This document shows positions 1 through 64,000 of a stretch of DNA of 64,000 nucleotides, piece by piece. The position numbers and the translations under genes were made by a program. Under the pieces are notes generated by a model. It saw nothing but the letters and a program-made list of their open reading frames with translations. It searched no databases and had not been told where the DNA came from. Origin of the DNA: Prochlorococcus marinus str. MIT 9515 (GTDB lineage Bacteria > Cyanobacteriota > Cyanobacteriia > PCC-6307 > Cyanobiaceae); assembly GCF_000015665.1 (NCBI RefSeq), contig NC_008817.1, positions 930,001 through 994,000 of the forward strand, written 5' to 3'. Positions within the stretch are counted from its first letter, which is position 1; the number at the start of each line of letters is the position of its first letter.

Positions 1-441
1 TGGAATATCAATGAGTTAGATATAAGTGATTTATTAAAAATGTTTTGGGAATGTCATGATCCAACTCAAAAAAATAGACAAGGTAATGATATGGGAACTC
101 AATATAGATCAACAATTTACTACACAAATAAAAATAGTAAAGACATAATTAACTTAAGCAAAGAAGCTTATCAAAAAGAGCTTACAGCTAATAATTTCGG
201 GGAAATCGAAACAGAGATAAAAATGATTGACACTTATTATTATGCAGAAGAATATCACCAGCAATATTTAGCTGTAGAGGGAAGTAGGCAATATTGTTCA
301 GCATCACCAACTAAAGTAAAGTTGGGAAATTTTAATGGCAGCAATTACAGACTACCGAAAGAAATCTGGGATAATTTTAATTGGGACATAGATAAATGTG
401 TATTGAGATCTAATAATAAACCTATAGAGATTAACAAATGA
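1..441 (+). CDS. msrA: Peptide-methionine (S)-S-oxide reductase MsrA, C-terminal part
   Basis: This reading frame is open from the first base, so the 5' end, including the usual GCFW active-site cysteine, lies outside the window. The visible part carries the MsrA hallmark FWECHDPTQ, then a QGND-GTQYRS segment that shapes the substrate pocket, and a late YHQQYL stretch. The family reduces methionine-S-sulfoxide in proteins and free methionine using thioredoxin. An internal ATG at 40 is not the true start, because the family sequence continues upstream of it. A tRNA-Pro gene follows 27 bases downstream on the same strand. Confidence 0.93.
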   Translation, partial: WNINELDISDLLKMFWECHDPTQKNRQGNDMGTQYRSTIYYTNKNSKDIINLSKEAYQKELTANNFGEIETEIKMIDTYYYAEEYHQQYLAVEGSRQYCSASPTKVKLGNFNGSNYRLPKEIWDNFNWDIDKCVLRSNNKPIEINK

Positions 442-468
442 GAGTCATTTATATTTATAGTATTGTTA

Positions 469-542
469 CGGGGCGTAGCGCAGTTTGGTAGCGCACCACT
501 TTGGGGTAGTGGGGGTCGTGGGTTCAAATCCCGCCGTTCCGA
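469..542 (+). tRNA. tRNA-Pro (anticodon GGG)
   Basis: A full cloverleaf can be drawn. The acceptor stem 469-475 pairs with 535-541 with two G-U pairs, and A542 is the discriminator. The D stem is 478-481/491-494, the anticodon stem 496-500/508-512, and the T arm carries GGTTCAAATCC. The seven-base anticodon loop TTGGGGT places GGG at positions 34-36. CCA is not encoded. The minus-strand gene on the right ends at the very next base. Confidence 0.96.
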
Positions 543-734
543 TTAAGTTGCAGAATCATCATTATTTATTAAAGATTTATACAGCTTATAAGAGCTTATT
601 CCAACAGCAATGAAAGTAAATGAAGAAAAAATTGCACATATTATTATAGTAAGATTAGAAACTTCAACCTCACCAAGTTGATATGATATAAAAAAATCCA
701 TTCTTAAAACAATATTCAAAACACTAACATACAA
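543..734 (-). CDS. Small membrane protein, unknown function
   Basis: A 63-residue frame with one strong hydrophobic segment in its second half (LTIIICAIFSSF onward) and a short charged C-terminal tail ending NNDDSAT. An internal ATG at 701 would give a 52-residue protein that still contains the membrane segment; no good ribosome site separates the two starts. Its stop abuts the tRNA-Pro gene end. I do not recognise the family. Confidence 0.5.
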   Translation of the reverse strand: MYVSVLNIVLRMDFFISYQLGEVEVSNLTIIICAIFSSFTFIAVGISSYKLYKSLINNDDSAT

Positions 735-761
735 GCAGTTTAATATTTTTATTATTACTAG

Positions 762-1562
762 TTATAAATTTAAAATAATTAATATCCCAAAAACCAACCT
801 ATAGTAAATAAATATTTTGAGTCCATTAGAGGAAACATATTTTAATAAGAAATCAATAGCTAATAAAGAAGAGAAGAAGGTTGTGATTAAACCAACAAAA
901 AGAGGAAGAAATGGAAATGTTGAGAATTCATTTATCGAAGTAATAAACTCAACAAAAGCTGCCAACGAGATCGAAGGAATGCCCAAGAGAAAAGAAAATT
1001 TTGCGGCATCTTTCCTATCCCAACCAGATAAGAGTGCCATAGAAATAGTAGCTCCAGAACGGGACACGCCTGGAATAATTGCAAACGCTTGCGAAATTCC
1101 GATAAATAAACTATTGCGATATTTATGATTACTTAAATTAATAAATTTATTAGTCGAAATATCTGCTAAAAACATAATTAAAGACATTAATATAGACACT
1201 ACTGCTATAGAAAAATTTGAACGGAAGAAGGAATTAGAGAAATCAGTAACAAAAAGTTTTACAATACCACCAATTAAAACAATTGGAATTGTTCCTATAA
1301 AGATAGATTTATATATTTTATTTGAAAAAAAAGAAGGTCTAAGTATTTTTGAATTTGAATTAATAGTATTAAAAATATATTTTCTAAAATACCAAAATAT
1401 TGCAAGAACACTTCCGATTTGTATAATTGCAGACAATGAAGAGCCAGGATCTTTTACACCGAATAATTGAGATATAATCTTTAAATGAGCAGTACTACTT
1501 ACAGGTATAAATTCCGTTAATCCTTGAATTATTCCATAAAAAATAAATTTTAAAAAATCCAA
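762..1562 (-). CDS. uppP: Undecaprenyl-diphosphatase UppP (BacA)
   Basis: An integral membrane phosphatase that recycles undecaprenyl diphosphate to the monophosphate carrier for peptidoglycan and polysaccharide export. At 266 residues it has the usual length. Family motifs are clear: the N-terminal GLTEFIPVSSTAHL (residues about 14-27) with its catalytic glutamate and SSTAH, and the second motif PGVSRSGATI, which supplies the catalytic arginine. Multiple hydrophobic helices fill the rest. It is transcribed alone, toward the tRNA gene. Confidence 0.95.
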   Translation of the reverse strand: MDFLKFIFYGIIQGLTEFIPVSSTAHLKIISQLFGVKDPGSSLSAIIQIGSVLAIFWYFRKYIFNTINSNSKILRPSFFSNKIYKSIFIGTIPIVLIGGIVKLFVTDFSNSFFRSNFSIAVVSILMSLIMFLADISTNKFINLSNHKYRNSLFIGISQAFAIIPGVSRSGATISMALLSGWDRKDAAKFSFLLGIPSISLAAFVEFITSINEFSTFPFLPLFVGLITTFFSSLLAIDFLLKYVSSNGLKIFIYYRLVFGILIILNL

Positions 1563-1905
1563 TATTTTTTAATTTAAGACATTCTTCTAATAATAATATC
1601 AATTAAAGAAATTACAATTTATATTCTCATAAGACAAGTTAAGTTAGAAATATCATTAAAAAATTTGCTATAAAATTACTTTTTCTTCCTAAATCTTTTT
1701 ATATAAGCCGACTTTGTTAAATCTAATTATTAATTAATATTAGAATTTAGAAAAAAGGATTCGGAGGAAGTCCTAAGGTCTTGGGATTAACAAGCCAATT
1801 TTTATGGAAAATATTTAGACATGCAAAATCCAAGAAAGATTTACCAACAATTCTGGCAATTTAATAATTAATGGACGCGCATATGTAGCGGTATTTCTAA
1901 TTAAG
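1563..1905. other. Intergenic region without a supported gene
   Basis: AT-rich sequence between uppP and two tiny membrane protein genes. Around 1755-1865 on the plus strand there is an open frame (reading GFGGSPKVLGL and onward to about 1864) beside a GGAGGAAG stretch, but it has no usable start codon, so it may be a remnant. Nothing else stands out. Confidence 0.4.
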
Positions 1906-2040
1906 TTATCTTTTCACATCATGAGCACAACCGTCACCTTTATAATTCTCACTTTCGTAAAAGTCATTTTTTGTCCCAAAATATGCAGTTAATAATACAA
2001 AAGGCAAACTAATTATAAAAAGTACAGCGGTAAGGTCCAT
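1906..2040 (-). CDS. 44-residue single-span membrane protein
   Basis: Starts with ATG at 2040 and reads MDLTAVLFIISLPFVLLTAY, one transmembrane helix, followed by a polar tail with aspartates, glutamates and a CAHD motif. The small size and helix-plus-tail form resemble accessory subunits of thylakoid complexes, but no specific match is recognised. It lies 32 bases downstream of another tiny membrane protein on the same strand, probably in one transcript. Confidence 0.5.
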   Translation of the reverse strand: MDLTAVLFIISLPFVLLTAYFGTKNDFYESENYKGDGCAHDVKR

Positions 2041-2072
2041 CGTAAATAAGATTGTTTAAAATTTTTTTGTTA

Positions 2073-2198
2073 TTAATAATCTGTTGGTCCTTTTAATCCA
2101 AGATAAAAAAACGCTCCGAGACCGATTAATAATAAAACTCCGGCGATAGCGGCTGAGGGGACAAATCCTCCGATAGCAAAAGAAGCAAGTTGTGTCAT
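2073..2198 (-). CDS. 41-residue membrane protein of the LASFAIGGF type
   Basis: Starts with ATG at 2198. The protein has an N-terminal LASFAIGGFVPSAA segment and a hydrophobic helix, and ends GLKGPTDY. It clearly resembles the protein encoded at 24563-24700, which reads LASFAIGGFNPWAA, so two members of one small family occur in this window. Each has a single probable membrane span. Function is unknown; a thylakoid complex accessory role is only a guess. Confidence 0.6.
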   Translation of the reverse strand: MTQLASFAIGGFVPSAAIAGVLLLIGLGAFFYLGLKGPTDY

Positions 2199-2586
2199 TA
2201 TAATAAACAAAATATACACTTTGATAATATCAATAAAAATAACCCCGTTAATTAAAAATTCTGACTCGAAGACAATTTAAAATTAAATAAATTACACAAC
2301 TACAGATTTGCTTTCATTTTCAGATTAAATTCTAATTATTTCATTTATTTTATAGCCATAAAATTCATTACCTCCAGTCTTAATAATGTATTATGAGGAG
2401 TCTTAAAAGTAAGGTTATAATTCTTTTACGAGATTATTTCAAGAGACCTTTAAACCTTAAAAATACAGCATTTTGAGTCTTAAACTTTGCAAAAGAAGTC
2501 AACTATCTAAAGATTATTAAAAAAAAATTAATTAAAACAAAAAAAGTTATAAAAAGGATACTGAATAAATAATATTTTGAGGAATA
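2199..2586. other. Intergenic region, nothing seen
   Basis: AT-rich DNA upstream of the 41-residue membrane protein gene and downstream of the glycerate kinase gene. No open frame with plausible coding character and no clear hairpin were found. Confidence 0.4.
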
Positions 2587-3528
2587 TTAATTTAATCCAA
2601 CATTTATTAATTTTCTCTCTTGATTAATCAACAATAAGACATCCGAACTTATAAGATCAAAACTTTGATGTGGAATAGAAACATTTAACATCCGAATAAA
2701 ATCATTTAATCTGTTCTCTTTTAATGAACTTCCTTTTTTAACAAACATACTTTTTTCTTGATTAGATTTCCATTCATTCATAAATTCAAATTTCAAAGGT
2801 TTTAAATGCCAAATTTGATCAATCATATTCCAAATATCTAAGTAATTGATTAAATTATTTTGGATTTTATATCTATAAGAAGATTCATGTGGACTTAATG
2901 GTGGTGTGATTATTTCTAAACTATGAGAGTCTTCAGAAAAAGGTTTCACACCTAAGAACCATCCCTCTATTATTAACAAATCAGGTTTCTCCTCTCTCCA
3001 ATAAGATCTATCCCCTAAACCTTTTCTTAAAGATTTATCAAAAACAGGTACATTTAATTTCCCATCAGTTTTCCATCTTAGTATTTTCTCTTTCATTAAA
3101 TCAATAGAGTGGCTGCCTGGGAAACCACGCGAAACATTCCATGGATTATTCTTAATAGCCAATGCCATTTCTTCAGAAGGTAGATAAAAATCATCAATTG
3201 AAATAACAGATATCTTAAAATTTAGTTTTAAAGATATAGTCTCCAACCATTTACCTAGGGTTGTTTTACCAGTCCCAGGAAGAGCTGAAATTCCAATAAT
3301 TTTACGTTCATGAGATTCTAAATTTAATTTATATGCTTGTGACAAAAGAGGTAAAGCCAATCCCCAAATCCAATCATCATTTACATTTTCATCCCAAAAA
3401 TCATCAATAGAAAGCATCTCTTTCTTAAGCTTCCAAAAATCAAACCATTCATCCAAAGAACTCCATCCAATTTGAAAAATTAATTTTTCAAAATTATCTA
3501 ATGGAAATTCAATATTTAAATCTTTCAT
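2587..3528 (-). CDS. glyK: Glycerate kinase, P-loop (GLYK) type
   Basis: A 313-residue P-loop kinase. The Walker A motif ALPGTGKTT sits at residues 82-90. Next come an ISIDDFY segment, the NPWNVSRGFPGSHS substrate region, and a DLLIIEGWFLG segment, all as in plant-type D-glycerate 3-kinase and the related uridine kinase fold. It likely phosphorylates glycerate to 3-phosphoglycerate. Its start overlaps the stop of the phosphatase gene by one base (TAATG), so the two are translationally coupled. Sitting behind a glucosylglycerate phosphorylase, it would return the released glycerate to central metabolism. Confidence 0.85.
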   Translation of the reverse strand: MKDLNIEFPLDNFEKLIFQIGWSSLDEWFDFWKLKKEMLSIDDFWDENVNDDWIWGLALPLLSQAYKLNLESHERKIIGISALPGTGKTTLGKWLETISLKLNFKISVISIDDFYLPSEEMALAIKNNPWNVSRGFPGSHSIDLMKEKILRWKTDGKLNVPVFDKSLRKGLGDRSYWREEKPDLLIIEGWFLGVKPFSEDSHSLEIITPPLSPHESSYRYKIQNNLINYLDIWNMIDQIWHLKPLKFEFMNEWKSNQEKSMFVKKGSSLKENRLNDFIRMLNVSIPHQSFDLISSDVLLLINQERKLINVGLN

Positions 3529-4328
3529 TACTTAATCAATATTAATTTATTTATTAACTTATTTATTTCACTTTTCCAACCAAATCCATTTGGATAACTT
3601 GCTAGAGTAAATTCATGATCTTTTAATTTTTCTAATAATTTTATGTTTGGACCTTTAGGGCCAGGAATAACAATCTTGTAATCAGAATTCAATAATAAAG
3701 GTAAATCATTAGGAGAATCTCCCAGACCAATAACTTTAATATTTTGATTATTTGAGTATTTCTTGAGTGCTTTTATTGCTTTTCCCTTATTTGAATTAAC
3801 TGACAACATATGGCTCATCCTATTACCTTTGAAAATTTCTACGTTAAATCTTTTACAGCGAATATTAATTTCTTCTTCCATGTTTTCTGGAGGATTTAAA
3901 AATGGCATACTCCAGTGTCTATCTCTCATTAATGCAAGAGATTGACCTTTTAAACCAGTTAGTTCTGTTGCCTCTTTGTCGGTAATATTATTTAGTGGTT
4001 GTAAACTATAATTGATTTCATTAGAAATACAATTCAAAATATTTTCCAGAATTTCGTATTTCTCTCCAAGAATAATCTCCCCATTTACTTTGTTTAATGA
4101 TTCACCATATATGGCTGCTCCATTTTCTACAATGTAAGGATCCGTTAAATCAAGTTGTTTTCTAATAACCTTAACTTCCGCAGCAGTTTTACTGGTGCAT
4201 AATATAACGGGGATAGATAATTCTTGAAGTAATTTTATAGTTTCTTTTGCTGGAGTTAAATCATAAGAATGATCCATTAATGTTCCATCTACGTCACTTA
4301 CTACCCATAAGGAAGAATTTTCAATCAT
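3528..4328 (-). CDS. gpgP: Glucosyl-3-phosphoglycerate phosphatase, HAD family
   Basis: A 266-residue HAD-superfamily phosphatase of the mannosyl-3-phosphoglycerate phosphatase type. Motif I is VSDVDGTLM (residues 9-17), motif II lies in PVILCTSKT, and the late motif GLGDSPNDLPLL binds magnesium. It should remove phosphate from glucosyl-3-phosphoglycerate to give the compatible solute glucosylglycerate; the mannosyl analogue is the alternative. Its start overlaps the end of the phosphorylase gene by eight bases, and gpgS is divergent nearby. Confidence 0.85.
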   Translation of the reverse strand: MIENSSLWVVSDVDGTLMDHSYDLTPAKETIKLLQELSIPVILCTSKTAAEVKVIRKQLDLTDPYIVENGAAIYGESLNKVNGEIILGEKYEILENILNCISNEINYSLQPLNNITDKEATELTGLKGQSLALMRDRHWSMPFLNPPENMEEEINIRCKRFNVEIFKGNRMSHMLSVNSNKGKAIKALKKYSNNQNIKVIGLGDSPNDLPLLLNSDYKIVIPGPKGPNIKLLEKLKDHEFTLASYPNGFGWKSEINKLINKLILIK

Positions 4329-6090
4329 CTATCAAAAAGCCAAGCCAAATAACTTGAAAAGGTTCAAGTTCAATATTATTAGAATTATATTTATTTGATG
4401 TTAAATAATCCTGCATATTCTCATCATTTTTAATCAATTCAGTAAATTCATTATCAATAAATCTATAGTTAATTTTATTTTCCGTCATATTGTGAAGTGT
4501 GAGAACAGATTTCAACCCAGTACCCCTTTTAATAACAACAATATCGCCCCTACTTTTAGACAAGCATTCCATTTGAGACTGAGGATGGAATTGAGGTAAT
4601 TTTGCTCTGATATCCATTGCATTCCTAAGATATCTAAGATTTTTATTTGCATTAGATTCTGGATTTTTAAAAACTGCTGATAGTTTGTCTAACTTAAATT
4701 TTTCCCTATTTAAATCTCTTCTTTGACCTGTCTTTGAAAAACTCTTTATATCATTTTCTGAAGCCAGCAATGCGGGGAGATAAAAGGCAGGAACCCCTCT
4801 CAGAGACATCACAAGTAATTGTGTTAATAAAAACCTTTCATGTTGAAAACGATTTGAATCTCTACCCGGATCTTCCATAGCACTCCACCAACTAATATTT
4901 AATTCATATGGTTTATCTTCACCATTTGATAATCTTCTATGACTTACTAATCCACCTCTTTTCTCGCAATTAATCAATAACTCCTTAATTCTTTGTTCAT
5001 TCATGAGGCCCTCTAAAGCCCTTAAACCAATCCCATCATGAGAAGCAGTGAAATTAAATAGTGTCGTGGTATCTGGCAACTTCGGCCAATCACAAATCCA
5101 TGAATTTAAAATATCTGCTCTTGAAGTGATTATTGCTTCTAAAAGAAGAGGAGGTAAAGGAAAATTATAAGCCATGTCCGCCTCATCCTCTGGAATTAAA
5201 TAAGAAAGGTTTTCTTTCTGTGGAACATTAGTCTCTGTAATCAATACACCATCTTTAAGGAGATCGTTAAGTAAAATTCTTAGAATCTTTACGATTGAAT
5301 GTGCCTTGGGTAAATGCAAACATGTTGTTCCTGGTTCCTTCCAAATAAAACCTACAGCATCTAGTCTTAACCACTTAATACCATTTGATAAATAAGTAAT
5401 AATTAAGTTAAGAAACTCAATTGTCATTTTTGGATTAAGCCAATTCAAGTCAACCTGATCTGGTCCAAAGGTCGTCCAAACTTGTTTTTGTCCATCTTCA
5501 GTATTTATTTGTGAGAAAAGAGATGAACTTCTTGGTCTAATAACATTTTTCCAATCAAGTTCTTGTGATGGAGAAAAGATATTAGATAAACCCGGTTCTT
5601 GACATTTAATAAATTGCTGAACCCATGGATGAGATGATGAAACATGATTTAAAACCAAATCAGCCATTAAATAATGTTTATTAGAAATACTATTCAGATC
5701 CTCCCAACTTCCAAATTTCTCTTCTAAAGACTCGTGACTTGAGACAGCAAAACCTCCATCACTTGTTGATTTAAGAAATGGAAGAATATGAACTACTTTA
5801 GAGAGACTTCCAAAATATTTACTTAGTAATTCTCGAAGTGTGACAAGTGTTGATTCACCATTTTTATAAACCCCATCAGCATAAGTTATTAATACAGCAT
5901 AAGATTCGTCCCATTTTGTACCATAATTTATTTCTTCATAACGAGACTTCTCTGAGAAATTATCTAAAATCTGCAATAATTGATTACAAATAAAGTTGAT
6001 CTCTTCGATAGTATGATCCTTATAAATTGTTTCTAGCAATTTACTAAGTTTTACTCTATTAAATTTTTTCTCTGAATCATTTTGCGTCAC
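4321..6090 (-). CDS. GH13 glucosylglycerate/sucrose phosphorylase-like enzyme
   Basis: A 589-residue glycoside hydrolase family 13 enzyme of the sucrose phosphorylase group. The catalytic motifs are present: DLVLNH near residue 145, LRLDAVGF with nucleophile Asp244, ITETNVP with acid/base Glu286, and TASHDGIG with Asp352. Often annotated sucrose phosphorylase, but here it lies in one operon with gpgP and glycerate kinase. That makes phosphorolysis of glucosylglycerate to glucose-1-phosphate and glycerate the most coherent role. Substrate is inferred from context only. Confidence 0.85.
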   Translation of the reverse strand: MTQNDSEKKFNRVKLSKLLETIYKDHTIEEINFICNQLLQILDNFSEKSRYEEINYGTKWDESYAVLITYADGVYKNGESTLVTLRELLSKYFGSLSKVVHILPFLKSTSDGGFAVSSHESLEEKFGSWEDLNSISNKHYLMADLVLNHVSSSHPWVQQFIKCQEPGLSNIFSPSQELDWKNVIRPRSSSLFSQINTEDGQKQVWTTFGPDQVDLNWLNPKMTIEFLNLIITYLSNGIKWLRLDAVGFIWKEPGTTCLHLPKAHSIVKILRILLNDLLKDGVLITETNVPQKENLSYLIPEDEADMAYNFPLPPLLLEAIITSRADILNSWICDWPKLPDTTTLFNFTASHDGIGLRALEGLMNEQRIKELLINCEKRGGLVSHRRLSNGEDKPYELNISWWSAMEDPGRDSNRFQHERFLLTQLLVMSLRGVPAFYLPALLASENDIKSFSKTGQRRDLNREKFKLDKLSAVFKNPESNANKNLRYLRNAMDIRAKLPQFHPQSQMECLSKSRGDIVVIKRGTGLKSVLTLHNMTENKINYRFIDNEFTELIKNDENMQDYLTSNKYNSNNIELEPFQVIWLGFLIDD

Positions 6091-6139
6091 TTTAAAAAAT
6101 CATCGAAGTATTAACACTATTCTGAACATCAAATAGAAC

Positions 6140-7366
6140 ATGGACTTTCAACAAGGTTTAATCACAACAATACATGAATATGGTGTCACGAAGGATCTAC
6201 TTAAAGAATTAAATGGAAGTCTAAAGAATAAATCAACTGCAATATTAATTCCTTGTCTTTATGAAGAATTTGAACGTCCTGCCCTAAAAAACATAAAAGA
6301 AGTATTAAAAAATCTTACAGGATTAAATGAATTAGTTATAGCTCTTTCTGCAAAAACTATTGATCAGGTAAATTCTGCCAAATCATTTTTTGATTCAATG
6401 CCTTTTCCCGTTCATATTCAATGGACAAATTCTCCATCTGTAATTGAACTTTTAAAAAACCAAGAAAAAAATGGTCTCGAACTACTAGGTACGCCCGGGA
6501 AAGGATGGGCTGTATGGCAAGGAATAGGCGTTGCAACAAGAAAATCTGAAGTGGTTGCATTATTTGATGCTGATATAAGAACATTTAGTCCTTTATATCC
6601 ATCAAGAATGATACTTCCGTTATTAGATGAGTCATATGGAATTTCCTATGTAAAAGCCTTTTACAGCAGATTATCCCTAGAAAATAATCAATTACAAGGA
6701 AGAGCAACTAGATTATTTGTGGGACCTCTTTTGGCAAGTTTGGAGCAGTTAGTTGGTAATGGACCATTCTTACAATATTTACAGTCATTTAGATATCCAC
6801 TGGCTGGTGAGTTCGCATTTACAAAAGATTTGGCAATGAATTTAAGAATTCCTTGTGACTGGGGTTTAGAAATAGGACTTCTTTCAGAAGTTTATAGAAA
6901 TGTTAGGACTTCGAAAATAGCTCAAGTGGACCTTGGGTTATTTGATCATAAGCATAAAACAATAGGATCATCCTCCAAAGAAGGTCTTCAAAAAATGTGT
7001 ACAGAAATACTTTCTAGTGTTTTGAGAGGATTAATGGAACATCAAGCAGAGACGTTAACGAGCACTCAATTATCTACACTTGAAGTTCTATATAAAAGGG
7101 TAGGAGAAGATAGAGTCAAGCAATTTGGATTAGATTCTGCAGTTAATAAGCTTCCATATGATAGACATGAAGAAGAATTATCAGTTCAAAAATTTGCTAA
7201 ATTATTAAGACCTGCAACTAAAGGTTATTTATCAAATCCAACAACTCAACAACTTCCTAGTTGGTCAAGAGTCCTATCATGCGAAAATAAACTACAAGAG
7301 GATTTAGCGAATGCAGGATCTAAAGAAATAAATTCAACCAAAAAAGAATTAATTAATAAATGTTAA
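6140..7366 (+). CDS. gpgS: Glucosyl-3-phosphoglycerate synthase, GT81
   Basis: A 408-residue GT-A fold glycosyltransferase. Visible features are LIPCLYEEFERPAL (residues 36-49), TPGKGWAVWQG (118-128) and the metal-binding LFDADIRTF with its DxD at 143-145. The enzyme joins NDP-glucose to 3-phosphoglycerate to make glucosyl-3-phosphoglycerate, the first step to glucosylglycerate, a major nitrogen-free compatible solute of marine picocyanobacteria. It is divergent from the phosphorylase-phosphatase-kinase operon with only 49 bases between the start codons, so control is probably shared. Confidence 0.92.
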   Translation: MDFQQGLITTIHEYGVTKDLLKELNGSLKNKSTAILIPCLYEEFERPALKNIKEVLKNLTGLNELVIALSAKTIDQVNSAKSFFDSMPFPVHIQWTNSPSVIELLKNQEKNGLELLGTPGKGWAVWQGIGVATRKSEVVALFDADIRTFSPLYPSRMILPLLDESYGISYVKAFYSRLSLENNQLQGRATRLFVGPLLASLEQLVGNGPFLQYLQSFRYPLAGEFAFTKDLAMNLRIPCDWGLEIGLLSEVYRNVRTSKIAQVDLGLFDHKHKTIGSSSKEGLQKMCTEILSSVLRGLMEHQAETLTSTQLSTLEVLYKRVGEDRVKQFGLDSAVNKLPYDRHEEELSVQKFAKLLRPATKGYLSNPTTQQLPSWSRVLSCENKLQEDLANAGSKEINSTKKELINKC

Positions 7367-7440
7367 ATTAAAAAAAATACTGTGATAACAAATAGATATT
7401 ATTGATTATTTGAAAATATAAAGTTGATACTTCCAAAAAC

Positions 7441-7635
7441 CTATTGGTGAGAGGTTATATTTTCACATCTTATCAAATCAATACTATTAGGATGATCATA
7501 TATATATTTATTGAATTCCATAGCCAATGTTCTTGCTTCATAGGCGTCTAAGGCATAAAAACAATTTTCTAATCTAAGATTCTGAAAATCTCTATAATGA
7601 ACAGTATATGGTTTTAAAAAGGTGCTGTTCTTCAT
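7441..7635 (-). CDS. Conserved small protein, unknown function
   Basis: A 64-residue soluble protein rich in aromatic residues, with a central LDAYEARTLAMEFNKYI helix and a late cysteine. No signal peptide, membrane span or known motif. Codon use and composition look like neighbouring genes. Function unknown. Confidence 0.6.
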   Translation of the reverse strand: MKNSTFLKPYTVHYRDFQNLRLENCFYALDAYEARTLAMEFNKYIYDHPNSIDLIRCENITSHQ

Positions 7636-7798
7636 TTATTTTGTAATATTTAGAAGCTATTGTTCTATATTCTTTAACAATGCATAAATTATTGAATTAA
7701 AGAAATATGTTTTGTTGCTTTCAATATATTATTAATCAAAAACTTATATGAAGTATTAAAAAATTTTTTCGATCAAAAGTTATTCTGTTTTTTTTTAT

Positions 7799-7891
7799 TT
7801 ACTTTTTTTTTTTACCTTCAATTAAAAAAACAAATTTTGATAAAATTCCACCAAAAAAAGGAACCCATAATTTTTCATATAAATACTTCAT
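7799..7891 (-). CDS. Possible 30-residue protein
   Basis: Starts with ATG at 7891 and reads MKYLYEKLWVPFFGGILSKF, then a short hydrophobic stretch and a lysine tail. It follows a 57-residue frame on the same strand by nine bases. The very short length makes the call uncertain. Confidence 0.3.
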   Translation of the reverse strand: MKYLYEKLWVPFFGGILSKFVFLIEGKKKK

Positions 7892-7900
7892 AATCAAAAA

Positions 7901-8074
7901 CTATGAGGCAACACTAATATCTTCTTTACTATCCATAACATCTAATAATTCTAAATCAATCGAATTAAAAAGATTTTGGAACAAAAGAAGATCAAGCTCA
8001 TTATGTAATAAATTAACATCTGAAGAGAGTAGATCATCTACAAAATAATTAAAGGTTTCCAAGTTATTATTCAT
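7901..8074 (-). CDS. Small acidic protein, unknown
   Basis: A 57-residue acidic protein starting MNNNLETFNYFVDDLLSSDV. It is rich in leucine and aspartate and probably all-helical, with no membrane span. No family recognised. It sits upstream of the possible 30-residue protein. Confidence 0.45.
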   Translation of the reverse strand: MNNNLETFNYFVDDLLSSDVNLLHNELDLLLFQNLFNSIDLELLDVMDSKEDISVAS

Positions 8075-8468
8075 AATAATGATTTTTACTTTTGAATATT
8101 ATTAGTCTTAAAAAACTAAAAGTCAATTAAAATTCCAAATCAAAACAAATCAAGATATTTTATACCGAAAATGTATCAAAGTTTTAAAGTCTTAGATTAA
8201 AAAAAATTAGTTTAAATCCTTTTGCATAATAAATTTAAAATCAATACGAACTATTAAACCAATAAGGATTAAAAAAATTCCTAAATATGAATTAAAAGAT
8301 AGTTCCAAAGTTAAAAAATTTCATATAGTCATATATTATCCTAATTAATACAAGCAACAAATCTTGGATTTTAAACCCTATAATTACAATAATTTATAAG
8401 CATTTAAATTTAATTAACAAATTAATTCAAATATAAACTAAATTTGATGCGTAAGAAATTAATTATTT
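8075..8468. other. Intergenic region, nothing clear
   Basis: AT-rich DNA between divergent small genes. No supported frame, repeat or strong hairpin was found; promoters for both flanking genes are expected here. Confidence 0.4.
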
Positions 8469-8627
8469 ATGCAAAAATTTTTACAACAAGATCTTAGTTC
8501 AAGCTTATTATCAATAGCAGTATTGTTTGGATGGCTTGGGATAAGCTTTGTTTTCTTGAGATTATTAGCTCTATCTATAAAAAAAATTTTAGAAGCCGTA
8601 TTCAAGAATACTAATCAATTAAAATAA
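8469..8627 (+). CDS. 52-residue single-span membrane protein
   Basis: Starts with ATG at 8469 and reads MQKFLQQDLSSSLLSIAVLF, running into one hydrophobic helix and then a basic tail (IKKILEAVFKN). It precedes the DUF2862 gene by 61 bases on the same strand. Function unknown. Confidence 0.5.
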   Translation: MQKFLQQDLSSSLLSIAVLFGWLGISFVFLRLLALSIKKILEAVFKNTNQLK

Positions 8628-8688
8628 AAAGAATTAATTCTAAAGTTATTCACGATAATAAGTATGTGTTGAGTATAATTACCTGTAT

Positions 8689-9078
8689 ATGACAATCCTC
8701 GATAAAGTAAAAATAGGAAACAAAGTTAATGTTAATCTATTTCTTTCAAAAGATAGGTTATCAAAAGAGACCATTGAAGCAATAAATATTTCATCAGAAT
8801 GCACTATAAGTGATTTCAAAATCACGGATGGTAAAGGTATAGGTGTAATCGTAAACTTGCCTAATGGGAAGGAAGAATGGTTTTTTGAGAATGAAATTCA
8901 AATATTTGATGATAAAGGAAACATAGTAGAAAAGGAAGAAAACATTAACGAAAACAATAATTATGTATTTGATTTAATTAATAATCTGAGTTATGAACCT
9001 AAGTTTAAACCTATTAAACTTATGAATCCGATTAATTTTTTTAATTGGCTTATTGTTTCAGTAAAAGATATTTTTTAA
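8689..9078 (+). CDS. DUF2862 domain protein
   Basis: A 129-residue protein. Residues about 5-80 match the cyanobacterial DUF2862 pattern: IGNKVNVN at the start, then DGKGIGVIVNLPNGKEEWFFENEI with the diagnostic WFFE-E. The domain is a small beta-barrel-like fold of unknown role, common in cyanobacteria. The C-terminal 50 residues are low-complexity and then hydrophobic (MNPINFFNWLIVSV), perhaps a membrane anchor. Confidence 0.7.
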   Translation: MTILDKVKIGNKVNVNLFLSKDRLSKETIEAINISSECTISDFKITDGKGIGVIVNLPNGKEEWFFENEIQIFDDKGNIVEKEENINENNNYVFDLINNLSYEPKFKPIKLMNPINFFNWLIVSVKDIF

Positions 9079-9163
9079 TTTAATATGATTATTAAATAAA
9101 AATATACGTTATCGATCTTTAAAATTTATACTATCCAAAAGATTAAATTAATATTTTAATAAT

Positions 9164-10153
9164 ATGAAAGAGAATATTATTCAGGTTAGAAATTTATCAA
9201 AATCATTTGAGATATCCTCAAAAGATCATGGCATTAAAGGAACTCTTAAGCATTTTTTCAAAAGGGAAACAAAAAGTATTGAGGTTATAAAAAATATAAA
9301 TTTCGAAATAAATAAAGGAGAAATAGTAGGTTTTCTTGGAGCTAATGGTGCGGGGAAAACAACTATTCTTAAAATGCTCTGTGGTTTGATATACCCGAGT
9401 AGAGGTAAATTGTCAGTTGCAGGTTATGCACCATTTAAAAGAAGGACTAATTTTTTGAAAAATATAACTTTGATAATGGGACAAAAACAACAACTAATTT
9501 GGGATCTTCCTCCTATTGAATCTTTTTACTTAAATGCAGCAATTTATGACATAGAAAAATTTGAAGCCAAAAGAAGAATTAAAAAGTTATCAGATATGCT
9601 TGAGATTGAACAAGAGCTTAATATACCTGTCCGAAAATTATCTTTAGGTCAAAGAATGAAGGCAGAATTATTAGCAGCTTTAATTCATAAACCAAATATT
9701 TTATTTTTAGATGAACCTACACTAGGTCTAGATATTAATGCTCAAAGAAATCTCAGAAAATTTCTACAAATTTATAATAAAGAAACAGATGCAACAATTT
9801 GCCTAACTAGTCACTATATGAAAGATATTACATCTTTATGCAAGAGGGTAATCTGTATTCACGAAGGATGTATTACATATGATGGGAAGCTGGATAAATT
9901 ATTAAAAAAATTATCGCCTGTCAAGGATATCCTAATTATTTGTAAAACTGAAAAAGAGGCTAGAGAATTAAGCAATTCAGGATTTACCATAAAAAACAGG
10001 AATCAAAAAGAAATTACAATAACAATTAAGAAAGATTCTATTAAATCTTCTTTAAATGAGATTCTTAAAAAATTTGATATAGAAGATCTCTATATAAACG
10101 AGCCTCCAGTTGATGAAATAATTGGAAATATCCTTGTAAAGGAAAAAGTATAA
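9164..10153 (+). CDS. ABC transporter ATP-binding protein (ABC-2 type, COG4586-like)
   Basis: A 329-residue ABC ATPase. Walker A is GANGAGKTT (residues about 60-68), the signature is LSLGQRMKAELLAAL and Walker B is ILFLDEPTLGLD. The N-terminal KGTLKHFFKRE insertion and the C-terminal extension are usual for ATPases paired with DUF990-type permeases. It forms a three-gene operon with the two following permeases, ending exactly where the first begins. Substrate unknown; export is likely for this class. Confidence 0.9.
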   Translation: MKENIIQVRNLSKSFEISSKDHGIKGTLKHFFKRETKSIEVIKNINFEINKGEIVGFLGANGAGKTTILKMLCGLIYPSRGKLSVAGYAPFKRRTNFLKNITLIMGQKQQLIWDLPPIESFYLNAAIYDIEKFEAKRRIKKLSDMLEIEQELNIPVRKLSLGQRMKAELLAALIHKPNILFLDEPTLGLDINAQRNLRKFLQIYNKETDATICLTSHYMKDITSLCKRVICIHEGCITYDGKLDKLLKKLSPVKDILIICKTEKEARELSNSGFTIKNRNQKEITITIKKDSIKSSLNEILKKFDIEDLYINEPPVDEIIGNILVKEKV

Positions 10154-10945
10154 ATGTTTAATTTAAATAAAAATAAACTCATAACTTTATTGAAAGTACA
10201 GTACTCAAATATGTTGGAATACAGAGTAGAAATAGCTTTATGGGCAATATCGGGAATAATACCTTTTTTCATGCTCAATATATGGACAAGCAATAACTTA
10301 AACGAATCTATTAATTTAAGTAATGTAATGCTCTCTAGATATTTTTTGAGTGCGTTCTTTGTAAGACAATTTTCAGTAGTTTGGGTTGTTTTTACTTTTG
10401 AAGAAGATGCTCTTTTAGGTAAAATTTCTCCATATTTGATTCAACCTTTAAACCCATTTTTTAGATATTTTGCTCAACATTTAGCAGAACAAATTACACG
10501 CTTCCCTTTTGCCATTATTATTGCGATAATTTTTTTTCTAATAAATCCAGAAAGTATATGGATACCAAGCTTAGGTATTTTTTTATTATCTTGCGTATCA
10601 ACATTTTTTTCTTTTTTAATTCAATTTCTTATTCAATCAATAATTGCTTGTTTGTGTTTTTGGACAGAAAGAGCTTCTTCAATAGAAAGATTATTATTTA
10701 TCCCAACTCTTTTCCTCTCAGGACTTTTAGCCCCAGTAATATCATTCCCAGAGTATATAAAATCATGGATATACATAACGCCATTCCCATACTTAATTGA
10801 TTTTCCAGCAAATTTATTATCTGGAAACGATACAAATGCAATTTCTGGATTTGTTATGCAGATAATTTGGATTCTATTTCTTTTCCCTATATTTAAAAGG
10901 ACTTGGAATCTTGGAACAAAAAAATATACCGCAATGGGGTCATGA
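10154..10945 (+). CDS. ABC-2 type permease subunit (COG4587-like)
   Basis: A 263-residue protein with about six hydrophobic segments. It belongs with the ATPase just upstream (no gap) and the second permease just downstream, with an ATGA overlap. Such ATPase plus two dissimilar permeases form uncharacterised exporters related to drug or polysaccharide export systems. No substrate clue is visible. Confidence 0.85.
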   Translation: MFNLNKNKLITLLKVQYSNMLEYRVEIALWAISGIIPFFMLNIWTSNNLNESINLSNVMLSRYFLSAFFVRQFSVVWVVFTFEEDALLGKISPYLIQPLNPFFRYFAQHLAEQITRFPFAIIIAIIFFLINPESIWIPSLGIFLLSCVSTFFSFLIQFLIQSIIACLCFWTERASSIERLLFIPTLFLSGLLAPVISFPEYIKSWIYITPFPYLIDFPANLLSGNDTNAISGFVMQIIWILFLFPIFKRTWNLGTKKYTAMGS

Positions 10946-11736
10946 ATATAAAAAAATATTTAAAAGTTTATTCATTATTTTTATATACTTCCATAGCGTC
11001 AGAATTGGAATACAAGACTAACGTAATCATTGACTTCATTACTGCAATTCTAAGCTTGTTAGGCAGCTTATTTCTATTAACAATATTTTTCCAAAATACG
11101 GATAATATCGGTGGATGGAATTTTGAACAAGCTTTAATTATTCAAGGGATTTATACAATCCTAAATGGAATTACTAATACATGGTTCAATCCTAATCTTA
11201 AAGAAATAGTTAATTATATTAGAGAAGGAACCTTAGATTTTGTACTTCTTAAACCTATAGATAGTCAATTTATTATTTCCTTAAAAAAAATAGCACCATC
11301 CGGATTTTTAGAAATAATTTTAGGTATTGCCTTACTATTTTATTGCATAATTATTAATCAAATAAATATAAATTTAGTTTTTTTATTTTTATGCTTCACA
11401 ACATTATTTTGTTCTATTGGAATTTTGTATAGCTTATGGTTTTTAATATCAACAACAACAATTTGGTTTGTAAAGACATGGAATGCCACAGAAGTATTAC
11501 GTTCTTTTCTTTATATAGGAAGATTTCCTTTAAACTCATTTTCATTTTCTTTAAGGATATTCTTTAGTATTTTTATTCCAATAGCATTTATAACAACAAT
11601 CCCTTCTGAAGTTTTTCTGGGAATAGCCCAACTTTGGGAAATACTACTAGAACTAATTATTTCTTTTATATTTTTTATAGTTTCTAGAAGATTTTGGTTA
11701 TTTGCTCTGAAATATTACACATCAGCTTCTAGTTAA
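10942..11736 (+). CDS. ABC-2 type permease subunit (COG3694-like)
   Basis: I place the start at ATG 10942, which overlaps the TGA of the previous permease as ATGA, giving 264 residues. An earlier in-frame start at 10903 is less likely. About six membrane spans are visible, with the EYKTNVIIDF and GWNFEQALIIQGIY segments usual for this permease class. It completes a three-gene exporter operon and is followed by convergent small genes. Confidence 0.85.
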   Translation: MNIKKYLKVYSLFLYTSIASELEYKTNVIIDFITAILSLLGSLFLLTIFFQNTDNIGGWNFEQALIIQGIYTILNGITNTWFNPNLKEIVNYIREGTLDFVLLKPIDSQFIISLKKIAPSGFLEIILGIALLFYCIIINQININLVFLFLCFTTLFCSIGILYSLWFLISTTTIWFVKTWNATEVLRSFLYIGRFPLNSFSFSLRIFFSIFIPIAFITTIPSEVFLGIAQLWEILLELIISFIFFIVSRRFWLFALKYYTSASS

Positions 11737-11739
11737 TTT

Positions 11740-12006
11740 TTATTTGACAATTTCTCTACATAAATCCCAAATTTTTTGCCTGTTGTTTTGATTAGTTAAT
11801 TTGGATAATTTCTTGAAATTAGTTGATGACTTTTCAATTGTAAGGAGATTACAAAAATAATTTATTTCATAATATCTTGAAATCTTTCCAAGTTTAATTG
11901 AAAGGTTGGAGAGGACTACTATAAATGAAAGAAGAGCCAAAGCTAATAAGAAATTAAAGGAAGATTTCCAAAATTCATCATCTTTAGTTTTAACTTCGAA
12001 TTTCAT
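11740..12006 (-). CDS. Small single-span membrane protein
   Basis: Start at ATG 12006, which overlaps the stop codon of the upstream gene by one base (TAATG); the product is 88 residues. An N-terminal charged segment (MKFEVKTKDDEF) precedes one transmembrane helix (FNFLLALALLSFIVVL) and a polar helical C-terminus. No family recognised. It is translationally coupled to the 75-residue protein before it. Confidence 0.6.
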   Translation of the reverse strand: MKFEVKTKDDEFWKSSFNFLLALALLSFIVVLSNLSIKLGKISRYYEINYFCNLLTIEKSSTNFKKLSKLTNQNNRQKIWDLCREIVK

Positions 12007-12233
12007 TATTCCATAATATGTTGAGGGCACTTAACAGCTGCAATGGCAATTGCAGCGACTTTAAAATTTTCAGATTTTTCGATTACTTTTTTAACTTCTA
12101 ATGGGCCAAATTTTTCACTTGCATCACTATAAGAAAGAAGTAAGGATTTGTAATTATCATGACCTACATTTCTATATTCACAGAAATTATCTCCAACAAA
12201 ATTCAAGAGTGTAAGTAAAGTCAATTCAATCAT
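12006..12233 (-). CDS. Conserved small protein, unknown
   Basis: A 75-residue protein starting MIELTLLTLLNFVGDNFCEY, with a central LSYSDASEKFGPLEVKKVIEKS helix and a C-terminal alanine-rich stretch before CPQH. It may be soluble or secreted. It is the first gene of a coupled pair with the membrane protein at 11740-12006. Confidence 0.6.
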   Translation of the reverse strand: MIELTLLTLLNFVGDNFCEYRNVGHDNYKSLLLSYSDASEKFGPLEVKKVIEKSENFKVAAIAIAAVKCPQHIME

Positions 12234-12399
12234 TGAATTTTTATTATTATCACTTTTATGAATGATACATTGTATCTAAGCTTTAACAAGCTTGAATAGT
12301 TAATAAATTTCTTGATTTAAAGATTATTTACTTGAATAAAGATTAAGTTTATTACAAAATATTATGAGTATGTTCAAGACTATTTTTAAACCTCACTCA

Positions 12400-12530
12400 A
12401 AAGCGCTATCAGTAGTGTATGAATCTCATACTTTACCCACTACGGATGGGGGGTTGCATTTTTATTTAAATTGGTTTAAAAATAAGGTTCCCCATCACCT
12501 GGTCTCACAAATGTGAGGCCTTTTTTTTTT
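12400..12530 (+). ncRNA. Candidate structured small RNA with three hairpins
   Basis: Three consecutive hairpins can be drawn. The first pairs GTAGTG (12412-12417) with CACTAC (12438-12443), with an inner TATGA/TCATA helix. The second pairs GATGGGG (12445-12451) with CCCCATC (12490-12496), with an inner TTTAAA/TTTAAA helix. The third is a terminator ending in ten T. No gene follows on this strand for over 1 kb, so a leader or riboswitch is unlikely. A 50-codon frame (12364-12516) overlaps it but ends inside the terminator stem. Ends are estimated. Confidence 0.55.
12501..12530 (+). terminator. Rho-independent terminator
   Basis: Stem GGTCTCAC (12501-12508), loop AAAT, stem GTGAGGCC (12513-12520), then ten T residues. 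It closes the candidate structured RNA. Confidence 0.85.
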
Positions 12531-12709
12531 ATAAGGTTTAAGGTGTTAAAAAATAAAATTTGGTTTTAAAATATATTCTATTGAAACTACAATCCAATAA
12601 GATACTAATATTTTAAAATTGTTCTTAAAATTAAGCTTTCACTGTTAAATTCAAAAGAGGGAGTAGGCATTTTTAAGCTAAAAAAGGTTTTTCTTATGCC
12701 AAAAGTGGC

Positions 12710-13501
12710 TTATTTCAAGTTAGCAATTGACTTTAACAACAAACTAACTCCAACAAGCAGGCATACAATAGTAAAGGTATTTTTAATGAGTTTGTTCCCT
12801 TTTAAATTTGATAAATGAGCGCCAAAATATCCCCCAGAAAAAGAACCTAATATAAGAATTACTAATAAATTCGTTGGAATAGAACCAATCCTGCTTAGAA
12901 AAAATGCTCCTATTGCATTCCAGAAAATACCTACTGTAAAAAAGGTTAAACTAACTGCTCTAAGAAAGTCCATCTGAAAAGTTTTAATTAATAAGATAGT
13001 TACTAATAAACCAGTTCCTGAAGAAACAGAACCATTTAGTATTCCAATTAAAAAAATAGGTATAATGAATTTAAACTTTAAGTGGGAAATGATTCTATTA
13101 TTTACTGAATACAACCCAAAACTAGGTTTACGAAATGAGTATATAGCTAAGATTATTGAAAAAAGTCCTAAGATTAAGTACAGAATTTCCTCAGAAAGGT
13201 AATTCACAATAGATGATCCCAAAATAACTCCAGGAGTTCCAAAAAATAGTATTTGCCATAAAACATAAATATCATTTTTAATAGATTTAAAATTCCTTAT
13301 AGATCCACCTAATCCCAAAGCGACCGTGGCAACTTTGTGAGTAGCAAGAGCTTGATAATAAGGTAATCCCAATAATAGTAAAGCAGGTAATTGAATTAAT
13401 CCCGCACCACCTCCAGAAATTGCCGAAAATGTATTAGAGAAAAAAGAAATTAAAAATATTAAAACATTATTATAAAAATAAAATTCGTTAGTGGTTTGCA
13501 A
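12710..13501 (-). CDS. TauE/SafE family permease (DUF81)
   Basis: A 263-residue membrane protein with about eight spans in two halves. The N-terminal AISGGGAGLIQLPALLLLG and THKVATVALG segments and the second-half NGSVSSGTGLLVTILL repeat are typical of the sulfite/organosulfonate exporter family. Substrate cannot be read from the sequence. It is transcribed alone. Confidence 0.85.
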   Translation of the reverse strand: MQTTNEFYFYNNVLIFLISFFSNTFSAISGGGAGLIQLPALLLLGLPYYQALATHKVATVALGLGGSIRNFKSIKNDIYVLWQILFFGTPGVILGSSIVNYLSEEILYLILGLFSIILAIYSFRKPSFGLYSVNNRIISHLKFKFIIPIFLIGILNGSVSSGTGLLVTILLIKTFQMDFLRAVSLTFFTVGIFWNAIGAFFLSRIGSIPTNLLVILILGSFSGGYFGAHLSNLKGNKLIKNTFTIVCLLVGVSLLLKSIANLK

Positions 13502-13664
13502 CTATGTAGAAGTAGTTATCAGTTAATATAATTCTTACTTTTTTAAAAAATTTAATCAATTACATGTTATTAACATTACATATTTCTTAAATACCACAGA
13601 TATTTTTTTAGTTAATCAGAACTTTAGAAAAACTGTTAACATCATCTTATTTATCAAGAAAATT

Positions 13665-14006
13665 ATGCATAATCAAGATGCTATTTACCTTGATCAACTA
13701 TGCCCTAAGATCAGTAATAAAAACTGGAGAGAATCTCTCCATAAATTAACTAAAAATACATGTATTTATTGCGGCAAACCCTCTGAATCTCTTGATCATT
13801 TACATCCAAGGTCAAAAGGAGGAGAAAGTATCACTAGTAATTGCGTTCCTTGTTGTTTATCTTGCAATGGAAAAAAGTCTGATACTGAAGTGCTTAATTG
13901 GTATAGAAGTCAGAATTTTTATGATCCAAGAAGATCTATGGCAATTAGAGCATGGTTTAATGATGATTTAAAGCTGGCCTCAGTCTTATTAGATTACATA
14001 AATTAA
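13665..14006 (+). CDS. HNH endonuclease domain protein
   Basis: A 113-residue protein with a complete HNH zinc-finger nuclease core: CIYCGK, then LDHLHPRSKGGESITSN, then CVPCCLSCNGKKSD. The two CxxC pairs bind structural zinc and the DH/N residues form the active site. The C-terminal DPRRSMAIRAWFN segment is common in cyanobacterial stand-alone HNH proteins. No partner restriction genes are adjacent, so its role may be repair or another housekeeping function. Confidence 0.85.
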   Translation: MHNQDAIYLDQLCPKISNKNWRESLHKLTKNTCIYCGKPSESLDHLHPRSKGGESITSNCVPCCLSCNGKKSDTEVLNWYRSQNFYDPRRSMAIRAWFNDDLKLASVLLDYIN

Positions 14007-14023
14007 CTTGTAATTATAAAAAC

Positions 14024-14212
14024 TCAGTAAGATATTACCAAAGCAAATAATTCTTTACTATGTGAAGTTGTAGAAGAAAAGTCTTCTTTCCACATAATAG
14101 GAGATTCAATAACTTTTCTTTCAGGTGATTTAACAGAAAAAATGAAAACAAAGACTACAAAAATTGTTATCAAAATTATCAGTATCACATTTTTATCTGA
14201 AATATTATTCAT
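14024..14212 (-). CDS. Small N-terminally anchored protein
   Basis: A 62-residue protein with one hydrophobic helix (VILIILITIFVVFVFIF) after a short polar N-terminus, followed by a polar tail. No motif recognised. It follows a secreted protein gene by nine bases on the same strand. Confidence 0.5.
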   Translation of the reverse strand: MNNISDKNVILIILITIFVVFVFIFSVKSPERKVIESPIMWKEDFSSTTSHSKELFALVISY

Positions 14213-14221
14213 AAAATTTAT

Positions 14222-14623
14222 TTAACTAGTTAATTTTTTATTAGGGGTGGTCTTATCATAAATTTCTAAAAAATATGATTTAAAATAGTCAATCCCCTCT
14301 TTACCCATTAATCCAAAATTCCAGCCACAATTGTTTATAACTTTTATAGAAATTTGATTGGCCAAATCCTCTTTTTCAATAAACTTTTTTTGAGGATTAT
14401 AGAAAAATGAAACAATATTTTCAGTTTTAATTATGGCAGAAGTCATAGCTTCATCTTTGGACAATCCATTTTGTATTGCATTACAAAATTTCTTTGAAAA
14501 ATTGTTTGATATCCTACTTTGAAGAAGACTTACCGTAGGATCAGAAGTATGCGATGCGAATGTACTTAAAGGATGTAATAAAATCACAACGAAAAATACA
14601 AAGCTAAAAATTAATTTTAACAA
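14222..14623 (-). CDS. Secreted protein of the FC-A...NNCG family
   Basis: Starts at TTG 14623 and has a clear signal peptide (LIFSFVFFVVILLHPLSTFAS). The mature part contains SKKFCNAIQNGLSKDEAM and later INNCGW, giving two conserved cysteines likely to form a disulfide. The spacing and motif resemble the protein at 33888-34280, so the two are paralogues. Function unknown; periplasm or lumen is the expected site. Confidence 0.65.
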   Translation of the reverse strand: MLKLIFSFVFFVVILLHPLSTFASHTSDPTVSLLQSRISNNFSKKFCNAIQNGLSKDEAMTSAIIKTENIVSFFYNPQKKFIEKEDLANQISIKVINNCGWNFGLMGKEGIDYFKSYFLEIYDKTTPNKKLTS

Positions 14624-14802
14624 ATCGCTTAATTTATTATTATTAAACAGTATAAATAATTATAATTTATTTTTTTAAAAAATATAATTTCTAAATAAAT
14701 ATCTTTTAAATAGTTTTAATTTAAATTTCAATTTATTAAATAAAAACGAATATTGATAGAACTTAGTAATATTATTTATAAGTAAATTTGGATTAAAGTA
14801 AT

Positions 14803-15024
14803 ATGGACCATTCTTTAATGACACTCCTTTTCTTTCCTGATTGGACAAACGGATTACCTTCAGATTTTTTAATACTTCATTTCTTTGTTGGAGCTGTGAT
14901 TTTTCCGTTTAATCTAATACATTCAAGAGCAAGAAAGTTTGATGCTCAAAATCCTGAAGAAGCAGCTACGGGATATAAAAATTCAAATAATACAACCTAT
15001 TATGGTTACGAAGAAATTAGTTAA
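14803..15024 (+). CDS. Conserved small membrane protein
   Basis: A 73-residue protein. An N-terminal LFFPDWTNGLPSDFLILHFFVGAVIF hydrophobic region is followed by a polar tail with RKFDAQNPEEAATGYKN and several tyrosines. No family is recognised, but the proline and tryptophan pattern looks conserved rather than random. Confidence 0.6.
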   Translation: MDHSLMTLLFFPDWTNGLPSDFLILHFFVGAVIFPFNLIHSRARKFDAQNPEEAATGYKNSNNTTYYGYEEIS

Positions 15025-15057
15025 ATAGAAAAGAAATTTATTAATTAATTACTTTTG

Positions 15058-15282
15058 ATGATTATTTTTCTAAATTCAGCTATAGATTTAAAAATTTTTA
15101 GTCCAACAGAACCTGTTGGAATAATAATTTTATTTGTAGGCTTAATTTTCAGTGGTATGATTTTCTATATTATTTACGCTGTAAGTACAAATAAAGAATC
15201 ACTTGAAGATAAAAAAATCAGAAATGAGAGAGAAATTAATCAACAAAAAAGAATTGGGAAATTGTTTCCTAAGAAAAAATAA
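15058..15282 (+). CDS. Small single-span membrane protein
   Basis: Start taken at ATG 15058 (a TTG lies one codon earlier), giving 74 residues. One transmembrane helix (GIIILFVGLIFSGMIFYIIYA) is followed by a highly charged, probably coiled C-terminal tail ending in lysines, expected on the cytoplasmic side. It follows the previous small gene by 33 bases. Confidence 0.6.
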   Translation: MIIFLNSAIDLKIFSPTEPVGIIILFVGLIFSGMIFYIIYAVSTNKESLEDKKIRNEREINQQKRIGKLFPKKK

Positions 15283-15506
15283 TTTTTATTGTTTTATTTT
15301 TCAGTAAAACTAAGTTTATGTATGTTACAAACAGGTCAAGTGGATCAATAAACATTAATCTTACCTCATTCCAATAAAACATCGTAAAGCCTTATGATAT
15401 CAATACTTTTTCAAATCCGTGAGTGTATATTTAATGTGAATTAATCGCAAAGCTATTTTATTTATTGTCCTTTAATGCTAAAACTTAATAGTGAGGAATT
15501 TTTATT

Positions 15507-16010
15507 TTGCAAAATAAATATTTATTTCTGATTTTAGCTAGTGGAGTTGTAAATGATCAGGGTTTTTGGCTAATTGGAGTCAAAAATAGTGACTCAATAA
15601 TACTTGATGATAAATCACTCTTAGAATGCCACAGGAAAGAGCTTATCGGTGTTGAGTCCGCAAAGGATATTCTTAATGCAATAAATTTAAATTTAGATAA
15701 TCTAATGAGCGATTTAAAAAAAAAAAAAATACCCTTAGACGCACCTCCAAAAGGAATTTCCTTTAACATTCCATTAAACACACTAGAAAATATATTTGAT
15801 TTTTGGTTAGACAAATATAAGGATAAGCAAGCATGGGAAACTTGTTTTGGACTTCTAAAAATCAGAAGAAGAGTATCATTAACAAATTTAATAAATAGCG
15901 AAAGCATAAAAGGAGATTCAAAAAAATGGGCTTTAGAGATTGAGGAGCTTCACACTTATAAGCCAAATTTAATAAAAAACGATAACTCAATTGATCCAAT
16001 GTGGAAATAA
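15507..16010 (+). CDS. Conserved protein of unknown function
   Basis: A 167-residue soluble protein starting at TTG 15507. It contains a hydrophobic N-terminal strand (YLFLILASGVV) and a central poly-lysine KKKKIP segment from a run of ten A. The C-terminal part, with FGLLKIRRRVSLTNLI, is probably helical. No recognised domain or catalytic motif. Confidence 0.65.
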   Translation: MQNKYLFLILASGVVNDQGFWLIGVKNSDSIILDDKSLLECHRKELIGVESAKDILNAINLNLDNLMSDLKKKKIPLDAPPKGISFNIPLNTLENIFDFWLDKYKDKQAWETCFGLLKIRRRVSLTNLINSESIKGDSKKWALEIEELHTYKPNLIKNDNSIDPMWK

Positions 16011-16086
16011 ATTTATCTTTTTTGAATAAAAATGTTTACTTATTTAAAATTTAAGTAAGTATAAAAATATATATATAAATAAAAAT

Positions 16087-16272
16087 ATGAATAAAACATA
16101 TTCATTTAATCAAGATCAAATGAATGGAATTGTAGAAGATACATATACAAACATAATAAATGAATGCGAAAAATTAAAAGCTGAGACAAATTGTCCTAAC
16201 GAACAAGTCGTGGCACTTTTAAGTGTTATTGCTTCGAACTTTGCTCCATTAGTTGAAAATAAAAATAATTAG
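16087..16272 (+). CDS. Small helical protein upstream of nucleoside salvage genes
   Basis: A 61-residue protein with no membrane span, containing CEKLKAETNCPNEQVVALLSVI. Its stop lies one base before the phosphoribosyltransferase start, so it is the first gene of a tight three-gene operon. No family recognised. Confidence 0.6.
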   Translation: MNKTYSFNQDQMNGIVEDTYTNIINECEKLKAETNCPNEQVVALLSVIASNFAPLVENKNN

Positions 16273-16273
16273 G

Positions 16274-16669
16274 ATGACGAGGTATTTTACTTGGAGTGAT
16301 TTTGATAAAAGTGTAGATTATATTGCTAATCAATGTAAATTCATGAATTTATCTGGGATATACGGGGTTCCAAGAGGAGGACTATGTCTTGCTGTTGCTT
16401 TAAGTCATAAATTAGATATTCAACTAATTGAAAAACCCTCTAAAAATTCGTTAATAGTAGATGATGTTTTTGAAACAGGGACTACACTAAGAAATTTCAA
16501 ACATATTGAGGGAGCAAATTTCTTTGTTCTAGTTAGTAAGCAGAAACCTATTTGGTGGAATGCTGTAAACTTAACTCATAAGAAAGAATGGATTGTCTTC
16601 CCATGGGAAAACAAAAGAAATGAATTGCAAGAAGAAAAAGAATACAAGAAGAAAAGAGGTTTAAATTGA
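16274..16669 (+). CDS. Phosphoribosyltransferase-like protein
   Basis: Start at ATG 16274, giving 131 residues. The PRPP-binding loop SLIVDDVFETGTTL is intact, and GIYGVPRGGL and a C-terminal WIVFPWE match small purine phosphoribosyltransferases of the xanthine/hypoxanthine type. It would convert a free base plus PRPP to a nucleotide. The next gene, a nucleoside deoxyribosyltransferase, overlaps its stop by three bases, which points to a shared role in base salvage. It is shorter than usual for the family. Confidence 0.75.
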   Translation: MTRYFTWSDFDKSVDYIANQCKFMNLSGIYGVPRGGLCLAVALSHKLDIQLIEKPSKNSLIVDDVFETGTTLRNFKHIEGANFFVLVSKQKPIWWNAVNLTHKKEWIVFPWENKRNELQEEKEYKKKRGLN

Positions 16670-17130
16670 AAAAGAAATTATATTTAGCTAATTCATATGG
16701 TTTTTCAAAACAAACTAAAAAGCTATTACCTGAATTCATTAAAATTTTCCAAGATTTAAATATAGAAGTTTATGAACCTTTTGAAAGGACAAAGCATTTA
16801 ATAAATAATAAAAATTACTGGGCTTATGAAATAGCTAAAACAAATTTCAAAGATTTAAATTCATGTGATTGTATTTTTGCGATTGTTAATGGGAACCCCC
16901 CTGATGAAGGTGTGATGGTAGAAATAGGAATTGCTACAGCTCTCAAAAAAGAAATATTTTTGTTTAGAGATGATTTTAGGAATTGTGCAGATAGTGATCA
17001 ATACCCTCTTAATTTAATGTTATTTGTAGGAATATCTAAGAAAAATTGGCAAAAAAATTATTTTGAAACCTTAGAGGATATAAAAAACCCGAAAAAGAAT
17101 TTTTTAAAATGGGCAGAGTGGAAAAAATAA
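16666..17130 (+). CDS. Nucleoside 2-deoxyribosyltransferase family protein
   Basis: A 154-residue protein starting at TTG 16666 within a TTGA overlap with the previous stop. It has an N-terminal YLANSYGF, a central CDCIFAIVNG, and the family motif PPDEGVMVEIGIA, whose glutamate is the expected nucleophile. The family moves 2-deoxyribose between bases or hydrolyses deoxynucleosides. Paired with a phosphoribosyltransferase it suggests nucleobase salvage or nucleotide-pool cleaning. Confidence 0.82.
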   Translation: MKKKLYLANSYGFSKQTKKLLPEFIKIFQDLNIEVYEPFERTKHLINNKNYWAYEIAKTNFKDLNSCDCIFAIVNGNPPDEGVMVEIGIATALKKEIFLFRDDFRNCADSDQYPLNLMLFVGISKKNWQKNYFETLEDIKNPKKNFLKWAEWKK

Positions 17131-17215
17131 AAATTTACGTTTTTATTTAAATATCAATCAAAAAAAAGCAGTAATAGTACTTTAAAATGATATAATTATA
17201 TTTATTTACTAAATT

Positions 17216-17392
17216 TTGACACAAGTAACTGTAGGGGAAAATGAGGGTATTGAATCTGCCCTTAGAAGATTTAAAAGACAAGTATCAAAATCAGGGATTT
17301 TTGCTGATTTGAAAAGATTGAGACATCATGAAACTCCTATCGAGAAATATAAGAGAAAATTGCAGCAAAGAAGAAAAGCAAGAAGAAGATAA
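17216..17392 (+). CDS. rpsU: Small ribosomal subunit protein bS21
   Basis: A 58-residue protein starting at TTG 17216. It is rich in arginine and lysine with the S21 pattern: [32 protein letters not shown] and a C-terminal RRKARRR tail. It binds near the platform of the 30S subunit. It is monocistronic, with its own short upstream region. Confidence 0.93.
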
Positions 17393-17495
17393 TTTATCCA
17401 AGATTAAATACCCTTTTATGTTTATTTAGAGGAATATATCAGTGAATAATTATCCCACTGATAATAATCAGTAGATCTAATTCTATAATATGTTT

Positions 17496-17828
17496 TTAAT
17501 TAAGATTTTTTAATTTTTTTACAAGGTTGATTCCAACACCAGGAACAGCGAGAAGATCTTCATCATTAGCTGAGGTAATTGCTTTTGGAGTTTTAAATCC
17601 AGCTTTATAAAAAGCCTCTGCACTCTTAGCTCCAACCCCAGGAATAGCTTTTAAAGCTTCGATCAATTTTTTTTGTTCATCTTTTTTTGTTTTGGATTTT
17701 GAAGTCTTGGAAGACTTTGGTGACTTCTTTTTAGCTTTTGTTTTAGTAATTTTAGCAGTAGATTTTTCGGAAGAGGCCTTACTTTTAAAAAGAATTGATT
17801 TTAGTTTGCTTAAGAATTTAGTGATCAT
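17496..17828 (-). CDS. Helix-hairpin-helix protein with lysine/serine-rich N-terminus
   Basis: A 110-residue protein in two parts. Residues about 15-50 are almost only K, S, T and A, a basic disordered tail resembling histone H1-like tails. Residues about 55-110 carry two helix-hairpin-helix motifs, AIPGVGAKSAEAF and AVPGVGINLVKKL, as in nonspecific DNA-binding HhH modules. A DNA-binding or nucleoid role is likely but not shown. Confidence 0.8.
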   Translation of the reverse strand: MITKFLSKLKSILFKSKASSEKSTAKITKTKAKKKSPKSSKTSKSKTKKDEQKKLIEALKAIPGVGAKSAEAFYKAGFKTPKAITSANDEDLLAVPGVGINLVKKLKNLN

Positions 17829-18339
17829 TTATTCATAAGTTAGGTAATTTATTAAATTCTAAATCCATTCAAGAAACCATTAAACTTTTTTAAGGGATTA
17901 ATAATTATATTGAAGAAGGAATAATAGAAAATAATTTTTTATTTACATCTATATAAAGACATATATTCATTTATGATGCAAGTAGAAAAATCTAATGACC
18001 AACTATAAAATTATTTTAAATAACTATTTCATTTGCTGATTTACTTTAAGAATAAAATATTTAGTTTATTATTCTTAACTTTTGGATAATTAATCGACAT
18101 GCTAATTAATTTAAGATTTCACCCTTATGACATTTAATGAGATAGCTAAAAACTATCATTCTGAGAAAATTTTTCTCTTCGAAATCTCCAAATATATGAA
18201 TAAGGTATGATCGAAGATGAACAATTCTAAAATATGCTAAGAAAAAATTGTAAAAATTTAAATAATATACTCATTTAAACTGTTAATAAATTTACTATTA
18301 CGAGATTTAAGCTAAAACAATATTTATTGGGTATTTAAA
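17829..18339. other. Long intergenic region without a supported gene
   Basis: About 510 bases of AT-rich DNA. A 27-codon frame from ATG 18128 (starting MTFNEIAKNYHSEKI) is the only notable one and is too short to call. No clear hairpin terminator seen. Confidence 0.4.
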
Positions 18340-18945
18340 ATGATGATAATAATAGTTAGTGGTCCTTCAGGTAGTGGGAAGACAATACTTTCAAAATTAA
18401 TTTTAAAAAAATTAAAAGATGGAATAATCTTAAGTACCGATAATTATTACAAAACAGGAATAAGAAGCAAAATATTTTCGAAAATTATTCCTTATTATTT
18501 TGATAGAAAATTAAGTTTCAACAATAAACTATTTAAAAGAGATCTAGATTTTATTTTAAAAAATGGATTTTCAAACTTCTCCTATAAATATAATTTCGAA
18601 AGAAATTCGATTAAAAAGATATATAAAACCACTAACAATATAAGATTCATCATACTTGAAGGAATTTTTGTAAGAGAAATAATCAAATCTCTCTCAAAAA
18701 ATTTCTGTATTTTCATTAAATTAAAAACTAAAAAACAAACTTGTATTAATAGAGTAATTAAAAGAGATTTTAAGGAAAGGGGTAAAAGTAAAAATCTTGC
18801 GCAAAAAGATGTTATGAAAGCGTGGGAATTATTTTATAAAAATAAAAATGAAAATTATTCAAGAAATTACCTAAATAAATTTATTGTAAAAAATAAAAAA
18901 GACATAAAAATCTTACTAAAAAAAATAACTAAAACAATTTATTAA
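18340..18945 (+). CDS. Uridine-kinase-like P-loop kinase
   Basis: A 201-residue P-loop protein. Walker A is GPSGSGKT (residues 8-15), then STDNYYKTG, matching the substrate-aspartate region of uridine kinases, and IILEGIF, matching their IVEGI strand. The C-terminal half is very lysine-rich. It probably phosphorylates a nucleoside or sugar. It converges with the flavoprotein gene, overlapping by 17 bases. Confidence 0.75.
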   Translation: MMIIIVSGPSGSGKTILSKLILKKLKDGIILSTDNYYKTGIRSKIFSKIIPYYFDRKLSFNNKLFKRDLDFILKNGFSNFSYKYNFERNSIKKIYKTTNNIRFIILEGIFVREIIKSLSKNFCIFIKLKTKKQTCINRVIKRDFKERGKSKNLAQKDVMKAWELFYKNKNENYSRNYLNKFIVKNKKDIKILLKKITKTIY

Positions 18946-20089
18946 TTTTGTGAGACAAATTCAAAGCGCTCAAAATCGCACCCTCCATCCTTCCAAATCC
19001 CTCATTACCAATCCAATCGCCACAAAAAGCTATATTATGACTTTCACAAACTTGTAAGTTTTCAGGAATACCTATGCCCGAAGGTTGTGAAGCCCTCCAT
19101 TTCATTATGGAAATATCCTGATAATCTATTATTTTGTTTATATGTGGCTGATTTTGAAATATTTGATTGAATTTTAATAATAAATTTTTTTTGAATAACT
19201 TTATATTTTTATTTTGAAAATATTCATTTATAAATTCATTATTTCTTGTATGAATTACTATTCCTAATTTATTATTTTTTTGTCTCTGAAAAATAATTCT
19301 TTCAAATTTATATTTTTCTTCAAAAACATTGTTTAATATAAAATATCTATATTTTTTTTTATAATCGTCTTTATAATCATAATAAGAATTTGTATATATC
19401 ATAAAAGTTAACCTTTTAATGTAATTTTGTTGATTTAGGAGATTTATGATTTTATCTAATTTTTTATCTTTATATATTGGTATAGCTTTCCTTAAAGGAG
19501 TTTGACTGATCTTCATAATATCTAAAGATCTTTTATGTAAAATTAAATTGCTTGAACAAATAAGAAATTTAGAGTTTATTTCATATCCATTTTTTGAAGT
19601 TAAAATCCATCTATTATCTTTAAAATCTAATTTGAATATTAAAGTTTCAAAGAAATAATCAACTTGATTTCTTAAATTATTATAAGAAATTATATTTTTT
19701 GCTAATTCAGACATCGAAGTTCTTGGGATATAATTTGTCCCACTATGAAAATCACTATCTATTTTAGAAGGAATGTAATCTTCATTCAATTCAATAAATT
19801 CCGAGGTATCTTGCTGGATAATTTCTTCATCTAATAATTCTTGAATAAAAGTTTTTAGTAATTGATTATTTTTCTTATTGCAAATATTAAGATTTGGAGA
19901 ACCATGATTAAGCTCCCAGCCATTATTAATTTGACTATATCTAGTACTAGATCTTCCTCCAAGATTTCGTCCATTTTCAATTATTGCTAATTTTCCACTA
20001 AAACCATTTTTAATATGACTAGAGGTAAATACCGATGAAGAAATCCCTCCTCCAATTATGGCAATATCGTATAGTTGTTGATTTTGCAT
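18929..20089 (-). CDS. FAD/NAD(P)-binding oxidoreductase, renalase-like
   Basis: A 386-residue flavoprotein. The N-terminal dinucleotide motif is IAIIGGGISSS, followed by ENGRNLGGRSSTR, the FAD-contact motif of amine-oxidase and renalase-like proteins. The C-terminal AFCGDWIGNEGFGRMEGAILSA segment closes the FAD site. Substrate unknown. It follows the MTHFR-like gene by 13 bases on the same strand, so a shared pathway is likely. Confidence 0.8.
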   Translation of the reverse strand: MQNQQLYDIAIIGGGISSSVFTSSHIKNGFSGKLAIIENGRNLGGRSSTRYSQINNGWELNHGSPNLNICNKKNNQLLKTFIQELLDEEIIQQDTSEFIELNEDYIPSKIDSDFHSGTNYIPRTSMSELAKNIISYNNLRNQVDYFFETLIFKLDFKDNRWILTSKNGYEINSKFLICSSNLILHKRSLDIMKISQTPLRKAIPIYKDKKLDKIINLLNQQNYIKRLTFMIYTNSYYDYKDDYKKKYRYFILNNVFEEKYKFERIIFQRQKNNKLGIVIHTRNNEFINEYFQNKNIKLFKKNLLLKFNQIFQNQPHINKIIDYQDISIMKWRASQPSGIGIPENLQVCESHNIAFCGDWIGNEGFGRMEGAILSALNLSHKINKLF

Positions 20090-20102
20090 AAGTGATATTT
20101 AA

Positions 20103-20921
20103 TTAGATTTTCAATAAATTATCTATTTCCATCATTTTTTTTGTAGAGGTAAAGTCAGTTTCAATCACAGGACAAATATTATTATCAAGATAGAATTTGA
20201 TTAAATCCTTAGTAAATCTTCTAAAATCATCTAGAGAATAAAGGTATTCATCTAAAATATAAACACCCTTCCATGGGCGAAATTTAAATCTTGAAATAAA
20301 TTGTTTAGAGGGAATTAATAAGCTCCCAAAAAATTTTATACTTTCTTTATTACTGTTAGATGAATTATTCAAAATAATTTTTTTTAAAATATTAAATTCA
20401 GATTCAAGTAATTTAATATCCGTTCCAAATTGAAACCAGATTGATTTAGTTAGTCCCGAAGAGATTTTTTTCTCAAACCTTACTCTCTCTTCTGATTTAT
20501 TAAAGTATTTTTGCAAATAAGGGTTATATGCAACTCCTATGTTAATGTCTACTTTTTTTTCACTTCTATAATCAGTTAATACATCTAAAACTTCAAAATT
20601 CTTTCTCTTGTTAGATCCTGAAACAAGTAAAATGTCTTTATTTTTATAATAAATACATTTTTCAATAAAATTTAAAAACTCTAAATATGAATTTCGTCTG
20701 TTGACAGTATATTGATGATAAAAACTATAGTGATAAACTACATCTATCCCTTTATATTTATTACCAATATATTCGATCGTTTCATTTAGCAATTCTTTTT
20801 TTATAAGCCCTTTGCATGGAATATTAATTTTATTAATTTTATTAGATATGCAAAAATCAATTTTATTTTCTAACTGTAAGATATTCTTAAAAGATAATTC
20901 AAACCTTAGATTATTATACAT
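20103..20921 (-). CDS. Divergent methylenetetrahydrofolate-reductase-like protein
   Basis: A 272-residue protein with features of the MTHFR TIM-barrel: HQYTVNRRNSYLEFL, KDILLVSGSNKRK, where MetF has its substrate-loop strand, and INIGVAYNP, like the IGVAxYP motif. It lacks the full set of canonical MetF motifs and is probably not the main MetF. With the adjacent flavoprotein it may form a two-component folate or one-carbon enzyme. The assignment is by distant similarity. Confidence 0.55.
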   Translation of the reverse strand: MYNNLRFELSFKNILQLENKIDFCISNKINKINIPCKGLIKKELLNETIEYIGNKYKGIDVVYHYSFYHQYTVNRRNSYLEFLNFIEKCIYYKNKDILLVSGSNKRKNFEVLDVLTDYRSEKKVDINIGVAYNPYLQKYFNKSEERVRFEKKISSGLTKSIWFQFGTDIKLLESEFNILKKIILNNSSNSNKESIKFFGSLLIPSKQFISRFKFRPWKGVYILDEYLYSLDDFRRFTKDLIKFYLDNNICPVIETDFTSTKKMMEIDNLLKI

Positions 20922-21157
20922 TTATCAATTATAAAACTTTTTAGAACAAGGAGTGTAAAAAAAAATCCTCAAATACTATTAATATTTGATAGTTTCTAAC
21001 TTTTCAACTTAATAATTAAGATTTAATATTACTCAAAAGAAAAATAGTTAATTGAAAATTATAAAATTAATTTAAATCAACATTTAGAGAACTTGATAAA
21101 TAAAATTTATCTTGAGGTCTAGGGGTTAGAATAATCCATACAAAATTACAAAAGAAT

Positions 21158-21562
21158 ATGGCAAGTCAAGATTATCTAATCGCAATTGCATTAATAGAGC
21201 AAAATGATCTAAGAGCTATGCCTTTAGGTGGAAAAGAAATCAAAGTAAATCTTGAAGAAAAAGGTAATCTGAATAAACTTGGAGAAGAAGTAATTTTAAA
21301 TCTTCTTCTAAGAGTATTTCAAAGAAGTGATGAAGGAGCATTAAGAAGAGTTTCAGAAGATAAAGGTTTATTATTAGTTCATATGCATCCAAAAAGGATG
21401 CAAAAAGAATTGCCGTTTATTAAATCTGAATGGATAAGAGATGGAGATACAAATCAATTTTTAAAATACTTAGGTAATCTTTCCAAAGAAATTTGGACAG
21501 CTTCCTTCATAAAATATAAAGGTATTGAATTAGTATCAATAGCAAAAAACGATGAAATCTAA
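21158..21562 (+). CDS. Conserved protein, unknown function
   Basis: A 134-residue soluble protein starting MASQDYLIAIALIEQNDLRA, with LLLRVFQRSDEGALRRVSED and LLLVHMHPKRMQKELPF segments. Mixed alpha/beta character and no known motif. Transcribed alone, convergent with the S51 peptidase gene. Confidence 0.65.
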   Translation: MASQDYLIAIALIEQNDLRAMPLGGKEIKVNLEEKGNLNKLGEEVILNLLLRVFQRSDEGALRRVSEDKGLLLVHMHPKRMQKELPFIKSEWIRDGDTNQFLKYLGNLSKEIWTASFIKYKGIELVSIAKNDEI

Positions 21563-21583
21563 TATTTTTTGTAAGTTAATTAC

Positions 21584-22264
21584 CTAAAGTATTTTCCTAA
21601 TTAATTTATCATTTTTTTTAAAGATTTTAAGACAATTCTTATTCTCTCCAAAATTAATTGTTTCATAATTAAAATCATTTTTAATATGTAAAGCACAATT
21701 ACCTTCAATACATATACAAGAAGTAATTCTTTGACTTTTGATTATTTCATTAACGAACGGCTCTCTTTCTTTTTCTTCATCATAATGTGGGCAAGCAATA
21801 CCTTTTACTATCCCTAAGCAATCAATTACCTCCAATTTATCTGAGAAAGAATCCGTTATACCTTTATCAAACCAGCATATAGCACCTGCACTTACCCCAC
21901 TCATTACAATACCTTTTTCATAACCAATTTTCAAAATATCATTAAGGCCCCATTCATTCCAAACAGCCAACATACTTTTTGTATTTCCTCCTCCAACAAA
22001 AATAATATCCTGAGATAGGATTTTTTTTTCTAAGTTTTCTGTTCGAGAGAAGAAGTCTAAATGACTAGTAATACAATTTAATTTTGAAAAAGCCCTATAA
22101 AAATTTAATTTATATAAGTCATTATCTCCAGATGCAGTAGCAATAAAACAAATTTTTGGCCTATCTTTTTTAATTAATGATGTAATATATTTTTCTATCT
22201 TAAGTTTCCCCAAAGAGCGACCAAAACCACCGCCTCCAATTGCAACAATATTTTTATTTACCAT
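21584..22264 (-). CDS. Peptidase family S51 (peptidase E-like)
   Basis: A 226-residue protein. It has an N-terminal IVAIGGGGFGRS, a central DIIFVGGGNTKSML, and the nucleophile elbow MSGVSAGAICWF, whose serine is the catalytic residue of the S51 family (alpha-aspartyl dipeptidase and cyanophycinase fold). A conserved CPHYDEEKEREPF supplies the histidine. It lacks cyanophycinase-specific length, so a dipeptidase E-like role is favoured. Confidence 0.85.
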   Translation of the reverse strand: MVNKNIVAIGGGGFGRSLGKLKIEKYITSLIKKDRPKICFIATASGDNDLYKLNFYRAFSKLNCITSHLDFFSRTENLEKKILSQDIIFVGGGNTKSMLAVWNEWGLNDILKIGYEKGIVMSGVSAGAICWFDKGITDSFSDKLEVIDCLGIVKGIACPHYDEEKEREPFVNEIIKSQRITSCICIEGNCALHIKNDFNYETINFGENKNCLKIFKKNDKLIRKIL

Positions 22265-22284
22265 TTTAACTAATTACCAACTTT

Positions 22285-22761
22285 ATGAATTTAAAACAAA
22301 TTACGAAAAAAGATCAACTTGATTTAAAGAAATTATATTTTGATTCAATTTTATCAATAGATGAGAAAATCTATAATAAAGATCAAAAAAGAGTTTGGGC
22401 AAGCCAAGCTTGGGATAATAAAATTTTTGATTCAACAATAAATGCTGGTCAGGGGTGGTTAATTAATGAAAAAAAGAAAATAATTGCTTTTGCCGCAAGA
22501 TATCCAAATAATAAAATTGCCCTTTTATACTGCAAAGGCGATCATCAAAGAAGAGGTTATGGTACAAAGTTAGTGAATAAGTTAGAAAAGGAAGCAAAAA
22601 AAGAAGGAGTTACTTTTTTATCAACTGAGGCAAGCTTAATAAGTTATAAATTATTTCTTAGGAATAACTGGAAAATAATTCGTAAAGAAAAAATAATTAT
22701 TAAAAATATAATATTTGAAAGATATAAAATGATAAAAAATCTTCAATTAATTAATAAATAA
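22285..22761 (+). CDS. GNAT family N-acetyltransferase
   Basis: A 158-residue acetyltransferase. The acetyl-CoA-binding loop HQRRGYGTKLVNKLEKEA (near residue 92) is the diagnostic motif A, and the late SYKLFLRNNWK matches the usual FYEKxGF region. The substrate cannot be inferred. It is coupled to the following membrane protein by a TAATG overlap. Confidence 0.85.
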   Translation: MNLKQITKKDQLDLKKLYFDSILSIDEKIYNKDQKRVWASQAWDNKIFDSTINAGQGWLINEKKKIIAFAARYPNNKIALLYCKGDHQRRGYGTKLVNKLEKEAKKEGVTFLSTEASLISYKLFLRNNWKIIRKEKIIIKNIIFERYKMIKNLQLINK

Positions 22762-23078
22762 TGGGTAGTAAAAATAAAAACATAATAATAGTCAAAAGAT
22801 TATTTATATGGATTTTATATTTATATGCAGGCTTTATACTTTACGCTAAAAAGGGATATTTATTTCCCTTCATCATTACATTCGCAAAGGTAATTTATCC
22901 ATTATCAATTTTTTGGCTTCAAATCAGAATAAAAACAAAAGATAACTTCTTACCAATAGATGAGACGATGAGAACAAGTCAATTATGGTTTAATATTTTA
23001 CCTGTTTTAGCATCTTTCATCACAGTAATAATTACTATTTTGAATGTATTTTTGTACTTAACTTATAAATTAATTTAG
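22761..23078 (+). CDS. Small membrane protein, unknown
   Basis: A 105-residue protein with about three hydrophobic spans (LFIWILYLYAGFILYA, FPFIITFAKVIYPLSIFW and a C-terminal one). It overlaps the GNAT stop by one base, so the two are co-translated. No family recognised. Confidence 0.65.
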   Translation: MGSKNKNIIIVKRLFIWILYLYAGFILYAKKGYLFPFIITFAKVIYPLSIFWLQIRIKTKDNFLPIDETMRTSQLWFNILPVLASFITVIITILNVFLYLTYKLI

Positions 23079-23205
23079 GATAAGATTTCCTGAATATTTT
23101 TCACTCTAAAAATAGGTAATTTTGCTTAAAGTACAAAACATTATGTAAAGATTATTGCCTTTTCAAATATATTGCTTAAATTTTAAGTAGTAATAAATAT
23201 TTTTT

Positions 23206-23358
23206 ATGGAAAATATTACTTTTGAGGGGAATATGAATTTTGATAATAAAGAAGAAGAATTTAACGAAAATGAATTATTCTCACTAAAAATAACTGATAG
23301 TTTGTATAAAAAAGATATTGGGAAATTCCTAGAAATCCTATCCTCGCATTTCATATAG
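23206..23358 (+). CDS. Possible small acidic protein
   Basis: A 50-residue frame. An internal ATG at 23233, preceded by GAGGGG eight bases upstream, is a better start and gives a 41-residue product (MNFDNKEEEFNENELFSLKI). Acidic N-terminus, helical C-terminus. Moderate support from the ribosome site only. Confidence 0.4.
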   Translation: MENITFEGNMNFDNKEEEFNENELFSLKITDSLYKKDIGKFLEILSSHFI

Positions 23359-23454
23359 TTGTTAATAAGAATAGCGTTATGATGTTCAAACTAAAACAGT
23401 TCTAGAAATTAATAAGTTTTTGACAGATACTATATTTAGATTACAAAAAATTAA

Positions 23455-23772
23455 ATGCAATTGTTTCTTGCAGACTGTCAGTTCTCTGACATTGATAACC
23501 AAATAAAAGCCTATAAATTATTTATTGAGGCCTGGGAAAATGGGGAAATGGCTAAATCAGATAAAACAGATGATTTTGAAATGCTTTTTAGAGTTCATGC
23601 TCCAGGAGAAGGAAGAGTAGTTTGTTTGTGTAAAGCTAAAAGTGATAAGGAAATATTTGAACATTTTGCTCCATGGAGAGCAAAATTTGGAATACATATG
23701 GAATTTACACCTGTAATCAGTTGTCAAAACATTGTCGATTATCACAAAAACTTATTTAACTCAATGACTTGA
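23455..23772 (+). CDS. DUF3303-like protein
   Basis: A 105-residue protein. The GEGRVVCLCKAKSDKEIFEHFAPW and MEFTPVISCQN segments fit the DUF3303 ferredoxin-like fold, in which the C-terminal EI-PV strand is characteristic. Function unknown. The family call rests on pattern only. Confidence 0.65.
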   Translation: MQLFLADCQFSDIDNQIKAYKLFIEAWENGEMAKSDKTDDFEMLFRVHAPGEGRVVCLCKAKSDKEIFEHFAPWRAKFGIHMEFTPVISCQNIVDYHKNLFNSMT

Positions 23773-23797
23773 TTGCTGATTAAATTCATTTTCTAAC

Positions 23798-23974
23798 GTG
23801 ACTAAAATTTTTTCAAATCAAATTAAGAGATCTAAAGATAAAACTAAAGCTTCATCGACTAATCTTGAAGATAAAGCAAACGAGAAATCAAAACCAATGA
23901 TAATAATTGGTTTAATAGTATCTTTATCATCTATATTTTTGTTGCTTTTTACAATAAAAAACAAATTTGGATGA
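23798..23974 (+). CDS. 58-residue single-span membrane protein
   Basis: Starts at GTG 23798. A 34-residue basic and polar N-terminal part (SNQIKRSKDKTKASS) precedes one C-terminal transmembrane helix (MIIIGLIVSLSSIFLLLF) and a short basic end. Probably a tail-anchored small protein. Function unknown. Confidence 0.5.
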   Translation: MTKIFSNQIKRSKDKTKASSTNLEDKANEKSKPMIIIGLIVSLSSIFLLLFTIKNKFG

Positions 23975-24042
23975 TTTGAGTAATTAATACAATTACTTAA
24001 ATAATATAAATAGATTATATTGATCAAAAATAACTTTATAAA

Positions 24043-24159
24043 ATGGCTTTTAAGGAAGGTGGAATGGCATCTGGTTTACTTATAATAGTTATTTCAATAG
24101 TATTTGCCGCTGGATTTGGTTTTTTAGTCCTTCATTTTGTCCCTGGAACACCTTTCTAA
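24043..24159 (+). CDS. 38-residue membrane protein
   Basis: Starts at ATG 24043 and reads MAFKEGGMASGLLIIVISIV, continuing through one glycine- and phenylalanine-containing helix to a C-terminal FVPGTPF. The compact design, with a distinct end motif, looks like a genuine conserved micro-protein, perhaps thylakoid-associated. No name is certain. Confidence 0.55.
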   Translation: MAFKEGGMASGLLIIVISIVFAAGFGFLVLHFVPGTPF

Positions 24160-24184
24160 AAGATTATTATTAATGTCTTAATAA

Positions 24185-24448
24185 TTAGATATTGACCGTC
24201 TCAAGATCTTGAATAGAATTATCTGCGGTCTTATTCTTAGCTCTATAAGCATATATCAATGATCCAACAGCTATTGATGTTGAAGCTAATATTCCTGAAA
24301 TAAGTATCAAGGCAAAAAGACCACCAATTAAGCCTCCTTTTAACCTAAGTAGATTTGATTTTATAAGAAGAATTAGTAGAAAAAAAGTAGTCGCCTTAAG
24401 GGAAGTGATTTTGATAAAGGCTAATGGAGCAAAAGGATTTAGTAACAT
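24185..24448 (-). CDS. Small membrane protein, unknown
   Basis: An 87-residue protein with two to three hydrophobic segments, including a glycine-rich GGLIGGLFALILISG helix, and a short polar C-terminus. No family recognised. It lies downstream of the LASFAIGGF-type gene and its terminator. Confidence 0.55.
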   Translation of the reverse strand: MLLNPFAPLAFIKITSLKATTFFLLILLIKSNLLRLKGGLIGGLFALILISGILASTSIAVGSLIYAYRAKNKTADNSIQDLETVNI

Positions 24449-24511
24449 TAAATTAATTTATATATTTTAATTTTAAAAAAAAATTCGTATAACTGCTTAA
24501 ATCCCATTAAA

Positions 24512-24532
24512 AAAGACTCAAAATGAGTCTTT
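24512..24532 (-). terminator. Rho-independent terminator
   Basis: Inverted repeat AAAGACTCA (24512-24520) and TGAGTCTTT (24524-24532) with a three-base loop, followed on the minus strand by a T run. It ends the small membrane protein gene at 24563-24700, suggesting that gene has its own well-defined transcript. Confidence 0.75.
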
Positions 24533-24562
24533 TAGAAATTAAATTAATTAGCTATTACTTGT

Positions 24563-24700
24563 TTATTCATCAGAATCAAATTTGCTAAGATTCGGTCCTG
24601 CGACTAAACCAACTAGCCCAAAGAGGACTAAAGAACCAATCCCAACTCCTGCTGCCCAAGGATTGAAACCGCCAATGGCGAATGAAGCTAATAAATTCAT
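24563..24700 (-). CDS. 45-residue membrane protein of the LASFAIGGF type
   Basis: Starts at ATG 24700 with MNLLASFAIGGFNPWAAGVG, then one hydrophobic glycine-rich helix and an acidic tail ending SKFDSDE. Its N-terminal half is the same as the 41-residue protein at 2073-2198 in all key positions (LASFAIGGF, P, AA). A dedicated terminator follows it. Role unknown. Confidence 0.65.
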   Translation of the reverse strand: MNLLASFAIGGFNPWAAGVGIGSLVLFGLVGLVAGPNLSKFDSDE

Positions 24701-24925
24701 GATTTTTTAAAAACAATTATCTCGGAGTTAGCATACAGAATTATTGAAGGAAATATACCTAAATTGAGACATTTCTTTGTAATTGGAAAGTAATTAAATT
24801 AATGATTGAACTTTACAAATTCTTGGGAATTTTATATAAAACTTATATTTACCATAAGTATTTAGCGTATAACAACAAGTCACAATATTTTCAATTACGA
24901 TATATGGGTGTATGTTTGTAAAATT

Positions 24926-25306
24926 ATGAACACGGATCTAACCTTTATATACGATGGAGAATGCCCTTTCTGTGATCATTTCGCAGAGTTATTAGAACTT
25001 AAAAGTAAAATAAATAATATATCTATTCTTGATGGAAGAAAAAATCCAGATATTGTTATTTCGATGTTAAAGCAAGGCTACGATATTGATAAAGGGGCAA
25101 TTCTTATTAAAGGTGAAGATATATTTCATGGTGCTGAAGCGATAAACAAAATATGTTCCCAGATAAATAATCCATCTGGCAGCCTTTTAAAACTCTTATC
25201 AAATATCTTCAAATCAGACAAAAGAACGAATTTATTGTTTCCTTTCCTTGTAACAGCAAGGAGATTCGCCTTGATTTCAAAAGGCGTATCAACTTCTTTG
25301 ATTTAA
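24926..25306 (+). CDS. DCC family thiol-disulfide oxidoreductase (DUF393)
   Basis: Start taken at ATG 24926 (126 residues). The signature YDGECPFCDHF at residues 8-18 carries the DxxCxxC motif of the DCC family, with a thioredoxin-like fold predicted. A later DKGAILIKGEDIFHGAEAI segment matches the family. A redox role is probable, with the partner unknown. The upstream in-frame GTG at 24908 is less likely. Confidence 0.85.
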   Translation: MNTDLTFIYDGECPFCDHFAELLELKSKINNISILDGRKNPDIVISMLKQGYDIDKGAILIKGEDIFHGAEAINKICSQINNPSGSLLKLLSNIFKSDKRTNLLFPFLVTARRFALISKGVSTSLI

Positions 25307-25413
25307 AATCAATTTCCTCCATAACAATAAATGACATATTTATAAGCTTATTAATGATTAGAAGTTAATTTGGTATTTCTTAGCTAGAACATAAGAGTGA
25401 TATCTAGATAATA

Positions 25414-25599
25414 ATGATAGAAAACTTCAATCCATTTATTTCATTAGGCGGAAAAGATCAGAAAATAAATCATATGGCTGAGGCAGCACTTGAAATGAAC
25501 TTAACATGCAACGATTTAAAAAAAGATCTTGATTTAACGGATGGAGACGTAGTTGACATGTTGCAATTAGTAATGGATGGGTTTAAAAATAGAAATTAA
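25414..25599 (+). CDS. Small conserved protein, unknown
   Basis: A 61-residue protein. A helical MAEAALEMNLTCNDLKKDLDL segment and a C-terminal DVVDMLQLVMDGF helix suggest a small helical, perhaps DNA- or protein-binding, module. No membrane span. Family not recognised. Confidence 0.6.
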   Translation: MIENFNPFISLGGKDQKINHMAEAALEMNLTCNDLKKDLDLTDGDVVDMLQLVMDGFKNRN

Positions 25600-25642
25600 A
25601 TAAATATTCTTATTAAAAAATTTAGCTCTTTTTAAATTTTTA

Positions 25643-25951
25643 ATGAAAAGTATACAAATCGAATTTTCAAAATATGATTCAGTAAATTCTTTATGGTCTG
25701 AATTAATAGAACATCATGGATTTGAAAGAGCTAAAAATATTGTTTCTCAAGCTATAGATTTGCAGAAAATGAACGGAAATAAAAATATAACTATGCCTAT
25801 TATATTTTCTGGAACTGGAGGATTAGCATTAATTCCCATTAAATCATTAAAAGAGAAGAATTTAAAAAGTAATTTAAAAGAAAATCAAGTACTAATATTT
25901 AATATTAAAAAGAAATCATTTCAAATCTTAAATGAAGCTAAACATTACTAA
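25643..25951 (+). CDS. Small conserved protein, unknown
   Basis: A 102-residue protein: MKSIQIEFSKYDSVNSLWSE, then a helical region, then MPIIFSGTGGLALIPIKSL. Lysine-rich C-terminus. It follows the previous small gene by 43 bases, probably in one transcript. Function unknown. Confidence 0.6.
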   Translation: MKSIQIEFSKYDSVNSLWSELIEHHGFERAKNIVSQAIDLQKMNGNKNITMPIIFSGTGGLALIPIKSLKEKNLKSNLKENQVLIFNIKKKSFQILNEAKHY

Positions 25952-26094
25952 TTATTTTTGAAAACCAGTTTTTAGTAAGATTAAACTAAAAATATTAAAT
26001 CTGAGGACCACTACATCTACCGAGACTTTAGTAATTTCTATTCTCAATACCTATAAATTTAATTTATAGTAAGTTTTCACATTAATATTAAATA

Positions 26095-26811
26095 ATGTCT
26101 TTTGAAGCTACCTATCTAGGTTCAAATGGTTGGTTGATCAAATTTGACAAGACCAACTTAATAATAGATCCATGGCTTACTGGGGATTTGGTATTCCCCC
26201 CAGGAGAATGGTTTTTTAAAGGTTCACTAGAAAACGATGTTTTAATTAAAGAAGAAATTAATATAATTCTTTTAACGCAAGGCTTACCTGATCATTGTCA
26301 TGTTCCTTCATTAAAAAAATTTAAAAAAGATATCGATATCATTTGTCCAAATAGTGCAAAAAACATTCTAGAAAAATTAGGTTTTACTTCGATCAAAGTT
26401 CTTAAACCTTCAGAAAAGATCAAACAACAGGGGTTAGAAATTGAGGCTACCGCTGGTGCTCCCGTACCTCAAATTGAAAATGGATACATAGTAAAAGATC
26501 AGGAAGGAAGAGGGTTCTACATAGAACCACATGGATATCTTGATGAAAACGTGAAAACTCAAGATATAGATGCTGTTATAACTCCAATAATTAATCTTGA
26601 ATTACCTCTTGTTGGATCTTTTGTAAAAGGTGCAGATGTACTACCAAAGTTAATAAATACTTTTAATCCAAAATATATTCTTTCAAGTACTACCGGAGGA
26701 GAAGCAAAATATACAGGACTTTTAAATAAATTTATATCAGTTCAGGAATTCGCCAAAGAAGTTAAATGTAACGTATTAACTCTGAATAGTATGGATTCTG
26801 TAAAAATTTAA
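26095..26811 (+). CDS. Metallo-beta-lactamase-fold protein with altered metal motif
   Basis: A 238-residue protein of the UlaG-like metallo-beta-lactamase fold. It starts ATYLGSNGWLI, then NLIIDPWLTGDLVF, as in that group. Where active relatives have HxHxDH, this protein reads LTQGLPDHCH, so the first two histidines are replaced while the DH remains. A single-metal site or a non-hydrolytic role is possible. Later strands (AVITPIINLELP, ILSSTTGGEAKYTG) fit the fold. Confidence 0.75.
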   Translation: MSFEATYLGSNGWLIKFDKTNLIIDPWLTGDLVFPPGEWFFKGSLENDVLIKEEINIILLTQGLPDHCHVPSLKKFKKDIDIICPNSAKNILEKLGFTSIKVLKPSEKIKQQGLEIEATAGAPVPQIENGYIVKDQEGRGFYIEPHGYLDENVKTQDIDAVITPIINLELPLVGSFVKGADVLPKLINTFNPKYILSSTTGGEAKYTGLLNKFISVQEFAKEVKCNVLTLNSMDSVKI

Positions 26812-26892
26812 AATTTTTATAAAAAAACATTTATGTGTACATGAATAATACATAAAAACTAATAAAATAAATATAAAGACGGAGTACTTAAA

Positions 26893-27246
26893 ATTTATTC
26901 GATATTTTTTTCAACAATTTTTCTATTTGCTATAAATACAACTTATTTTTGCGAAAACTTAAAACTCGATTTAGTAATTAGAAACAATATTAATGGAGAT
27001 TTTTCAATAGTTAAGAATATTTCTGAAATTAAACCTGGAGCATTTATTAACATAACTTGGAATAAAAAAAATCTTATGCTTCCATATTCTCTTAGAAAAG
27101 ATTACTTATCATTTACAGACAGAAAGTGGGATTGGAGATACCAAATTAATAAAGAGGGTTTAGTAGAAGATAAAAATCCGATATTGTATGAGTTACAGCC
27201 ATCTGGGGTAATCAAGGAATATATCTGTCAAATAGAAGAAACTTAA
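26893..27246 (+). CDS. Secreted protein without a standard start codon
   Basis: An open frame encodes a signal-peptide-like YSIFFSTIFLFAINTTYFCEN, then a soluble domain with tryptophans (ITWNKKN, RKWDWRYQ) and a C-terminal GVIKEYICQIEET. No ATG, GTG or TTG precedes the signal sequence in this frame. GGAG at 26881-26884 lies eight bases before an ATT codon at 26893, so ATT initiation is possible; loss of the normal start is the alternative. The protein begins about 70 bases upstream of pepN. Function unknown. Confidence 0.5.
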   Translation: MYSIFFSTIFLFAINTTYFCENLKLDLVIRNNINGDFSIVKNISEIKPGAFINITWNKKNLMLPYSLRKDYLSFTDRKWDWRYQINKEGLVEDKNPILYELQPSGVIKEYICQIEET

Positions 27247-27317
27247 TTATTTTTAATTTAATATATGCATAACATCTTTTAAAAAATTCTTCAGTTAAAT
27301 TAATCTTTTTAATAAAT

Positions 27318-29927
27318 ATGGTTAACTTTACAGACACACGTACTAATAAGGAATATATAAAATTAAGTGACTATAAATCCTTTGATTATGAAATACCTAA
27401 TATTTTTTTGGATTTCATAATTGAAGACACAAGTGTAACTATTAAAACTGAGCTAAAATTAGTAAAAAAGAATATTAATACTAATACTCTTATTCTTGAT
27501 GGAATAGATATATTTGTTGAAAAAATATATTTAGATGAATCCTTATTAAAAGAAAATAATTATTCAATCCAAAAAAATAAATTATTAATTAAATGCATTT
27601 TTAATGAAACTTTTACCATCAAGATTGAGGGGAAAATTAAACCAAAGGAGAATGTTTCACTTTTAGGAATGTATGAAAGTAATGGAATTATTACTACGCA
27701 ATGCGAAGCAGAAGGCTTTAGAAGAATAAGTTACCATTCTGATAGACCTGATATTTTGAGTAAATATAAAGTAAGGATTGAAGCAAATAAAGAAGATTAT
27801 CCAGTATTACTTTCAAATGGAAATCTAATCAAAGCTAATAATCTTGAAGATAAAAGACATGAGGTAATATGGGAAGACCCTTATCCAAAGCCCTCATATC
27901 TTTTTGCTTTAGTTGCAGGAAAACTAAATTGCATTAAAGATGAGTTTTATACTAAATCTAATAAAAAAGTAGAAATAAATATATACGTAGAAAAAGGTGA
28001 TGAGAAATACGTACAGCATTCAATAAATTCTTTGAAGAAGTCTATGAAATGGGATGAAGAGAAATACAATCTCGAATACGATTTATCATTATTTAATATT
28101 GTTGCAGTAAGGCATTTTAATATGGGCGCGATGGAAAATAAAAGCCTCAATATATTTAACTCGAAATTAATACTTGCAAATGCGGAGACTGCGACTGATG
28201 AAGAGTTAGAGCGTATAGAAGGTGTAATCGCCCATGAGTACTTTCATAACTGGACGGGTAATAGAATTACTTGTAGAGATTGGTTTCAATTATCATTAAA
28301 AGAGGGTTTAACAGTATTTAGAGATCAGGAATTTACCGCAGATCAACATAATCGTTCAATAAAAAGAATTGAGGATGCAAAATACTTGAGGAAAGCACAA
28401 TTCAGAGAAGACTCTGGCCCAACATCACATGCAGTCAGGCCTGAAACATATTTAGAAATAGACAATTTCTATACAACTACTATCTATGAAAAAGGAGCCG
28501 AAATAATAAGGATGCTAAAAACATTAGTAAAAGATCAAAACTTTAATAATGGTTTTAGCAATTTTATTGCAACGTATGATGGGAAAGCAGCAACTATTGA
28601 TCAATTTGTTGAAAAGGTTTTAGAGAATAATAAAGAAATAAATATTGAAAAATTTAAAACTTGGTACAAACAAAATGGGACACCATTGGTTAAATTTAAT
28701 AGGAAATGGGATAGAGAAAAAGAAATTCTCAAAATAAAAGTATCTCAAATTAATGCAAACAAAAAAAATTATTACAATGAAAGACCTCTAATAATTCCAA
28801 TTAATATTGGAATACTTTTAAGCAGTTATGAAAAAATAAATAAGACAATTATCTTAAAAGAAAAAGAAGAAGAATTTATTTTTGAAAATATAAAGACAAG
28901 TTTTGATTGTCCAATAATTACATATTTTCGAAATTTCTCTGCTCCAATCAAATGGGAAACCGACACTACATTTGCTGAAAAATTATTAATTATAGAATTT
29001 GAAAATGATTATTTCACCATATATGACACGATAAAGGGTGTATACAAAGAAATAATTTGTAAAAGAATAGATAAAAAACCAGATACTAATATTGAAAATA
29101 AACTAATAACAATTTTAAAATCAATACTTAGGAATAAAAAAAATATAAATTCATCATTCTTATCTGAAATACTCAGTATCCCAACCTTCTCAGAAATAGA
29201 ATCAGAAATAAAAAGAATTGATCCAATAAAAATTTACAAAACTATTGACGAATTAAATTATTTATTTGGCAATAAATTAAAAGTAGAACTTTTGAATAAG
29301 CTTAAAGAGATTAATAAAAACATCTATAAAGTTTGGCCAGAAGGTAAGGATGAGAGAAAACTTATTGAAACCATATGGAAGTTACTATTGCATAGTAAAG
29401 ATGAAGGAATTAAAAGTAAAATAGTTGGATACGTAGATAGTAATTCAATGACACTTTCAAAAGCTGTATTGAATGTCTTCACAAGAATTAATTGCCCAGA
29501 AAGAGAATTAATCTCAAAGATTTTTTTTGAAAAGTGGAAAAAAAATCCAGTAGTTTTAGATAATTGGTTCTTTTTTAAAGCCTCCATTGAGATAGATAAC
29601 AATCAAAAAAGTATTGAAGATCTTTTTAAAAACAAATATTTTGATGTCAAATCACCTAATACTTTAAGATCTATATTAATGGCTTACGTAACAAGAAATT
29701 CTTTATTCCACTCCATAGATGGATCAGGATATAGTTATATAGCAAATAAAATTATAGAGTTTGATAAATCAAATCCAATAGTAATTTCTCGTTTTTTAAA
29801 AATATTTAGTACCTACAAACAATATGAAGATCCTTATAAAAAAAATATAATTAGAGTTCTAAATCATATACAAAAAAATAAACTCTCATCAAATACAAGA
29901 GAAGTAATAGATGCCATTTTAAATTAA
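27318..29927 (+). CDS. pepN: Aminopeptidase N (M1 family)
   Basis: An 869-residue M1 metallopeptidase of normal length for the bacterial PepN type. The substrate-binding exopeptidase motif GAMEN is at about 272-276. The zinc motif HEYFHNWTGNRITCRDW begins at about residue 306, giving HExxH plus the downstream glutamate, and a later YEKGAEIIRM supplies the catalytic tyrosine region. It removes N-terminal residues from peptides in the cytoplasm. It is convergent with the zinc-ribbon gene, overlapping by four bases. Confidence 0.95.
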   Translation: MVNFTDTRTNKEYIKLSDYKSFDYEIPNIFLDFIIEDTSVTIKTELKLVKKNINTNTLILDGIDIFVEKIYLDESLLKENNYSIQKNKLLIKCIFNETFTIKIEGKIKPKENVSLLGMYESNGIITTQCEAEGFRRISYHSDRPDILSKYKVRIEANKEDYPVLLSNGNLIKANNLEDKRHEVIWEDPYPKPSYLFALVAGKLNCIKDEFYTKSNKKVEINIYVEKGDEKYVQHSINSLKKSMKWDEEKYNLEYDLSLFNIVAVRHFNMGAMENKSLNIFNSKLILANAETATDEELERIEGVIAHEYFHNWTGNRITCRDWFQLSLKEGLTVFRDQEFTADQHNRSIKRIEDAKYLRKAQFREDSGPTSHAVRPETYLEIDNFYTTTIYEKGAEIIRMLKTLVKDQNFNNGFSNFIATYDGKAATIDQFVEKVLENNKEINIEKFKTWYKQNGTPLVKFNRKWDREKEILKIKVSQINANKKNYYNERPLIIPINIGILLSSYEKINKTIILKEKEEEFIFENIKTSFDCPIITYFRNFSAPIKWETDTTFAEKLLIIEFENDYFTIYDTIKGVYKEIICKRIDKKPDTNIENKLITILKSILRNKKNINSSFLSEILSIPTFSEIESEIKRIDPIKIYKTIDELNYLFGNKLKVELLNKLKEINKNIYKVWPEGKDERKLIETIWKLLLHSKDEGIKSKIVGYVDSNSMTLSKAVLNVFTRINCPERELISKIFFEKWKKNPVVLDNWFFFKASIEIDNNQKSIEDLFKNKYFDVKSPNTLRSILMAYVTRNSLFHSIDGSGYSYIANKIIEFDKSNPIVISRFLKIFSTYKQYEDPYKKNIIRVLNHIQKNKLSSNTREVIDAILN

Positions 29928-30166
29928 GAATTATTATATTTATATAAACTTATAAGGAGTATTATTAAAAAAACCATAAAAGTAATTAACGTTTTATTAG
30001 AGATAAGATTTCTGAAATTATTTAATTTTTCCTGTTTGTGTTCCTTATCCCACTTTCTTTTAACGTAATTATTAGTGACAAATTTATTAGGTCTACCACA
30101 ATATAGACAAGTTGGAGCTTTTACTGAGATTAAATTTTTACATTGAGGACATTTTTTCTGTTTCAT
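29924..30166 (-). CDS. Zinc-ribbon single-span membrane protein
   Basis: An 80-residue protein. The N-terminal KKCPQCKNLISVKAPTCLYCG has two CxxC pairs, a zinc ribbon. A basic linker follows, then one C-terminal transmembrane helix (LITFMVFLIILLISLY). The design resembles the protein at 55909-56175. It may be a membrane-tethered adaptor; function unknown. Confidence 0.75.
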   Translation of the reverse strand: MKQKKCPQCKNLISVKAPTCLYCGRPNKFVTNNYVKRKWDKEHKQEKLNNFRNLISNKTLITFMVFLIILLISLYKYNNS

Positions 30167-30328
30167 AATTATCTTATTTTAGCAAACAAAAAATTTTTAA
30201 TTTTTATATAAATGAAAATACATAAATAATTAATTTAATAAGAGAAATATTAAAGTTTATTAATACAATATATTTCGCAAATAATTAAATTAAGTTTCAA
30301 AAGAATAACCCATTAAAACTAATTAATA

Positions 30329-30526
30329 ATGTGGAATATAATTAATTATTATTTTAATTTTTTCATGTTTGCAATTGCATTAGGTTTAGGTCCTTTAGAG
30401 ACAATTACAATAGCAATATCAGCTATAGTTTTCATTGCCGCTTTTACATGGGTATCAATTAAAGGTGATTTGAGAGAACTTGCAAACGAACTTATTGACG
30501 AGAAGACTGAAAAAGAAGAGAATTAA
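30329..30526 (+). CDS. Small membrane protein, unknown
   Basis: A 65-residue protein. An N-terminal hydrophobic part (MFAIALGLGPLETITIAISAIVFIAAF) is followed by an acidic helical tail (ELANELIDEKTEKEEN). Two spans possible. No family recognised. Confidence 0.6.
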   Translation: MWNIINYYFNFFMFAIALGLGPLETITIAISAIVFIAAFTWVSIKGDLRELANELIDEKTEKEEN

Positions 30527-30542
30527 TTTATTTAGTAAATAA

Positions 30543-30740
30543 TCAATTATGTAGCTTTGGATAATCAATAATATGTCTTATTTCCTTAAGAGATGCTCCA
30601 TAAATACTATTTCCCTTTAAATTAACTCCTTTCCACTTTTCTTTTTGATTAAAAGTGTTTTTAATACTTGAGTTTTTAGTAAAAGAATGATTGTCATCCC
30701 ATGTCAAAGTTATATCCCAACCTTTATAGTTTTCTATCAT
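30543..30740 (-). CDS. Small soluble protein, unknown
   Basis: A 65-residue protein rich in tryptophan, lysine and asparagine: YKGWDITLTWDDNHSF, then KWKGVNLKGNSIYGASLKEI and IDYPKLHN. Looks like a compact beta-containing domain. No motif known. Confidence 0.55.
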   Translation of the reverse strand: MIENYKGWDITLTWDDNHSFTKNSSIKNTFNQKEKWKGVNLKGNSIYGASLKEIRHIIDYPKLHN

Positions 30741-30842
30741 AGAAAAGAAAAATAATATATCTAAATATTACATACAGAAATTAAAAACAAAAACAAAGGA
30801 AATAAGTAGTTTTTTTATAATATTTATTTAATACTATTTTAA

Positions 30843-32015
30843 TTAGGATACTATTTTAATTTTAGATGCTGACTTGTCAGCATTTTTTCTTGCAATATTT
30901 AAATCATCATCAGACGAAAGGACTACCCCCATTCTCCTTCCTTTCTTTGAGGTTGGTTTCCCAAAAATTAGAACTTTAGTATTCTCTACTTCAAGTGCCT
31001 CATTAAGTCCAGTGTATGAGGGGTTAATAGATTCTTTTTCTGAAAGTATTACTCTTGTTGCTGATGGCTTTAATAAGGAAATTTTTGGTATTGGTAGATT
31101 TAAAAAGGCTCTTAAGTGTAATTCAAATTCGTTTAAGTTTTGACTTACCAAGGTGACCATTCCCGTGTCATGAGGTCTAGGAGACAATTCTGAGAATATA
31201 ACCTCTTTGCCTCTAACAAAAAACTCAACTCCATATATACCCGAACCATTTAGATTATTTAATATTTTATTTGTCATATTTCTAGCTTCATTAATTAAAG
31301 ATTCATTCATGTCCAATGGTTGCCAACTACATTGATAATCTCCTTTGTATTGCTCATGACCTATTGGTTCACAAAATACATTTTCTCCACTACTTTTTCT
31401 TACTGTTAAAAGAGTAAATTCATAATCAAAATTTAAAAATTCCTCGAGAATTACACCTTCTATCTTACCTCTTGAGTTTTTCAGAGCATCTTCCCAAGCT
31501 AACAAAAGATCCTCTTTCCTTTTAACTAAACTTTGTCCTTTACCGGATGAACTCATTAGAGGCTTTAACAAAAGAGGGAATCCAATTTCTGACGATTTCA
31601 TCTCTAGCTCTTCAGCATTAAATACGTAACTAAAATTTGCAGTTTTTATGTTTAATTCCTTAGATGCAAGATCTCTTATTTTATGCCTATTCATTGTAAT
31701 TTCAACAGTTCTAGCATTTGGGACAATATTTATTCCTTCTTCTTCCAATTCCTTTAAAGCTTCTATCGAGAGTGCTTCAATTTCAGGAACTACAAAATCA
31801 GGCTCTATTTTTTTTATCGTATTTATTAAAGTTTTTTTATCATTCATATTTATTACAAAAGAATGATCAGCTAATTGCATTGCGGGTGCATTTTCGTACT
31901 TATCAATAGCTATTACTTCTAAACCTAATCTTTTAGCTTCAACCACTAACTCTTTTCCAAGTTCGCCGCTACCAAGTAATAATATTTTCTTTTGAATAAA
32001 TTTAAAACTGTCCAT
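30843..32015 (-). CDS. purT: Formate-dependent phosphoribosylglycinamide formyltransferase PurT
   Basis: A 390-residue ATP-grasp enzyme. It has an N-terminal ILLLGSGELGKELVVEAKRLG, a central LLKPLMSSSGKGQS ATP-binding loop, VEFFVRGKEVIFSELSPRPHDTGMVTL with the metal-binding acidic residues, and a C-terminal GKPTSKKGRRMGVVL. It forms formyl-GAR from GAR, formate and ATP in purine synthesis, bypassing folate. It lies 17 bases after the small membrane protein on the same strand. Confidence 0.95.
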   Translation of the reverse strand: MDSFKFIQKKILLLGSGELGKELVVEAKRLGLEVIAIDKYENAPAMQLADHSFVINMNDKKTLINTIKKIEPDFVVPEIEALSIEALKELEEEGINIVPNARTVEITMNRHKIRDLASKELNIKTANFSYVFNAEELEMKSSEIGFPLLLKPLMSSSGKGQSLVKRKEDLLLAWEDALKNSRGKIEGVILEEFLNFDYEFTLLTVRKSSGENVFCEPIGHEQYKGDYQCSWQPLDMNESLINEARNMTNKILNNLNGSGIYGVEFFVRGKEVIFSELSPRPHDTGMVTLVSQNLNEFELHLRAFLNLPIPKISLLKPSATRVILSEKESINPSYTGLNEALEVENTKVLIFGKPTSKKGRRMGVVLSSDDDLNIARKNADKSASKIKIVS

Positions 32016-32032
32016 TACTGAATAATTTATGT

Positions 32033-32272
32033 TTAATCATTATCGGATGACTTGTTTGAAAGCTTATCTTTTCTTTTAGCGGATTTTGAACTAAACAAAA
32101 ATGCATTGTTATCAAACCAGTCGACTTGCTTAAGGCCTTTTATCATTGAGGTTAAAATGGCACCAAGAAAGAAGAAGCCCATCATTACCCATAAAATTCT
32201 TTCTAGAGCAATCGAAGGCGAGAAGCCTTGACCAGATTTAACAATCTCAGTAAGAGGGTCTAAAGGATCCAA
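32033..32272 (-). CDS. Small membrane protein upstream of purT
   Basis: A 79-residue protein with a proline-rich start (MDPLDPLTEIVKSGQGFSPS), one transmembrane helix (ILWVMMGFFFLGAILTSM) and a basic serine-rich tail. Probably co-transcribed with purT. Function unknown. Confidence 0.6.
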   Translation of the reverse strand: MDPLDPLTEIVKSGQGFSPSIALERILWVMMGFFFLGAILTSMIKGLKQVDWFDNNAFLFSSKSAKRKDKLSNKSSDND

Positions 32273-32423
32273 ATTAATTTTTTTTTTGTTAACTAATTAT
32301 ATAAGCTAAGAAAAGACTTTTTACTAATAATTACAAATAAAAATAATACGGAAATATGATCTTAAAAATGACGCAAAAACTATAATTCAATGTTATCTTC
32401 TATATTAATTATTTATAAAAAAT

Positions 32424-32903
32424 ATGGTAATAGATGTTCAAAACACCCCTGTTCTTTCAGCGGATGGGAAATCTAAAAAGCTTGGAGAATTTTCAAAAGA
32501 TGTAATTTTAATAGTTAACGTAGCAAGTTATTGTGGCAATACAGCTCAATATGAAGATCTACAAAAGCTTCACAAAATATATTCAAAAAAAGGTTTGAGA
32601 ATACTTGCTTTCCCTTGCAATGATTTTGGTAATCAAGAGCCGGATTCCCTTTCAAAGATACAAAATTTTTGTACTACTGAATATGGGGTAGAATTTGAAA
32701 TAATGGAAAAAGTTCATGCTAAAGGTAATACTACAGAACCATATACAACTCTTAATAAGGTTGAACCAAAGGGAGATGTAGAATGGAATTTTGAAAAATT
32801 CTTAATTGGTAGAGATAGCAATGTGATTGCAAGATTTAAACCTAGTGTTAAGCCTTTCGATGATAATTTGATTGCCGCTATTGAAGTCGCATTAGATTCT
32901 TAA
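32424..32903 (+). CDS. Glutathione peroxidase family protein (Cys type)
   Basis: A 159-residue thioredoxin-fold peroxidase. The active site is NVASYCGNT with Cys37 in place of selenocysteine. FPCNDFGNQEP gives the conserved glutamine region and WNFEKFLI the tryptophan/asparagine region of the catalytic tetrad. It reduces peroxides, in cyanobacteria often using thioredoxin or NADPH rather than glutathione. Transcribed alone. Confidence 0.92.
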   Translation: MVIDVQNTPVLSADGKSKKLGEFSKDVILIVNVASYCGNTAQYEDLQKLHKIYSKKGLRILAFPCNDFGNQEPDSLSKIQNFCTTEYGVEFEIMEKVHAKGNTTEPYTTLNKVEPKGDVEWNFEKFLIGRDSNVIARFKPSVKPFDDNLIAAIEVALDS

Positions 32904-33077
32904 TACAGATAATCTTATAGAATGTAAAATCTTACTTAATTAAAAATAATTATATAAATATTTTTTGAATTTATAAAAAAATGATTATAGGTAGAATTAT
33001 TAAGCTTAGATAATATTTAATTATATACAAGTAGTAAAATTTACTCTCTAAATTTGATTTCTTGAATCTTAGTTTAC

Positions 33078-33842
33078 TTAAATACCCTCTGTTTTATCTG
33101 ACTTTTCTTTTATTAACTCAGACTTTGATTTTTTTGCCTCTTTGTTGACTTCAATATCCTCTGCTTTTACTGACTTTTTTTCTTTTGCTTCTAACTTTGA
33201 TTTTGTTAGCTTTTTATTGACTTCAATATCCCCTGCTTTTACTGACTTTTTTTCTTTTGCTTCTAACTTTGATTTTGTTAGATTTTTATTGACTTCAATA
33301 CCAATTGCTTTCTCTGCCTTTTCCTCTTCTTTCACTTCATTAATAACTGCTTTCTCTGCCTTTTCCTCTTCTTTCACTTCATTAATAACTGCTTTCTCTG
33401 CCTTTTCCTCTTCTTTCACTTCATTAATAACTGCTTTCTCTGCCTTTTCCTCTTCTTTCACTTCATTGATAACTGCTTTCTCTGCCTTTTCCTCTTCTTT
33501 CACTTCATTAATAACTGCTTTCTCTGCCTTTCCCTCTTCTTTTACTTCATTAATACCAACTTTCTCTGCCTTTTCCGCTTCTTTTACTTCATTAATACCA
33601 ACTTTCTCTGCCTTTTCCTCTTCTTTCACTTCGGTAATACTTTTTTCTAGTGAATTCAAATTTATTTGCGAGCCATCATTTAATATCTCATTAGAAAAAT
33701 CATTTTTATTACTTAAAAGAAACTTTAATAAACGTTGGAATAAAAACCAACCTTTTTCTATTCTTTTTGGACCTAAAATTATAAGAATAATTACTGATAT
33801 TATAAAAATTACTGGAGAATTTAAACCTAAAAAATTCATCAA
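33078..33842 (-). CDS. TatA/B-like membrane protein with a long charged repeat tail
   Basis: A 254-residue protein. Residues 1-45 (a span VIFIISVIILIILGPKRIEK, then an amphipathic helix FQRLLKFLL) match the TatA/TatB layout with its GPK turn. Residues about 67-180 are eight 14-residue tandem repeats of the EVKEEEKAEK-VIN type. The end holds two and a part 24-residue repeats rich in lysine (LTKSKLEAKEKKSVKA). The tail should be a long charged coil. It may be a true Tat component or a scaffold using a Tat-like anchor. Confidence 0.7.
   Translation of the reverse strand: MMNFLGLNSPVIFIISVIILIILGPKRIEKGWFLFQRLLKFLLSNKNDFSNEILNDGSQINLNSLEKSITEVKEEEKAEKVGINEVKEAEKAEKVGINEVKEEGKAEKAVINEVKEEEKAEKAVINEVKEEEKAEKAVINEVKEEEKAEKAVINEVKEEEKAEKAVINEVKEEEKAEKAIGIEVNKNLTKSKLEAKEKKSVKAGDIEVNKKLTKSKLEAKEKKSVKAEDIEVNKEAKKSKSELIKEKSDKTEGI
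33145..33297 (-). repeat. 72-bp tandem repeat inside coding sequence
   Basis: Two complete 72-base copies (33145-33216 and 33217-33288), nearly identical, plus the start of a third. They encode the 24-residue lysine-rich unit near the C-terminus of the TatA-like protein. Because 72 is a multiple of three, copy-number change keeps the frame. Confidence 0.85.
33306..33641 (-). repeat. 42-bp tandem repeat array, eight copies
   Basis: Eight 42-base units in tandem from 33306, the middle ones almost identical and the outer ones diverged. They encode the 14-residue EVKEEEKAEK-containing units of the TatA-like protein. The pattern implies recent expansion and possible length variation among strains. 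Confidence 0.9.
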
Positions 33843-33887
33843 TTTAAAATATTCTGATTGTACTTTAGTACATCACAAAAATTAAGG

Positions 33888-34280
33888 CTAATTATTTTCA
33901 AACGTCGGTAAATAAAGCTCTCTATTTGAAGCAATAATCCCCTCTTCTTTAAAGAATATTTCTAATTCATTTAAATCACTAATATTAATATTATCTCCGC
34001 AATTATCTAAAATATTATTTGATGTAAATTCCCAGAGGTCATCTAAATATTGATCATCATCAGGAAATGCAACAAATTTAAGGTATGTATTATTTAGGGC
34101 ATACTCGCTAGCAAATTCAGAATCTAATCCCTTTTTTTTAGCATCACAAAAGACCTTGGCAAACCTCTTACCAACTGATGTCTGAGCACTTGACAAATCT
34201 AAATTCCCTTGAATCGCATAAACATTAGTCGGGGCAATAAAAAGAAATATTGGAATGATAATTGATAATAAAAAGATCAA
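33888..34280 (-). CDS. Secreted protein of the FC-A...NNCG family
   Basis: A 130-residue protein starting at TTG 34280, with a signal peptide (FLLSIIIPIFLFIAPTNVYA). The mature part has AKVFCDAKKKGLDSEFASE and later ILDNCGDN, matching the cysteine motif and spacing of the protein at 14222-14623. Probably disulfide-bonded in the periplasm or lumen. Function unknown. Confidence 0.65.
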   Translation of the reverse strand: MIFLLSIIIPIFLFIAPTNVYAIQGNLDLSSAQTSVGKRFAKVFCDAKKKGLDSEFASEYALNNTYLKFVAFPDDDQYLDDLWEFTSNNILDNCGDNINISDLNELEIFFKEEGIIASNRELYLPTFENN

Positions 34281-34447
34281 AAAGAGAAAGACCTAAAAAA
34301 TTTATTTCATCTTTAAGATAGCAAAAAATATTAACTATTTAAGACAATAAAAAAAAATCTGATTATTCTTTTAAGAATTAAAAAAAAAACAACAATGAAT
34401 GGTAATTCATCAACTTATAATAAGTTTACGTAAATTATATTTTTATA

Positions 34448-35455
34448 ATGTCCTCAGTTATAAAATTAAGAGGAAAAGGTTTATCTAGAATAATAAATAG
34501 TAAAGTAATGTTATCTCCACTAGCAGGAGTTACAGATAAAGTATTTAGAAAATTAGTAAGAAAATGGGCTCCGGATTCTCTTCTATTTACTGAAATGATA
34601 AATGCCACAAGTTTAAAGGAAGGACATGGCACTCAAAAAATTAAGCAACTGGAATTAGAACAAGGTCCTATTGGAGTACAGATCTTTGACAATAGACCCT
34701 TTGCCGTTTCAGAGGCAGCTAAACTTGCTGAAGATTCCGGAGCATTTCTTATAGATATAAATATGGGCTGTCCAGTAAAAAAAATCTCAAAGAAAGGGGG
34801 TGGAAGTGCTTTAATTAAAGATCGTTTATTAGCTGTTGAATTAGTAAAGAGAGTTTCAAAAGCTGTTAAAATTCCAGTTACAGTAAAAACAAGACTTGGA
34901 TGGGATAATAAAGAAGAAAATATAGAAGAATTTCTATTAAGTCTCCAAGATTCAGGTGCAACAATGATAACCTTGCACGGGAGGACAAGAAAAGAAGGGT
35001 TTTCAGGGGCAGCCGACTGGGATATGATTGGAAGAATTAAAGAGCATTTAGAAATACCCGTTATTGCTAATGGAGATATAAAGACTCCTGAGGATGCATT
35101 TAATTGCTTAAAAAAAACAAATGCTGATGGTTTAATGATTGGGAGAGGCATACTTGGTTCTCCATGGAAAATAGGAGAGATAGATTACGCAATTAAAAAA
35201 GTTAAAGGTTTTAAAGAACCTAATGTTGAAGAAAAACTACTGTTAATTATTGAGCATTTAGATGAATTAATTAAAGAAAAGGGAAATCATGGTTTACTAA
35301 TAGCCAGAAAACATATTTCTTGGACATGTAAAAATTTCCAAGGAGCAAATAACCTTCGTAATGAATTAGTCAGAGCAATCAACGTTAAGGAGGTTAAAGA
35401 ATTAATAAATAAAACTATAGAGAGACTAAAAACTGATCAAACATTATTAATATAA
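34448..35455 (+). CDS. dus: tRNA-dihydrouridine synthase (Dus family)
   Basis: A 335-residue TIM-barrel flavoenzyme. Diagnostic motifs are LSPLAGVTDKVFR (substrate side), DINMGCPVKKI with the catalytic cysteine, LHGRTRKEGFSG, VIANGDI and GLMIGRGILGSPW, which bind FMN. It reduces uridine to dihydrouridine in tRNA; the motif set is closest to DusB (NifR3). A DUF2470 gene follows 19 bases later. Confidence 0.94.
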   Translation: MSSVIKLRGKGLSRIINSKVMLSPLAGVTDKVFRKLVRKWAPDSLLFTEMINATSLKEGHGTQKIKQLELEQGPIGVQIFDNRPFAVSEAAKLAEDSGAFLIDINMGCPVKKISKKGGGSALIKDRLLAVELVKRVSKAVKIPVTVKTRLGWDNKEENIEEFLLSLQDSGATMITLHGRTRKEGFSGAADWDMIGRIKEHLEIPVIANGDIKTPEDAFNCLKKTNADGLMIGRGILGSPWKIGEIDYAIKKVKGFKEPNVEEKLLLIIEHLDELIKEKGNHGLLIARKHISWTCKNFQGANNLRNELVRAINVKEVKELINKTIERLKTDQTLLI

Positions 35456-35474
35456 TAATAATTTAACCTATAAA

Positions 35475-35729
35475 ATGAAAATAATTAGTTCAAAGACAAG
35501 TGAAAGAGTTTGTAAACATATGAATAAAGATCATATTGAATCTGTACATAAATACTTAAGGCATTATGGAAAAATTTCAAAATTTAAGGAGGCTTATTTA
35601 GAAGAAATTTCTAGTCAATTCATGAGAATTAAATATGATGGTAAGTATAAAATTATAAATTTTAAAAATGAAATATCAGAGGAAGAAATTCATGAAACTC
35701 TAGTTTCTATGATAAGAGAAATTGAATAG
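35475..35729 (+). CDS. DUF2470 domain protein
   Basis: An 84-residue protein: CKHMNKDHIESVHKYLRHYG is the start of the DUF2470 domain, with HMNxDH the diagnostic motif, and FMRIKYDG fits its beta hairpin. This domain is found in haem- and pyridoxamine-oxidase-like proteins and alone in cyanobacteria. Likely co-transcribed with dus. Confidence 0.8.
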   Translation: MKIISSKTSERVCKHMNKDHIESVHKYLRHYGKISKFKEAYLEEISSQFMRIKYDGKYKIINFKNEISEEEIHETLVSMIREIE

Positions 35730-35764
35730 ATTTATTTAATCTGATCTTCGTAACAAAAACATAT

Positions 35765-35929
35765 CTAACAATTTCTTTCATAATAATCCGTAATTGCTTT
35801 ACATTCTTCAAACGTTAGGATACTCAATCTAGAACTAGCCTTATATTTTAAGATTGCACAAACTGCCAAAAGATCTGAGATCTCTACATTAAGTGCTTCA
35901 GAAAGCTCTAAAACTCGAATGCCTTTCAA
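35765..35929 (-). CDS. 54-residue protein resembling an IF-2 N-terminal helix module
   Basis: Starts at TTG 35929 and reads MKGIRVLELSEALNVEISDL, then LLAVCAILKYKASSRLS and LTFEECKAITDYYERNC. The RVLELSEALNV-IxDLL pattern is that of the small helical domain seen at the N-terminus of IF-2 and in stand-alone cyanobacterial proteins. The role is unknown; nucleic-acid or ribosome contact is plausible. Confidence 0.7.
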   Translation of the reverse strand: MKGIRVLELSEALNVEISDLLAVCAILKYKASSRLSILTFEECKAITDYYERNC

Positions 35930-35973
35930 TATTTTTTAATTAGAAATAATTTGATAAAAAATTGTATTTTGAA

Positions 35974-36219
35974 TTAATGTGCAGCATTTTTTCCTAATCC
36001 AGCTATGAATGGAAAAGTTTGTTCATCCCCAAAGATATCTTTATTAGAAGCTTCAGGGAGATCAGCCTTATCATTAATATCATTTTTAGCATCATCATAT
36101 TTTAATTCATTAGATATATCATTATTTAATTCACTATTAATTTCATCGGACAAGCAGTCATTAACACTAAAAAAAATGGAGATAACAAAAATACATACAA
36201 ATGAAATGAAATTTTTCAT
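35974..36219 (-). CDS. Small secreted protein ending GLGKNAAH
   Basis: An 81-residue protein with a signal peptide (FISFVCIFVISIFFSVNDCLS) and an acidic, probably disordered middle. A short C-terminal motif, EQTFPFIAGLGKNAAH, looks conserved. The motif may be the functional part, for example a binding peptide. No named family. Confidence 0.6.
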   Translation of the reverse strand: MKNFISFVCIFVISIFFSVNDCLSDEINSELNNDISNELKYDDAKNDINDKADLPEASNKDIFGDEQTFPFIAGLGKNAAH

Positions 36220-36325
36220 AAAAAAAACTATTTAATAAATATTCTCTTACGAAAATAAATCTAAAAAAAAAGATTTACAAATATTAAAACAATTCTAAAT
36301 ATATTATTTTAAGGGTGAATTCAAA

Positions 36326-36532
36326 CTATTTATTTAATTTTCTTCTGTTATTAAATCTTACCAAGAAATAGATTCCAATAAGTAAAAGAATAGCCATTGA
36401 ATATTTAAAAAGGAACATATAAACGAAATAAACTAAGAGGGGAAAAAAACACGCTCTTTTAAAATTTATTTTTTGAGATGAGGTCATTTTTTTCCAATTT
36501 AAATATTCCTTCCACTGAAATATTTTCTTCAT
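36326..36532 (-). CDS. Small basic membrane protein
   Basis: Start placed at ATG 36532 because AGGAAG lies just upstream at good spacing; an earlier ATG at 36562 is possible. The 68-residue product has a basic N-terminal part with tryptophans (FQWKEYLNWKKM), two hydrophobic segments and a basic C-terminus. Function unknown. Confidence 0.55.
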   Translation of the reverse strand: MKKIFQWKEYLNWKKMTSSQKINFKRACFFPLLVYFVYMFLFKYSMAILLLIGIYFLVRFNNRRKLNK

Positions 36533-36684
36533 TTTTCTTCCTTTTCTATTACGATTAAACATAATCTTAAAATATGATTTATTTAATATTTTTATTTTAA
36601 TTAAGATGGAACAAATTCACTAACAATATTTAAATTTATTTGATTATAAATATACACATATACTTTTCTTAAATTTGAAAGTTA

Positions 36685-37098
36685 ATGAAAAAGATTTGGA
36701 AAATTAATAAGGTAGTCTTACCACAGCATTCAGATCATGCTGGGGTTATGTGGCATGGTACCTATTTTAATTGGCTTGAAGAAGGTCGGATTGATGCTCT
36801 TTCAAAAGCAGGTATAAATTATGTTGATTTAACCAATTATGGTTTTGAAATGCCATTAATAGAAACCTCAGTAAAATATATTAAGCCTTTGCTTCTTGGA
36901 GAAAAAATAACAATTGAGACCCAATTTAATATAAGCAAAAGTCCAAAAATAAAAATCTATTCAAAATTCGTTAACGAAAGTAAAAATGTTTTGACCAAAG
37001 CAGAGGTCACTTTGACGCTAATAAATAAAAATAATTTTTCTATTATTAGAAATAGGCCCGATTTTATTTCAAACGCTTTTCTAGAATTAAACGGCTAA
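36685..37098 (+). CDS. Hotdog-fold acyl-CoA thioesterase (4HBT)
   Basis: A 137-residue protein. QHSDHAGVMWHGTYFNWLEEGR is the 4-hydroxybenzoyl-CoA thioesterase motif with the active-site aspartate. In cyanobacteria related enzymes hydrolyse 1,4-dihydroxy-2-naphthoyl-CoA in phylloquinone synthesis, a likely role here because photosystem I needs phylloquinone, though a general acyl-CoA thioesterase is equally possible. Confidence 0.88.
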   Translation: MKKIWKINKVVLPQHSDHAGVMWHGTYFNWLEEGRIDALSKAGINYVDLTNYGFEMPLIETSVKYIKPLLLGEKITIETQFNISKSPKIKIYSKFVNESKNVLTKAEVTLTLINKNNFSIIRNRPDFISNAFLELNG

Positions 37099-37155
37099 TA
37101 CTATAATGTCTAACAGTTTTATTAATTATCTAAATTAATTAGATTATATTCGCCA

Positions 37156-37356
37156 ATGAAAGATATATTTCTAGTCTTGGATTCATATCAATATCAAATG
37201 GAATCAAGATATCAGGAAACATCATCTCTTACAAATCTTTTTACCGAAAACAAATTTATAGGGTGGTTGGGACTTTTTATTGTATTCTTCTCAATTTTTG
37301 CAATTATAATTTTTCAATTTCTTGAGTGGGAAAGTAATGACAAAAATAAGGAATAA
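37156..37356 (+). CDS. Small single-span membrane protein
   Basis: A 66-residue protein: a polar N-terminal half, then one helix (FIGWLGLFIVFFSIFAIIIFQFL), and an acidic end. It starts a run of small plus-strand genes to 38.5 kb. Function unknown. Confidence 0.6.
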   Translation: MKDIFLVLDSYQYQMESRYQETSSLTNLFTENKFIGWLGLFIVFFSIFAIIIFQFLEWESNDKNKE

Positions 37357-37395
37357 AAAAGACTTGACTTATAATATAAACAAACATGTTTTAAA

Positions 37396-37647
37396 ATGGC
37401 TATTTACCTAAAAATAACTAATTCAACTGAAGTTGTAAAAAAAAAGACCTCTAAATGGCTTACAGATATAACGCCCAAAAGAATAGATAGAAAATTAGTT
37501 GAGGATGAAGTTATTAAAGGTATTATAGAGCAATTAACATTAGAGGGTATCGAAGGTGAGATATCCGCTATCAGTGGTTTTGATGTTAAAAACTCTACCT
37601 TAATTACAAAAAATGATTTTGTAATTAGAAAAACAAAATCTTTTTAA
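37396..37647 (+). CDS. Conserved small protein, unknown
   Basis: An 83-residue soluble protein: KWLTDITPKRIDRKLVEDEVIKG and a GIEGEISAISGFDV strand region. Mixed helix/strand; no recognised motif. It lies between two membrane protein genes on the same strand. Confidence 0.65.
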   Translation: MAIYLKITNSTEVVKKKTSKWLTDITPKRIDRKLVEDEVIKGIIEQLTLEGIEGEISAISGFDVKNSTLITKNDFVIRKTKSF

Positions 37648-37670
37648 TCTAAAACTTAATATAAAAATTA

Positions 37671-37892
37671 ATGAATAATAATATTATTATTTTAGTTTCT
37701 TTAATTACAATATTTTTGGGAGCTATTTTCAGAAATTTTTTATTAAAAAAAAGAAAATATAAATTAAATAATGCCTTAAGTGCAAATTACTTTTTAGAAA
37801 CGTTAAATAAACTAATTGAAGAAAATAAATACAATCTGTTAGAAGAACGAATCAGATTAAAAGATGTAGATGCTTATGAAACGAGAAATTAA
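37671..37892 (+). CDS. Small membrane-anchored protein
   Basis: A 73-residue protein with one N-terminal span (IIILVSLITIFLGAIF) and a basic, helical C-terminal part. Its last 17 bases overlap the apparent start (ATG 37876) of the nuclease gene, so the two are probably translationally linked. Function unknown. Confidence 0.6.
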   Translation: MNNNIIILVSLITIFLGAIFRNFLLKKRKYKLNNALSANYFLETLNKLIEENKYNLLEERIRLKDVDAYETRN

Positions 37893-38542
37893 AAAAGTGG
37901 TTTGTTAATCCTCCTCTGGATGAAAATTCAATAAAAATAATTTTTAATAATGGTTCAAAAAGATTTAAAGAGGGTATACCTTATTTTTCGGAAAAAGTTA
38001 TTTTAAAAAATTTTTCAGGTCAAGAATCATTTTTTGAAAAATGGAAATCTTATCGAAAGATTAATCCCATTATAAATGATGAAATAATTGGAGCTAACAG
38101 AAATTTGGAAAAAGAGGACTGGTTTATATTTATAGCTAGTCAAATAGAAAAGACTTGTTTAAATGCAATTGAAAATAACACCTCAATTAACAAAAATCAA
38201 AACTATAAAAAAGGAATCTTTTTTGAAAATCATTGTATAAAAATACTCAAAGAAAATGGTTGGAAAGTTAAAGAAACTCCTAATACAGGGGACCAAGGTG
38301 TAGATATAATAGCCTCAATTGATAATTATAGAATCTGTATTCAATGTAAGAATCATAAAAAACCTATAGGTAATTCCGCTATTCAAGAAATATCAGCAGG
38401 AAAAACTTATTGGAAAGGAACTCATGCGGTTTTAGTTTCAAAATCTGGTTTTACTAAATCTGCACAAAAGCTTGCTCGAGCTAACAAAGTCAAATTAATA
38501 AATGAATTTGAATTAAAAGAGTTAGGAAATTTTTTAATTTAG
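37876..38542 (+). pseudogene. Mrr-type restriction endonuclease-like gene with an apparent frameshift
   Basis: The C-terminal half carries the Mrr-type nuclease core: GIFFENHCIKIL, then NTGDQGVDIIAS with the active aspartate, then RICIQCKNH with the QxK. The nuclease frame runs open from 37882 but has no usable start before TTG 38105. In another frame ATG 37876 gives MKREIKK, and removing one A from the A6 run (37891-37896) joins the two into a continuous protein of about 220 residues. It may be a true indel, slippage or a sequence error; the domain after 38105 is intact. Confidence 0.7.
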
Positions 38543-38952
38543 TTAATTAACATAATCTTTGTTAAACCTTCTTTATATAAAACTATTGTCGTAAAAAGTC
38601 CAGAAGCCCACAATAATCCCCTAGCAATAGGAACATTAAAAACATAAGCCCCTATATAAAATAAACGTAAAAGAGGGTGTATCCAAGCTGCTATTAATGA
38701 GATATTTGAATTAGGTAAAGTAATTAAACACAGTATGCAAGCTGGAGCATGAATAGAAATACTTTCCCAACAATTCTGATGACACCATACAGCTCTTTTC
38801 CCAAAGTCTGGCAGTTCATCAAATAATGCTCTTGGCGCAGACATATTCTCCATTGAATAACCCGCCTTAACTCTTCCGATTGTTAAAGGAATTGTTGATA
38901 ATAAAACTACCAAAACAGATAGACAAAGGCTCCAAGCAAAAACTATTGGCAT
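38539..38952 (-). CDS. MAPEG family membrane protein
   Basis: A 137-residue protein with four spans. GRVKAGYSMENMSAPRALFDELPDFGKRA followed by HQNCWESI matches the MAPEG superfamily (membrane enzymes in eicosanoid and glutathione metabolism) as found in bacteria. Catalysis in bacterial members is mostly undefined. It converges with the nuclease gene, with a four-base overlap. Confidence 0.8.
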   Translation of the reverse strand: MPIVFAWSLCLSVLVVLLSTIPLTIGRVKAGYSMENMSAPRALFDELPDFGKRAVWCHQNCWESISIHAPACILCLITLPNSNISLIAAWIHPLLRLFYIGAYVFNVPIARGLLWASGLFTTIVLYKEGLTKIMLIN

Positions 38953-39080
38953 ATAAATTAAATGTTTATCTTAGCTTAGTAATTACTTCTGATTATCGCG
39001 GAATAAAATTTAATATATAATTTTAAGAATTTTAAATAATAATTTGTATTCATAAGCTATATTTAAAAAAAAATTTTGTA

Positions 39081-39206
39081 ATGGACATTTCAAAAATATT
39101 ATTAATACTTCTTGGAAGTATTATAATTTATTTATCTTTTTTATTTTTGGGATTTAATTTAAGAAATAAAAATATAAAAGCACAAGGTATATCTAAAGAA
39201 GAGTAA
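39081..39206 (+). CDS. 41-residue single-span membrane protein
   Basis: Starts at ATG 39081: MDISKILLILLGSIIIYLSF, continuing in one helix, with a polar C-terminal tail ending GISKEE. Simple anchor-plus-tail micro-protein; no family recognised. Confidence 0.5.
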   Translation: MDISKILLILLGSIIIYLSFLFLGFNLRNKNIKAQGISKEE

Positions 39207-39356
39207 TAATTCTTTTATTTACAAAAATATTAAATTAAAATTCTTTGAAAAATTTATTTATTTTTTTTTATTATATTTTGTGGAAATATATAAATCTACA
39301 AATAAGATAAAACTAAGACATTTTTAAAAATCAATTCTGTTTTAGATTCGAAAATA

Positions 39357-39662
39357 ATGAAAAAGATCTATAAATTTATAAAAAGTTTTTTATTTATAAC
39401 TTGTTGGCTAATAATCTCATCTTTTTTACAAAGATATTGGAATACATTTCATTGGGAATATATATATCTTAATTTAAGAAATGTCTTTGATCATGAATTT
39501 TGGTTCTTTTTAGAAAAACACTTATTTGGTCTTGATCTGGGTTATTGGATAGAGGAATTATTAAAATTCATTACATATGAGATACCTAAAGAGACATTTA
39601 AATATCTACCAATATTCATTTTTTTAAAGAATATTTGGATTAAAGGACAAAAAAAGAGTTAA
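39357..39662 (+). CDS. Small aromatic-rich membrane-associated protein
   Basis: A 101-residue protein with an N-terminal hydrophobic segment (FLFITCWLIISSF) and many tryptophan, phenylalanine and tyrosine residues after it (RYWNTFHWEYIYL). No motif known. Composition is like its neighbours. Confidence 0.55.
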   Translation: MKKIYKFIKSFLFITCWLIISSFLQRYWNTFHWEYIYLNLRNVFDHEFWFFLEKHLFGLDLGYWIEELLKFITYEIPKETFKYLPIFIFLKNIWIKGQKKS

Positions 39663-40267
39663 AGAGACTTATAAATTTCTGAAATTATTGAAAAATCTTG
39701 TCTTTAATTTCTCTAAGCATGAATAAAGCTCCTTTATCCCACTACAAATCCTAAGATCATCATTTAAAAAAGTTATTACCAAACAACCCTTTTGTCCTTT
39801 TTATCTTAGTAATAAATCTTAACTTTCCTTTTCCAAAATTTGGTCAATTATTCAGACATGCGGAAACACAACTCCAATTTTCCTTTCATTAGAAGATTTA
39901 AATTTCGCTACAATTTTAGTGCTGGAGATATCTTTTAATACTTTAGGTCTGAGTAGATTTAAACCATTAAGATTAAATTGTTCAAGAATTTGAAGAGTAT
40001 CAATAGGGTGGATATTTTATAAATGGACATTTCAAACTACTCCATCTAAGTTCCCATAATCCTTTTAACCTTTAGATATCATTTTTGAGAGTAAAATTTG
40101 ATTCGCATTCTAGTTTTTCGGAAGCTTTTTAATCTTTTTTGTGCTCTACCTTTAGTTTTTTGATTATAAGAGATATTTTTCTGATTAAATTTAAATAAAT
40201 CGATAAAAAAGCTTGAGCAAAAATACCCACGTCAATGTGCTATATTCTACTCAAATGTTTTGATTCC
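39663..40267. other. Long intergenic region without a supported gene
   Basis: About 600 bases with stops in all frames and no frame of convincing coding character. A GGAAACA at about 39861 resembles the Yfr2 loop motif but lacks the paired stem and terminator, so it was not called. Confidence 0.4.
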
Positions 40268-40552
40268 ATGACAAAGAGTTACTGGCTTAAGAAAATATCC
40301 ATACCAAATGCGGATCTATTTCTCGAATACATAAGGACAGTTTTACCCTGGATAAGATCAGTAGGTGGCGTTGTTATAAAAAAAGACATAGTACAAAATT
40401 CTAATTCACACAATTGGGACGGGGGCCAACTAGGCATAGTAATAGAGTTTGAATCAAAGATAGCTGCAAAAAAAGCATTTTATTCAGATGTATTTCAAGA
40501 CTATCTGAGATCTAGAGATTTAATGGAACTAGTAACAATAAGTACTCTTTGA
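40268..40552 (+). CDS. DUF1330-like small protein
   Basis: Start taken at ATG 40268 (94 residues; an in-frame ATG at 40235 adds 11). MTKSYWLKKISIPNADLFLEYI and the later GIVIEFESKIAAKKAFYSDVFQDY follow the DUF1330 dimeric ferredoxin-like pattern (xYWxxxxxVxDxxxxxxY, IEFxSxxxAxxWYxSxxYQ), although several key positions differ. Function unknown. Confidence 0.65.
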   Translation: MTKSYWLKKISIPNADLFLEYIRTVLPWIRSVGGVVIKKDIVQNSNSHNWDGGQLGIVIEFESKIAAKKAFYSDVFQDYLRSRDLMELVTISTL

Positions 40553-40830
40553 GATAAAAAAGAGAAAAAAAAGACCACACTTGAAATAATTACTTACGAT
40601 AACAAATAGACTATATTCACAATTTTTATAAAATTTTAAAAATACTAAAAATTATTAGGATTATTAAAAAAACTACTTTAATCAATAAGAAATATACTTA
40701 ATGAAAGTCTCCATTCGAGAGGAATTTAAGGAAACTATAAACCACTATTAAAAATATAATGTCATTAATTTTCCAAATGTCTAAGATTGCAATTTACAGC
40801 TCTAAGGAAGAGGATTACAAAATGTTTTAA

Positions 40831-41001
40831 TTAGAGCGTTTTAAAATAATAGAATCCACCTATTAGGAAAGGTAATAAAATGCCAATGAATAAGAGAAAT
40901 GATTTTTTAGATTCTCCCTCTGTTATTAGATTAATTTCCGGCTCAATTGCAAACCCATTTTGTCTACCGCCGCTTTCTGTTGTATAACCTTTTTTATTCA
41001 T
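40831..41001 (-). CDS. psb34: Psb34-like protein (Ssl1498 family)
   Basis: A 56-residue protein starting at ATG 41001. The N-terminal GYTTESGGRQNGFAIEPEI matches the conserved arm of Psb34/Ssl1498 (pattern YTTE-GG--N-FA-EP), followed by one C-terminal helix (FLLFIGILLPFLIGGFYYF). In other cyanobacteria Psb34 binds CP47-containing photosystem II assembly intermediates and affects Hlip binding. Naming rests on the N-terminal motif and topology. Confidence 0.7.
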   Translation of the reverse strand: MNKKGYTTESGGRQNGFAIEPEINLITEGESKKSFLLFIGILLPFLIGGFYYFKTL

Positions 41002-41320
41002 AATTTAAAAATTTCATATGATTATCGCATGAATTTTTTTTTGTTAAAATAAATTTTACATTTAGAGAAATATGTATCCTTTTAAAAGATTATGCTAAAA
41101 CTAATATTCATTCAGGTTTTAAACAATAATTACTTTTTTGAGTAAGATAAAAAATCCTACAGTTGAGAATGATGTTTAGGAATTAAATAGCTGAATTTTT
41201 AAATTGCCAAATCATAAAAAAGCTAATAATAATTAAGTATAAAATCTTTAAATTTAATTACCTTTCAGAGATCAAATCAAACAACTTCCCATCTTATGTT
41301 TACCTAAATGTCTAAATGGT
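41002..41320. other. Intergenic region, nothing clear
   Basis: AT-rich DNA between two minus-strand genes. It should contain the psb34-like promoter near 41002-41060. No hairpin or frame is supported. Confidence 0.35.
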
Positions 41321-41632
41321 TTAATTTTTTCTTCCAAAAAATCCTTTTTTCTTAGGTTTTAAATCCTCTTTTATTGGTTCTATTTTCTTACCAAATAATC
41401 CTTTTTTCTTGGGTTTTAAATCCTCTTTTATTGGTTCTATTTTCTTACCAAATAATCCTTTTTTCTTAGGTTTTATCTTTTTATTTCTTAATTCATTTGC
41501 TTTTTCTCTTGGAGATTTTATCTGCGTATTGGTTGTTTTCTTATCATCTGATATGAGCTGATAAACAAAAAATCCAAAAACGGCAAAAAAACCAACGGCT
41601 TGGACTATCGCGGTGCCTATATTATCAAACAT
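41321..41632 (-). CDS. Single-span protein with lysine-rich LFGKK repeats
   Basis: A 103-residue protein. The N-terminal span (IVQAVGFFAVFGFFVYQLI) is followed by a polar linker and then two full plus one partial copies of a 19-residue unit, KPKKKGLFGKKIEPIKEDL. Each unit joins a basic KKKG(L/F)FGKK motif to an acidic part. The tail is cytoplasmic or stromal-facing by charge and may bind nucleic acid or membrane. Function unknown. Confidence 0.65.
   Translation of the reverse strand: MFDNIGTAIVQAVGFFAVFGFFVYQLISDDKKTTNTQIKSPREKANELRNKKIKPKKKGLFGKKIEPIKEDLKPKKKGLFGKKIEPIKEDLKPKKKGFFGRKN
41342..41480 (-). repeat. 57-bp tandem repeats inside coding sequence
   Basis: Two nearly identical 57-base copies (about 41342-41398 and 41399-41455) plus a partial third. 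They encode the 19-residue LFGKK unit. The length is a multiple of three, so copy changes stay in frame. Confidence 0.85.
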
Positions 41633-41753
41633 TTGTGATTCTAAGTTTTAAATTTTATTTTCTAATTATGGAAAAATATTTTTGTAAATGCGAAATAAAA
41701 GATTACAAACATATAAATTAAAAATTAAGATATTAAGACTTTTTTTAATATGG

Positions 41754-41933
41754 CTATTTATAGTAGTTAACCAAATCGATTATTAAAATTATCAAAAGAG
41801 ATATTCCCAAAATATAAGGAAAATATGGATATTTATTCAATAGTTGGTTATATTTGTTTTTCGAATCATTTTTTGCTACTTTTTTTTCTCTAGGTGGCAA
41901 ACCTAGTTCTTCTCTCCTTTTAGCTTCTCCCAT
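41754..41933 (-). CDS. Small membrane protein with MGEAKRREELGLPPR motif
   Basis: Start placed at ATG 41933, giving 59 residues, because MGEAKRREELGLPPREKK is a recurring N-terminal motif of small bacterial proteins; a longer frame reaches 42023. One C-terminal span (FPYILGISLLIILIIDLV) follows a basic linker. Function unknown. Confidence 0.65.
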   Translation of the reverse strand: MGEAKRREELGLPPREKKVAKNDSKNKYNQLLNKYPYFPYILGISLLIILIIDLVNYYK

Positions 41934-42062
41934 TTTTAAATATCCACTTAAAAACAAATATAGTCCATAAATATGTTCGAATACAATACCTGAATAATTA
42001 ATGAATTTGAGTACAAAATTCACTATGAATTCAGTTAATATAGGTATGTAGATAAAAACAAA

Positions 42063-42170
42063 ATGATAGAAATAGTTTGGTCGGTAAATATTATGGTTGC
42101 AATTTTAATTGGTGGAGTTGGCTGGATATTATATTATATATTTACTTACGATCAGAAATATACTTCTTAA
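42063..42170 (+). CDS. Possible 35-residue membrane protein
   Basis: Starts at ATG 42063: MIEIVWSVNIMVAILIGGVG, then WILYYIFTYDQKYTS. One span and a short polar end. It ends seven bases before the Nif11-like gene, consistent with one transcript. Too short for a firm call. Confidence 0.4.
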   Translation: MIEIVWSVNIMVAILIGGVGWILYYIFTYDQKYTS

Positions 42171-42177
42171 GATCAAA

Positions 42178-42360
42178 ATGGCTGAAAGCGATTTAATAAA
42201 TTTCCTAAAAAAAATTGAACAATTAAATAAAATATCTGAATTAATAAAAAAAGATCCTTTTAAAAAGAAAGAATTGTCAGACTGTAGTAATCATGAAGAA
42301 GTAATAAACTTAACATCTAAATGGGGTTTCGAAATTGGAAAAAGATGGGGTGAATATTGA
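42178..42360 (+). CDS. Nif11-like domain peptide
   Basis: Start at ATG 42178, giving 60 residues (the frame extends upstream to 42109 without a good start). LINFLKKIEQLNKISELIKK and EEVINLTSKWGFEIGKRWGE follow the Nif11 pattern (FLxKxxxDxxL...A-xxGF-F). Nif11 domains serve as leader regions of lanthipeptide precursors such as prochlorosins. Here there is no Gly-Gly cleavage site or core after the domain, and no LanM nearby, so it is a stand-alone Nif11 protein. Confidence 0.65.
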   Translation: MAESDLINFLKKIEQLNKISELIKKDPFKKKELSDCSNHEEVINLTSKWGFEIGKRWGEY

Positions 42361-42438
42361 GCGTAATTTTATTACTAGTATTACTAGATCCACTATTGAA
42401 AGATAATTATTAATAGAATCAAAAAAAAATATTTAATT

Positions 42439-43191
42439 ATGCAAGATACAGATGAAGTAAAAAAGAAGATATACCAAATAGCCGCAATCACAGATAGAGG
42501 TCAAAGATTAAATAAACTTATATCCCCCATATATCAGGAAAAATTAGAAGAGATGGAAGCTTTGATAAAAATTCTTGAATGTTTAAATTTTGAAATATCA
42601 GAAGAAAAATTATCTGGTGAGTGGGAACTAATTTATTCAACAGTGGAATTATTTAGGAGTTCTCCATTTTTCTTGGCTATTGAAAAAGCACTTAATGACG
42701 AATTCAAAAGTAATCTCTTTTTTAAACTTCATCAGTTGCAAGTTGGATCATTTGGTTTATCTACTATTGGAAGAATTGCCCAAAATATTGATTTTAATAA
42801 AAAAGAATTCATATCTACATTCGACACAATAATTTTTGGCCTTTCTACAATCCCTATCCTTGGTTGGTTTAAGCTTCTTCCAACATTTGGTGGAAGAGTA
42901 ATTACCCTTGCTGATGATTTAAATTTAAAAGATAATTCACTTCAAATGAATTTGCAAAAGACTAAAGTCTCAAAAGTCGAGGGACTAAATAAAATTCCAA
43001 TATTTAGTACACTTCTCATGGATAGATGGTATCCAGTAAAAGGAGTTTGGGATAAATTGCCCTGGAATAAAGAATCTCCGTCTTGCGAAGTTTCAATAAT
43101 ATATTTAGATGAAGAAATGAGGATTATGAAAGATATTTATGGATCGATTTTTATTTACGTTAGACCAACAATATCATTGTTAAAATCCTAA
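42439..43191 (+). CDS. PAP/fibrillin (plastoglobulin-like) protein
   Basis: A 250-residue protein. LSGEWELIYSTVELFRSSPFF (about residues 55-75) is the start of the lipid-binding fibrillin domain and matches the usual L-G-W-L-Y-T pattern. A C-terminal EVSIIYLDEEMRIMKD with a basic-hydrophobic end fits the lipocalin-like barrel. In plants and cyanobacteria this family stabilises thylakoid lipid and quinone pools under light stress. Confidence 0.88.
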   Translation: MQDTDEVKKKIYQIAAITDRGQRLNKLISPIYQEKLEEMEALIKILECLNFEISEEKLSGEWELIYSTVELFRSSPFFLAIEKALNDEFKSNLFFKLHQLQVGSFGLSTIGRIAQNIDFNKKEFISTFDTIIFGLSTIPILGWFKLLPTFGGRVITLADDLNLKDNSLQMNLQKTKVSKVEGLNKIPIFSTLLMDRWYPVKGVWDKLPWNKESPSCEVSIIYLDEEMRIMKDIYGSIFIYVRPTISLLKS

Positions 43192-43667
43192 ATAATAGTA
43201 TTTATCAATTTAATAATTAACTTTAGACTTTTCAACTCTTGGCAAAGTTATTTGTATATAAAAGTGGTAGAACTATATTTTATTTAAAAACTAAATATTT
43301 GATAATTAAAGCCTTTTACCTTAATGGTAAAAAAATCTACTCCTCAAACAATTATCTTTTACCAAAACTCTAAAGGTTACTGAGTAAGGATAATCAGCTT
43401 TCCTAGTAAAGATTTCACTACAAATTTTTTTGTATTTTCAGCATTGAAAGAATAATATGAATTTAAATATTTTGTTGAAAATATGTTTGTACCACTTAAA
43501 TTTATAAAAACTAAAAATCTTTGCTTTGGTAAGGGTTGATTCTATGTTTTGGAGCAAATTCATTACAAATACTCTAGAAAACTATTAAATTTGAGTAATT
43601 TTACTTAACAGGACTATCGCAAGATCTCAATAAATAAGTTATGTTCATAATAAACATCTATAGTGTC
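43192..43667. other. Intergenic region without a supported gene
   Basis: About 475 bases downstream of the fibrillin gene. The longest plausible frame is a 19-codon stretch from ATG 43324; nothing is convincing. No terminator-grade hairpin with a T tract was found. Confidence 0.4.
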
Positions 43668-43982
43668 ATGCTTAAAAATAAAGAAAAGAATTCTGTGGTA
43701 AGAGGAATTTTTTTGATTGGAGGTTGGGGTCTAGGTTTAGATAGATTCTACGAAGGAGATAAAAAAGGTGGGGTCTTGTCTATACTTGGGTGGAGTATCA
43801 CATTTTTTAGTTTTTTATTTCTAAAATGTTCTGGATATGAAACTGTTGAAGGCGTAAAAAATTATTCAGATTATTCACCCAATCCTTTAATTGTTCTGCC
43901 TTTAATTGCAGGCGCATATGGACTTTTTCTCATAATTAAAAAATCTTTTAGGTTAGCTAAACAGTTTGAGAATGCTGAATAA
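43668..43982 (+). CDS. TM2 domain-like membrane protein
   Basis: Start placed at ATG 43668 (104 residues; the frame also has ATG 43641). GIFLIGGWGLGLDRFYEGDKKGGVLSILGW is a TM2 domain: two spans joined by a short loop with the G-DRFY-G motif. A longer second loop and a third hydrophobic segment follow. TM2 proteins are of unknown biochemical function. Confidence 0.78.
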   Translation: MLKNKEKNSVVRGIFLIGGWGLGLDRFYEGDKKGGVLSILGWSITFFSFLFLKCSGYETVEGVKNYSDYSPNPLIVLPLIAGAYGLFLIIKKSFRLAKQFENAE

Positions 43983-43997
43983 TTGATTAAGACAGTT

Positions 43998-44159
43998 TCA
44001 AGATAATAATCCAGTTCCTTTCAAATAAAATTTAAATAATATAATAACTAGTAAATTAACGATAGCTAGTGCCACTAATCCATTCCTATTTCTAACATCA
44101 AGTTTCTTAATTAAATTAGAAAGATAAACTACTGGGTTCTCTGGTTCTTTGTTATTCAA
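43998..44159 (-). CDS. 53-residue tail-anchored protein
   Basis: Starts at TTG 44159: MNNKEPENPVVYLSNLIKKL, then DVRNRNGLVALAIVNLLVII, one span near the C-terminus. Looks like other small anchored proteins in this region. Convergent with the TM2 gene. Confidence 0.5.
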   Translation of the reverse strand: MNNKEPENPVVYLSNLIKKLDVRNRNGLVALAIVNLLVIILFKFYLKGTGLLS

Positions 44160-44252
44160 TATTAAAAAATAAATTTTGAGATTAAATTATCATGGATTTT
44201 TTTTAAGTCCTAACAATGTGAAGAACAGATTATTAAAAAGACATAATTAGTT

Positions 44253-44606
44253 TTACATTATTCCTGCTTTCCTTAAGAAAGCTTTACCTAGGTTTCCAAT
44301 AACAAAAAAGAGAGACAAATTAATTAAAAGAATTATTAATAATGCCAACATCTTATAATTAGGATTTGATGAAATTCCATCAAACCCATCATTTAGAAAT
44401 CTTTTAAAAAGTGAATTTTTCTTGGCTTCTACTTTTCCTCCTTTCAAATTAGAATTTACTTTTACTTCTTTGCTTTCTTGATTACTTGCTGTTTCAAGGA
44501 ATTCAGTAAATGCCTTAACATTTTCTTCTTTATTACTCTCTTTCTTTATATCTGGAGATGATTCAGAGGAATTATTATCTTCAGGGAGTTGCTTTGAGTC
44601 TTCCAA
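44253..44606 (-). CDS. Acidic tail-anchored protein
   Basis: A 117-residue protein. The first 75 residues are polar, rich in E, S, N and K, and probably disordered; one span (MLALLIILLINLSLFFVIGNL) lies at the C-terminus, followed by LRKAGIM. No family recognised. Tail-anchored topology is likely. Confidence 0.6.
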   Translation of the reverse strand: MEDSKQLPEDNNSSESSPDIKKESNKEENVKAFTEFLETASNQESKEVKVNSNLKGGKVEAKKNSLFKRFLNDGFDGISSNPNYKMLALLIILLINLSLFFVIGNLGKAFLRKAGIM

Positions 44607-44783
44607 ATTTAAAATTTATGCTAGAGATATATTACACCATAAAAAAACCCACTCGATCAAATGAAGAGAAGGTTAGTTAAGATTAAAGTTCTAAAATAAT
44701 AATAATTAATTTTGATTGGTTATGCGATCATAAATTAAAAAGCTAAACAAATAAAATTGTTAAAGTAACTAATAAAATCAATT

Positions 44784-44987
44784 ATGCTTGATTCACATAC
44801 AAAAAAAAGCTGTAAAGAGAATTCTGAAATAAGAGACATTAAGATAAAAAATATTGAGCATGCTATTGCTCAAGCAGAAATGATGATTAAAGAATCAAAG
44901 ATGAGTCAAGAAGATTTAAGTTTTTTGAAAAGAAAAATTGCAGATTCAAGACAGGATCTAGAGATTCTTTATTTAATGAAAATTTAA
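44784..44987 (+). CDS. Small coiled-coil protein
   Basis: A 67-residue soluble protein. Residues 18-65 form a single long heptad-like helix (IKIKNIEHAIAQAEMMIKES, then a second part to the end). Probably dimerises. No known family. Confidence 0.55.
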   Translation: MLDSHTKKSCKENSEIRDIKIKNIEHAIAQAEMMIKESKMSQEDLSFLKRKIADSRQDLEILYLMKI

Positions 44988-45072
44988 ATAAATAAGTTCT
45001 ATTCAAATTTTACTTTCAATATATTCGGAAAATTATAAATAATTGAAACAACTTAAATATAAATAAAATATT

Positions 45073-45180
45073 ATGCAGAAGAAAAATATCTATATATCGT
45101 TAAAAGGTGTTTCATATATTTTTGTCGCACTTCCAGCAATTACAATTACTAATATTAATACTATAAATATAATTATTTAG
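45073..45180 (+). CDS. Possible 35-residue membrane peptide
   Basis: Starts at ATG 45073: MQKKNIYISLKGVSYIFVAL, then a hydrophobic isoleucine-rich end. Isoleucine richness is expected by chance in AT-rich DNA, so support is weak. Confidence 0.25.
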   Translation: MQKKNIYISLKGVSYIFVALPAITITNINTINIII

Positions 45181-45268
45181 TAATTTAAAGCTCTATTTCA
45201 GAATAATTTAAAAAATGTTTCAATAGAACAAATTAATTAATCAATAAATAAATAAAAACCCTCAATTC

Positions 45269-45514
45269 ATGAAAAATTTAAGGATAACCTTAGCTCTCAT
45301 CTTTTTATCTATGATCTTGCTAATAGGATTAAATTTTTACCGTAATTTAAGTATTTCTAGTAATTTAAGAAACGAAGAGAAAAAAAATAAATTAAAAAAA
45401 TCAGCTGATATATTGTATGAATGCTTTGATCTTAAAAACAAGAGTCAGAGAAATCTAAAAGAATCCATGATATTGATTGAATATTGTTTAAAGGAGTATA
45501 GAACTGAAAAATAA
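45269..45514 (+). CDS. Small anchored protein, unknown
   Basis: An 81-residue protein with an N-terminal span (ITLALIFLSMILLIGLNFY), a lysine-rich linker and two cysteines (YECFDL, EYCLKE) in a helical C-terminal part. Probably extracytoplasmic, with a possible disulfide. Confidence 0.55.
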   Translation: MKNLRITLALIFLSMILLIGLNFYRNLSISSNLRNEEKKNKLKKSADILYECFDLKNKSQRNLKESMILIEYCLKEYRTEK

Positions 45515-45609
45515 TTTAATAAGGATATGCTGAACTATTAATATCTTTTTAATAGCCCATTAAAAAAATCATTATAAATTTATTTATAAATCCATATTTT
45601 AGAGATTAT

Positions 45610-45816
45610 TTAGGATACATTTCTAGACTTTCTATTTTTCTTTTCAAGCCACATTCTTTGCTTTTTGTTTAAATCTGAAATATATTCTCGAGATTTTCTC
45701 GCTAACTGAATTTTTCTTTCTCTTTGCCGAAGTTCATTTAATTCTTGTATAGAATAAATCTTAGTATCTTTTTTATTCTTAAAAATACTTAAAAAATTAA
45801 GATAATATTTTTTCAT
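45610..45816 (-). CDS. Small basic helical protein
   Basis: A 68-residue protein rich in K, R and E (ELNELRQRERKIQLARKSRE, KKQRMWLEKKNRK). One long charged helix; nucleic acid binding is possible. No family recognised. Confidence 0.5.
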   Translation of the reverse strand: MKKYYLNFLSIFKNKKDTKIYSIQELNELRQRERKIQLARKSREYISDLNKKQRMWLEKKNRKSRNVS

Positions 45817-45902
45817 AAACTTAATCTACTGTCTTTTATCCTTTTGCCAATAGAGAGGTAATACTTTTATTAATTAATTTATTAAAAATGACTTTTGAAT
45901 TA

Positions 45903-46187
45903 TCATTTTTTATCAATTTCTTTATCAATCAGAGCAATTAATGGAACCATAAAATTTACATTTATTCCTACTGTGCACCATACATAAGTAACACAGAATA
46001 TCAATTTAATATATATGTTAGAAGGTAAAGAGAGAAACAATTTAAAAAAACTACCAATAAATAATATTAAAATTCCTATTTGCAAGAAACCTTTTGCTAT
46101 TAATAGTAAACTTTGTTTCTTAATGTTCTTATAGACCATAAAAAATAAAGTTCCAAATATTAATAATGTAATTAAATTTATCATCAT
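45903..46187 (-). CDS. Small multi-span membrane protein
   Basis: A 94-residue protein with three hydrophobic segments (LITLLIFGTLFFMVY, LQIGILILFIGSFFKLFL, CVTYVWCTVGINVNFMVPLIAL). Its start lies three bases from a nine-base tandem repeat array, which therefore forms its 5' flank. Function unknown. Confidence 0.55.
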   Translation of the reverse strand: MMINLITLLIFGTLFFMVYKNIKKQSLLLIAKGFLQIGILILFIGSFFKLFLSLPSNIYIKLIFCVTYVWCTVGINVNFMVPLIALIDKEIDKK

Positions 46188-46190
46188 ATA

Positions 46191-46244
46191 ATTACTTTAA
46201 TTACTTTAATTACTTTAATTACTTTAATTACTTTAATTACTTTA
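46191..46244. repeat. Nine-base tandem repeat, six perfect copies
   Basis: ATTACTTTA repeated six times without mismatch from 46191 to 46244. It lies immediately upstream of the membrane protein gene that starts at 46187 on the minus strand, where ribosome-site or promoter elements would normally be. Confidence 0.97.
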
Positions 46245-46377
46245 GATAATAATACCTTAAATAACCTTTATTATAAATATTAAATTTATAAATTTTTTTA
46301 ATATAAAAGCTTTTATATAGTCAAGAATAATTGTTTAACAAAATCAAAGAGTTTGACTCTATTTAGTTAATGTTATT

Positions 46378-46761
46378 TTAAAAAACTTTAGATTTCAACA
46401 AATTAACTCTTTTTTGATTCACTCCTAAGTCACTTTCACCCACCCTTGATTCAGACCTAACTAACAATTTGCTAGTTTCAGGAATAAAAGACACTTCTAA
46501 ATCATCAACATATTTCATCCATTTACTTGTTACTTCAGCATGAAGATAATCGCCGTCAAGTTCAACTATCACTGATCTAGGGGTGTTTTTAATAATATCT
46601 CTTATTTCTTTAAAAGGCTGTTCAATTGAACTAACATCCCATTCTTCTCTGACACAATGTGCTATTTCAATACATTCTCTCAATTCAATGTGTGAAGCAA
46701 GTGTAGCTGAAGGAAATATAAATCCTAAAAAAATAAAAATGCTTACAAAAAAGACTTTCAT
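46378..46761 (-). CDS. Secreted DUF1499 protein
   Basis: A 127-residue protein with a signal peptide (FFVSIFIFLGFIFPSATLAS). The mature part matches DUF1499: CIEIAHCVREEWDV, then IIKNTPRSVIVELDGDYLHAEVTSKWMKYVDDLEV, ending SESRVGESDLGVNQKRV. The DUF1499 family is widespread in cyanobacteria and plastids; its biochemical role is unknown. Confidence 0.85.
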   Translation of the reverse strand: MKVFFVSIFIFLGFIFPSATLASHIELRECIEIAHCVREEWDVSSIEQPFKEIRDIIKNTPRSVIVELDGDYLHAEVTSKWMKYVDDLEVSFIPETSKLLVRSESRVGESDLGVNQKRVNLLKSKVF

Positions 46762-47064
46762 TTGATAAAAGCATAACTACTTATAATTTAACCGACAAAA
46801 ATAATAATTTGGTGGAATAAAAATTAGGGAAATTTATTTATTCTTATAGAAGATAAAAAACTTCTAAGAAATAGAATTAAGTTCAAAATACATATAAACG
46901 ATTCGAAATAGATTTAAATAAGTAAAGAAGGTCTCATATGATAATTAAATTGACTTTATGAAAATAGATATAATAATTCAAAACTTTGTACTTAAAAACG
47001 TTTCAAATAATTAAACAAGGCTTTTAATAAAGGCTTAAAATTAGCGTATGTAATTCTAAATGCT
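46762..47064. other. Intergenic region, nothing seen
   Basis: About 300 bases between divergent genes. AT-rich, with stops in all frames and no strong hairpin. Promoters for both neighbours are expected here. Confidence 0.35.
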
Positions 47065-47355
47065 GTGGAATTAACTGAACTAATAAGAGATTATGTAGCC
47101 ACAGAACTACTCTCTAATATTGAACTAGACTTTCTAGAGGGAGAACTATGGGAAACAATTCAACATATATCAGAGATAAATTCGTTAATTTTGGCTCCAA
47201 GGGATATATGCAAGAAATTAGAACTTCAAGAAAAATCAAGTTGGCATTTATGTTGTGCTGCTGTTCTTGATTTATCAAGACCTTTAAAAGAGAAAAATGA
47301 AAGAGTTGATAAACTCAACAAACTAATAGTTAAATATAATCTTGGCAATAAATAA
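47065..47355 (+). CDS. Conserved small helical protein
   Basis: A 96-residue protein starting at GTG 47065 (an ATG at 47060 is out of frame). Acidic N-terminal half (IELDFLEGELWETIQHI), then a CKKLELQEKSSWHLCCAAVLDL segment with three cysteines. All-helical, no known family. It converges on the Yfr2-like RNA gene, whose terminator overlaps its last bases. Confidence 0.6.
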   Translation: MELTELIRDYVATELLSNIELDFLEGELWETIQHISEINSLILAPRDICKKLELQEKSSWHLCCAAVLDLSRPLKEKNERVDKLNKLIVKYNLGNK

Positions 47356-47449
47356 AAAAAAAGACCCCTATAAAAAGGGATCTTGAATAATTTTATTAAA
47401 TCAAGTGTTTCCTTGTTTCCACTGATTTAATAAAACTCTCCTACACACA
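47354..47449 (-). ncRNA. yfr2: Yfr2-family small RNA
   Basis: On the minus strand a perfect 13-base-pair stem (47423-47435 with 47391-47403) closes a 19-base loop reading GTGGAAACAAGGAAACACT. This has the repeated GGAAACA motif that defines Yfr2-type RNAs. A terminator follows (stem 377-383/362-368 of the 47 kb block, then about eight T). A TATTTAAT element upstream would place the start near 47449, giving about 95 nt, as for known members. Its 5' end GTGTGTAGGAG is complementary to the Yfr1-like motif next door. Confidence 0.8.
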
Positions 47450-47520
47450 AATTAAATATCACATGAATTCTCAATAGACGAAATACCTAATGGGCATGTA
47501 TAACAACTGTCACAAGGTTA

Positions 47521-47588
47521 AATAAAAAGTACTCAAACGATCGCTTGAGTACTTCGCATTATCAGAAAAATGTGTGTGAGGAGTTTCT
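47521..47588 (-). ncRNA. yfr1: Yfr1-like small RNA
   Basis: The minus strand contains ACTCCTCACAC (47584 down to 47574), identical to the 11-base core of the cyanobacterial Yfr1 RNA, near the 5' end. AGAAA/TTTCT may close a weak stem around it. Then comes a perfect 10-base-pair terminator stem (47545-47554 with 47527-47536, loop of 8) and TTTTTATT. TTATAA at 47592-47597 is a good -10 site. About 66 nt, as expected for the family. Yfr1 is usually reported near guaB and trxA, which are not here. Confidence 0.75.
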
Positions 47589-47589
47589 G

Positions 47590-48013
47590 ACTTTATAAAT
47601 CTACACTTAGTTGAAGTAAAAGGCCTACGGTATAAATCCTCATTTATATTTAATTTATTAAATATAACTAGAGTAATTATGTGATAGAAGTATATTAAAA
47701 ATGAAAAAAAAGAACCAAAAAATAATTTACACCTTTTCTGAAATCATCCATTTTTCAATTATTGGAGGCATTGCATAATATTCTCTTAGATATTTTGATA
47801 AGAATCTAGATAAATAAATCCTTAGACAAAGATATTAACTATTTAAATCGTTTTTCAATAGATTTCTAAAAGTAATTTGCAAATTTCACTAAATATTTAA
47901 AGATGTTCAAATCTAAAACCTCTAAAAAAGAAATATGGATAATTTTTAAGTATAAATCCACTTTAAAAAAAAACAAAACTATCTTATAAACTTCTCAACG
48001 ATTGGAGGATTTT
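47590..48013. other. Region upstream of the small RNA genes, no gene called
   Basis: About 420 bases holding the promoter of the Yfr1-like gene at its left edge. A 25-codon frame from ATG 47701 (MKKKNQKIIYTFSEIIHFSI) is too short to support. No further hairpins noted. Confidence 0.35.
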
Positions 48014-48154
48014 ATGAAAAGTAAAAATACCTTTTTTATAGAGAAAGATAACGATCAAAACAACCTTTATGAAAAGGGTAACAATTCAATATTTAAAGAA
48101 TATTCAAAGAAAAGAATAAAAGAATGTGAAGTAAATCTTTCTAAATTTTGCTAA
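48014..48154 (+). CDS. 46-residue protein with a strong ribosome site
   Basis: ATG 48014 is preceded by GGAGG at 48004-48008, five bases upstream, one of the clearest Shine-Dalgarno sites in this window. The polar, lysine-rich product reads MKSKNTFFIEKDNDQNNLYE and has two cysteines near its end. It ends eight bases before the start of the secreted tryptophan-rich protein, so the two may be coupled. Confidence 0.5.
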   Translation: MKSKNTFFIEKDNDQNNLYEKGNNSIFKEYSKKRIKECEVNLSKFC

Positions 48155-48162
48155 ATACAATT

Positions 48163-48411
48163 ATGAATTTTATTATTTCTATTTTTCTAGCCTCTGTTAT
48201 GTGGGTTCAAGTTCCTCAGTGGGACGCAGATTGGTCAAAGTGTGCAGTAGATGTGCCGGATACATCCTGTCATTGGTACGTAGCTGCACCAGATAATACT
48301 TTTGGAGAAGGATTTGATTGGGAAAGCGCTCCTTGGTTTGATGCTAACGGTCTACAAGATGTAGCAAAGATTGATAGAGAAAGCGTGGTAGAAAAGCTTC
48401 AAAATAATTAA
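48163..48411 (+). CDS. Small secreted tryptophan-rich protein
   Basis: Start placed at ATG 48163 (82 residues). A signal peptide (FIISIFLASVMW) precedes an acidic mature part with VQVPQWDADWSKCAVDVPD, TSCHWYVAAPD and FDWESAPWFD: six tryptophans and two cysteines, likely in a disulfide. The motif density suggests a real conserved lumen or periplasm protein. No name known. Confidence 0.65.
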   Translation: MNFIISIFLASVMWVQVPQWDADWSKCAVDVPDTSCHWYVAAPDNTFGEGFDWESAPWFDANGLQDVAKIDRESVVEKLQNN

Positions 48412-48500
48412 TCCATTTCTAAAAAAAAATACATATTTTCAAAATATTTTTATTTTTATTCCAATGAAATCTAATATGGATGCAACTATTTAAGATTTCA

Positions 48501-48647
48501 ATGAGATTCAAGGTGAGTTTAAGAAAAAACGGTAAGGAATTTGAAGAAGTTGTAATAGCCAACAATAAAAAAGATGCTATAAAAGTTGCTTTAAAAAATA
48601 ATCCTGAAGCAGAGGTTATTCATTCTGATTGGACATTCAAACTTTAA
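48501..48647 (+). CDS. 48-residue protein, unknown
   Basis: Starts at ATG 48501: MRFKVSLRKNGKEFEEVVIA, then NNKKDAIKVALKNNPEAEVI. Strand-helix pattern of a small alpha/beta module, with DA-KVA-K-NP-A reminiscent of short cyanobacterial domains of unknown role. It converges with znuB. Confidence 0.6.
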   Translation: MRFKVSLRKNGKEFEEVVIANNKKDAIKVALKNNPEAEVIHSDWTFKL

Positions 48648-48654
48648 ATATTTT

Positions 48655-49443
48655 TTAAAATTTAAATCCAATTTTTGGAATTACCAATGAAGCAACGCAA
48701 ATGACGCTTATTGCTGGCCCGGGAGATAAGTTAAATACAATTGAAAGTATAAAACCTAATAAGGAAATACAAAGCCCAAAAAAAGAAGATCTCATCATAG
48801 CAATCCTAAGACTTTGCGCTTTATCAAGTCCCAATAAAGTAGGAGTTGATAGTAATGCAATTACAAGAATAACTCCGACAGCAGACATCGAACTAACAAT
48901 AACTAGCGCAGTAGTAAAGCTTAGAGCTAAGTTTAATAAAGAGACATTTATTCCATTAGCTGAAGCCCCTTCTGGATCTAATCCCACATACACAATTTTT
49001 TCATATCCAAAAGATATTAATGAAATAAATGCCAGAAAAGCAATAATGGTTCTCAATAGATCGCTAAAGTTTGCAGTTAATAAATCTCCAAATAAAACTG
49101 CCTCTAAATCAATTCTTATACCAAGAAGGGGAATAAGCAAAACCCCAAAACCAAGCATTCCTGCAAGAATTGTATTCATTACTGCTTCATAATTTTCACT
49201 TTTTTTGTTTGTTAAACTTTCTGCAATAATTGAACCAACAAGACCACTAATAACACCTCCAATTGAAGGATGAATGCCAAGTGCTAAAGCGAGCGCAAGT
49301 CCTGGTAATACGCAATGAGAAATTAAATTTACTTGTAATAATCTTCTATGAGTTATTAATACAGTTCCCATTGCAGGGCATAAAATTCCGGAGAAAATAG
49401 TAATTATTAAAGGAATTAACCACCAGTTGTTTATAAAAGACAT
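48655..49443 (-). CDS. znuB: Zinc ABC transporter permease ZnuB
   Basis: A 262-residue ABC-3 family permease with about eight hydrophobic segments. LITHRRLLQVNLISHCVLPGLALALALG and ENYEAVMNTILAGMLGFGVLL are typical of ZnuB and MntB proteins. With ZnuA and ZnuC it imports zinc across the inner membrane. It is on the same strand as znuC, but the zur gene lies between them in opposite orientation, so a znuC-znuB transcript would run antisense through zur. Confidence 0.92.
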   Translation of the reverse strand: MSFINNWWLIPLIITIFSGILCPAMGTVLITHRRLLQVNLISHCVLPGLALALALGIHPSIGGVISGLVGSIIAESLTNKKSENYEAVMNTILAGMLGFGVLLIPLLGIRIDLEAVLFGDLLTANFSDLLRTIIAFLAFISLISFGYEKIVYVGLDPEGASANGINVSLLNLALSFTTALVIVSSMSAVGVILVIALLSTPTLLGLDKAQSLRIAMMRSSFFGLCISLLGFILSIVFNLSPGPAISVICVASLVIPKIGFKF

Positions 49444-49490
49444 TAATCGTATGATTCGTTATGATCAAAAAAAGATGATTTAAAAAGATC

Positions 49491-49907
49491 TTGAAAAATA
49501 TGGTAACCAAGCCTGACATTACCAAAAGACAAGAGCAACTTCTTGAAGAACTTAATAAATGTGATGATGAATTGAGCGGTCAGGAATTGCATAGACAACT
49601 GATTATTGATGGCAAATCTATGGGTTTGACAACAGTTTATAGAAATCTTCAAGTTCTTATAAAACATGGCTTAATTAGATCTAGACATCTCCCAACCGGA
49701 GAAGTCCTTTACACACCTGTTGATAGAGATATTCACCATGTGACATGTGTTCAATGCGGAACAACATCGAAGATGGAGGGTTGTCCTGTAAAAGATATAA
49801 ATACTCCCAATAAAAAACCAAAAAAATTTCAATTATTGTTTCATACACTTGAATATTTCGGTATTTGCCAAAACTGCGATCAATCTCAAAGTAAAAACCA
49901 GATATAG
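49491..49907 (+). CDS. zur: Fur-family zinc regulator Zur
   Basis: A 138-residue Fur-family repressor. A winged-helix part (TKRQEQLLEELNKCDDELSGQELH, then LTTVYRNLQVLIKHGLI) is followed by a dimerisation part with HHVTCVQCG and CQNC, the two CxxC pairs of the structural zinc site. Its place inside znu genes identifies it as Zur rather than Fur. It would repress znu genes when zinc is sufficient through the sites at 50783 and 52366. Confidence 0.92.
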   Translation: MKNMVTKPDITKRQEQLLEELNKCDDELSGQELHRQLIIDGKSMGLTTVYRNLQVLIKHGLIRSRHLPTGEVLYTPVDRDIHHVTCVQCGTTSKMEGCPVKDINTPNKKPKKFQLLFHTLEYFGICQNCDQSQSKNQI

Positions 49908-49909
49908 TC

Positions 49910-50680
49910 TTAATCACAACAAGCATTTTCCTCTAAGCTACTAATATTCATATCTTCCAATTTATCTTTTATTGAACTTGGACTCCCACAAGCTAGTACT
50001 GTTTTATCGAGAACAATTACTTGATCATAACTATTTAAAGAATCTCCCCAATCATGACTACTTATAAATAAAGATAAGCCCGCATCTGCAAGCTGACGTA
50101 CTATCTTGAGAAAATCATCTTTAGCAGGAGGATCCAATGCCGCGCATGGTTCATCTAAAAGAAGAATCCTTGCCGGAGAAATTAAAGTTTTAGCCAAAAG
50201 GGCCCTTTGTTGTTGTCCGCCAGAAAGAGAATCAAGTCTTCTTTTTCCGATATTTGAGATCCCAACTCTTTGCATTGTTGCTTCCAATTCACAACACTTA
50301 TTGACCCAGGATTTAGGATTTGCGAGGAGATCTTTTATTTGAAACGGATTAGTGCTTTTTGATTTTGAATATTTTATTTGGCCTAATGAGACTAGTTTTT
50401 CAACTGTAATAGGAAATTTCCAATTCATCGAACTTCGCTGGGGCATCAATGCAACTTCCGATCTAACATTAACTAAACTTTCCCCATCAATAGTTATATT
50501 GCCAATATCAGGATTATGTTGTCCTTGCAATAATCTTAAAAGAGTAGATTTACCAGCTCCATTTGGCCCCACAAGAGCGGTTAGTGTTCCTGGTTTTATG
50601 GAAACCGATACATTATTTAAAGCTGGTTTATTTTTTCTAGAGTAAGAATAAGTTAAATTATCTGCAACTAAAGTAGGCAT
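49910..50680 (-). CDS. znuC: Zinc ABC transporter ATP-binding protein ZnuC
   Basis: A 256-residue ABC ATPase. Walker A GPNGAGKST, signature LSGGQQQRALLAK, Walker B ILLLDEPCAALD and the switch ISSHDWGD are all intact. It powers ZnuB. The gene is divergent from znuA, with a Zur-box-like palindrome in the shared promoter region, and convergent with zur (two bases apart). Confidence 0.93.
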   Translation of the reverse strand: MPTLVADNLTYSYSRKNKPALNNVSVSIKPGTLTALVGPNGAGKSTLLRLLQGQHNPDIGNITIDGESLVNVRSEVALMPQRSSMNWKFPITVEKLVSLGQIKYSKSKSTNPFQIKDLLANPKSWVNKCCELEATMQRVGISNIGKRRLDSLSGGQQQRALLAKTLISPARILLLDEPCAALDPPAKDDFLKIVRQLADAGLSLFISSHDWGDSLNSYDQVIVLDKTVLACGSPSSIKDKLEDMNISSLEENACCD

Positions 50681-50782
50681 AAAATAAAGTAATTAAAAAA
50701 ACATCAATGAATCAAGTTTATCAATATAAAAATTTTTATACTTTTTTCATAACAAATCCTATTAAATGATTGCCAATTAAAA

Positions 50783-50819
50783 TGAAAACGATTATCATTA
50801 TTATGATAACATATTTTCA
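50783..50819. promoter_or_regulatory. Zur-box-like palindrome between znuC and znuA
   Basis: TTATCAT (50792-50798) and ATGATAA (50803-50809) form a perfect 7-base inverted repeat with a four-base spacer, and TGAAAA (50783) and TTTTCA (50819) extend the symmetry. It lies just before the znuA start and about 110 bases from the znuC start, where a repressor could control both. Confidence 0.8.
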
Positions 50820-50822
50820 TTT

Positions 50823-52343
50823 ATGTCTATTTTCAAAAAACTTCTTATTAAAAAAAACGAGAAATCTAATAAATCGCTTTTAAAAACTACTTTAGTTGCT
50901 GGGAGTATATTATTTTCAACTGTTGGACAAGATGTTTTAGCGGAAGGTAAATCATATGTAGCTGTAGAGCCATTCGTCTGTGATTTAGTTAAATCAATAG
51001 CATTAACTTCTGACAAGGTAACTTGTTTGGTTGATAGAAAAGAAGATGTGCATGACTTGAAAATCACTCCAAGACAGGCTCAATTACTTAACAATGCGGA
51101 TAAAGTTTTTACTTTAGGGAAAGAAATGAATCCAACCATGAAAAATTGGGAAAGTAAAAAGCAAACTGTTGTTGTAGGTGTTAGCGCAATAGATGTAGAT
51201 GATCACTCAGATCATGGAGGACATGATGATCACGATGAACATTCAGCTAAGGTAGATGATCACTCTGATCATGGAGGTCATGATGACCATTCAGACTATG
51301 GTGGACATGATGAACATGCTGAGGGTGCTTTCGAATGGGCAGGAAAATTCCAGCTATCTAAGGGTTCTTACAAATGGTCATTTGAAAAAGTCGATGGCGA
51401 ATATGCAGATCCTGCAATGAAGATGGTGATTCTCAAATCTAATGACATAGAAGGGTCTGAAGATTTAGCTAAAGAACTATTAGGATCTAAAGACTCAATA
51501 ATCAAGAAAAATAATGATACTTTGATCGCAAGTAATAAAGCTTTTGTTCTTAACTTTGATCAAAGAAAAGAAAGCACTGTATTTAACGTGGATATTAAAG
51601 AAGATGGTCAATATATATTTTTTACTGAACACATGCCTTTTGAGTTTGAAGCAACTCAACACTTTTTTAAAGACGTTTTAAATAGTGATGTCGAGCCAAT
51701 AGCACAAGTACCAGATGAAGGGGATGGGCATCATCACCATCATGACCATGGAGGTCTAGATCCACATGTATGGCATGATCCACATAACATCATAAAAATG
51801 GGTGAAGTAGTAAGTAAAAATTTAAAGAAAGATATCTCTGTTTTTAATAGATCTGACAGGAGATTAATCAATGAGAGTTTTACTTCTGTGGAGTCAACAC
51901 TAGAAGAACTTGATAGCTGGATTGTTAAACAGGTTTCAACAATTCCAAAGGCAAATCGAATTATTGTTTCTAAACATAATGCTATGCAATATTACGGAGA
52001 TGCATTTGGATTTAAAATTATTAGCTTACTTGATTCTTTAGGGGAATCATCAAGCTTAAGACCAGAAAAAATTAAATCTACTTTAGAAGAACTCAAGAAA
52101 GATAATGTGAAAGTATTGTTCTCTGAGCAGAAGCCTGTCTCAAAGTTAATAAAAAACCTAAGCAGACAAAGTTCAATACCTCTTTCTTCTGATCAAATAT
52201 ATAGTGATGGACTAATGATGACAGGAAATACAGTTTCAGTGGCAGTTCACAATACATGTACAATTGTTAACTCATTAGGTGGATCATGTGATGAAGAATT
52301 TGGGTCTATCATAGAAAATAAATGGGATTCTCTCTCAAATTAA
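50823..52343 (+). CDS. znuA: Zinc-binding protein ZnuA with inserted domain
   Basis: A 506-residue A-1 family metal-binding lipoprotein-like protein, far longer than the usual 300 or so. A signal segment (TTLVAGSILFSTVG) precedes the first lobe. Two His/Asp-rich stretches (about residues 122-165, and 301-312 with GHHHHHDHGG) flank an inserted domain of about 130 residues starting FEWAGKFQLSKGSYKWSFEK. After that LDPHVWHDPHN and the second lobe resume. The insertion may store or sense metal. It has its own Zur-box-like site. Confidence 0.92.
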   Translation: MSIFKKLLIKKNEKSNKSLLKTTLVAGSILFSTVGQDVLAEGKSYVAVEPFVCDLVKSIALTSDKVTCLVDRKEDVHDLKITPRQAQLLNNADKVFTLGKEMNPTMKNWESKKQTVVVGVSAIDVDDHSDHGGHDDHDEHSAKVDDHSDHGGHDDHSDYGGHDEHAEGAFEWAGKFQLSKGSYKWSFEKVDGEYADPAMKMVILKSNDIEGSEDLAKELLGSKDSIIKKNNDTLIASNKAFVLNFDQRKESTVFNVDIKEDGQYIFFTEHMPFEFEATQHFFKDVLNSDVEPIAQVPDEGDGHHHHHDHGGLDPHVWHDPHNIIKMGEVVSKNLKKDISVFNRSDRRLINESFTSVESTLEELDSWIVKQVSTIPKANRIIVSKHNAMQYYGDAFGFKIISLLDSLGESSSLRPEKIKSTLEELKKDNVKVLFSEQKPVSKLIKNLSRQSSIPLSSDQIYSDGLMMTGNTVSVAVHNTCTIVNSLGGSCDEEFGSIIENKWDSLSN

Positions 52344-52365
52344 TTTTTTATAAATAACGGTTTTC

Positions 52366-52388
52366 ATTATCATTATTGATTAACATAT
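52366..52388. promoter_or_regulatory. Second Zur-box-like site before the COG0523 gene
   Basis: The sequence ATTATCATTATT at 52366-52377, then GATTAACATAT, closely follows the site before znuA, sharing its first 12 bases and the AACATAT end, although its symmetry is weaker. It lies about 40 bases before the GTPase start, so the gene is probably in the same zinc regulon. Confidence 0.7.
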
Positions 52389-52424
52389 ATTTGTTAGTCA
52401 TCAATCAAGAAAACTATTAAAAAG

Positions 52425-53783
52425 ATGAGTATTAACGAAAGAGTTCCCGTTACAATCCTTACAGGATTCTTAGGTTCAGGTAAGACAACTCTCCTAAATA
52501 GAATTTTAAGCGAAGAACATGGTAAGCGAATAGCCGTTATTGAGAACGAATATGGAGAAGTTGGAATTGACCAAGGATTGGTAATAAACGCCGATGAAGA
52601 AGTATTTGAAATGTCTAATGGTTGCATTTGTTGTACTGTTCGAGGAGATCTTATTAGAGTCCTTGGTAATTTGATGAAAAGAAGGGATAAGTTTGACTAT
52701 GTTTTAGTTGAAACCACTGGATTAGCAGACCCAGGTCCCGTTGCTCAAACATTTTTTATGGATGAAGAAATCAGTTCTGAATTTATACTTGATGGAATTG
52801 TTACTTTAGTTGATGCAGCTCATATTGATCAACAACTTGGACGAAGTGATGAGAGTTCTGAACAAGTTGCATTTGCAGATGTCCTAGTTCTTAATAAAAC
52901 TGATTTAGTCTCAGATGAAGCTCTTAATAGCCTTGAATCAAGATTAAGGGACATGAATCGAATGACTCGTATTATTCGAGCGGAGAATGCACAGGTACCT
53001 ATTAATACAGTCTTAAATCTTAGTGCCTTCGATCTTGATCAAATTCTAAAGCGTAGACCAACTTTTTTAGAACCTGAATATCCTTTTGAATGGTCAGGAG
53101 TTTATGATGTTGAGTCTGGAAAATATGAATTAACACTTGAAGATGGGCCTGATCCTGAAATGTCATTAGTAGCTTTTGCTAATCAAGGAGTCAGTGAGCA
53201 AGAATTAAAAGAGGGTGCTGAAGCTTCTGTAAGACTTTATGCTGAAAAAGCTAAAAACCTAGAGCCTGGAAATACCATTCCATATGATGAGCATGTAAGT
53301 CTCAAATTAGAAGAGAAAGGTACTAAATCTTTTATTTTGGTAGTAGAAAGATCTTCAAAAGTTGGTTTGTTTACACAACATACTGCTGAAGAATTTGAAA
53401 TGAAAGTACTAAAAGTAGATGACAAAAAAAACATAAGGGAAATTCCTTTAAAAAAAGAGAGGAACTGGGTAGCAGAGCATGAACATGATGACGAAGTTGG
53501 ATCAATCGCAATAGAACGTTTTGGAGATGTTGATCCTGAAAAGTTAAATACATGGATGGGAAGACTTCTTTCTGAGAAAGGGGTTGATATATTCAGGACA
53601 AAAGGTTTTATAAGTTATTCTGGTAATCCACGCCGAATAGTCTTTCAAGGAGTTCATATGTTATTTACTGCTCAGCCAGATAAAGAATGGGGTAATGAAC
53701 CTCGTAGAAATCAACTTGTATTTATTGGCAGAAATCTTAATGAAAAAGAGATGCAGGAGGGATTTGATAAGTGCCTGATATAG
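52425..53783 (+). CDS. COG0523 GTPase (CobW/ZNG family) metal chaperone
   Basis: A 452-residue G3E GTPase. The P-loop is GFLGSGKTT (about residues 14-22), switch GEVGIDQGL, the family metal motif CICC within SNGCICCTVRGD, ETTGLADPGP (G3), and NKTD (G4). The C-terminal CobW_C domain includes RIVFQGVHMLF. Zinc-regulated members insert zinc into target proteins under limitation (the ZNG1 role). Linkage to zur/znu and a Zur-box-like site favours that over cobalamin synthesis. Overlaps the WD40 gene by 13 bases. Confidence 0.9.
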   Translation: MSINERVPVTILTGFLGSGKTTLLNRILSEEHGKRIAVIENEYGEVGIDQGLVINADEEVFEMSNGCICCTVRGDLIRVLGNLMKRRDKFDYVLVETTGLADPGPVAQTFFMDEEISSEFILDGIVTLVDAAHIDQQLGRSDESSEQVAFADVLVLNKTDLVSDEALNSLESRLRDMNRMTRIIRAENAQVPINTVLNLSAFDLDQILKRRPTFLEPEYPFEWSGVYDVESGKYELTLEDGPDPEMSLVAFANQGVSEQELKEGAEASVRLYAEKAKNLEPGNTIPYDEHVSLKLEEKGTKSFILVVERSSKVGLFTQHTAEEFEMKVLKVDDKKNIREIPLKKERNWVAEHEHDDEVGSIAIERFGDVDPEKLNTWMGRLLSEKGVDIFRTKGFISYSGNPRRIVFQGVHMLFTAQPDKEWGNEPRRNQLVFIGRNLNEKEMQEGFDKCLI

Positions 53784-54844
53784 AACCGTTTAACCCTAGA
53801 GGGATGTTTCATGAGGGCTGGTCTGCTGAAGTTGAAGATTATGCAATAGTTTGTGGTTGGGCTTTAGGAGGAAAACTTTTTATTGTCGGAGATGTAGCCG
53901 GAGGAGTTTACGGGTTCGAGGGGGATACAGGTAAAATTGTTTGGGAAAAGAATGAAGCCCATTCAGGAGGTCTTCTTGCAATGTCTATTCATCCAAATGG
54001 AAATATTTTTGCGACTTCAGGACAAGATGGAATAGTTCGAATATGTAATTGTAATAATGGTGAGAAAATTAAGGACATTAAACTTGGCAAATGTTGGGTA
54101 GAGCATCTAAGTTGGTCAAATGATGGCTCATTTTTAGCTGCAGCCTTTTCCAAAAAAGTGTATGTACTTAATCAGGAGGGTAATGAAAATTGGGTTTCAG
54201 AGGAACATCCAAGCACAGTAAGTGCAATATCATGGTCAAATAAAAATGAATTAGCAACTGCCTGTTATGGTCAAGTAACTTTCTTTGATGTAGCTAATAA
54301 TAAAACCAATCAAAAACTTAAATGGCAAGGATCCTTGGTGTCGATGAAGTTAAGCCCCGATGGAGATATTGTTGCATGCGGAAGTCAAGATAATTCTGTA
54401 CACTTCTGGCGAAGATCAACTGGACAAGATGCTGAAATGACCGGTTATCCAGCAAAGCCTTCTCACCTCTCTTTTGATGAAACAGGCATGCTATTAGCAA
54501 CTAGTGGAAGCGAAAGAATTACTGTATGGAGTTTTTCAGGGAATGGCCCTCAAGGTACGATCCCGGGAGAATTATGTCATCATACAGAACCAGTTTCTAG
54601 CCTAGCTTTTTCTAACAAAGGTTTGCTAGTTGCTTCAGGATCAAGAGATGGTTCAGTCGTAGCTAGTTTTCTTAAAAAAGACGGGAATGGGGATCCTGTT
54701 GGAGCTGCTTTTGCCGGTGATTTAGTTGGAGATATTGCGTGGAGACCCGATGACTGCGCTTTAGCCGCAGTTAATGCAAAGGGTGTTGTAACAGTTTGGA
54801 ATTTCAAAGTCCGTACGACTTCCATTTCAAAGGGGTTCAAGTAA
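53771..54844 (+). CDS. WD40 repeat protein linked to the zinc GTPase
   Basis: A 357-residue beta-propeller protein starting at GTG 53771 inside the end of the GTPase gene. Several WD40 blades are visible, for example GGLLAMSIHPNGNIFATSGQDGIVRI, LSWSNDGSFLAAAF and VSSLAFSNKGLLVASGSRDGSV, enough for a seven-blade propeller. No enzymatic motif. The overlap strongly suggests coupled translation and a shared function, perhaps a scaffold for the zinc GTPase. Confidence 0.9.
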   Translation: MPDIEPFNPRGMFHEGWSAEVEDYAIVCGWALGGKLFIVGDVAGGVYGFEGDTGKIVWEKNEAHSGGLLAMSIHPNGNIFATSGQDGIVRICNCNNGEKIKDIKLGKCWVEHLSWSNDGSFLAAAFSKKVYVLNQEGNENWVSEEHPSTVSAISWSNKNELATACYGQVTFFDVANNKTNQKLKWQGSLVSMKLSPDGDIVACGSQDNSVHFWRRSTGQDAEMTGYPAKPSHLSFDETGMLLATSGSERITVWSFSGNGPQGTIPGELCHHTEPVSSLAFSNKGLLVASGSRDGSVVASFLKKDGNGDPVGAAFAGDLVGDIAWRPDDCALAAVNAKGVVTVWNFKVRTTSISKGFK

Positions 54845-54860
54845 TTACAAGCTAATAGCT

Positions 54861-55025
54861 TTACCAATAATTAGCTTTTAAATGTCTCTCCATACAAATC
54901 ACTTCGCAATCATTATCAATACCTTTTGGATGAATATCGCAATATGAAAGACATTGTAAATATTCATCTATGGGATCATGAATATCAATATTATTTTGTT
55001 TATTTTGAATTTTTGAATTAGTCAT
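54861..55025 (-). CDS. 54-residue cysteine-containing protein
   Basis: Starts at ATG 55025: polar N-terminus, then DPIDEYLQCLSYCDIHPKGI and DCEVICMERHLKANYW. The C-x3-C...C-x3-C spacing with a histidine could bind a metal or form disulfides. Located just after the zinc locus and convergent with the WD40 gene; a zinc link is speculative. Confidence 0.65.
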   Translation of the reverse strand: MTNSKIQNKQNNIDIHDPIDEYLQCLSYCDIHPKGIDNDCEVICMERHLKANYW

Positions 55026-55628
55026 AAAGAGATACTCCTTAATTCATTTATGGTCAACATAAACGAAGGTAATAAAAAATGAAATAAGCAAAATTTCCTA
55101 GAATTTAAAGATAAAATATTTAAAATTTAAAAACAAAAATAAACAAATTTATTTGCACTATCGGACATTTTCGATTAAAAATCAATGCGTATAAAAACGG
55201 ATTGTTTTTTTTTATATTTTTAATTAATTTGAGATTGTTGAGTTTTAGGAGGTCTTTCAAAATGATCGATAGCCTGCCTGCAATTTCGGAATAATTCCGA
55301 ACTGATTTAATTAACTGCTCCAATTATTTTTTATTAATGTCTGAACTTACTTCTTCAGCATCGTATAGGTGCCCTATAAGAAAAAAGTTCAATACTAGTT
55401 TCTTTGCCCCAGTTAAGAACAATTAGTTTTTTAAAGGTATTCAGACTGAAGAATAATTAACAACAAGGATCAATGATTTAGGCTTGTTGTTAAATTTAAT
55501 AGATAAAATATTTAAGAGAATAAAAAGAGAGCTTTTAAAAGCTCTCTTTTTATTTTTGCCAAAACAAAAATCTTTGGCATTATTAAATCATTTTAGCTAT
55601 TAATTGTAATAAGTAACTTTTTATAAAT
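55026..55628. other. Region with a possible small RNA
   Basis: About 600 bases without a firm gene. It contains an 11-base-pair inverted repeat (55457-55467 with 55483-55493) and then a strong terminator palindrome at 55522-55551, so a plus-strand transcript appears to end here. Only a 29-codon frame (ATG 55337) and a 10-codon frame after a perfect AGGAGG (ATG about 55262) precede it. A minus-strand frame (55120-55323) starting MEQLIKSVRNYSEIAGRLS looks like a degraded gene. Confidence 0.45.
55522..55551 (+). terminator. Strong bidirectional terminator palindrome
   Basis: A perfect 30-base palindrome: AAAAAGAGAGCTTTT (55522-55536) followed by its complement (55537-55551), then TATTTTT on the plus side. 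It can act on both strands. No protein gene ends close upstream on the plus strand. Confidence 0.8.
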
Positions 55629-55790
55629 ATGTATAAAATAATGTCAAAAAAACTTAGATATTTTTCTAACTTTTTGGCTAGCATAATTAATGAAACAGAA
55701 TACAAAAAAGTTTTAAAGAAATTAAAGAAAAAAGATATTGTGGCAGATGTAGACGATCAAAGATATCACCATTTCTCTTGTTATAAATGA
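55629..55790 (+). CDS. Small basic helical protein
   Basis: A 53-residue protein from ATG 55629 (or 49 from ATG 55641). SKKLRYFSNFLASIINETEY, then a lysine-rich coil (KKVLKKLKKKDIVADVDDQR) and HHFSCYK. No membrane span. Function unknown. Confidence 0.5.
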   Translation: MYKIMSKKLRYFSNFLASIINETEYKKVLKKLKKKDIVADVDDQRYHHFSCYK

Positions 55791-55908
55791 GTTTAAATTT
55801 TTAAAAGATCACTGCATCACTAATTAATTACATCTTTCAGTCCCAAACCATGTTATAAATTTAATTTTTTATATTTCTAATACTAAAAAAATAATTTTCT
55901 TTAAATTA

Positions 55909-56175
55909 ATGCATAATTATTATTGTCCTTATTGTAATCCCAAATATCAATTTCATAAGAAAACAACATCTGGAGAATTAATATGTGGTTTATGTGGGGA
56001 CCCTCTGAAAAAAAAACCATTTATTAAAATCACTAAAATAATAGCTATTCTCGCATCCTTGACCTTAGTTCTACCTTTAATTTATTCGTTTATAATTTTA
56101 ATTAAAAATCAGATTAATGCTCCTAGGAGAAATTATCAAGCCTATGGGAGTTTAATCAAGACAATATCAAAATAA
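55909..56175 (+). CDS. Zinc-ribbon single-span membrane protein
   Basis: An 88-residue protein: YYCPYCNPKYQF, then ELICGLCGDPL, two CxxC pairs forming a zinc ribbon, followed by a basic linker and one span (IIAILASLTLVLPLIYSFIIL). Same layout as the protein at 29924-30166. Function unknown. Confidence 0.75.
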   Translation: MHNYYCPYCNPKYQFHKKTTSGELICGLCGDPLKKKPFIKITKIIAILASLTLVLPLIYSFIILIKNQINAPRRNYQAYGSLIKTISK

Positions 56176-56183
56176 TGTATTTA

Positions 56184-56405
56184 TCAACCTCTACATAGTG
56201 ATTTATTTAAACAAGAATCGTTATCCGAAAAATGATTTTTATTACTAATAATATTTAATTCTTTTTCCACAGTTAGGAAATCAACTGATTCTATACAATG
56301 ATCCTTACAATCACCATTAAATGAATCGTGAGACTGTAAAAATTGAGTATTTGACATGAAGATAAAAAATATTAAATTCAAAGTTTGTTTTATTATTAAT
56401 TTCAT
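56184..56405 (-). CDS. Small secreted cysteine-containing protein
   Basis: Start placed at ATG 56405 (73 residues) because MKLIIKQTLNLIFFIFMSNTQ is a good signal peptide; a longer frame reaches 56462. The mature part has GDCKDHCIES and a late CLNKSLCRG, four cysteines, probably two disulfides. No family known. Confidence 0.55.
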   Translation of the reverse strand: MKLIIKQTLNLIFFIFMSNTQFLQSHDSFNGDCKDHCIESVDFLTVEKELNIISNKNHFSDNDSCLNKSLCRG

Positions 56406-56462
56406 TTTCTGTAAAAATTTTATTAATCCTTCATAAATAATATCAACTAATTCATAACTCAA

Positions 56463-56871
56463 ATATCAAAGAAAAGAGGAAATAGTAATAATTACTAAAT
56501 CCTAGGCCCTTTTAATAAATTCCAATAGGCTATTTAAATTATGACGGGGAATATTCTTTCTTTAAAATTGGATTAGAATTATGCCAACTACACTTGATAA
56601 TTCACAGAAAACCCTTTCATAGATGTATTTCCAAGGAGAATGGTTCTGTTTTTTTTATTTAGCGATAAGAGATACGAAAGGAACCATCGATACTGAATTA
56701 AAATTTCCCAATAGTAAATATAATCAAAAAGTCGGCTATTGCTGAACTACTTCCCAACCTAAATTTTAATTTTATAGTGTTAAATAACTTTAAAAACTTT
56801 ATTCAAATTTTAAAATCAATTTAAATCAATATCTTATTGATATAAGATAAAAGTAATGTAAAAAACTCAAT
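56463..56871. other. Intergenic region, nothing supported
   Basis: About 400 bases between divergent genes. Short open stretches near 56540-56660 look like decayed coding sequence but have several stops. The promoter of the lumenal protein gene is expected near its right end. Confidence 0.35.
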
Positions 56872-57390
56872 ATGAAATTAATTAGGTTCTTAAAATATTT
56901 TTTATGTATATCTTTTGCTTTTTTGATTATTTCTTCTCCTGTTTTTGCTGGAGCAAATGTCGCCACAAAAGGAGAGGGAGATGAAGTTCCTAGTTATGTA
57001 AGATCTAACATAACTGGTTTTGATTTTCATGGAGAGGATCTTCATTTATCCTCAATAGCAGGGGCAGTAGCAAGAGATGCTGACTTTAGCGATGTTGATC
57101 TTCATGGAACAACATTAACTTTATCTGATTTAAAAGGTTCTAATCTCAATGGAATTGATCTGACTGACACTCTGGCAGATAGGGTTAATTTCCAAAAAAC
57201 AGATTTAAGAAATTCAATTTTAATAAATATGATAGCTTCTGGTAGTAGCTTTGCTGGTGCTCAAATAGAAGGAGCAGATTTTTCTTACGCAATTCTTGAT
57301 AGCGAAGATCAGAGGAATCTTTGTAAAATTGCTGAGGGAGTTAACCCTACCACAGGAGTCTCTACAAGGGACAGTCTTGAATGTAGTTAA
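56872..57390 (+). CDS. Secreted pentapeptide-repeat protein, probably lumenal
   Basis: A 172-residue protein with a signal peptide ([17 protein letters not shown]). The mature part contains pentapeptide repeats of the A(D/N)Lxx type over about residues 65-145 ([47 protein letters not shown]), which form a right-handed beta-helix. The last part has two cysteines ([13 protein letters not shown]). It resembles thylakoid-lumen pentapeptide proteins; binding partner unknown. Confidence 0.88.
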
Positions 57391-57401
57391 TAATCTCTAA
57401 A

Positions 57402-57755
57402 TTAGATAAATTTTTTCTTCCCATTAATATATTTGAAGATTTTTTGATCTTTGTCTATAAATATAATTTCACCATTTAATTTTGACTTCTTAAATTTTGA
57501 AAGTCTTGCTCTATGAATATTTAATTTTCTATTTATGTTATCTTCATTTTCATAAAGACCAATTCTAATATTAATATCTGGATCTGAACACGTTTTTTCA
57601 TCATCTCTTGTAAAAATTTTCTCAATATTAGATTCTTTACTAAGTAGTTTCTTTTTAAATTTAAATAAATTATTATTCTTATTTTTTCTAAAGAATTTAA
57701 TTTTAATAATCAGAAAAATTAAAGCTAAACCAAGGAGAATAAATTGTATATTCAT
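57402..57755 (-). CDS. Membrane-anchored basic protein
   Basis: A 117-residue protein with one N-terminal span (FILLGLALIFLIIKI), then a basic, polar region (KFFRKNKNNNLFKFKKKLL, RARLSKFKKSKLNGEIIFI). No motif known. It overlaps the preceding small gene by four bases and probably shares a transcript with it and the kinase. Confidence 0.55.
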   Translation of the reverse strand: MNIQFILLGLALIFLIIKIKFFRKNKNNNLFKFKKKLLSKESNIEKIFTRDDEKTCSDPDINIRIGLYENEDNINRKLNIHRARLSKFKKSKLNGEIIFIDKDQKIFKYINGKKKFI

Positions 57756-57943
57756 TTGATTTTAATCTTAAAATCAAATCCCAAGTTGCTTTTATTAGTC
57801 AATATTTCTTTTTTAAAAATACCATAGGTGAAAAGTCCACTTAAAGTTTTTAAAGATTCAAAAATCAAAGAAGAGATTAACAAAAATATAATAATAATTG
57901 AATCAATAAGAGATAAACCTTTGTTGTTTAAAAAATTTTTCAT
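57752..57943 (-). CDS. Small single-span membrane protein
   Basis: A 63-residue protein with one span (LIDSIIIIFLLISSLIFESL) after a short polar N-terminus; the start NNKGLSLIDSI resembles a pilin-like N-terminal pattern but lacks a typical prepilin site. It lies 12 bases after the kinase gene and overlaps the next gene by four bases. Confidence 0.5.
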   Translation of the reverse strand: MKNFLNNKGLSLIDSIIIIFLLISSLIFESLKTLSGLFTYGIFKKEILTNKSNLGFDFKIKIK

Positions 57944-57955
57944 AAAATCACCTTA

Positions 57956-58825
57956 TTAAATTTTAATATCATATTTATAAGGTCCAAAATGTTCACTACA
58001 GCTTTTACCCATTATTTTAGCAAGATTTAAACTTTCTTCTATGTTCCATCCTGATGATAATCCATAAAGGATACCAGCGGCGAAAGAATCTCCACATCCA
58101 TATGAATCAACCTTATTCTTTTTATTTTCAATAGCTTTATATCTACCTCCTGGGAATACTATCCCACCATTCTCTCCTTCCGTTTTAATAATATATTTTG
58201 GATTTAATTTTAATTCATTTAGAGAAAAAACTTCTCCCGGATCAAGATTACTTCCAATTAATCCGTCTAAAAATATACCAGAGTCATTAATAATATCTAA
58301 ACCTGCTCTCGGAGTAGTACACAACGATTTCACAATCCTAGATTTTTTAAATATTTCCTTATCAGCTGCTGTAATAAAAATCCCATCCATTTCATCAAGA
58401 ATACTCCAATTTAAATTATCTTTATGCGTTGGAGCTAATCTATCGCCAATAATAGTAATAGATCTTTCGCCTTCAGAGTCAATAACACTAAAACCTTTTC
58501 TTGTTGGTTTATCACGCCATGCAACATGTAATTTAATACCATTATTTTCTAAAATGTTTAAACATTGATTGCCATAAAAATCATCTCCTAAAGATGTAAA
58601 AAAATGAACTTCGCTCTTGGTTAGTTCACGAAGTCTTTTAGCAATTACTGCACCTCCACCCGCAGGATATTCTAGAGATTTTCTTGAATGAGAGATTAAA
58701 CCTGGCTTAGGCAGTTGATCAACTTCGATAAAATTTATCCATTCTATATGACCAATAACAGCAAACTTTAAGTTCCCTTTTGGAAATTGATAATCTCTAA
58801 ATAAATTATTTTTTGTTTCAAACAT
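57956..58825 (-). CDS. PfkB family sugar kinase
   Basis: A 289-residue PfkB (ribokinase) family kinase. It has an N-terminal FAVIGHIEWINFIEV, a EYPAGGGAVIAKRL motif (PfkB signature 1), and the signature-2 region DSYGCGDSFAAG with the catalytic aspartate in GCGDS. The substrate (fructose, ribose, adenosine or another sugar) cannot be told. Followed by two small membrane protein genes. Confidence 0.88.
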   Translation of the reverse strand: MFETKNNLFRDYQFPKGNLKFAVIGHIEWINFIEVDQLPKPGLISHSRKSLEYPAGGGAVIAKRLRELTKSEVHFFTSLGDDFYGNQCLNILENNGIKLHVAWRDKPTRKGFSVIDSEGERSITIIGDRLAPTHKDNLNWSILDEMDGIFITAADKEIFKKSRIVKSLCTTPRAGLDIINDSGIFLDGLIGSNLDPGEVFSLNELKLNPKYIIKTEGENGGIVFPGGRYKAIENKKNKVDSYGCGDSFAAGILYGLSSGWNIEESLNLAKIMGKSCSEHFGPYKYDIKI

Positions 58826-58866
58826 AATTCACTGAATACTATTATTATGATAAATATCAATTGCAT

Positions 58867-59235
58867 ATGAATTCATTAAACATTTTAAAAGATAATAAAA
58901 AAGTACTTTCTTATATTTATCTTTGTCTATCAATACTTGGGGCAATACTTCCTATGATGGCAAATTTTGATTTTGCTATGGAATATGGCAATAGTTTTGA
59001 CATCAAGAACTTTATTTCATTGGCAAATGCTAATCCTGCAGCTCAGTCGATTTCTAGAGATTTATTCGTCGGTGCTAGTGCAGTTTTTATTTGGATAGTA
59101 AATGAATCTCAAAAATTGAAAATAAAAAATATGTGGATTGTTTATATAGGAACTTTTTTAATAGCATTCGCCTTCTCTGCTCCCTTTTTCTTATTTCTTA
59201 GAGAGAGAAGAATCATGGAAATAGAAAATAATTAA
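58867..59235 (+). CDS. DUF2834 membrane protein
   Basis: Start placed at ATG 58867 (122 residues; the frame also has TTG 58861). Three spans. MANFDFAMEYGNSFDIKNFI and DLFVGASAVFIWIVNES are the DUF2834 pattern, seen in cyanobacteria and marine bacteria. Function unknown. Convergent with the MFS gene. Confidence 0.8.
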   Translation: MNSLNILKDNKKVLSYIYLCLSILGAILPMMANFDFAMEYGNSFDIKNFISLANANPAAQSISRDLFVGASAVFIWIVNESQKLKIKNMWIVYIGTFLIAFAFSAPFFLFLRERRIMEIENN

Positions 59236-59255
59236 TATTATATTTCGAATGTTTT

Positions 59256-60482
59256 TTAAAATAATTTCTTAAATATTATTGCGAACATTAAAAAACAGAC
59301 GAATGAAATAGCGGCCCAAATTATAGAGGCATAACCAAAAAGATCTAAAATCCCTCCAGAAATTAAAGGTCCAAAGAAATAGCCCATAGCAAAACATTGT
59401 GATAGAAGTGCAAGTGCATAACCTTTTTTATTTGAAGGGGCTATGCTAAAAACAACATCGGTTGATGTTGGAAGAAAAGAAGAGGTGCCTAAACCCACAA
59501 GAATAATTGCAATAAATATAAAATAAAAAGCCGAAATATTTAAATAACTAGATATAAATAATAAAAGTGAAGCAAAAGCAAAGTTGATCAAGCTAAATTT
59601 CAACCCAAACAATTTTCCTTTTTTGGATATCCATGAACCAATTGGCCATTGTATGATTAATAGTAGAATTAATTGAAAAGAAATTATAAAGCTAATTAAT
59701 TGTTCATTTATAGCCTCTCTATAAATACCGCCCTTAACTAGATCAAGAGGAAGTGTAACCTGAATTAAAGCAAGAGATGTAGTAATTAAAACCAAAGATG
59801 AAACTATTATGATTGTATTTTTATTCCACCTTTCTTGATTTAATTTAATTAGATCTAAAGCTTTTTTTTGAGATTTTTCTAAAGTAATTTTTATAGAAGC
59901 TTTATTTCTTAAAACCAATAAAATAATCGTGATCATACAAAAAATATCATTAATAAAAATAGATTTGAGATATATAAAACCATTCATAAATCCACCAATA
60001 AATACTCCTAGAAATATCCCCAAAGCCTCAGAACTTCTTACTAGAGCATAAGCTTTTCTAGTATCAATATTTTGACAAAAATATGGGACTACAAACTCAG
60101 CTGTTGGCCAATATATACCTGCAGCTGCACCAATAAAAGCTTGCCCAATGATATAAAAATAAGCATCTTTTGAAATAATTAGAAAAATTCCTGCAGCAAT
60201 ACTTGTTAATGAAGAAATAACAAAGGGATAATGAACTTTATATGTTTTATTTAAGAAATTACCTGTAATGATTCTTGTTAAAGTACCTATAATCGCTGAT
60301 ATCGTAAAACCTAGGCCAATTTCAGTTGCTGACAACCCAATATTATTAAAAATAAGGGATGTTAAATAAATAACTCCTCCTGCTCCAAATGAAGCAAAAA
60401 ATCTTATTTTAGTAATTAACCTTAAATGAAAAGGAAGTTTATTCCACCAAAGTTTATTAATTAGAAATTTATTCGAGACCAA
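59256..60482 (-). CDS. Major facilitator superfamily transporter
   Basis: A 408-residue protein with about twelve hydrophobic segments in two halves. ITRIITGNFLNKTYKVHYPF resembles the MFS loop 2-3 region, and the AAAGIYWPTAEFVVPYF segment suits drug or metabolite efflux-type MFS proteins. The substrate is unknown. Its start (TTG 60482) lies only five bases from the divergent hydrolase start, so each promoter must lie within the other gene. Confidence 0.85.
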   Translation of the reverse strand: MVSNKFLINKLWWNKLPFHLRLITKIRFFASFGAGGVIYLTSLIFNNIGLSATEIGLGFTISAIIGTLTRIITGNFLNKTYKVHYPFVISSLTSIAAGIFLIISKDAYFYIIGQAFIGAAAGIYWPTAEFVVPYFCQNIDTRKAYALVRSSEALGIFLGVFIGGFMNGFIYLKSIFINDIFCMITIILLVLRNKASIKITLEKSQKKALDLIKLNQERWNKNTIIIVSSLVLITTSLALIQVTLPLDLVKGGIYREAINEQLISFIISFQLILLLIIQWPIGSWISKKGKLFGLKFSLINFAFASLLLFISSYLNISAFYFIFIAIILVGLGTSSFLPTSTDVVFSIAPSNKKGYALALLSQCFAMGYFFGPLISGGILDLFGYASIIWAAISFVCFLMFAIIFKKLF

Positions 60483-60487
60483 AACAA

Positions 60488-62050
60488 TTGAAATTGATTT
60501 TTGTACTATTTTTAAGTTTTTTTAGTCTTTATTCAGCTAATAATTTAAAAGCCGCTGAAAAGATAAATATTAAGTTTGAAGAAATGTCAATCCCTTTAAC
60601 TATGGATCAATTATCAAACTTAGAAACTTTTAAGAATGATTCTACAGAAGTAATAGATTGGTTGAAAGAAAATGGATTTTCAAGAATATTTGAGTTATCC
60701 AAATTTTTAAAATTCCCCGTTTTTAAAGAAGAAAGTTTAAACAGACAGGTTTTAAGAAGCTGGGTAGGAAGAAAGATTCTTACAGAATTAAGTAATACAA
60801 TATTAGTTCCAAATGACAAATATGGTATTAAGATTTTTAATACTATAGAAAGTCTGTTGGAATCAAAACAGGAAGTTTCAACTTTAGATATCCTAAAGGC
60901 CCTACCTTCAGAAGAAATTACATTAGATATTGATAATTTAATTACAATAATTTCTTCTTGGAAAAAAGAATTAGCAAAGCAACAAAATCTAATAATAAAA
61001 TTAAATTCATTAGAGAAAACTAACAACTTTTTTCAGAAAAAAAAAGAAACCAAATATGATCAAAGCCTTATAAAAATCAAAAAGAAAATTTATACGAATC
61101 ATCGAGTTGATCCTTTAAATATAGAAATATGGAAACCTAGCAATGAAATAGTTGAAAAAGATTTAATAATATTTATGCCCGGTCTTGGAGGGGATATTAA
61201 TAATTTTAGGTGGATAGGGTTCGAATTAAGTCGACTAGGATGGCCTGTATTATTTATAGATCATAAAGGAAGTAATTCTGAGGCTATTTCAGACGTTCTC
61301 CAAGGTAGTGATGCAGTTCCAAGTAGTGTTGATTTATTCTCCTATCGTATGAAAGATTTAGATGCAGTAATTAAAGATCATAATAATGGAGTTTTTGGAT
61401 TAGCCAATAATTCCTATATTTTAATGGGACATTCACTAGGGGCTTTGATAGCATTTTTATATGAAGGTGATTTACCTAAAGATGGATTCTTAAAAAGATG
61501 TGATTTTGCTTTAAAAGATTTAGCATTAACAAATTTATCAAAACTATTTCAATGCCAATTAAACGAAATCCCATTACCTCAAATTGATAATCTAAGGAAG
61601 GCAAATGCCATAATAGGATTTAATTCATTCGGCAGCATAATCTGGCCAAAAGAAAAAGATTCTGGAATCGAAATTCCAATATTACTTATTGGAGGAACCT
61701 TCGATCTTATTACTCCTTTAATTAGTGAGCAATTCAAGTTATTTCTATCTACAACTAATAATCCATTAAATAGATTTTTAATTATTGAGGGTGCAAGTCA
61801 TTTTTCTCCAATTAGGATTAATTATAAGGATACAGAATTTATTGAAAGTAATGATATTTTTAAAATTAATCAATCTTTTATTGGATCAAATCCTAATTCT
61901 GTTCAAAATTTATCTTTAAAAGTCATTGTTGAATTCCTAGAAAATATTAAAAAGAATGAAAGTATTAAAGTCATGAAAAACCTTTCTGAAAGTAATCTTG
62001 ATTTTCATATTTTAGATAGAAAGACCATAAAAGAAATCATCAAAAATTAG
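60488..62050 (+). CDS. DUF1400 plus alpha/beta hydrolase
   Basis: A 520-residue protein starting at TTG 60488. Signal peptide (LIFVLFLSFFSLYSANNLKAA), then a DUF1400-type N-terminal region to about residue 150, then an alpha/beta hydrolase core: IFMPGLGGDINNFRW (oxyanion region), LMGHSLGAL with the nucleophile serine, and a late EGASHFSP histidine. Probably an extracytoplasmic esterase or lipase. Converges with the ABC permease, overlapping by four bases. Confidence 0.85.
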   Translation: MKLIFVLFLSFFSLYSANNLKAAEKINIKFEEMSIPLTMDQLSNLETFKNDSTEVIDWLKENGFSRIFELSKFLKFPVFKEESLNRQVLRSWVGRKILTELSNTILVPNDKYGIKIFNTIESLLESKQEVSTLDILKALPSEEITLDIDNLITIISSWKKELAKQQNLIIKLNSLEKTNNFFQKKKETKYDQSLIKIKKKIYTNHRVDPLNIEIWKPSNEIVEKDLIIFMPGLGGDINNFRWIGFELSRLGWPVLFIDHKGSNSEAISDVLQGSDAVPSSVDLFSYRMKDLDAVIKDHNNGVFGLANNSYILMGHSLGALIAFLYEGDLPKDGFLKRCDFALKDLALTNLSKLFQCQLNEIPLPQIDNLRKANAIIGFNSFGSIIWPKEKDSGIEIPILLIGGTFDLITPLISEQFKLFLSTTNNPLNRFLIIEGASHFSPIRINYKDTEFIESNDIFKINQSFIGSNPNSVQNLSLKVIVEFLENIKKNESIKVMKNLSESNLDFHILDRKTIKEIIKN

Positions 62051-63069
62051 TATTCAATACGAGGATCTAATAATGCAATAAAAATATCTACCAAAAGATT
62101 TAAAGAAACTATTAGGAAAGAGGTAACAATTACGATTCCTTGAACGACAGTATAATCCCTTTGGGTGATGGCTTCATATAATCTTAAAGCTATCCCTGGC
62201 CATGAAAAAGTGACTTCAAAGAGAAGCGCTCCTCCTGCTAAAGAAGCTATGGTTAAGCCAGCAATAGTAACAATAGGCAAAAGTGAATTAGGCAAAGCAT
62301 GATTAAATACAATTTTTCTTCTTGTAATTCCTCTGGTTAAAGCGGCTTTTACATAATCGCTTTTTATAGTCTTGTCTAGATTTATCCTTAAAGATCTACT
62401 AAAAATACCACTCAAAAGAAACCCAAGTGTTAACGAGGGGAGTGCAAGATGATATATGCTATCTCTTAAATAGACAATATTATTATCAATTAGACTATCT
62501 AGAATTAAAAAGCCTGTAATGTTAGGTTGGCTATGAATTATAGGAAACCTCCCGCCAATTGGAAAAATTCTTAAATATACAGATAATATTAATTGAACTA
62601 TCATTGCCCCCCAGAAAGGAGGTATTGCATATGAAGCAATTCCAATCAATCTAGCTATGTAATCTCCTTTTTTACCTTTATATTTAATACTCAAAAATCC
62701 CAAAGGAAATCCTATTAGGATTGCAAAAAATATTGAAAAGATACCTAATTCAAGACTTGCTGGTAATGACTTAAGGATAATATTAAAAACCGGCTCTTGA
62801 GTACTTAAGGATTCTCCAAAGTTTAAGTGCAAAATATTATTAATGAAAGTTAGATATTGATTTAAAAGAGATTCATTTAACCCTAATTTGGATCGAAGAA
62901 GTTCTCTTGAAGCTTCATTTGCTCCTGATCCAAGAATTGCATCAACTGGGTCACCGGGAGCAACTCTCAACAAAATAAAAACTAATGTAGATATAAGCCA
63001 TAACATTAAAGGGATCAAAGAAATCTTTAATAAAGAATAATTTAAAATTTTATTGAAATCTCTACTCAT
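62047..63069 (-). CDS. Peptide/nickel-type ABC transporter permease (DppB-like)
   Basis: Start placed at ATG 63069 (340 residues), which overlaps the binding protein stop by eight bases. LLRVAPGDPVDAILG near the N-terminus and the EAA-type loop ALTRGITRRKIVFNHALPNSLLPIV are characteristic of DppB/OppB permeases, with six spans. With the neighbouring binding protein it belongs to a dipeptide, oligopeptide or nickel importer; the second permease and ATPases would lie elsewhere. Confidence 0.9.
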   Translation of the reverse strand: MSRDFNKILNYSLLKISLIPLMLWLISTLVFILLRVAPGDPVDAILGSGANEASRELLRSKLGLNESLLNQYLTFINNILHLNFGESLSTQEPVFNIILKSLPASLELGIFSIFFAILIGFPLGFLSIKYKGKKGDYIARLIGIASYAIPPFWGAMIVQLILSVYLRIFPIGGRFPIIHSQPNITGFLILDSLIDNNIVYLRDSIYHLALPSLTLGFLLSGIFSRSLRINLDKTIKSDYVKAALTRGITRRKIVFNHALPNSLLPIVTIAGLTIASLAGGALLFEVTFSWPGIALRLYEAITQRDYTVVQGIVIVTSFLIVSLNLLVDIFIALLDPRIEY

Positions 63070-64000
63070 TAATAAATTTAAGATCGCTAATTGAAATAAT
63101 TCCTGCCCCATTAAAAATAGGTTTTGATACTTTATTTTGAGACCAAGCTTTTTGAGATGAAATCCATATAGGAATATAAGGTATTGATTCTGAAGCTATT
63201 TTCTCTATTTCAATTAACTTGGCTAATCTTTCATCTCCATTTAATTTTTCACTCTCAAGAAATAAATCATCTACAATCCTCGATCCCCAAAAACTTCCGC
63301 TATAAACTGATTCTCCTTTTTTACATTTTTCACCATCTAACTCACTACAACTTAGAAGAGGTGTAAGGTATGCCTCAGGATCAGAATAAGCTCCTGTCCA
63401 ATCAAGAATGACCGCTGTGTAAAGACCTAGATTAAGATTTTTATAAATTGTTGTTGACTCTACCCCGTTTAGTTGGATACTAATACATTCATTCAATATA
63501 TTTTTGATTTCCTCTTGCCAAGAAAGAGCAATAAGTCTATCAGCAGGCACATTAGATCGGAAAGTAAGAGGTAATTCTAAAATGTTTCCATTACAGAAAC
63601 CTTCTTTTTGTAATAAATTTTTCGCTTCTACAGGATTATATTCTGGCCATAATTCCTGCTTATTTTTTTTTAAAATGGGAGGAACAATCGATCTTAATGG
63701 TTCCCTCAAACCATAACTAACTTTATCGCTAATTAATTTTCTATTTAGACTTTTAGCAATCGCTAACCTTACATTAAGGTTATTTAACGGATAAGAATTT
63801 GTTCTAAGACTAATGAAGCTTATTTCTGTAGCAGGACTATTTCCTTCTTTAATTTCATTCTTTTTGCTTAAAGAATTTAAATTATTTCTTTGACTATCAT
63901 CAATTGAATTTGATAATAGAACATCAATTTGTTTACTTTTTAAAGCTCCGAAAAGAGAAGAAGAATTGGAATATCCTATAAAATTCACACCCTCATTATT
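63062..64000 (-). CDS. Peptide/nickel-type ABC substrate-binding protein, partial
   Basis: The C-terminal 312 residues of a family 5 solute-binding protein; the frame is open to the window end, so the N-terminus and signal peptide are missing. RTNSYPLNNLNVRLAIAKSLNR is the conserved SBP_bac_5 segment, followed by LLQKEGF and LGLYTAVILDWTGAYSDPEAYL. It delivers peptides or similar solutes to the adjacent permease. Confidence 0.9.
   Translation of the reverse strand, partial: NNEGVNFIGYSNSSSLFGALKSKQIDVLLSNSIDDSQRNNLNSLSKKNEIKEGNSPATEISFISLRTNSYPLNNLNVRLAIAKSLNRKLISDKVSYGLREPLRSIVPPILKKNKQELWPEYNPVEAKNLLQKEGFCNGNILELPLTFRSNVPADRLIALSWQEEIKNILNECISIQLNGVESTTIYKNLNLGLYTAVILDWTGAYSDPEAYLTPLLSCSELDGEKCKKGESVYSGSFWGSRIVDDLFLESEKLNGDERLAKLIEIEKIASESIPYIPIWISSQKAWSQNKVSKPIFNGAGIISISDLKFINE

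Follow-up and report, generated by a model that had tools for sequence, protein, structure and literature searches.

A tandem of Yfr10- and Yfr2-family small RNA genes with complementary segments in Prochlorococcus marinus MIT9515

Prochlorococcus, with its small number of protein regulators, depends on small RNAs (sRNAs). The closest described relatives of the locus analysed here are sRNA genes of strain MED4, for which a table published in 2008 gives Yfr10/Yfr2, Yfr12/Yfr4, Yfr18/Yfr5 and Yfr15/Yfr3 as neighbours (Steglich 2008, PMC2518516). Passages of the same paper print the adjacency of Yfr18 and Yfr5 in MED4, write out the pairing of aCUCCUcACACAC with GUGUGUAGGAG, bulged C included, and list Yfr18 for MIT9515, and Yfr10 and Yfr12 only for MIT9301 and MIT9312. 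According to passages of a second paper, a Yfr2 bait pulls down Yfr1 and Yfr10, Yfr2 relieves the repression of a reporter by Yfr1 in Escherichia coli, and bound Yfr2 is shielded from RNase E, with binding, relief and protection all observed for MED4 RNAs in vitro, in lysate or in E. coli (Lambrecht 2019, PMC6778093). The functional interplay of Yfr1 and Yfr2 to which the first-pass annotation of our locus had appealed is therefore in the literature. The pull-down baits in MED4 were Yfr1, Yfr2 and Yfr10; Yfr2 homologues were largely recovered with the Yfr1 and Yfr10 baits, with enrichment of Yfr3, Yfr4 and Yfr5, and the Yfr10 bait enriched Yfr2 itself only slightly (PMC6778093). Yfr18 is absent from the main text of this paper, which in the relevant passages places Yfr10 homologues upstream of Yfr2 homologues in high-light-adapted strains and describes a Yfr1/Yfr10-Yfr2 network touching carbon and nitrogen metabolism. 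Passages of two further papers deal with Yfr103 (PMC5069720) and with Yfr106-108 (PMC7368042). The adjacency, the base pairing with its bulged C and the presence of Yfr18 in MIT9515 have been in print since 2008, and the binding of Yfr1 and Yfr10 by Yfr2 since 2019, so the finding is already known. The present analysis establishes the identity, orthology, conservation and complementarity of the two genes, and that there is no cognate preference in predicted energies.

The stretch of DNA that we analysed (the window, 64 kb) corresponds to bases 930001-994000 of the 1,704,176-base MIT9515 genome. The minus strand at 47354-47591 holds a pair of compact RNA genes, each followed by a terminator-like hairpin, and a cmscan search of the whole 64-kb window at gathering thresholds gave three Rfam matches, namely Yfr10, Cyano-1 and one tRNA. 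The first gene (47513-47591, minus strand) matches RF02362 (Yfr10) with 78 bits against a cut-off of 43, covering model positions 1-78 of 78, and the second (47385-47450, minus strand) matches RF01701 (Cyano-1, the Yfr2 family) with 66.4 bits against a cut-off of 41. Two RNA-like units in tandem on the minus strand had been proposed from the DNA letters, one of them Yfr2-like with a long stem whose loop holds two GGAAACA motifs; both units were found where they had been placed, each with an Rfam match, and the GGAAACA motifs are present in the unit matched by RF01701. The covariance models thus agree with the proposal as far as the Yfr2 family is concerned, while the other, motif-bearing unit proved to belong to RF02362 (Yfr10) and not to RF01116 (Yfr1). 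We consider it very probable that the locus is a pair of known sRNA genes, orthologues of Yfr18 and Yfr5, in which the second RNA would engage in decoy pairing and the neighbourhood would couple synthesis rather than provide specificity.

The assignment to Yfr18 and Yfr5 draws on the family matches, on alignment with MED4 and on flanking ORFs (first gene) or synteny (second gene). The window pair aligns with MED4 Yfr18-Yfr5 at 81% identity over 268 bp (252 bits), whereas MED4 Yfr10-Yfr2 gives two shorter pieces only (94 and 49 bits). By eye, the flanking ORFs are alike in MED4: in both strains a 96-aa ORF follows the second gene, and on the far side of the first gene lie a small ORF and then ABC-transporter-like genes. 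Judged by locus and nearest sequence, the window pair is the orthologue of MED4 Yfr18-Yfr5. The two share order, strand, motif and leader, as well as the pairing with the bulged C in the form printed in passages of the 2008 paper (PMC2518516), and they have similar spacer elements and flanking ORFs. Small indels, few in number, distinguish them, among them six bases close to the 5' end as printed. MED4 Yfr10-Yfr2 has the same architecture and pairing, and RF02362 matches it too, but it represents a paralogous class with another terminator stem in another genomic place; the motif-to-core distance in MED4 is 186 in Yfr10-Yfr2 compared with 165 in Yfr18-Yfr5. In the genome that we take to be that of MED4, the best Yfr10-model match, 346661-346738, has exactly the coordinates printed for Yfr10. 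The Cyano-1 model has four matches there, in line with the known members Yfr2-Yfr5 by their places among the matches listed, and GTGGAAACAAGGAAACAC cores occur in all four MED4 stretches, beside Yfr10, Yfr12, Yfr18 and Yfr15. What is seen at the locus in this second strain is consistent with the MED4 picture, and by analogy we infer that the MIT9515 pair would behave like the MED4 RNAs, with its Yfr2-family copy binding Yfr1 and Yfr10 as the MED4 members do.

The first gene contains the 11-base Yfr1-type motif that had been noticed in one of the units, ACTCCTCACAC, at 47574-47584, within the longer form ACTCCTCACACAC at 47572-47584 (minus strand). Exact matches to the 13-base ACTCCTCACACAC occur at only two places in the genome, the window unit and yfr1, and this identity speaks for a yfr1 gene relocated away from guaB/trxA, as the first-pass annotation had it. 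However, the genome's sole RF01116 (Yfr1) match is at 1002098-1002151, which is 24.5 kb from the window pair and flanked by guaB-like and trxA-like ORFs that we take to be guaB and trxA. Since the only RF01116 match sits between these ORFs and RF02362 is the model that hits the window unit, the motif unit is no relocated yfr1 gene, and the real yfr1 is in its usual place. The two share the 13-base motif and differ in fold and place: in the canonical yfr1 of the same genome the motif, by eye, comes after a GGGG/CCCC stretch and before a terminator-like stretch, whereas in the window unit it lies in a hairpin loop of the predicted fold. The window unit was accordingly rejected as a candidate Yfr1, having neither an RF01116 match nor the guaB-trxA location, and relocation is almost certainly the wrong explanation.

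In the predicted fold of the first RNA, the ACUCCUCACACAC motif is found in the loop, with an unpaired probability of approximately 1 from the first C onwards and the leading A mostly paired; ACUCCUCACAC thus occupies the first-hairpin loop, as in the Yfr10 family, apart from this A. The second RNA carries the leader GTGTGTAGGAG (47438-47448, minus strand), which by sequence and duplex energy is the complement of the motif apart from a bulged C. Its predicted fold leaves GUGUGUA of the leader unpaired and has the next GGA (of AGGAG) mostly paired, suggesting that the leader is only partly exposed. A scan for terminator-like sites placed one hairpin at 47526-47555 in the Yfr10/Yfr18 unit and one at 47361-47384 in the Yfr2-family unit (both minus strand), and counted three sites in the locus, two of them nested, against a shuffle mean of 0.1. 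A 10-bp terminator had been described for the motif unit; a terminator-like hairpin is indeed there, and it scores as 13 pairs when G-T is allowed.

Motif and leader pair in the register CUCCU-c-ACACAC (motif) against GUGUGU-AGGAG (leader), which confirms that the leader GTGTGTAGGAG is complementary to the 11-base motif except for one bulged base, as originally claimed. For short segments around both stretches we obtained a predicted duplex energy of -17.0 kcal/mol, a value that 5 of 5000 sequences attained after dinucleotide shuffling and 8 of 5000 after simple shuffling. When only the loop and tail were shuffled, 0 of 1000 sequences attained the co-fold gain of -10.1 (minimum -9.6); after shuffling of the whole sequence, 79 of 1000 did. 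The raw duplex energy over the whole length is not unusual compared with chance, the same value being reached by 1189 of 2000 shuffles. What sets the complementarity apart is chiefly its conservation.

Among 266 genomes of the genus, Cyano-1 is present in at least 230 and Yfr10 in at least 219 (215 above the cut-off), and each is found in at least 84 of the 87 near-complete genomes. A strict tandem pattern was detected in at least 174 of 266 genus genomes and at least 70 of 87 near-complete ones, and a similar pattern in 102 of 400 genomes and 6 of 59 genera of the family, all of these counts coming from exact patterns that miss diverged pairs. The reversed tandem pattern, which served as a control, gave 0 genus genomes among the matches listed. 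At the best Yfr10-model loci, a same-strand Yfr2 core lies downstream in 38 of 41; at L019 the core has the opposite orientation, at L018 none was found, and at L055 the motif falls outside the scripted position window, yet the tandem is visible elsewhere in the analysis. Tandem (at least 174/266 genus genomes) and complementarity (most of 187 units) are thus conserved in related strains, and the pair with complementary ends is genuine and widely conserved. Two paralogous classes can be distinguished in the genus, class B, which has the window pair and the shorter distance (100 units), and class A (55 units), in addition to 30 LL-type units; a script assigned to class B the units with a GTACTC-like terminator and a distance below 176 and to class A the rest, which includes some mixed units because the rule is simple. 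Two alignments, A1 and A2, comprise the window with 35 and 29 of 42 sampled units, respectively.

Several other arrangements were seen. L019, from another genus, has its Yfr10-type gene and a Yfr2-like core close together on opposite strands, the core approximately 150 bases past the motif. Among the matches listed, one contig (L158) holds two motif-core tandems approximately 420 bases apart, one genome (G197) has five tandem hits and another (G211) four. With regard to viral carriage, the exact 18-base Yfr2 core was found in two viral_contigs stretches, neither with an Rfam match at gathering score, and a 307-base stretch compared with 50,697 phage records gave zero matches at E 0.01.

The pairing between neighbours was compared across 187 distinct units, fetched by model or pattern among the matches listed and for this reason biased towards intact pairs. 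HL-type and LL-type labels were assigned from the leader sequence, the genomes themselves being known by genus codes. HL-type leaders read GTGTGT-AGGAG (128 units), GTGTGA-AGGAG (16) or GTGTGC-AGGAG (5), LL-type leaders read (T)GTG-AGGAG (30), and eight fall outside both types. The pairing test covered 144 HL-type and 29 LL-type units of the 187; those left out lacked AGGAG (5), had unusual leaders (3) or carried an imperfect motif (6). The LL-type leader pairs with the motif without a bulge. Between the three bases before CTCCT and the three after AGGAG, pairs are formed in 27, 23 and 21 of 29 LL-type units and in 18, 3 and 4 of 144 HL-type units; the fourth flank position is paired in 141 of 144 HL-type units (mostly G-U) and in 0 of 29 LL-type units. 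The bulged and unbulged registers differ by clade, which makes a clade comparison possible, and the difference may represent a single event.

That complementarity is kept in most units, and that the flanks of both partners differ between HL and LL types in a matching manner, both speak for a cognate pair, in which the leader would have co-evolved with the adjoining motif and adjacency would confer private specificity. The LL-type units fit such a pair slightly, with a predicted energy of own minus other partner of -0.51 kcal/mol and own better in 17 of 29. For the HL type, however, own minus other partner is +0.08 kcal/mol, and 73 of 144 units do better with their own partner; flank pairs are retained just as frequently with shuffled partners, and the altered GTGTGA-AGGAG leaders mostly face an unchanged motif among the matches listed. 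Mean energies are -19.9 for HL pairs and -21.6 for LL pairs, and -19.1 and -19.3 for the between-type swaps, which thus lie near the HL value and some 2 kcal/mol short of the LL value. Cognate specificity between neighbours was rejected, own partners being no better than swapped ones in predicted energies, and a co-evolved private pair is highly improbable. By the same predictions, the complementarity is conserved yet shows little sign of being private to the neighbours. The first-pass annotation had stated that the arrangement favours duplex formation, a possibility also raised in a passage of Lambrecht 2019 (PMC6778093); the duplex potential is upheld, but neighbours pair no better than swapped partners. 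That neighbours are not private partners, by predicted energies, is one usable fact from the survey. As a separate observation, the LL-type leader GTGAGGAGTTGAGATCCTCC (L020, L021 and others) by eye holds its own complement, GAGGA/TCCTC, and a leader hairpin and the main stem of LL-type units may be alternative folds.

In the reading that we prefer, Yfr10-type RNAs and Yfr1 would bind mRNAs through the motif ACUCCUCACAC(AC), and the Yfr2-type RNA would act as a decoy, its leader GUGUGUAGGAG binding the motif so that targets are freed, and would be shielded from RNase E while bound. Adjacency would couple the synthesis of both RNAs through read-through and an internal promoter. As Yfr2-type leaders pair about equally with any motif, that of Yfr1 included, coupled synthesis rather than specificity is most likely what adjacency provides; in the predicted energies there is no sign of it conferring specificity, and it may affect co-expression.

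Read-through could also play a different role, if the tandem were mainly one transcript in which cis pairing of motif and leader silences both RNAs until a promoter or terminator shifts their ratio. A 270-nt precursor of Yfr10 and Yfr2 in MED4 is described in a passage of Steglich 2008 (PMC2518516), and the 238-nt stretch of our locus folds with a 12-pair motif-leader helix in cis (MFE -71.1 kcal/mol, z -7.3). A similar cis helix is part of the MFE structure of 177 of 187 units, although this count is not independent evidence because cis pairing follows from trans complementarity. The z of -7.3, in turn, reflects the entire fold with its strong hairpins, and a terminator-like hairpin stands between the two genes. 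We regard cis silencing as unlikely and retain the decoy reading with coupled synthesis.

The main product may be something other than an intact Yfr10-like RNA, since MED4 Yfr18 is reported in the passages concerned with sizes of 76 and 29 nt (Steglich 2008, PMC2518516). Together these make up the printed span of 105 (972284-972388), and, with the 76-nt piece placed 5', the printed lengths suggest a cut that separates motif bases 2 and 3; this order is assumed, and its opposite would put the cut outside the motif. For MED4 Yfr12, the 5' end at 383230 is called processed and placed mid-motif in a passage of the same paper (PMC2518516); from coordinates and sequence, this end coincides with base 7 of the motif, which is the bulging C of the duplex prediction. 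The printed Yfr12 end and the suggested Yfr18 end (76-nt piece 5') therefore each lie within the duplex as predicted. A cut that depends on the duplex would account for these ends: Yfr10-type RNAs would be cut inside the motif because they are duplexed with the neighbouring Yfr2-type leader, in the precursor or in trans, an idea that we find distinctly doubtful. If it were true, the tandem would be a self-processing unit yielding trimmed RNAs, and the bulge, which LL-type pairs lack, would be of importance to cutting.

A short element, TGTGACAGTT, lies between the genes (47505-47514, minus strand) and is a candidate transcription-factor site that recurs in the spacers. With up to one mismatch it occurs in 139 of 157 HL-type units (here every unit that is not LL-type) and 22 of 30 LL-type units, compared with 0 of 187 spacers shuffled once each. 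There are two TGTGACAGTT sites in the MIT9515 genome, no exact one in MED4, and seven and two in two genomes of another genus. In MED4 the form TGTGACAATT is found ahead of the Yfr2, Yfr4 and Yfr5 cores; MED4 Yfr3 has no TGTGACAGTT-type match (up to two mismatches) in the 200 bases upstream, and no motif partner was found near it. The CGRE1 motif was reportedly defined by Lambrecht in 2018. In a passage of the 2019 paper, a GntR regulator binds CGRE1 in yfr2 promoters and regulates two MED4 copies (Lambrecht 2019, PMC6778093), and our guess is that TGTGACAGTT could be such a GntR/CGRE1 site. Conserved columns also revealed a TAATTTATACTGTAG-like element at 47625-47638 (minus strand), approximately 50 bases upstream of the motif, which may serve the first gene as a promoter or factor site and is conserved in the 100 class-B units and more weakly in the 55 class-A units. 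A sigma-70 scan of the locus gave 0 promoter-like sites, below the shuffle mean of 2.8.

The MIT9515 genome holds a second Cyano-1 copy, at genome bases 45910-45978, whose spacer by eye looks similar to the MED4 Yfr4 spacer and contains TGTGACAAGT at two mismatches. No upstream motif partner within two mismatches was found for this copy; a ATTTCTGA stretch upstream of it may be the remnant of a lost one. The existence of a Yfr2-type copy without a motif partner indicates that the tandem is dispensable, and it fits the 2008 table, which in the part concerned has no Yfr12 for MIT9515 (PMC2518516). Finally, 48655-52343 contains, by eye, zinc ABC transporter-like genes (permease, ATPase and a His-rich binding protein) together with a Fur-family regulator, and the order of these zinc transporter-like genes is similar in MED4.
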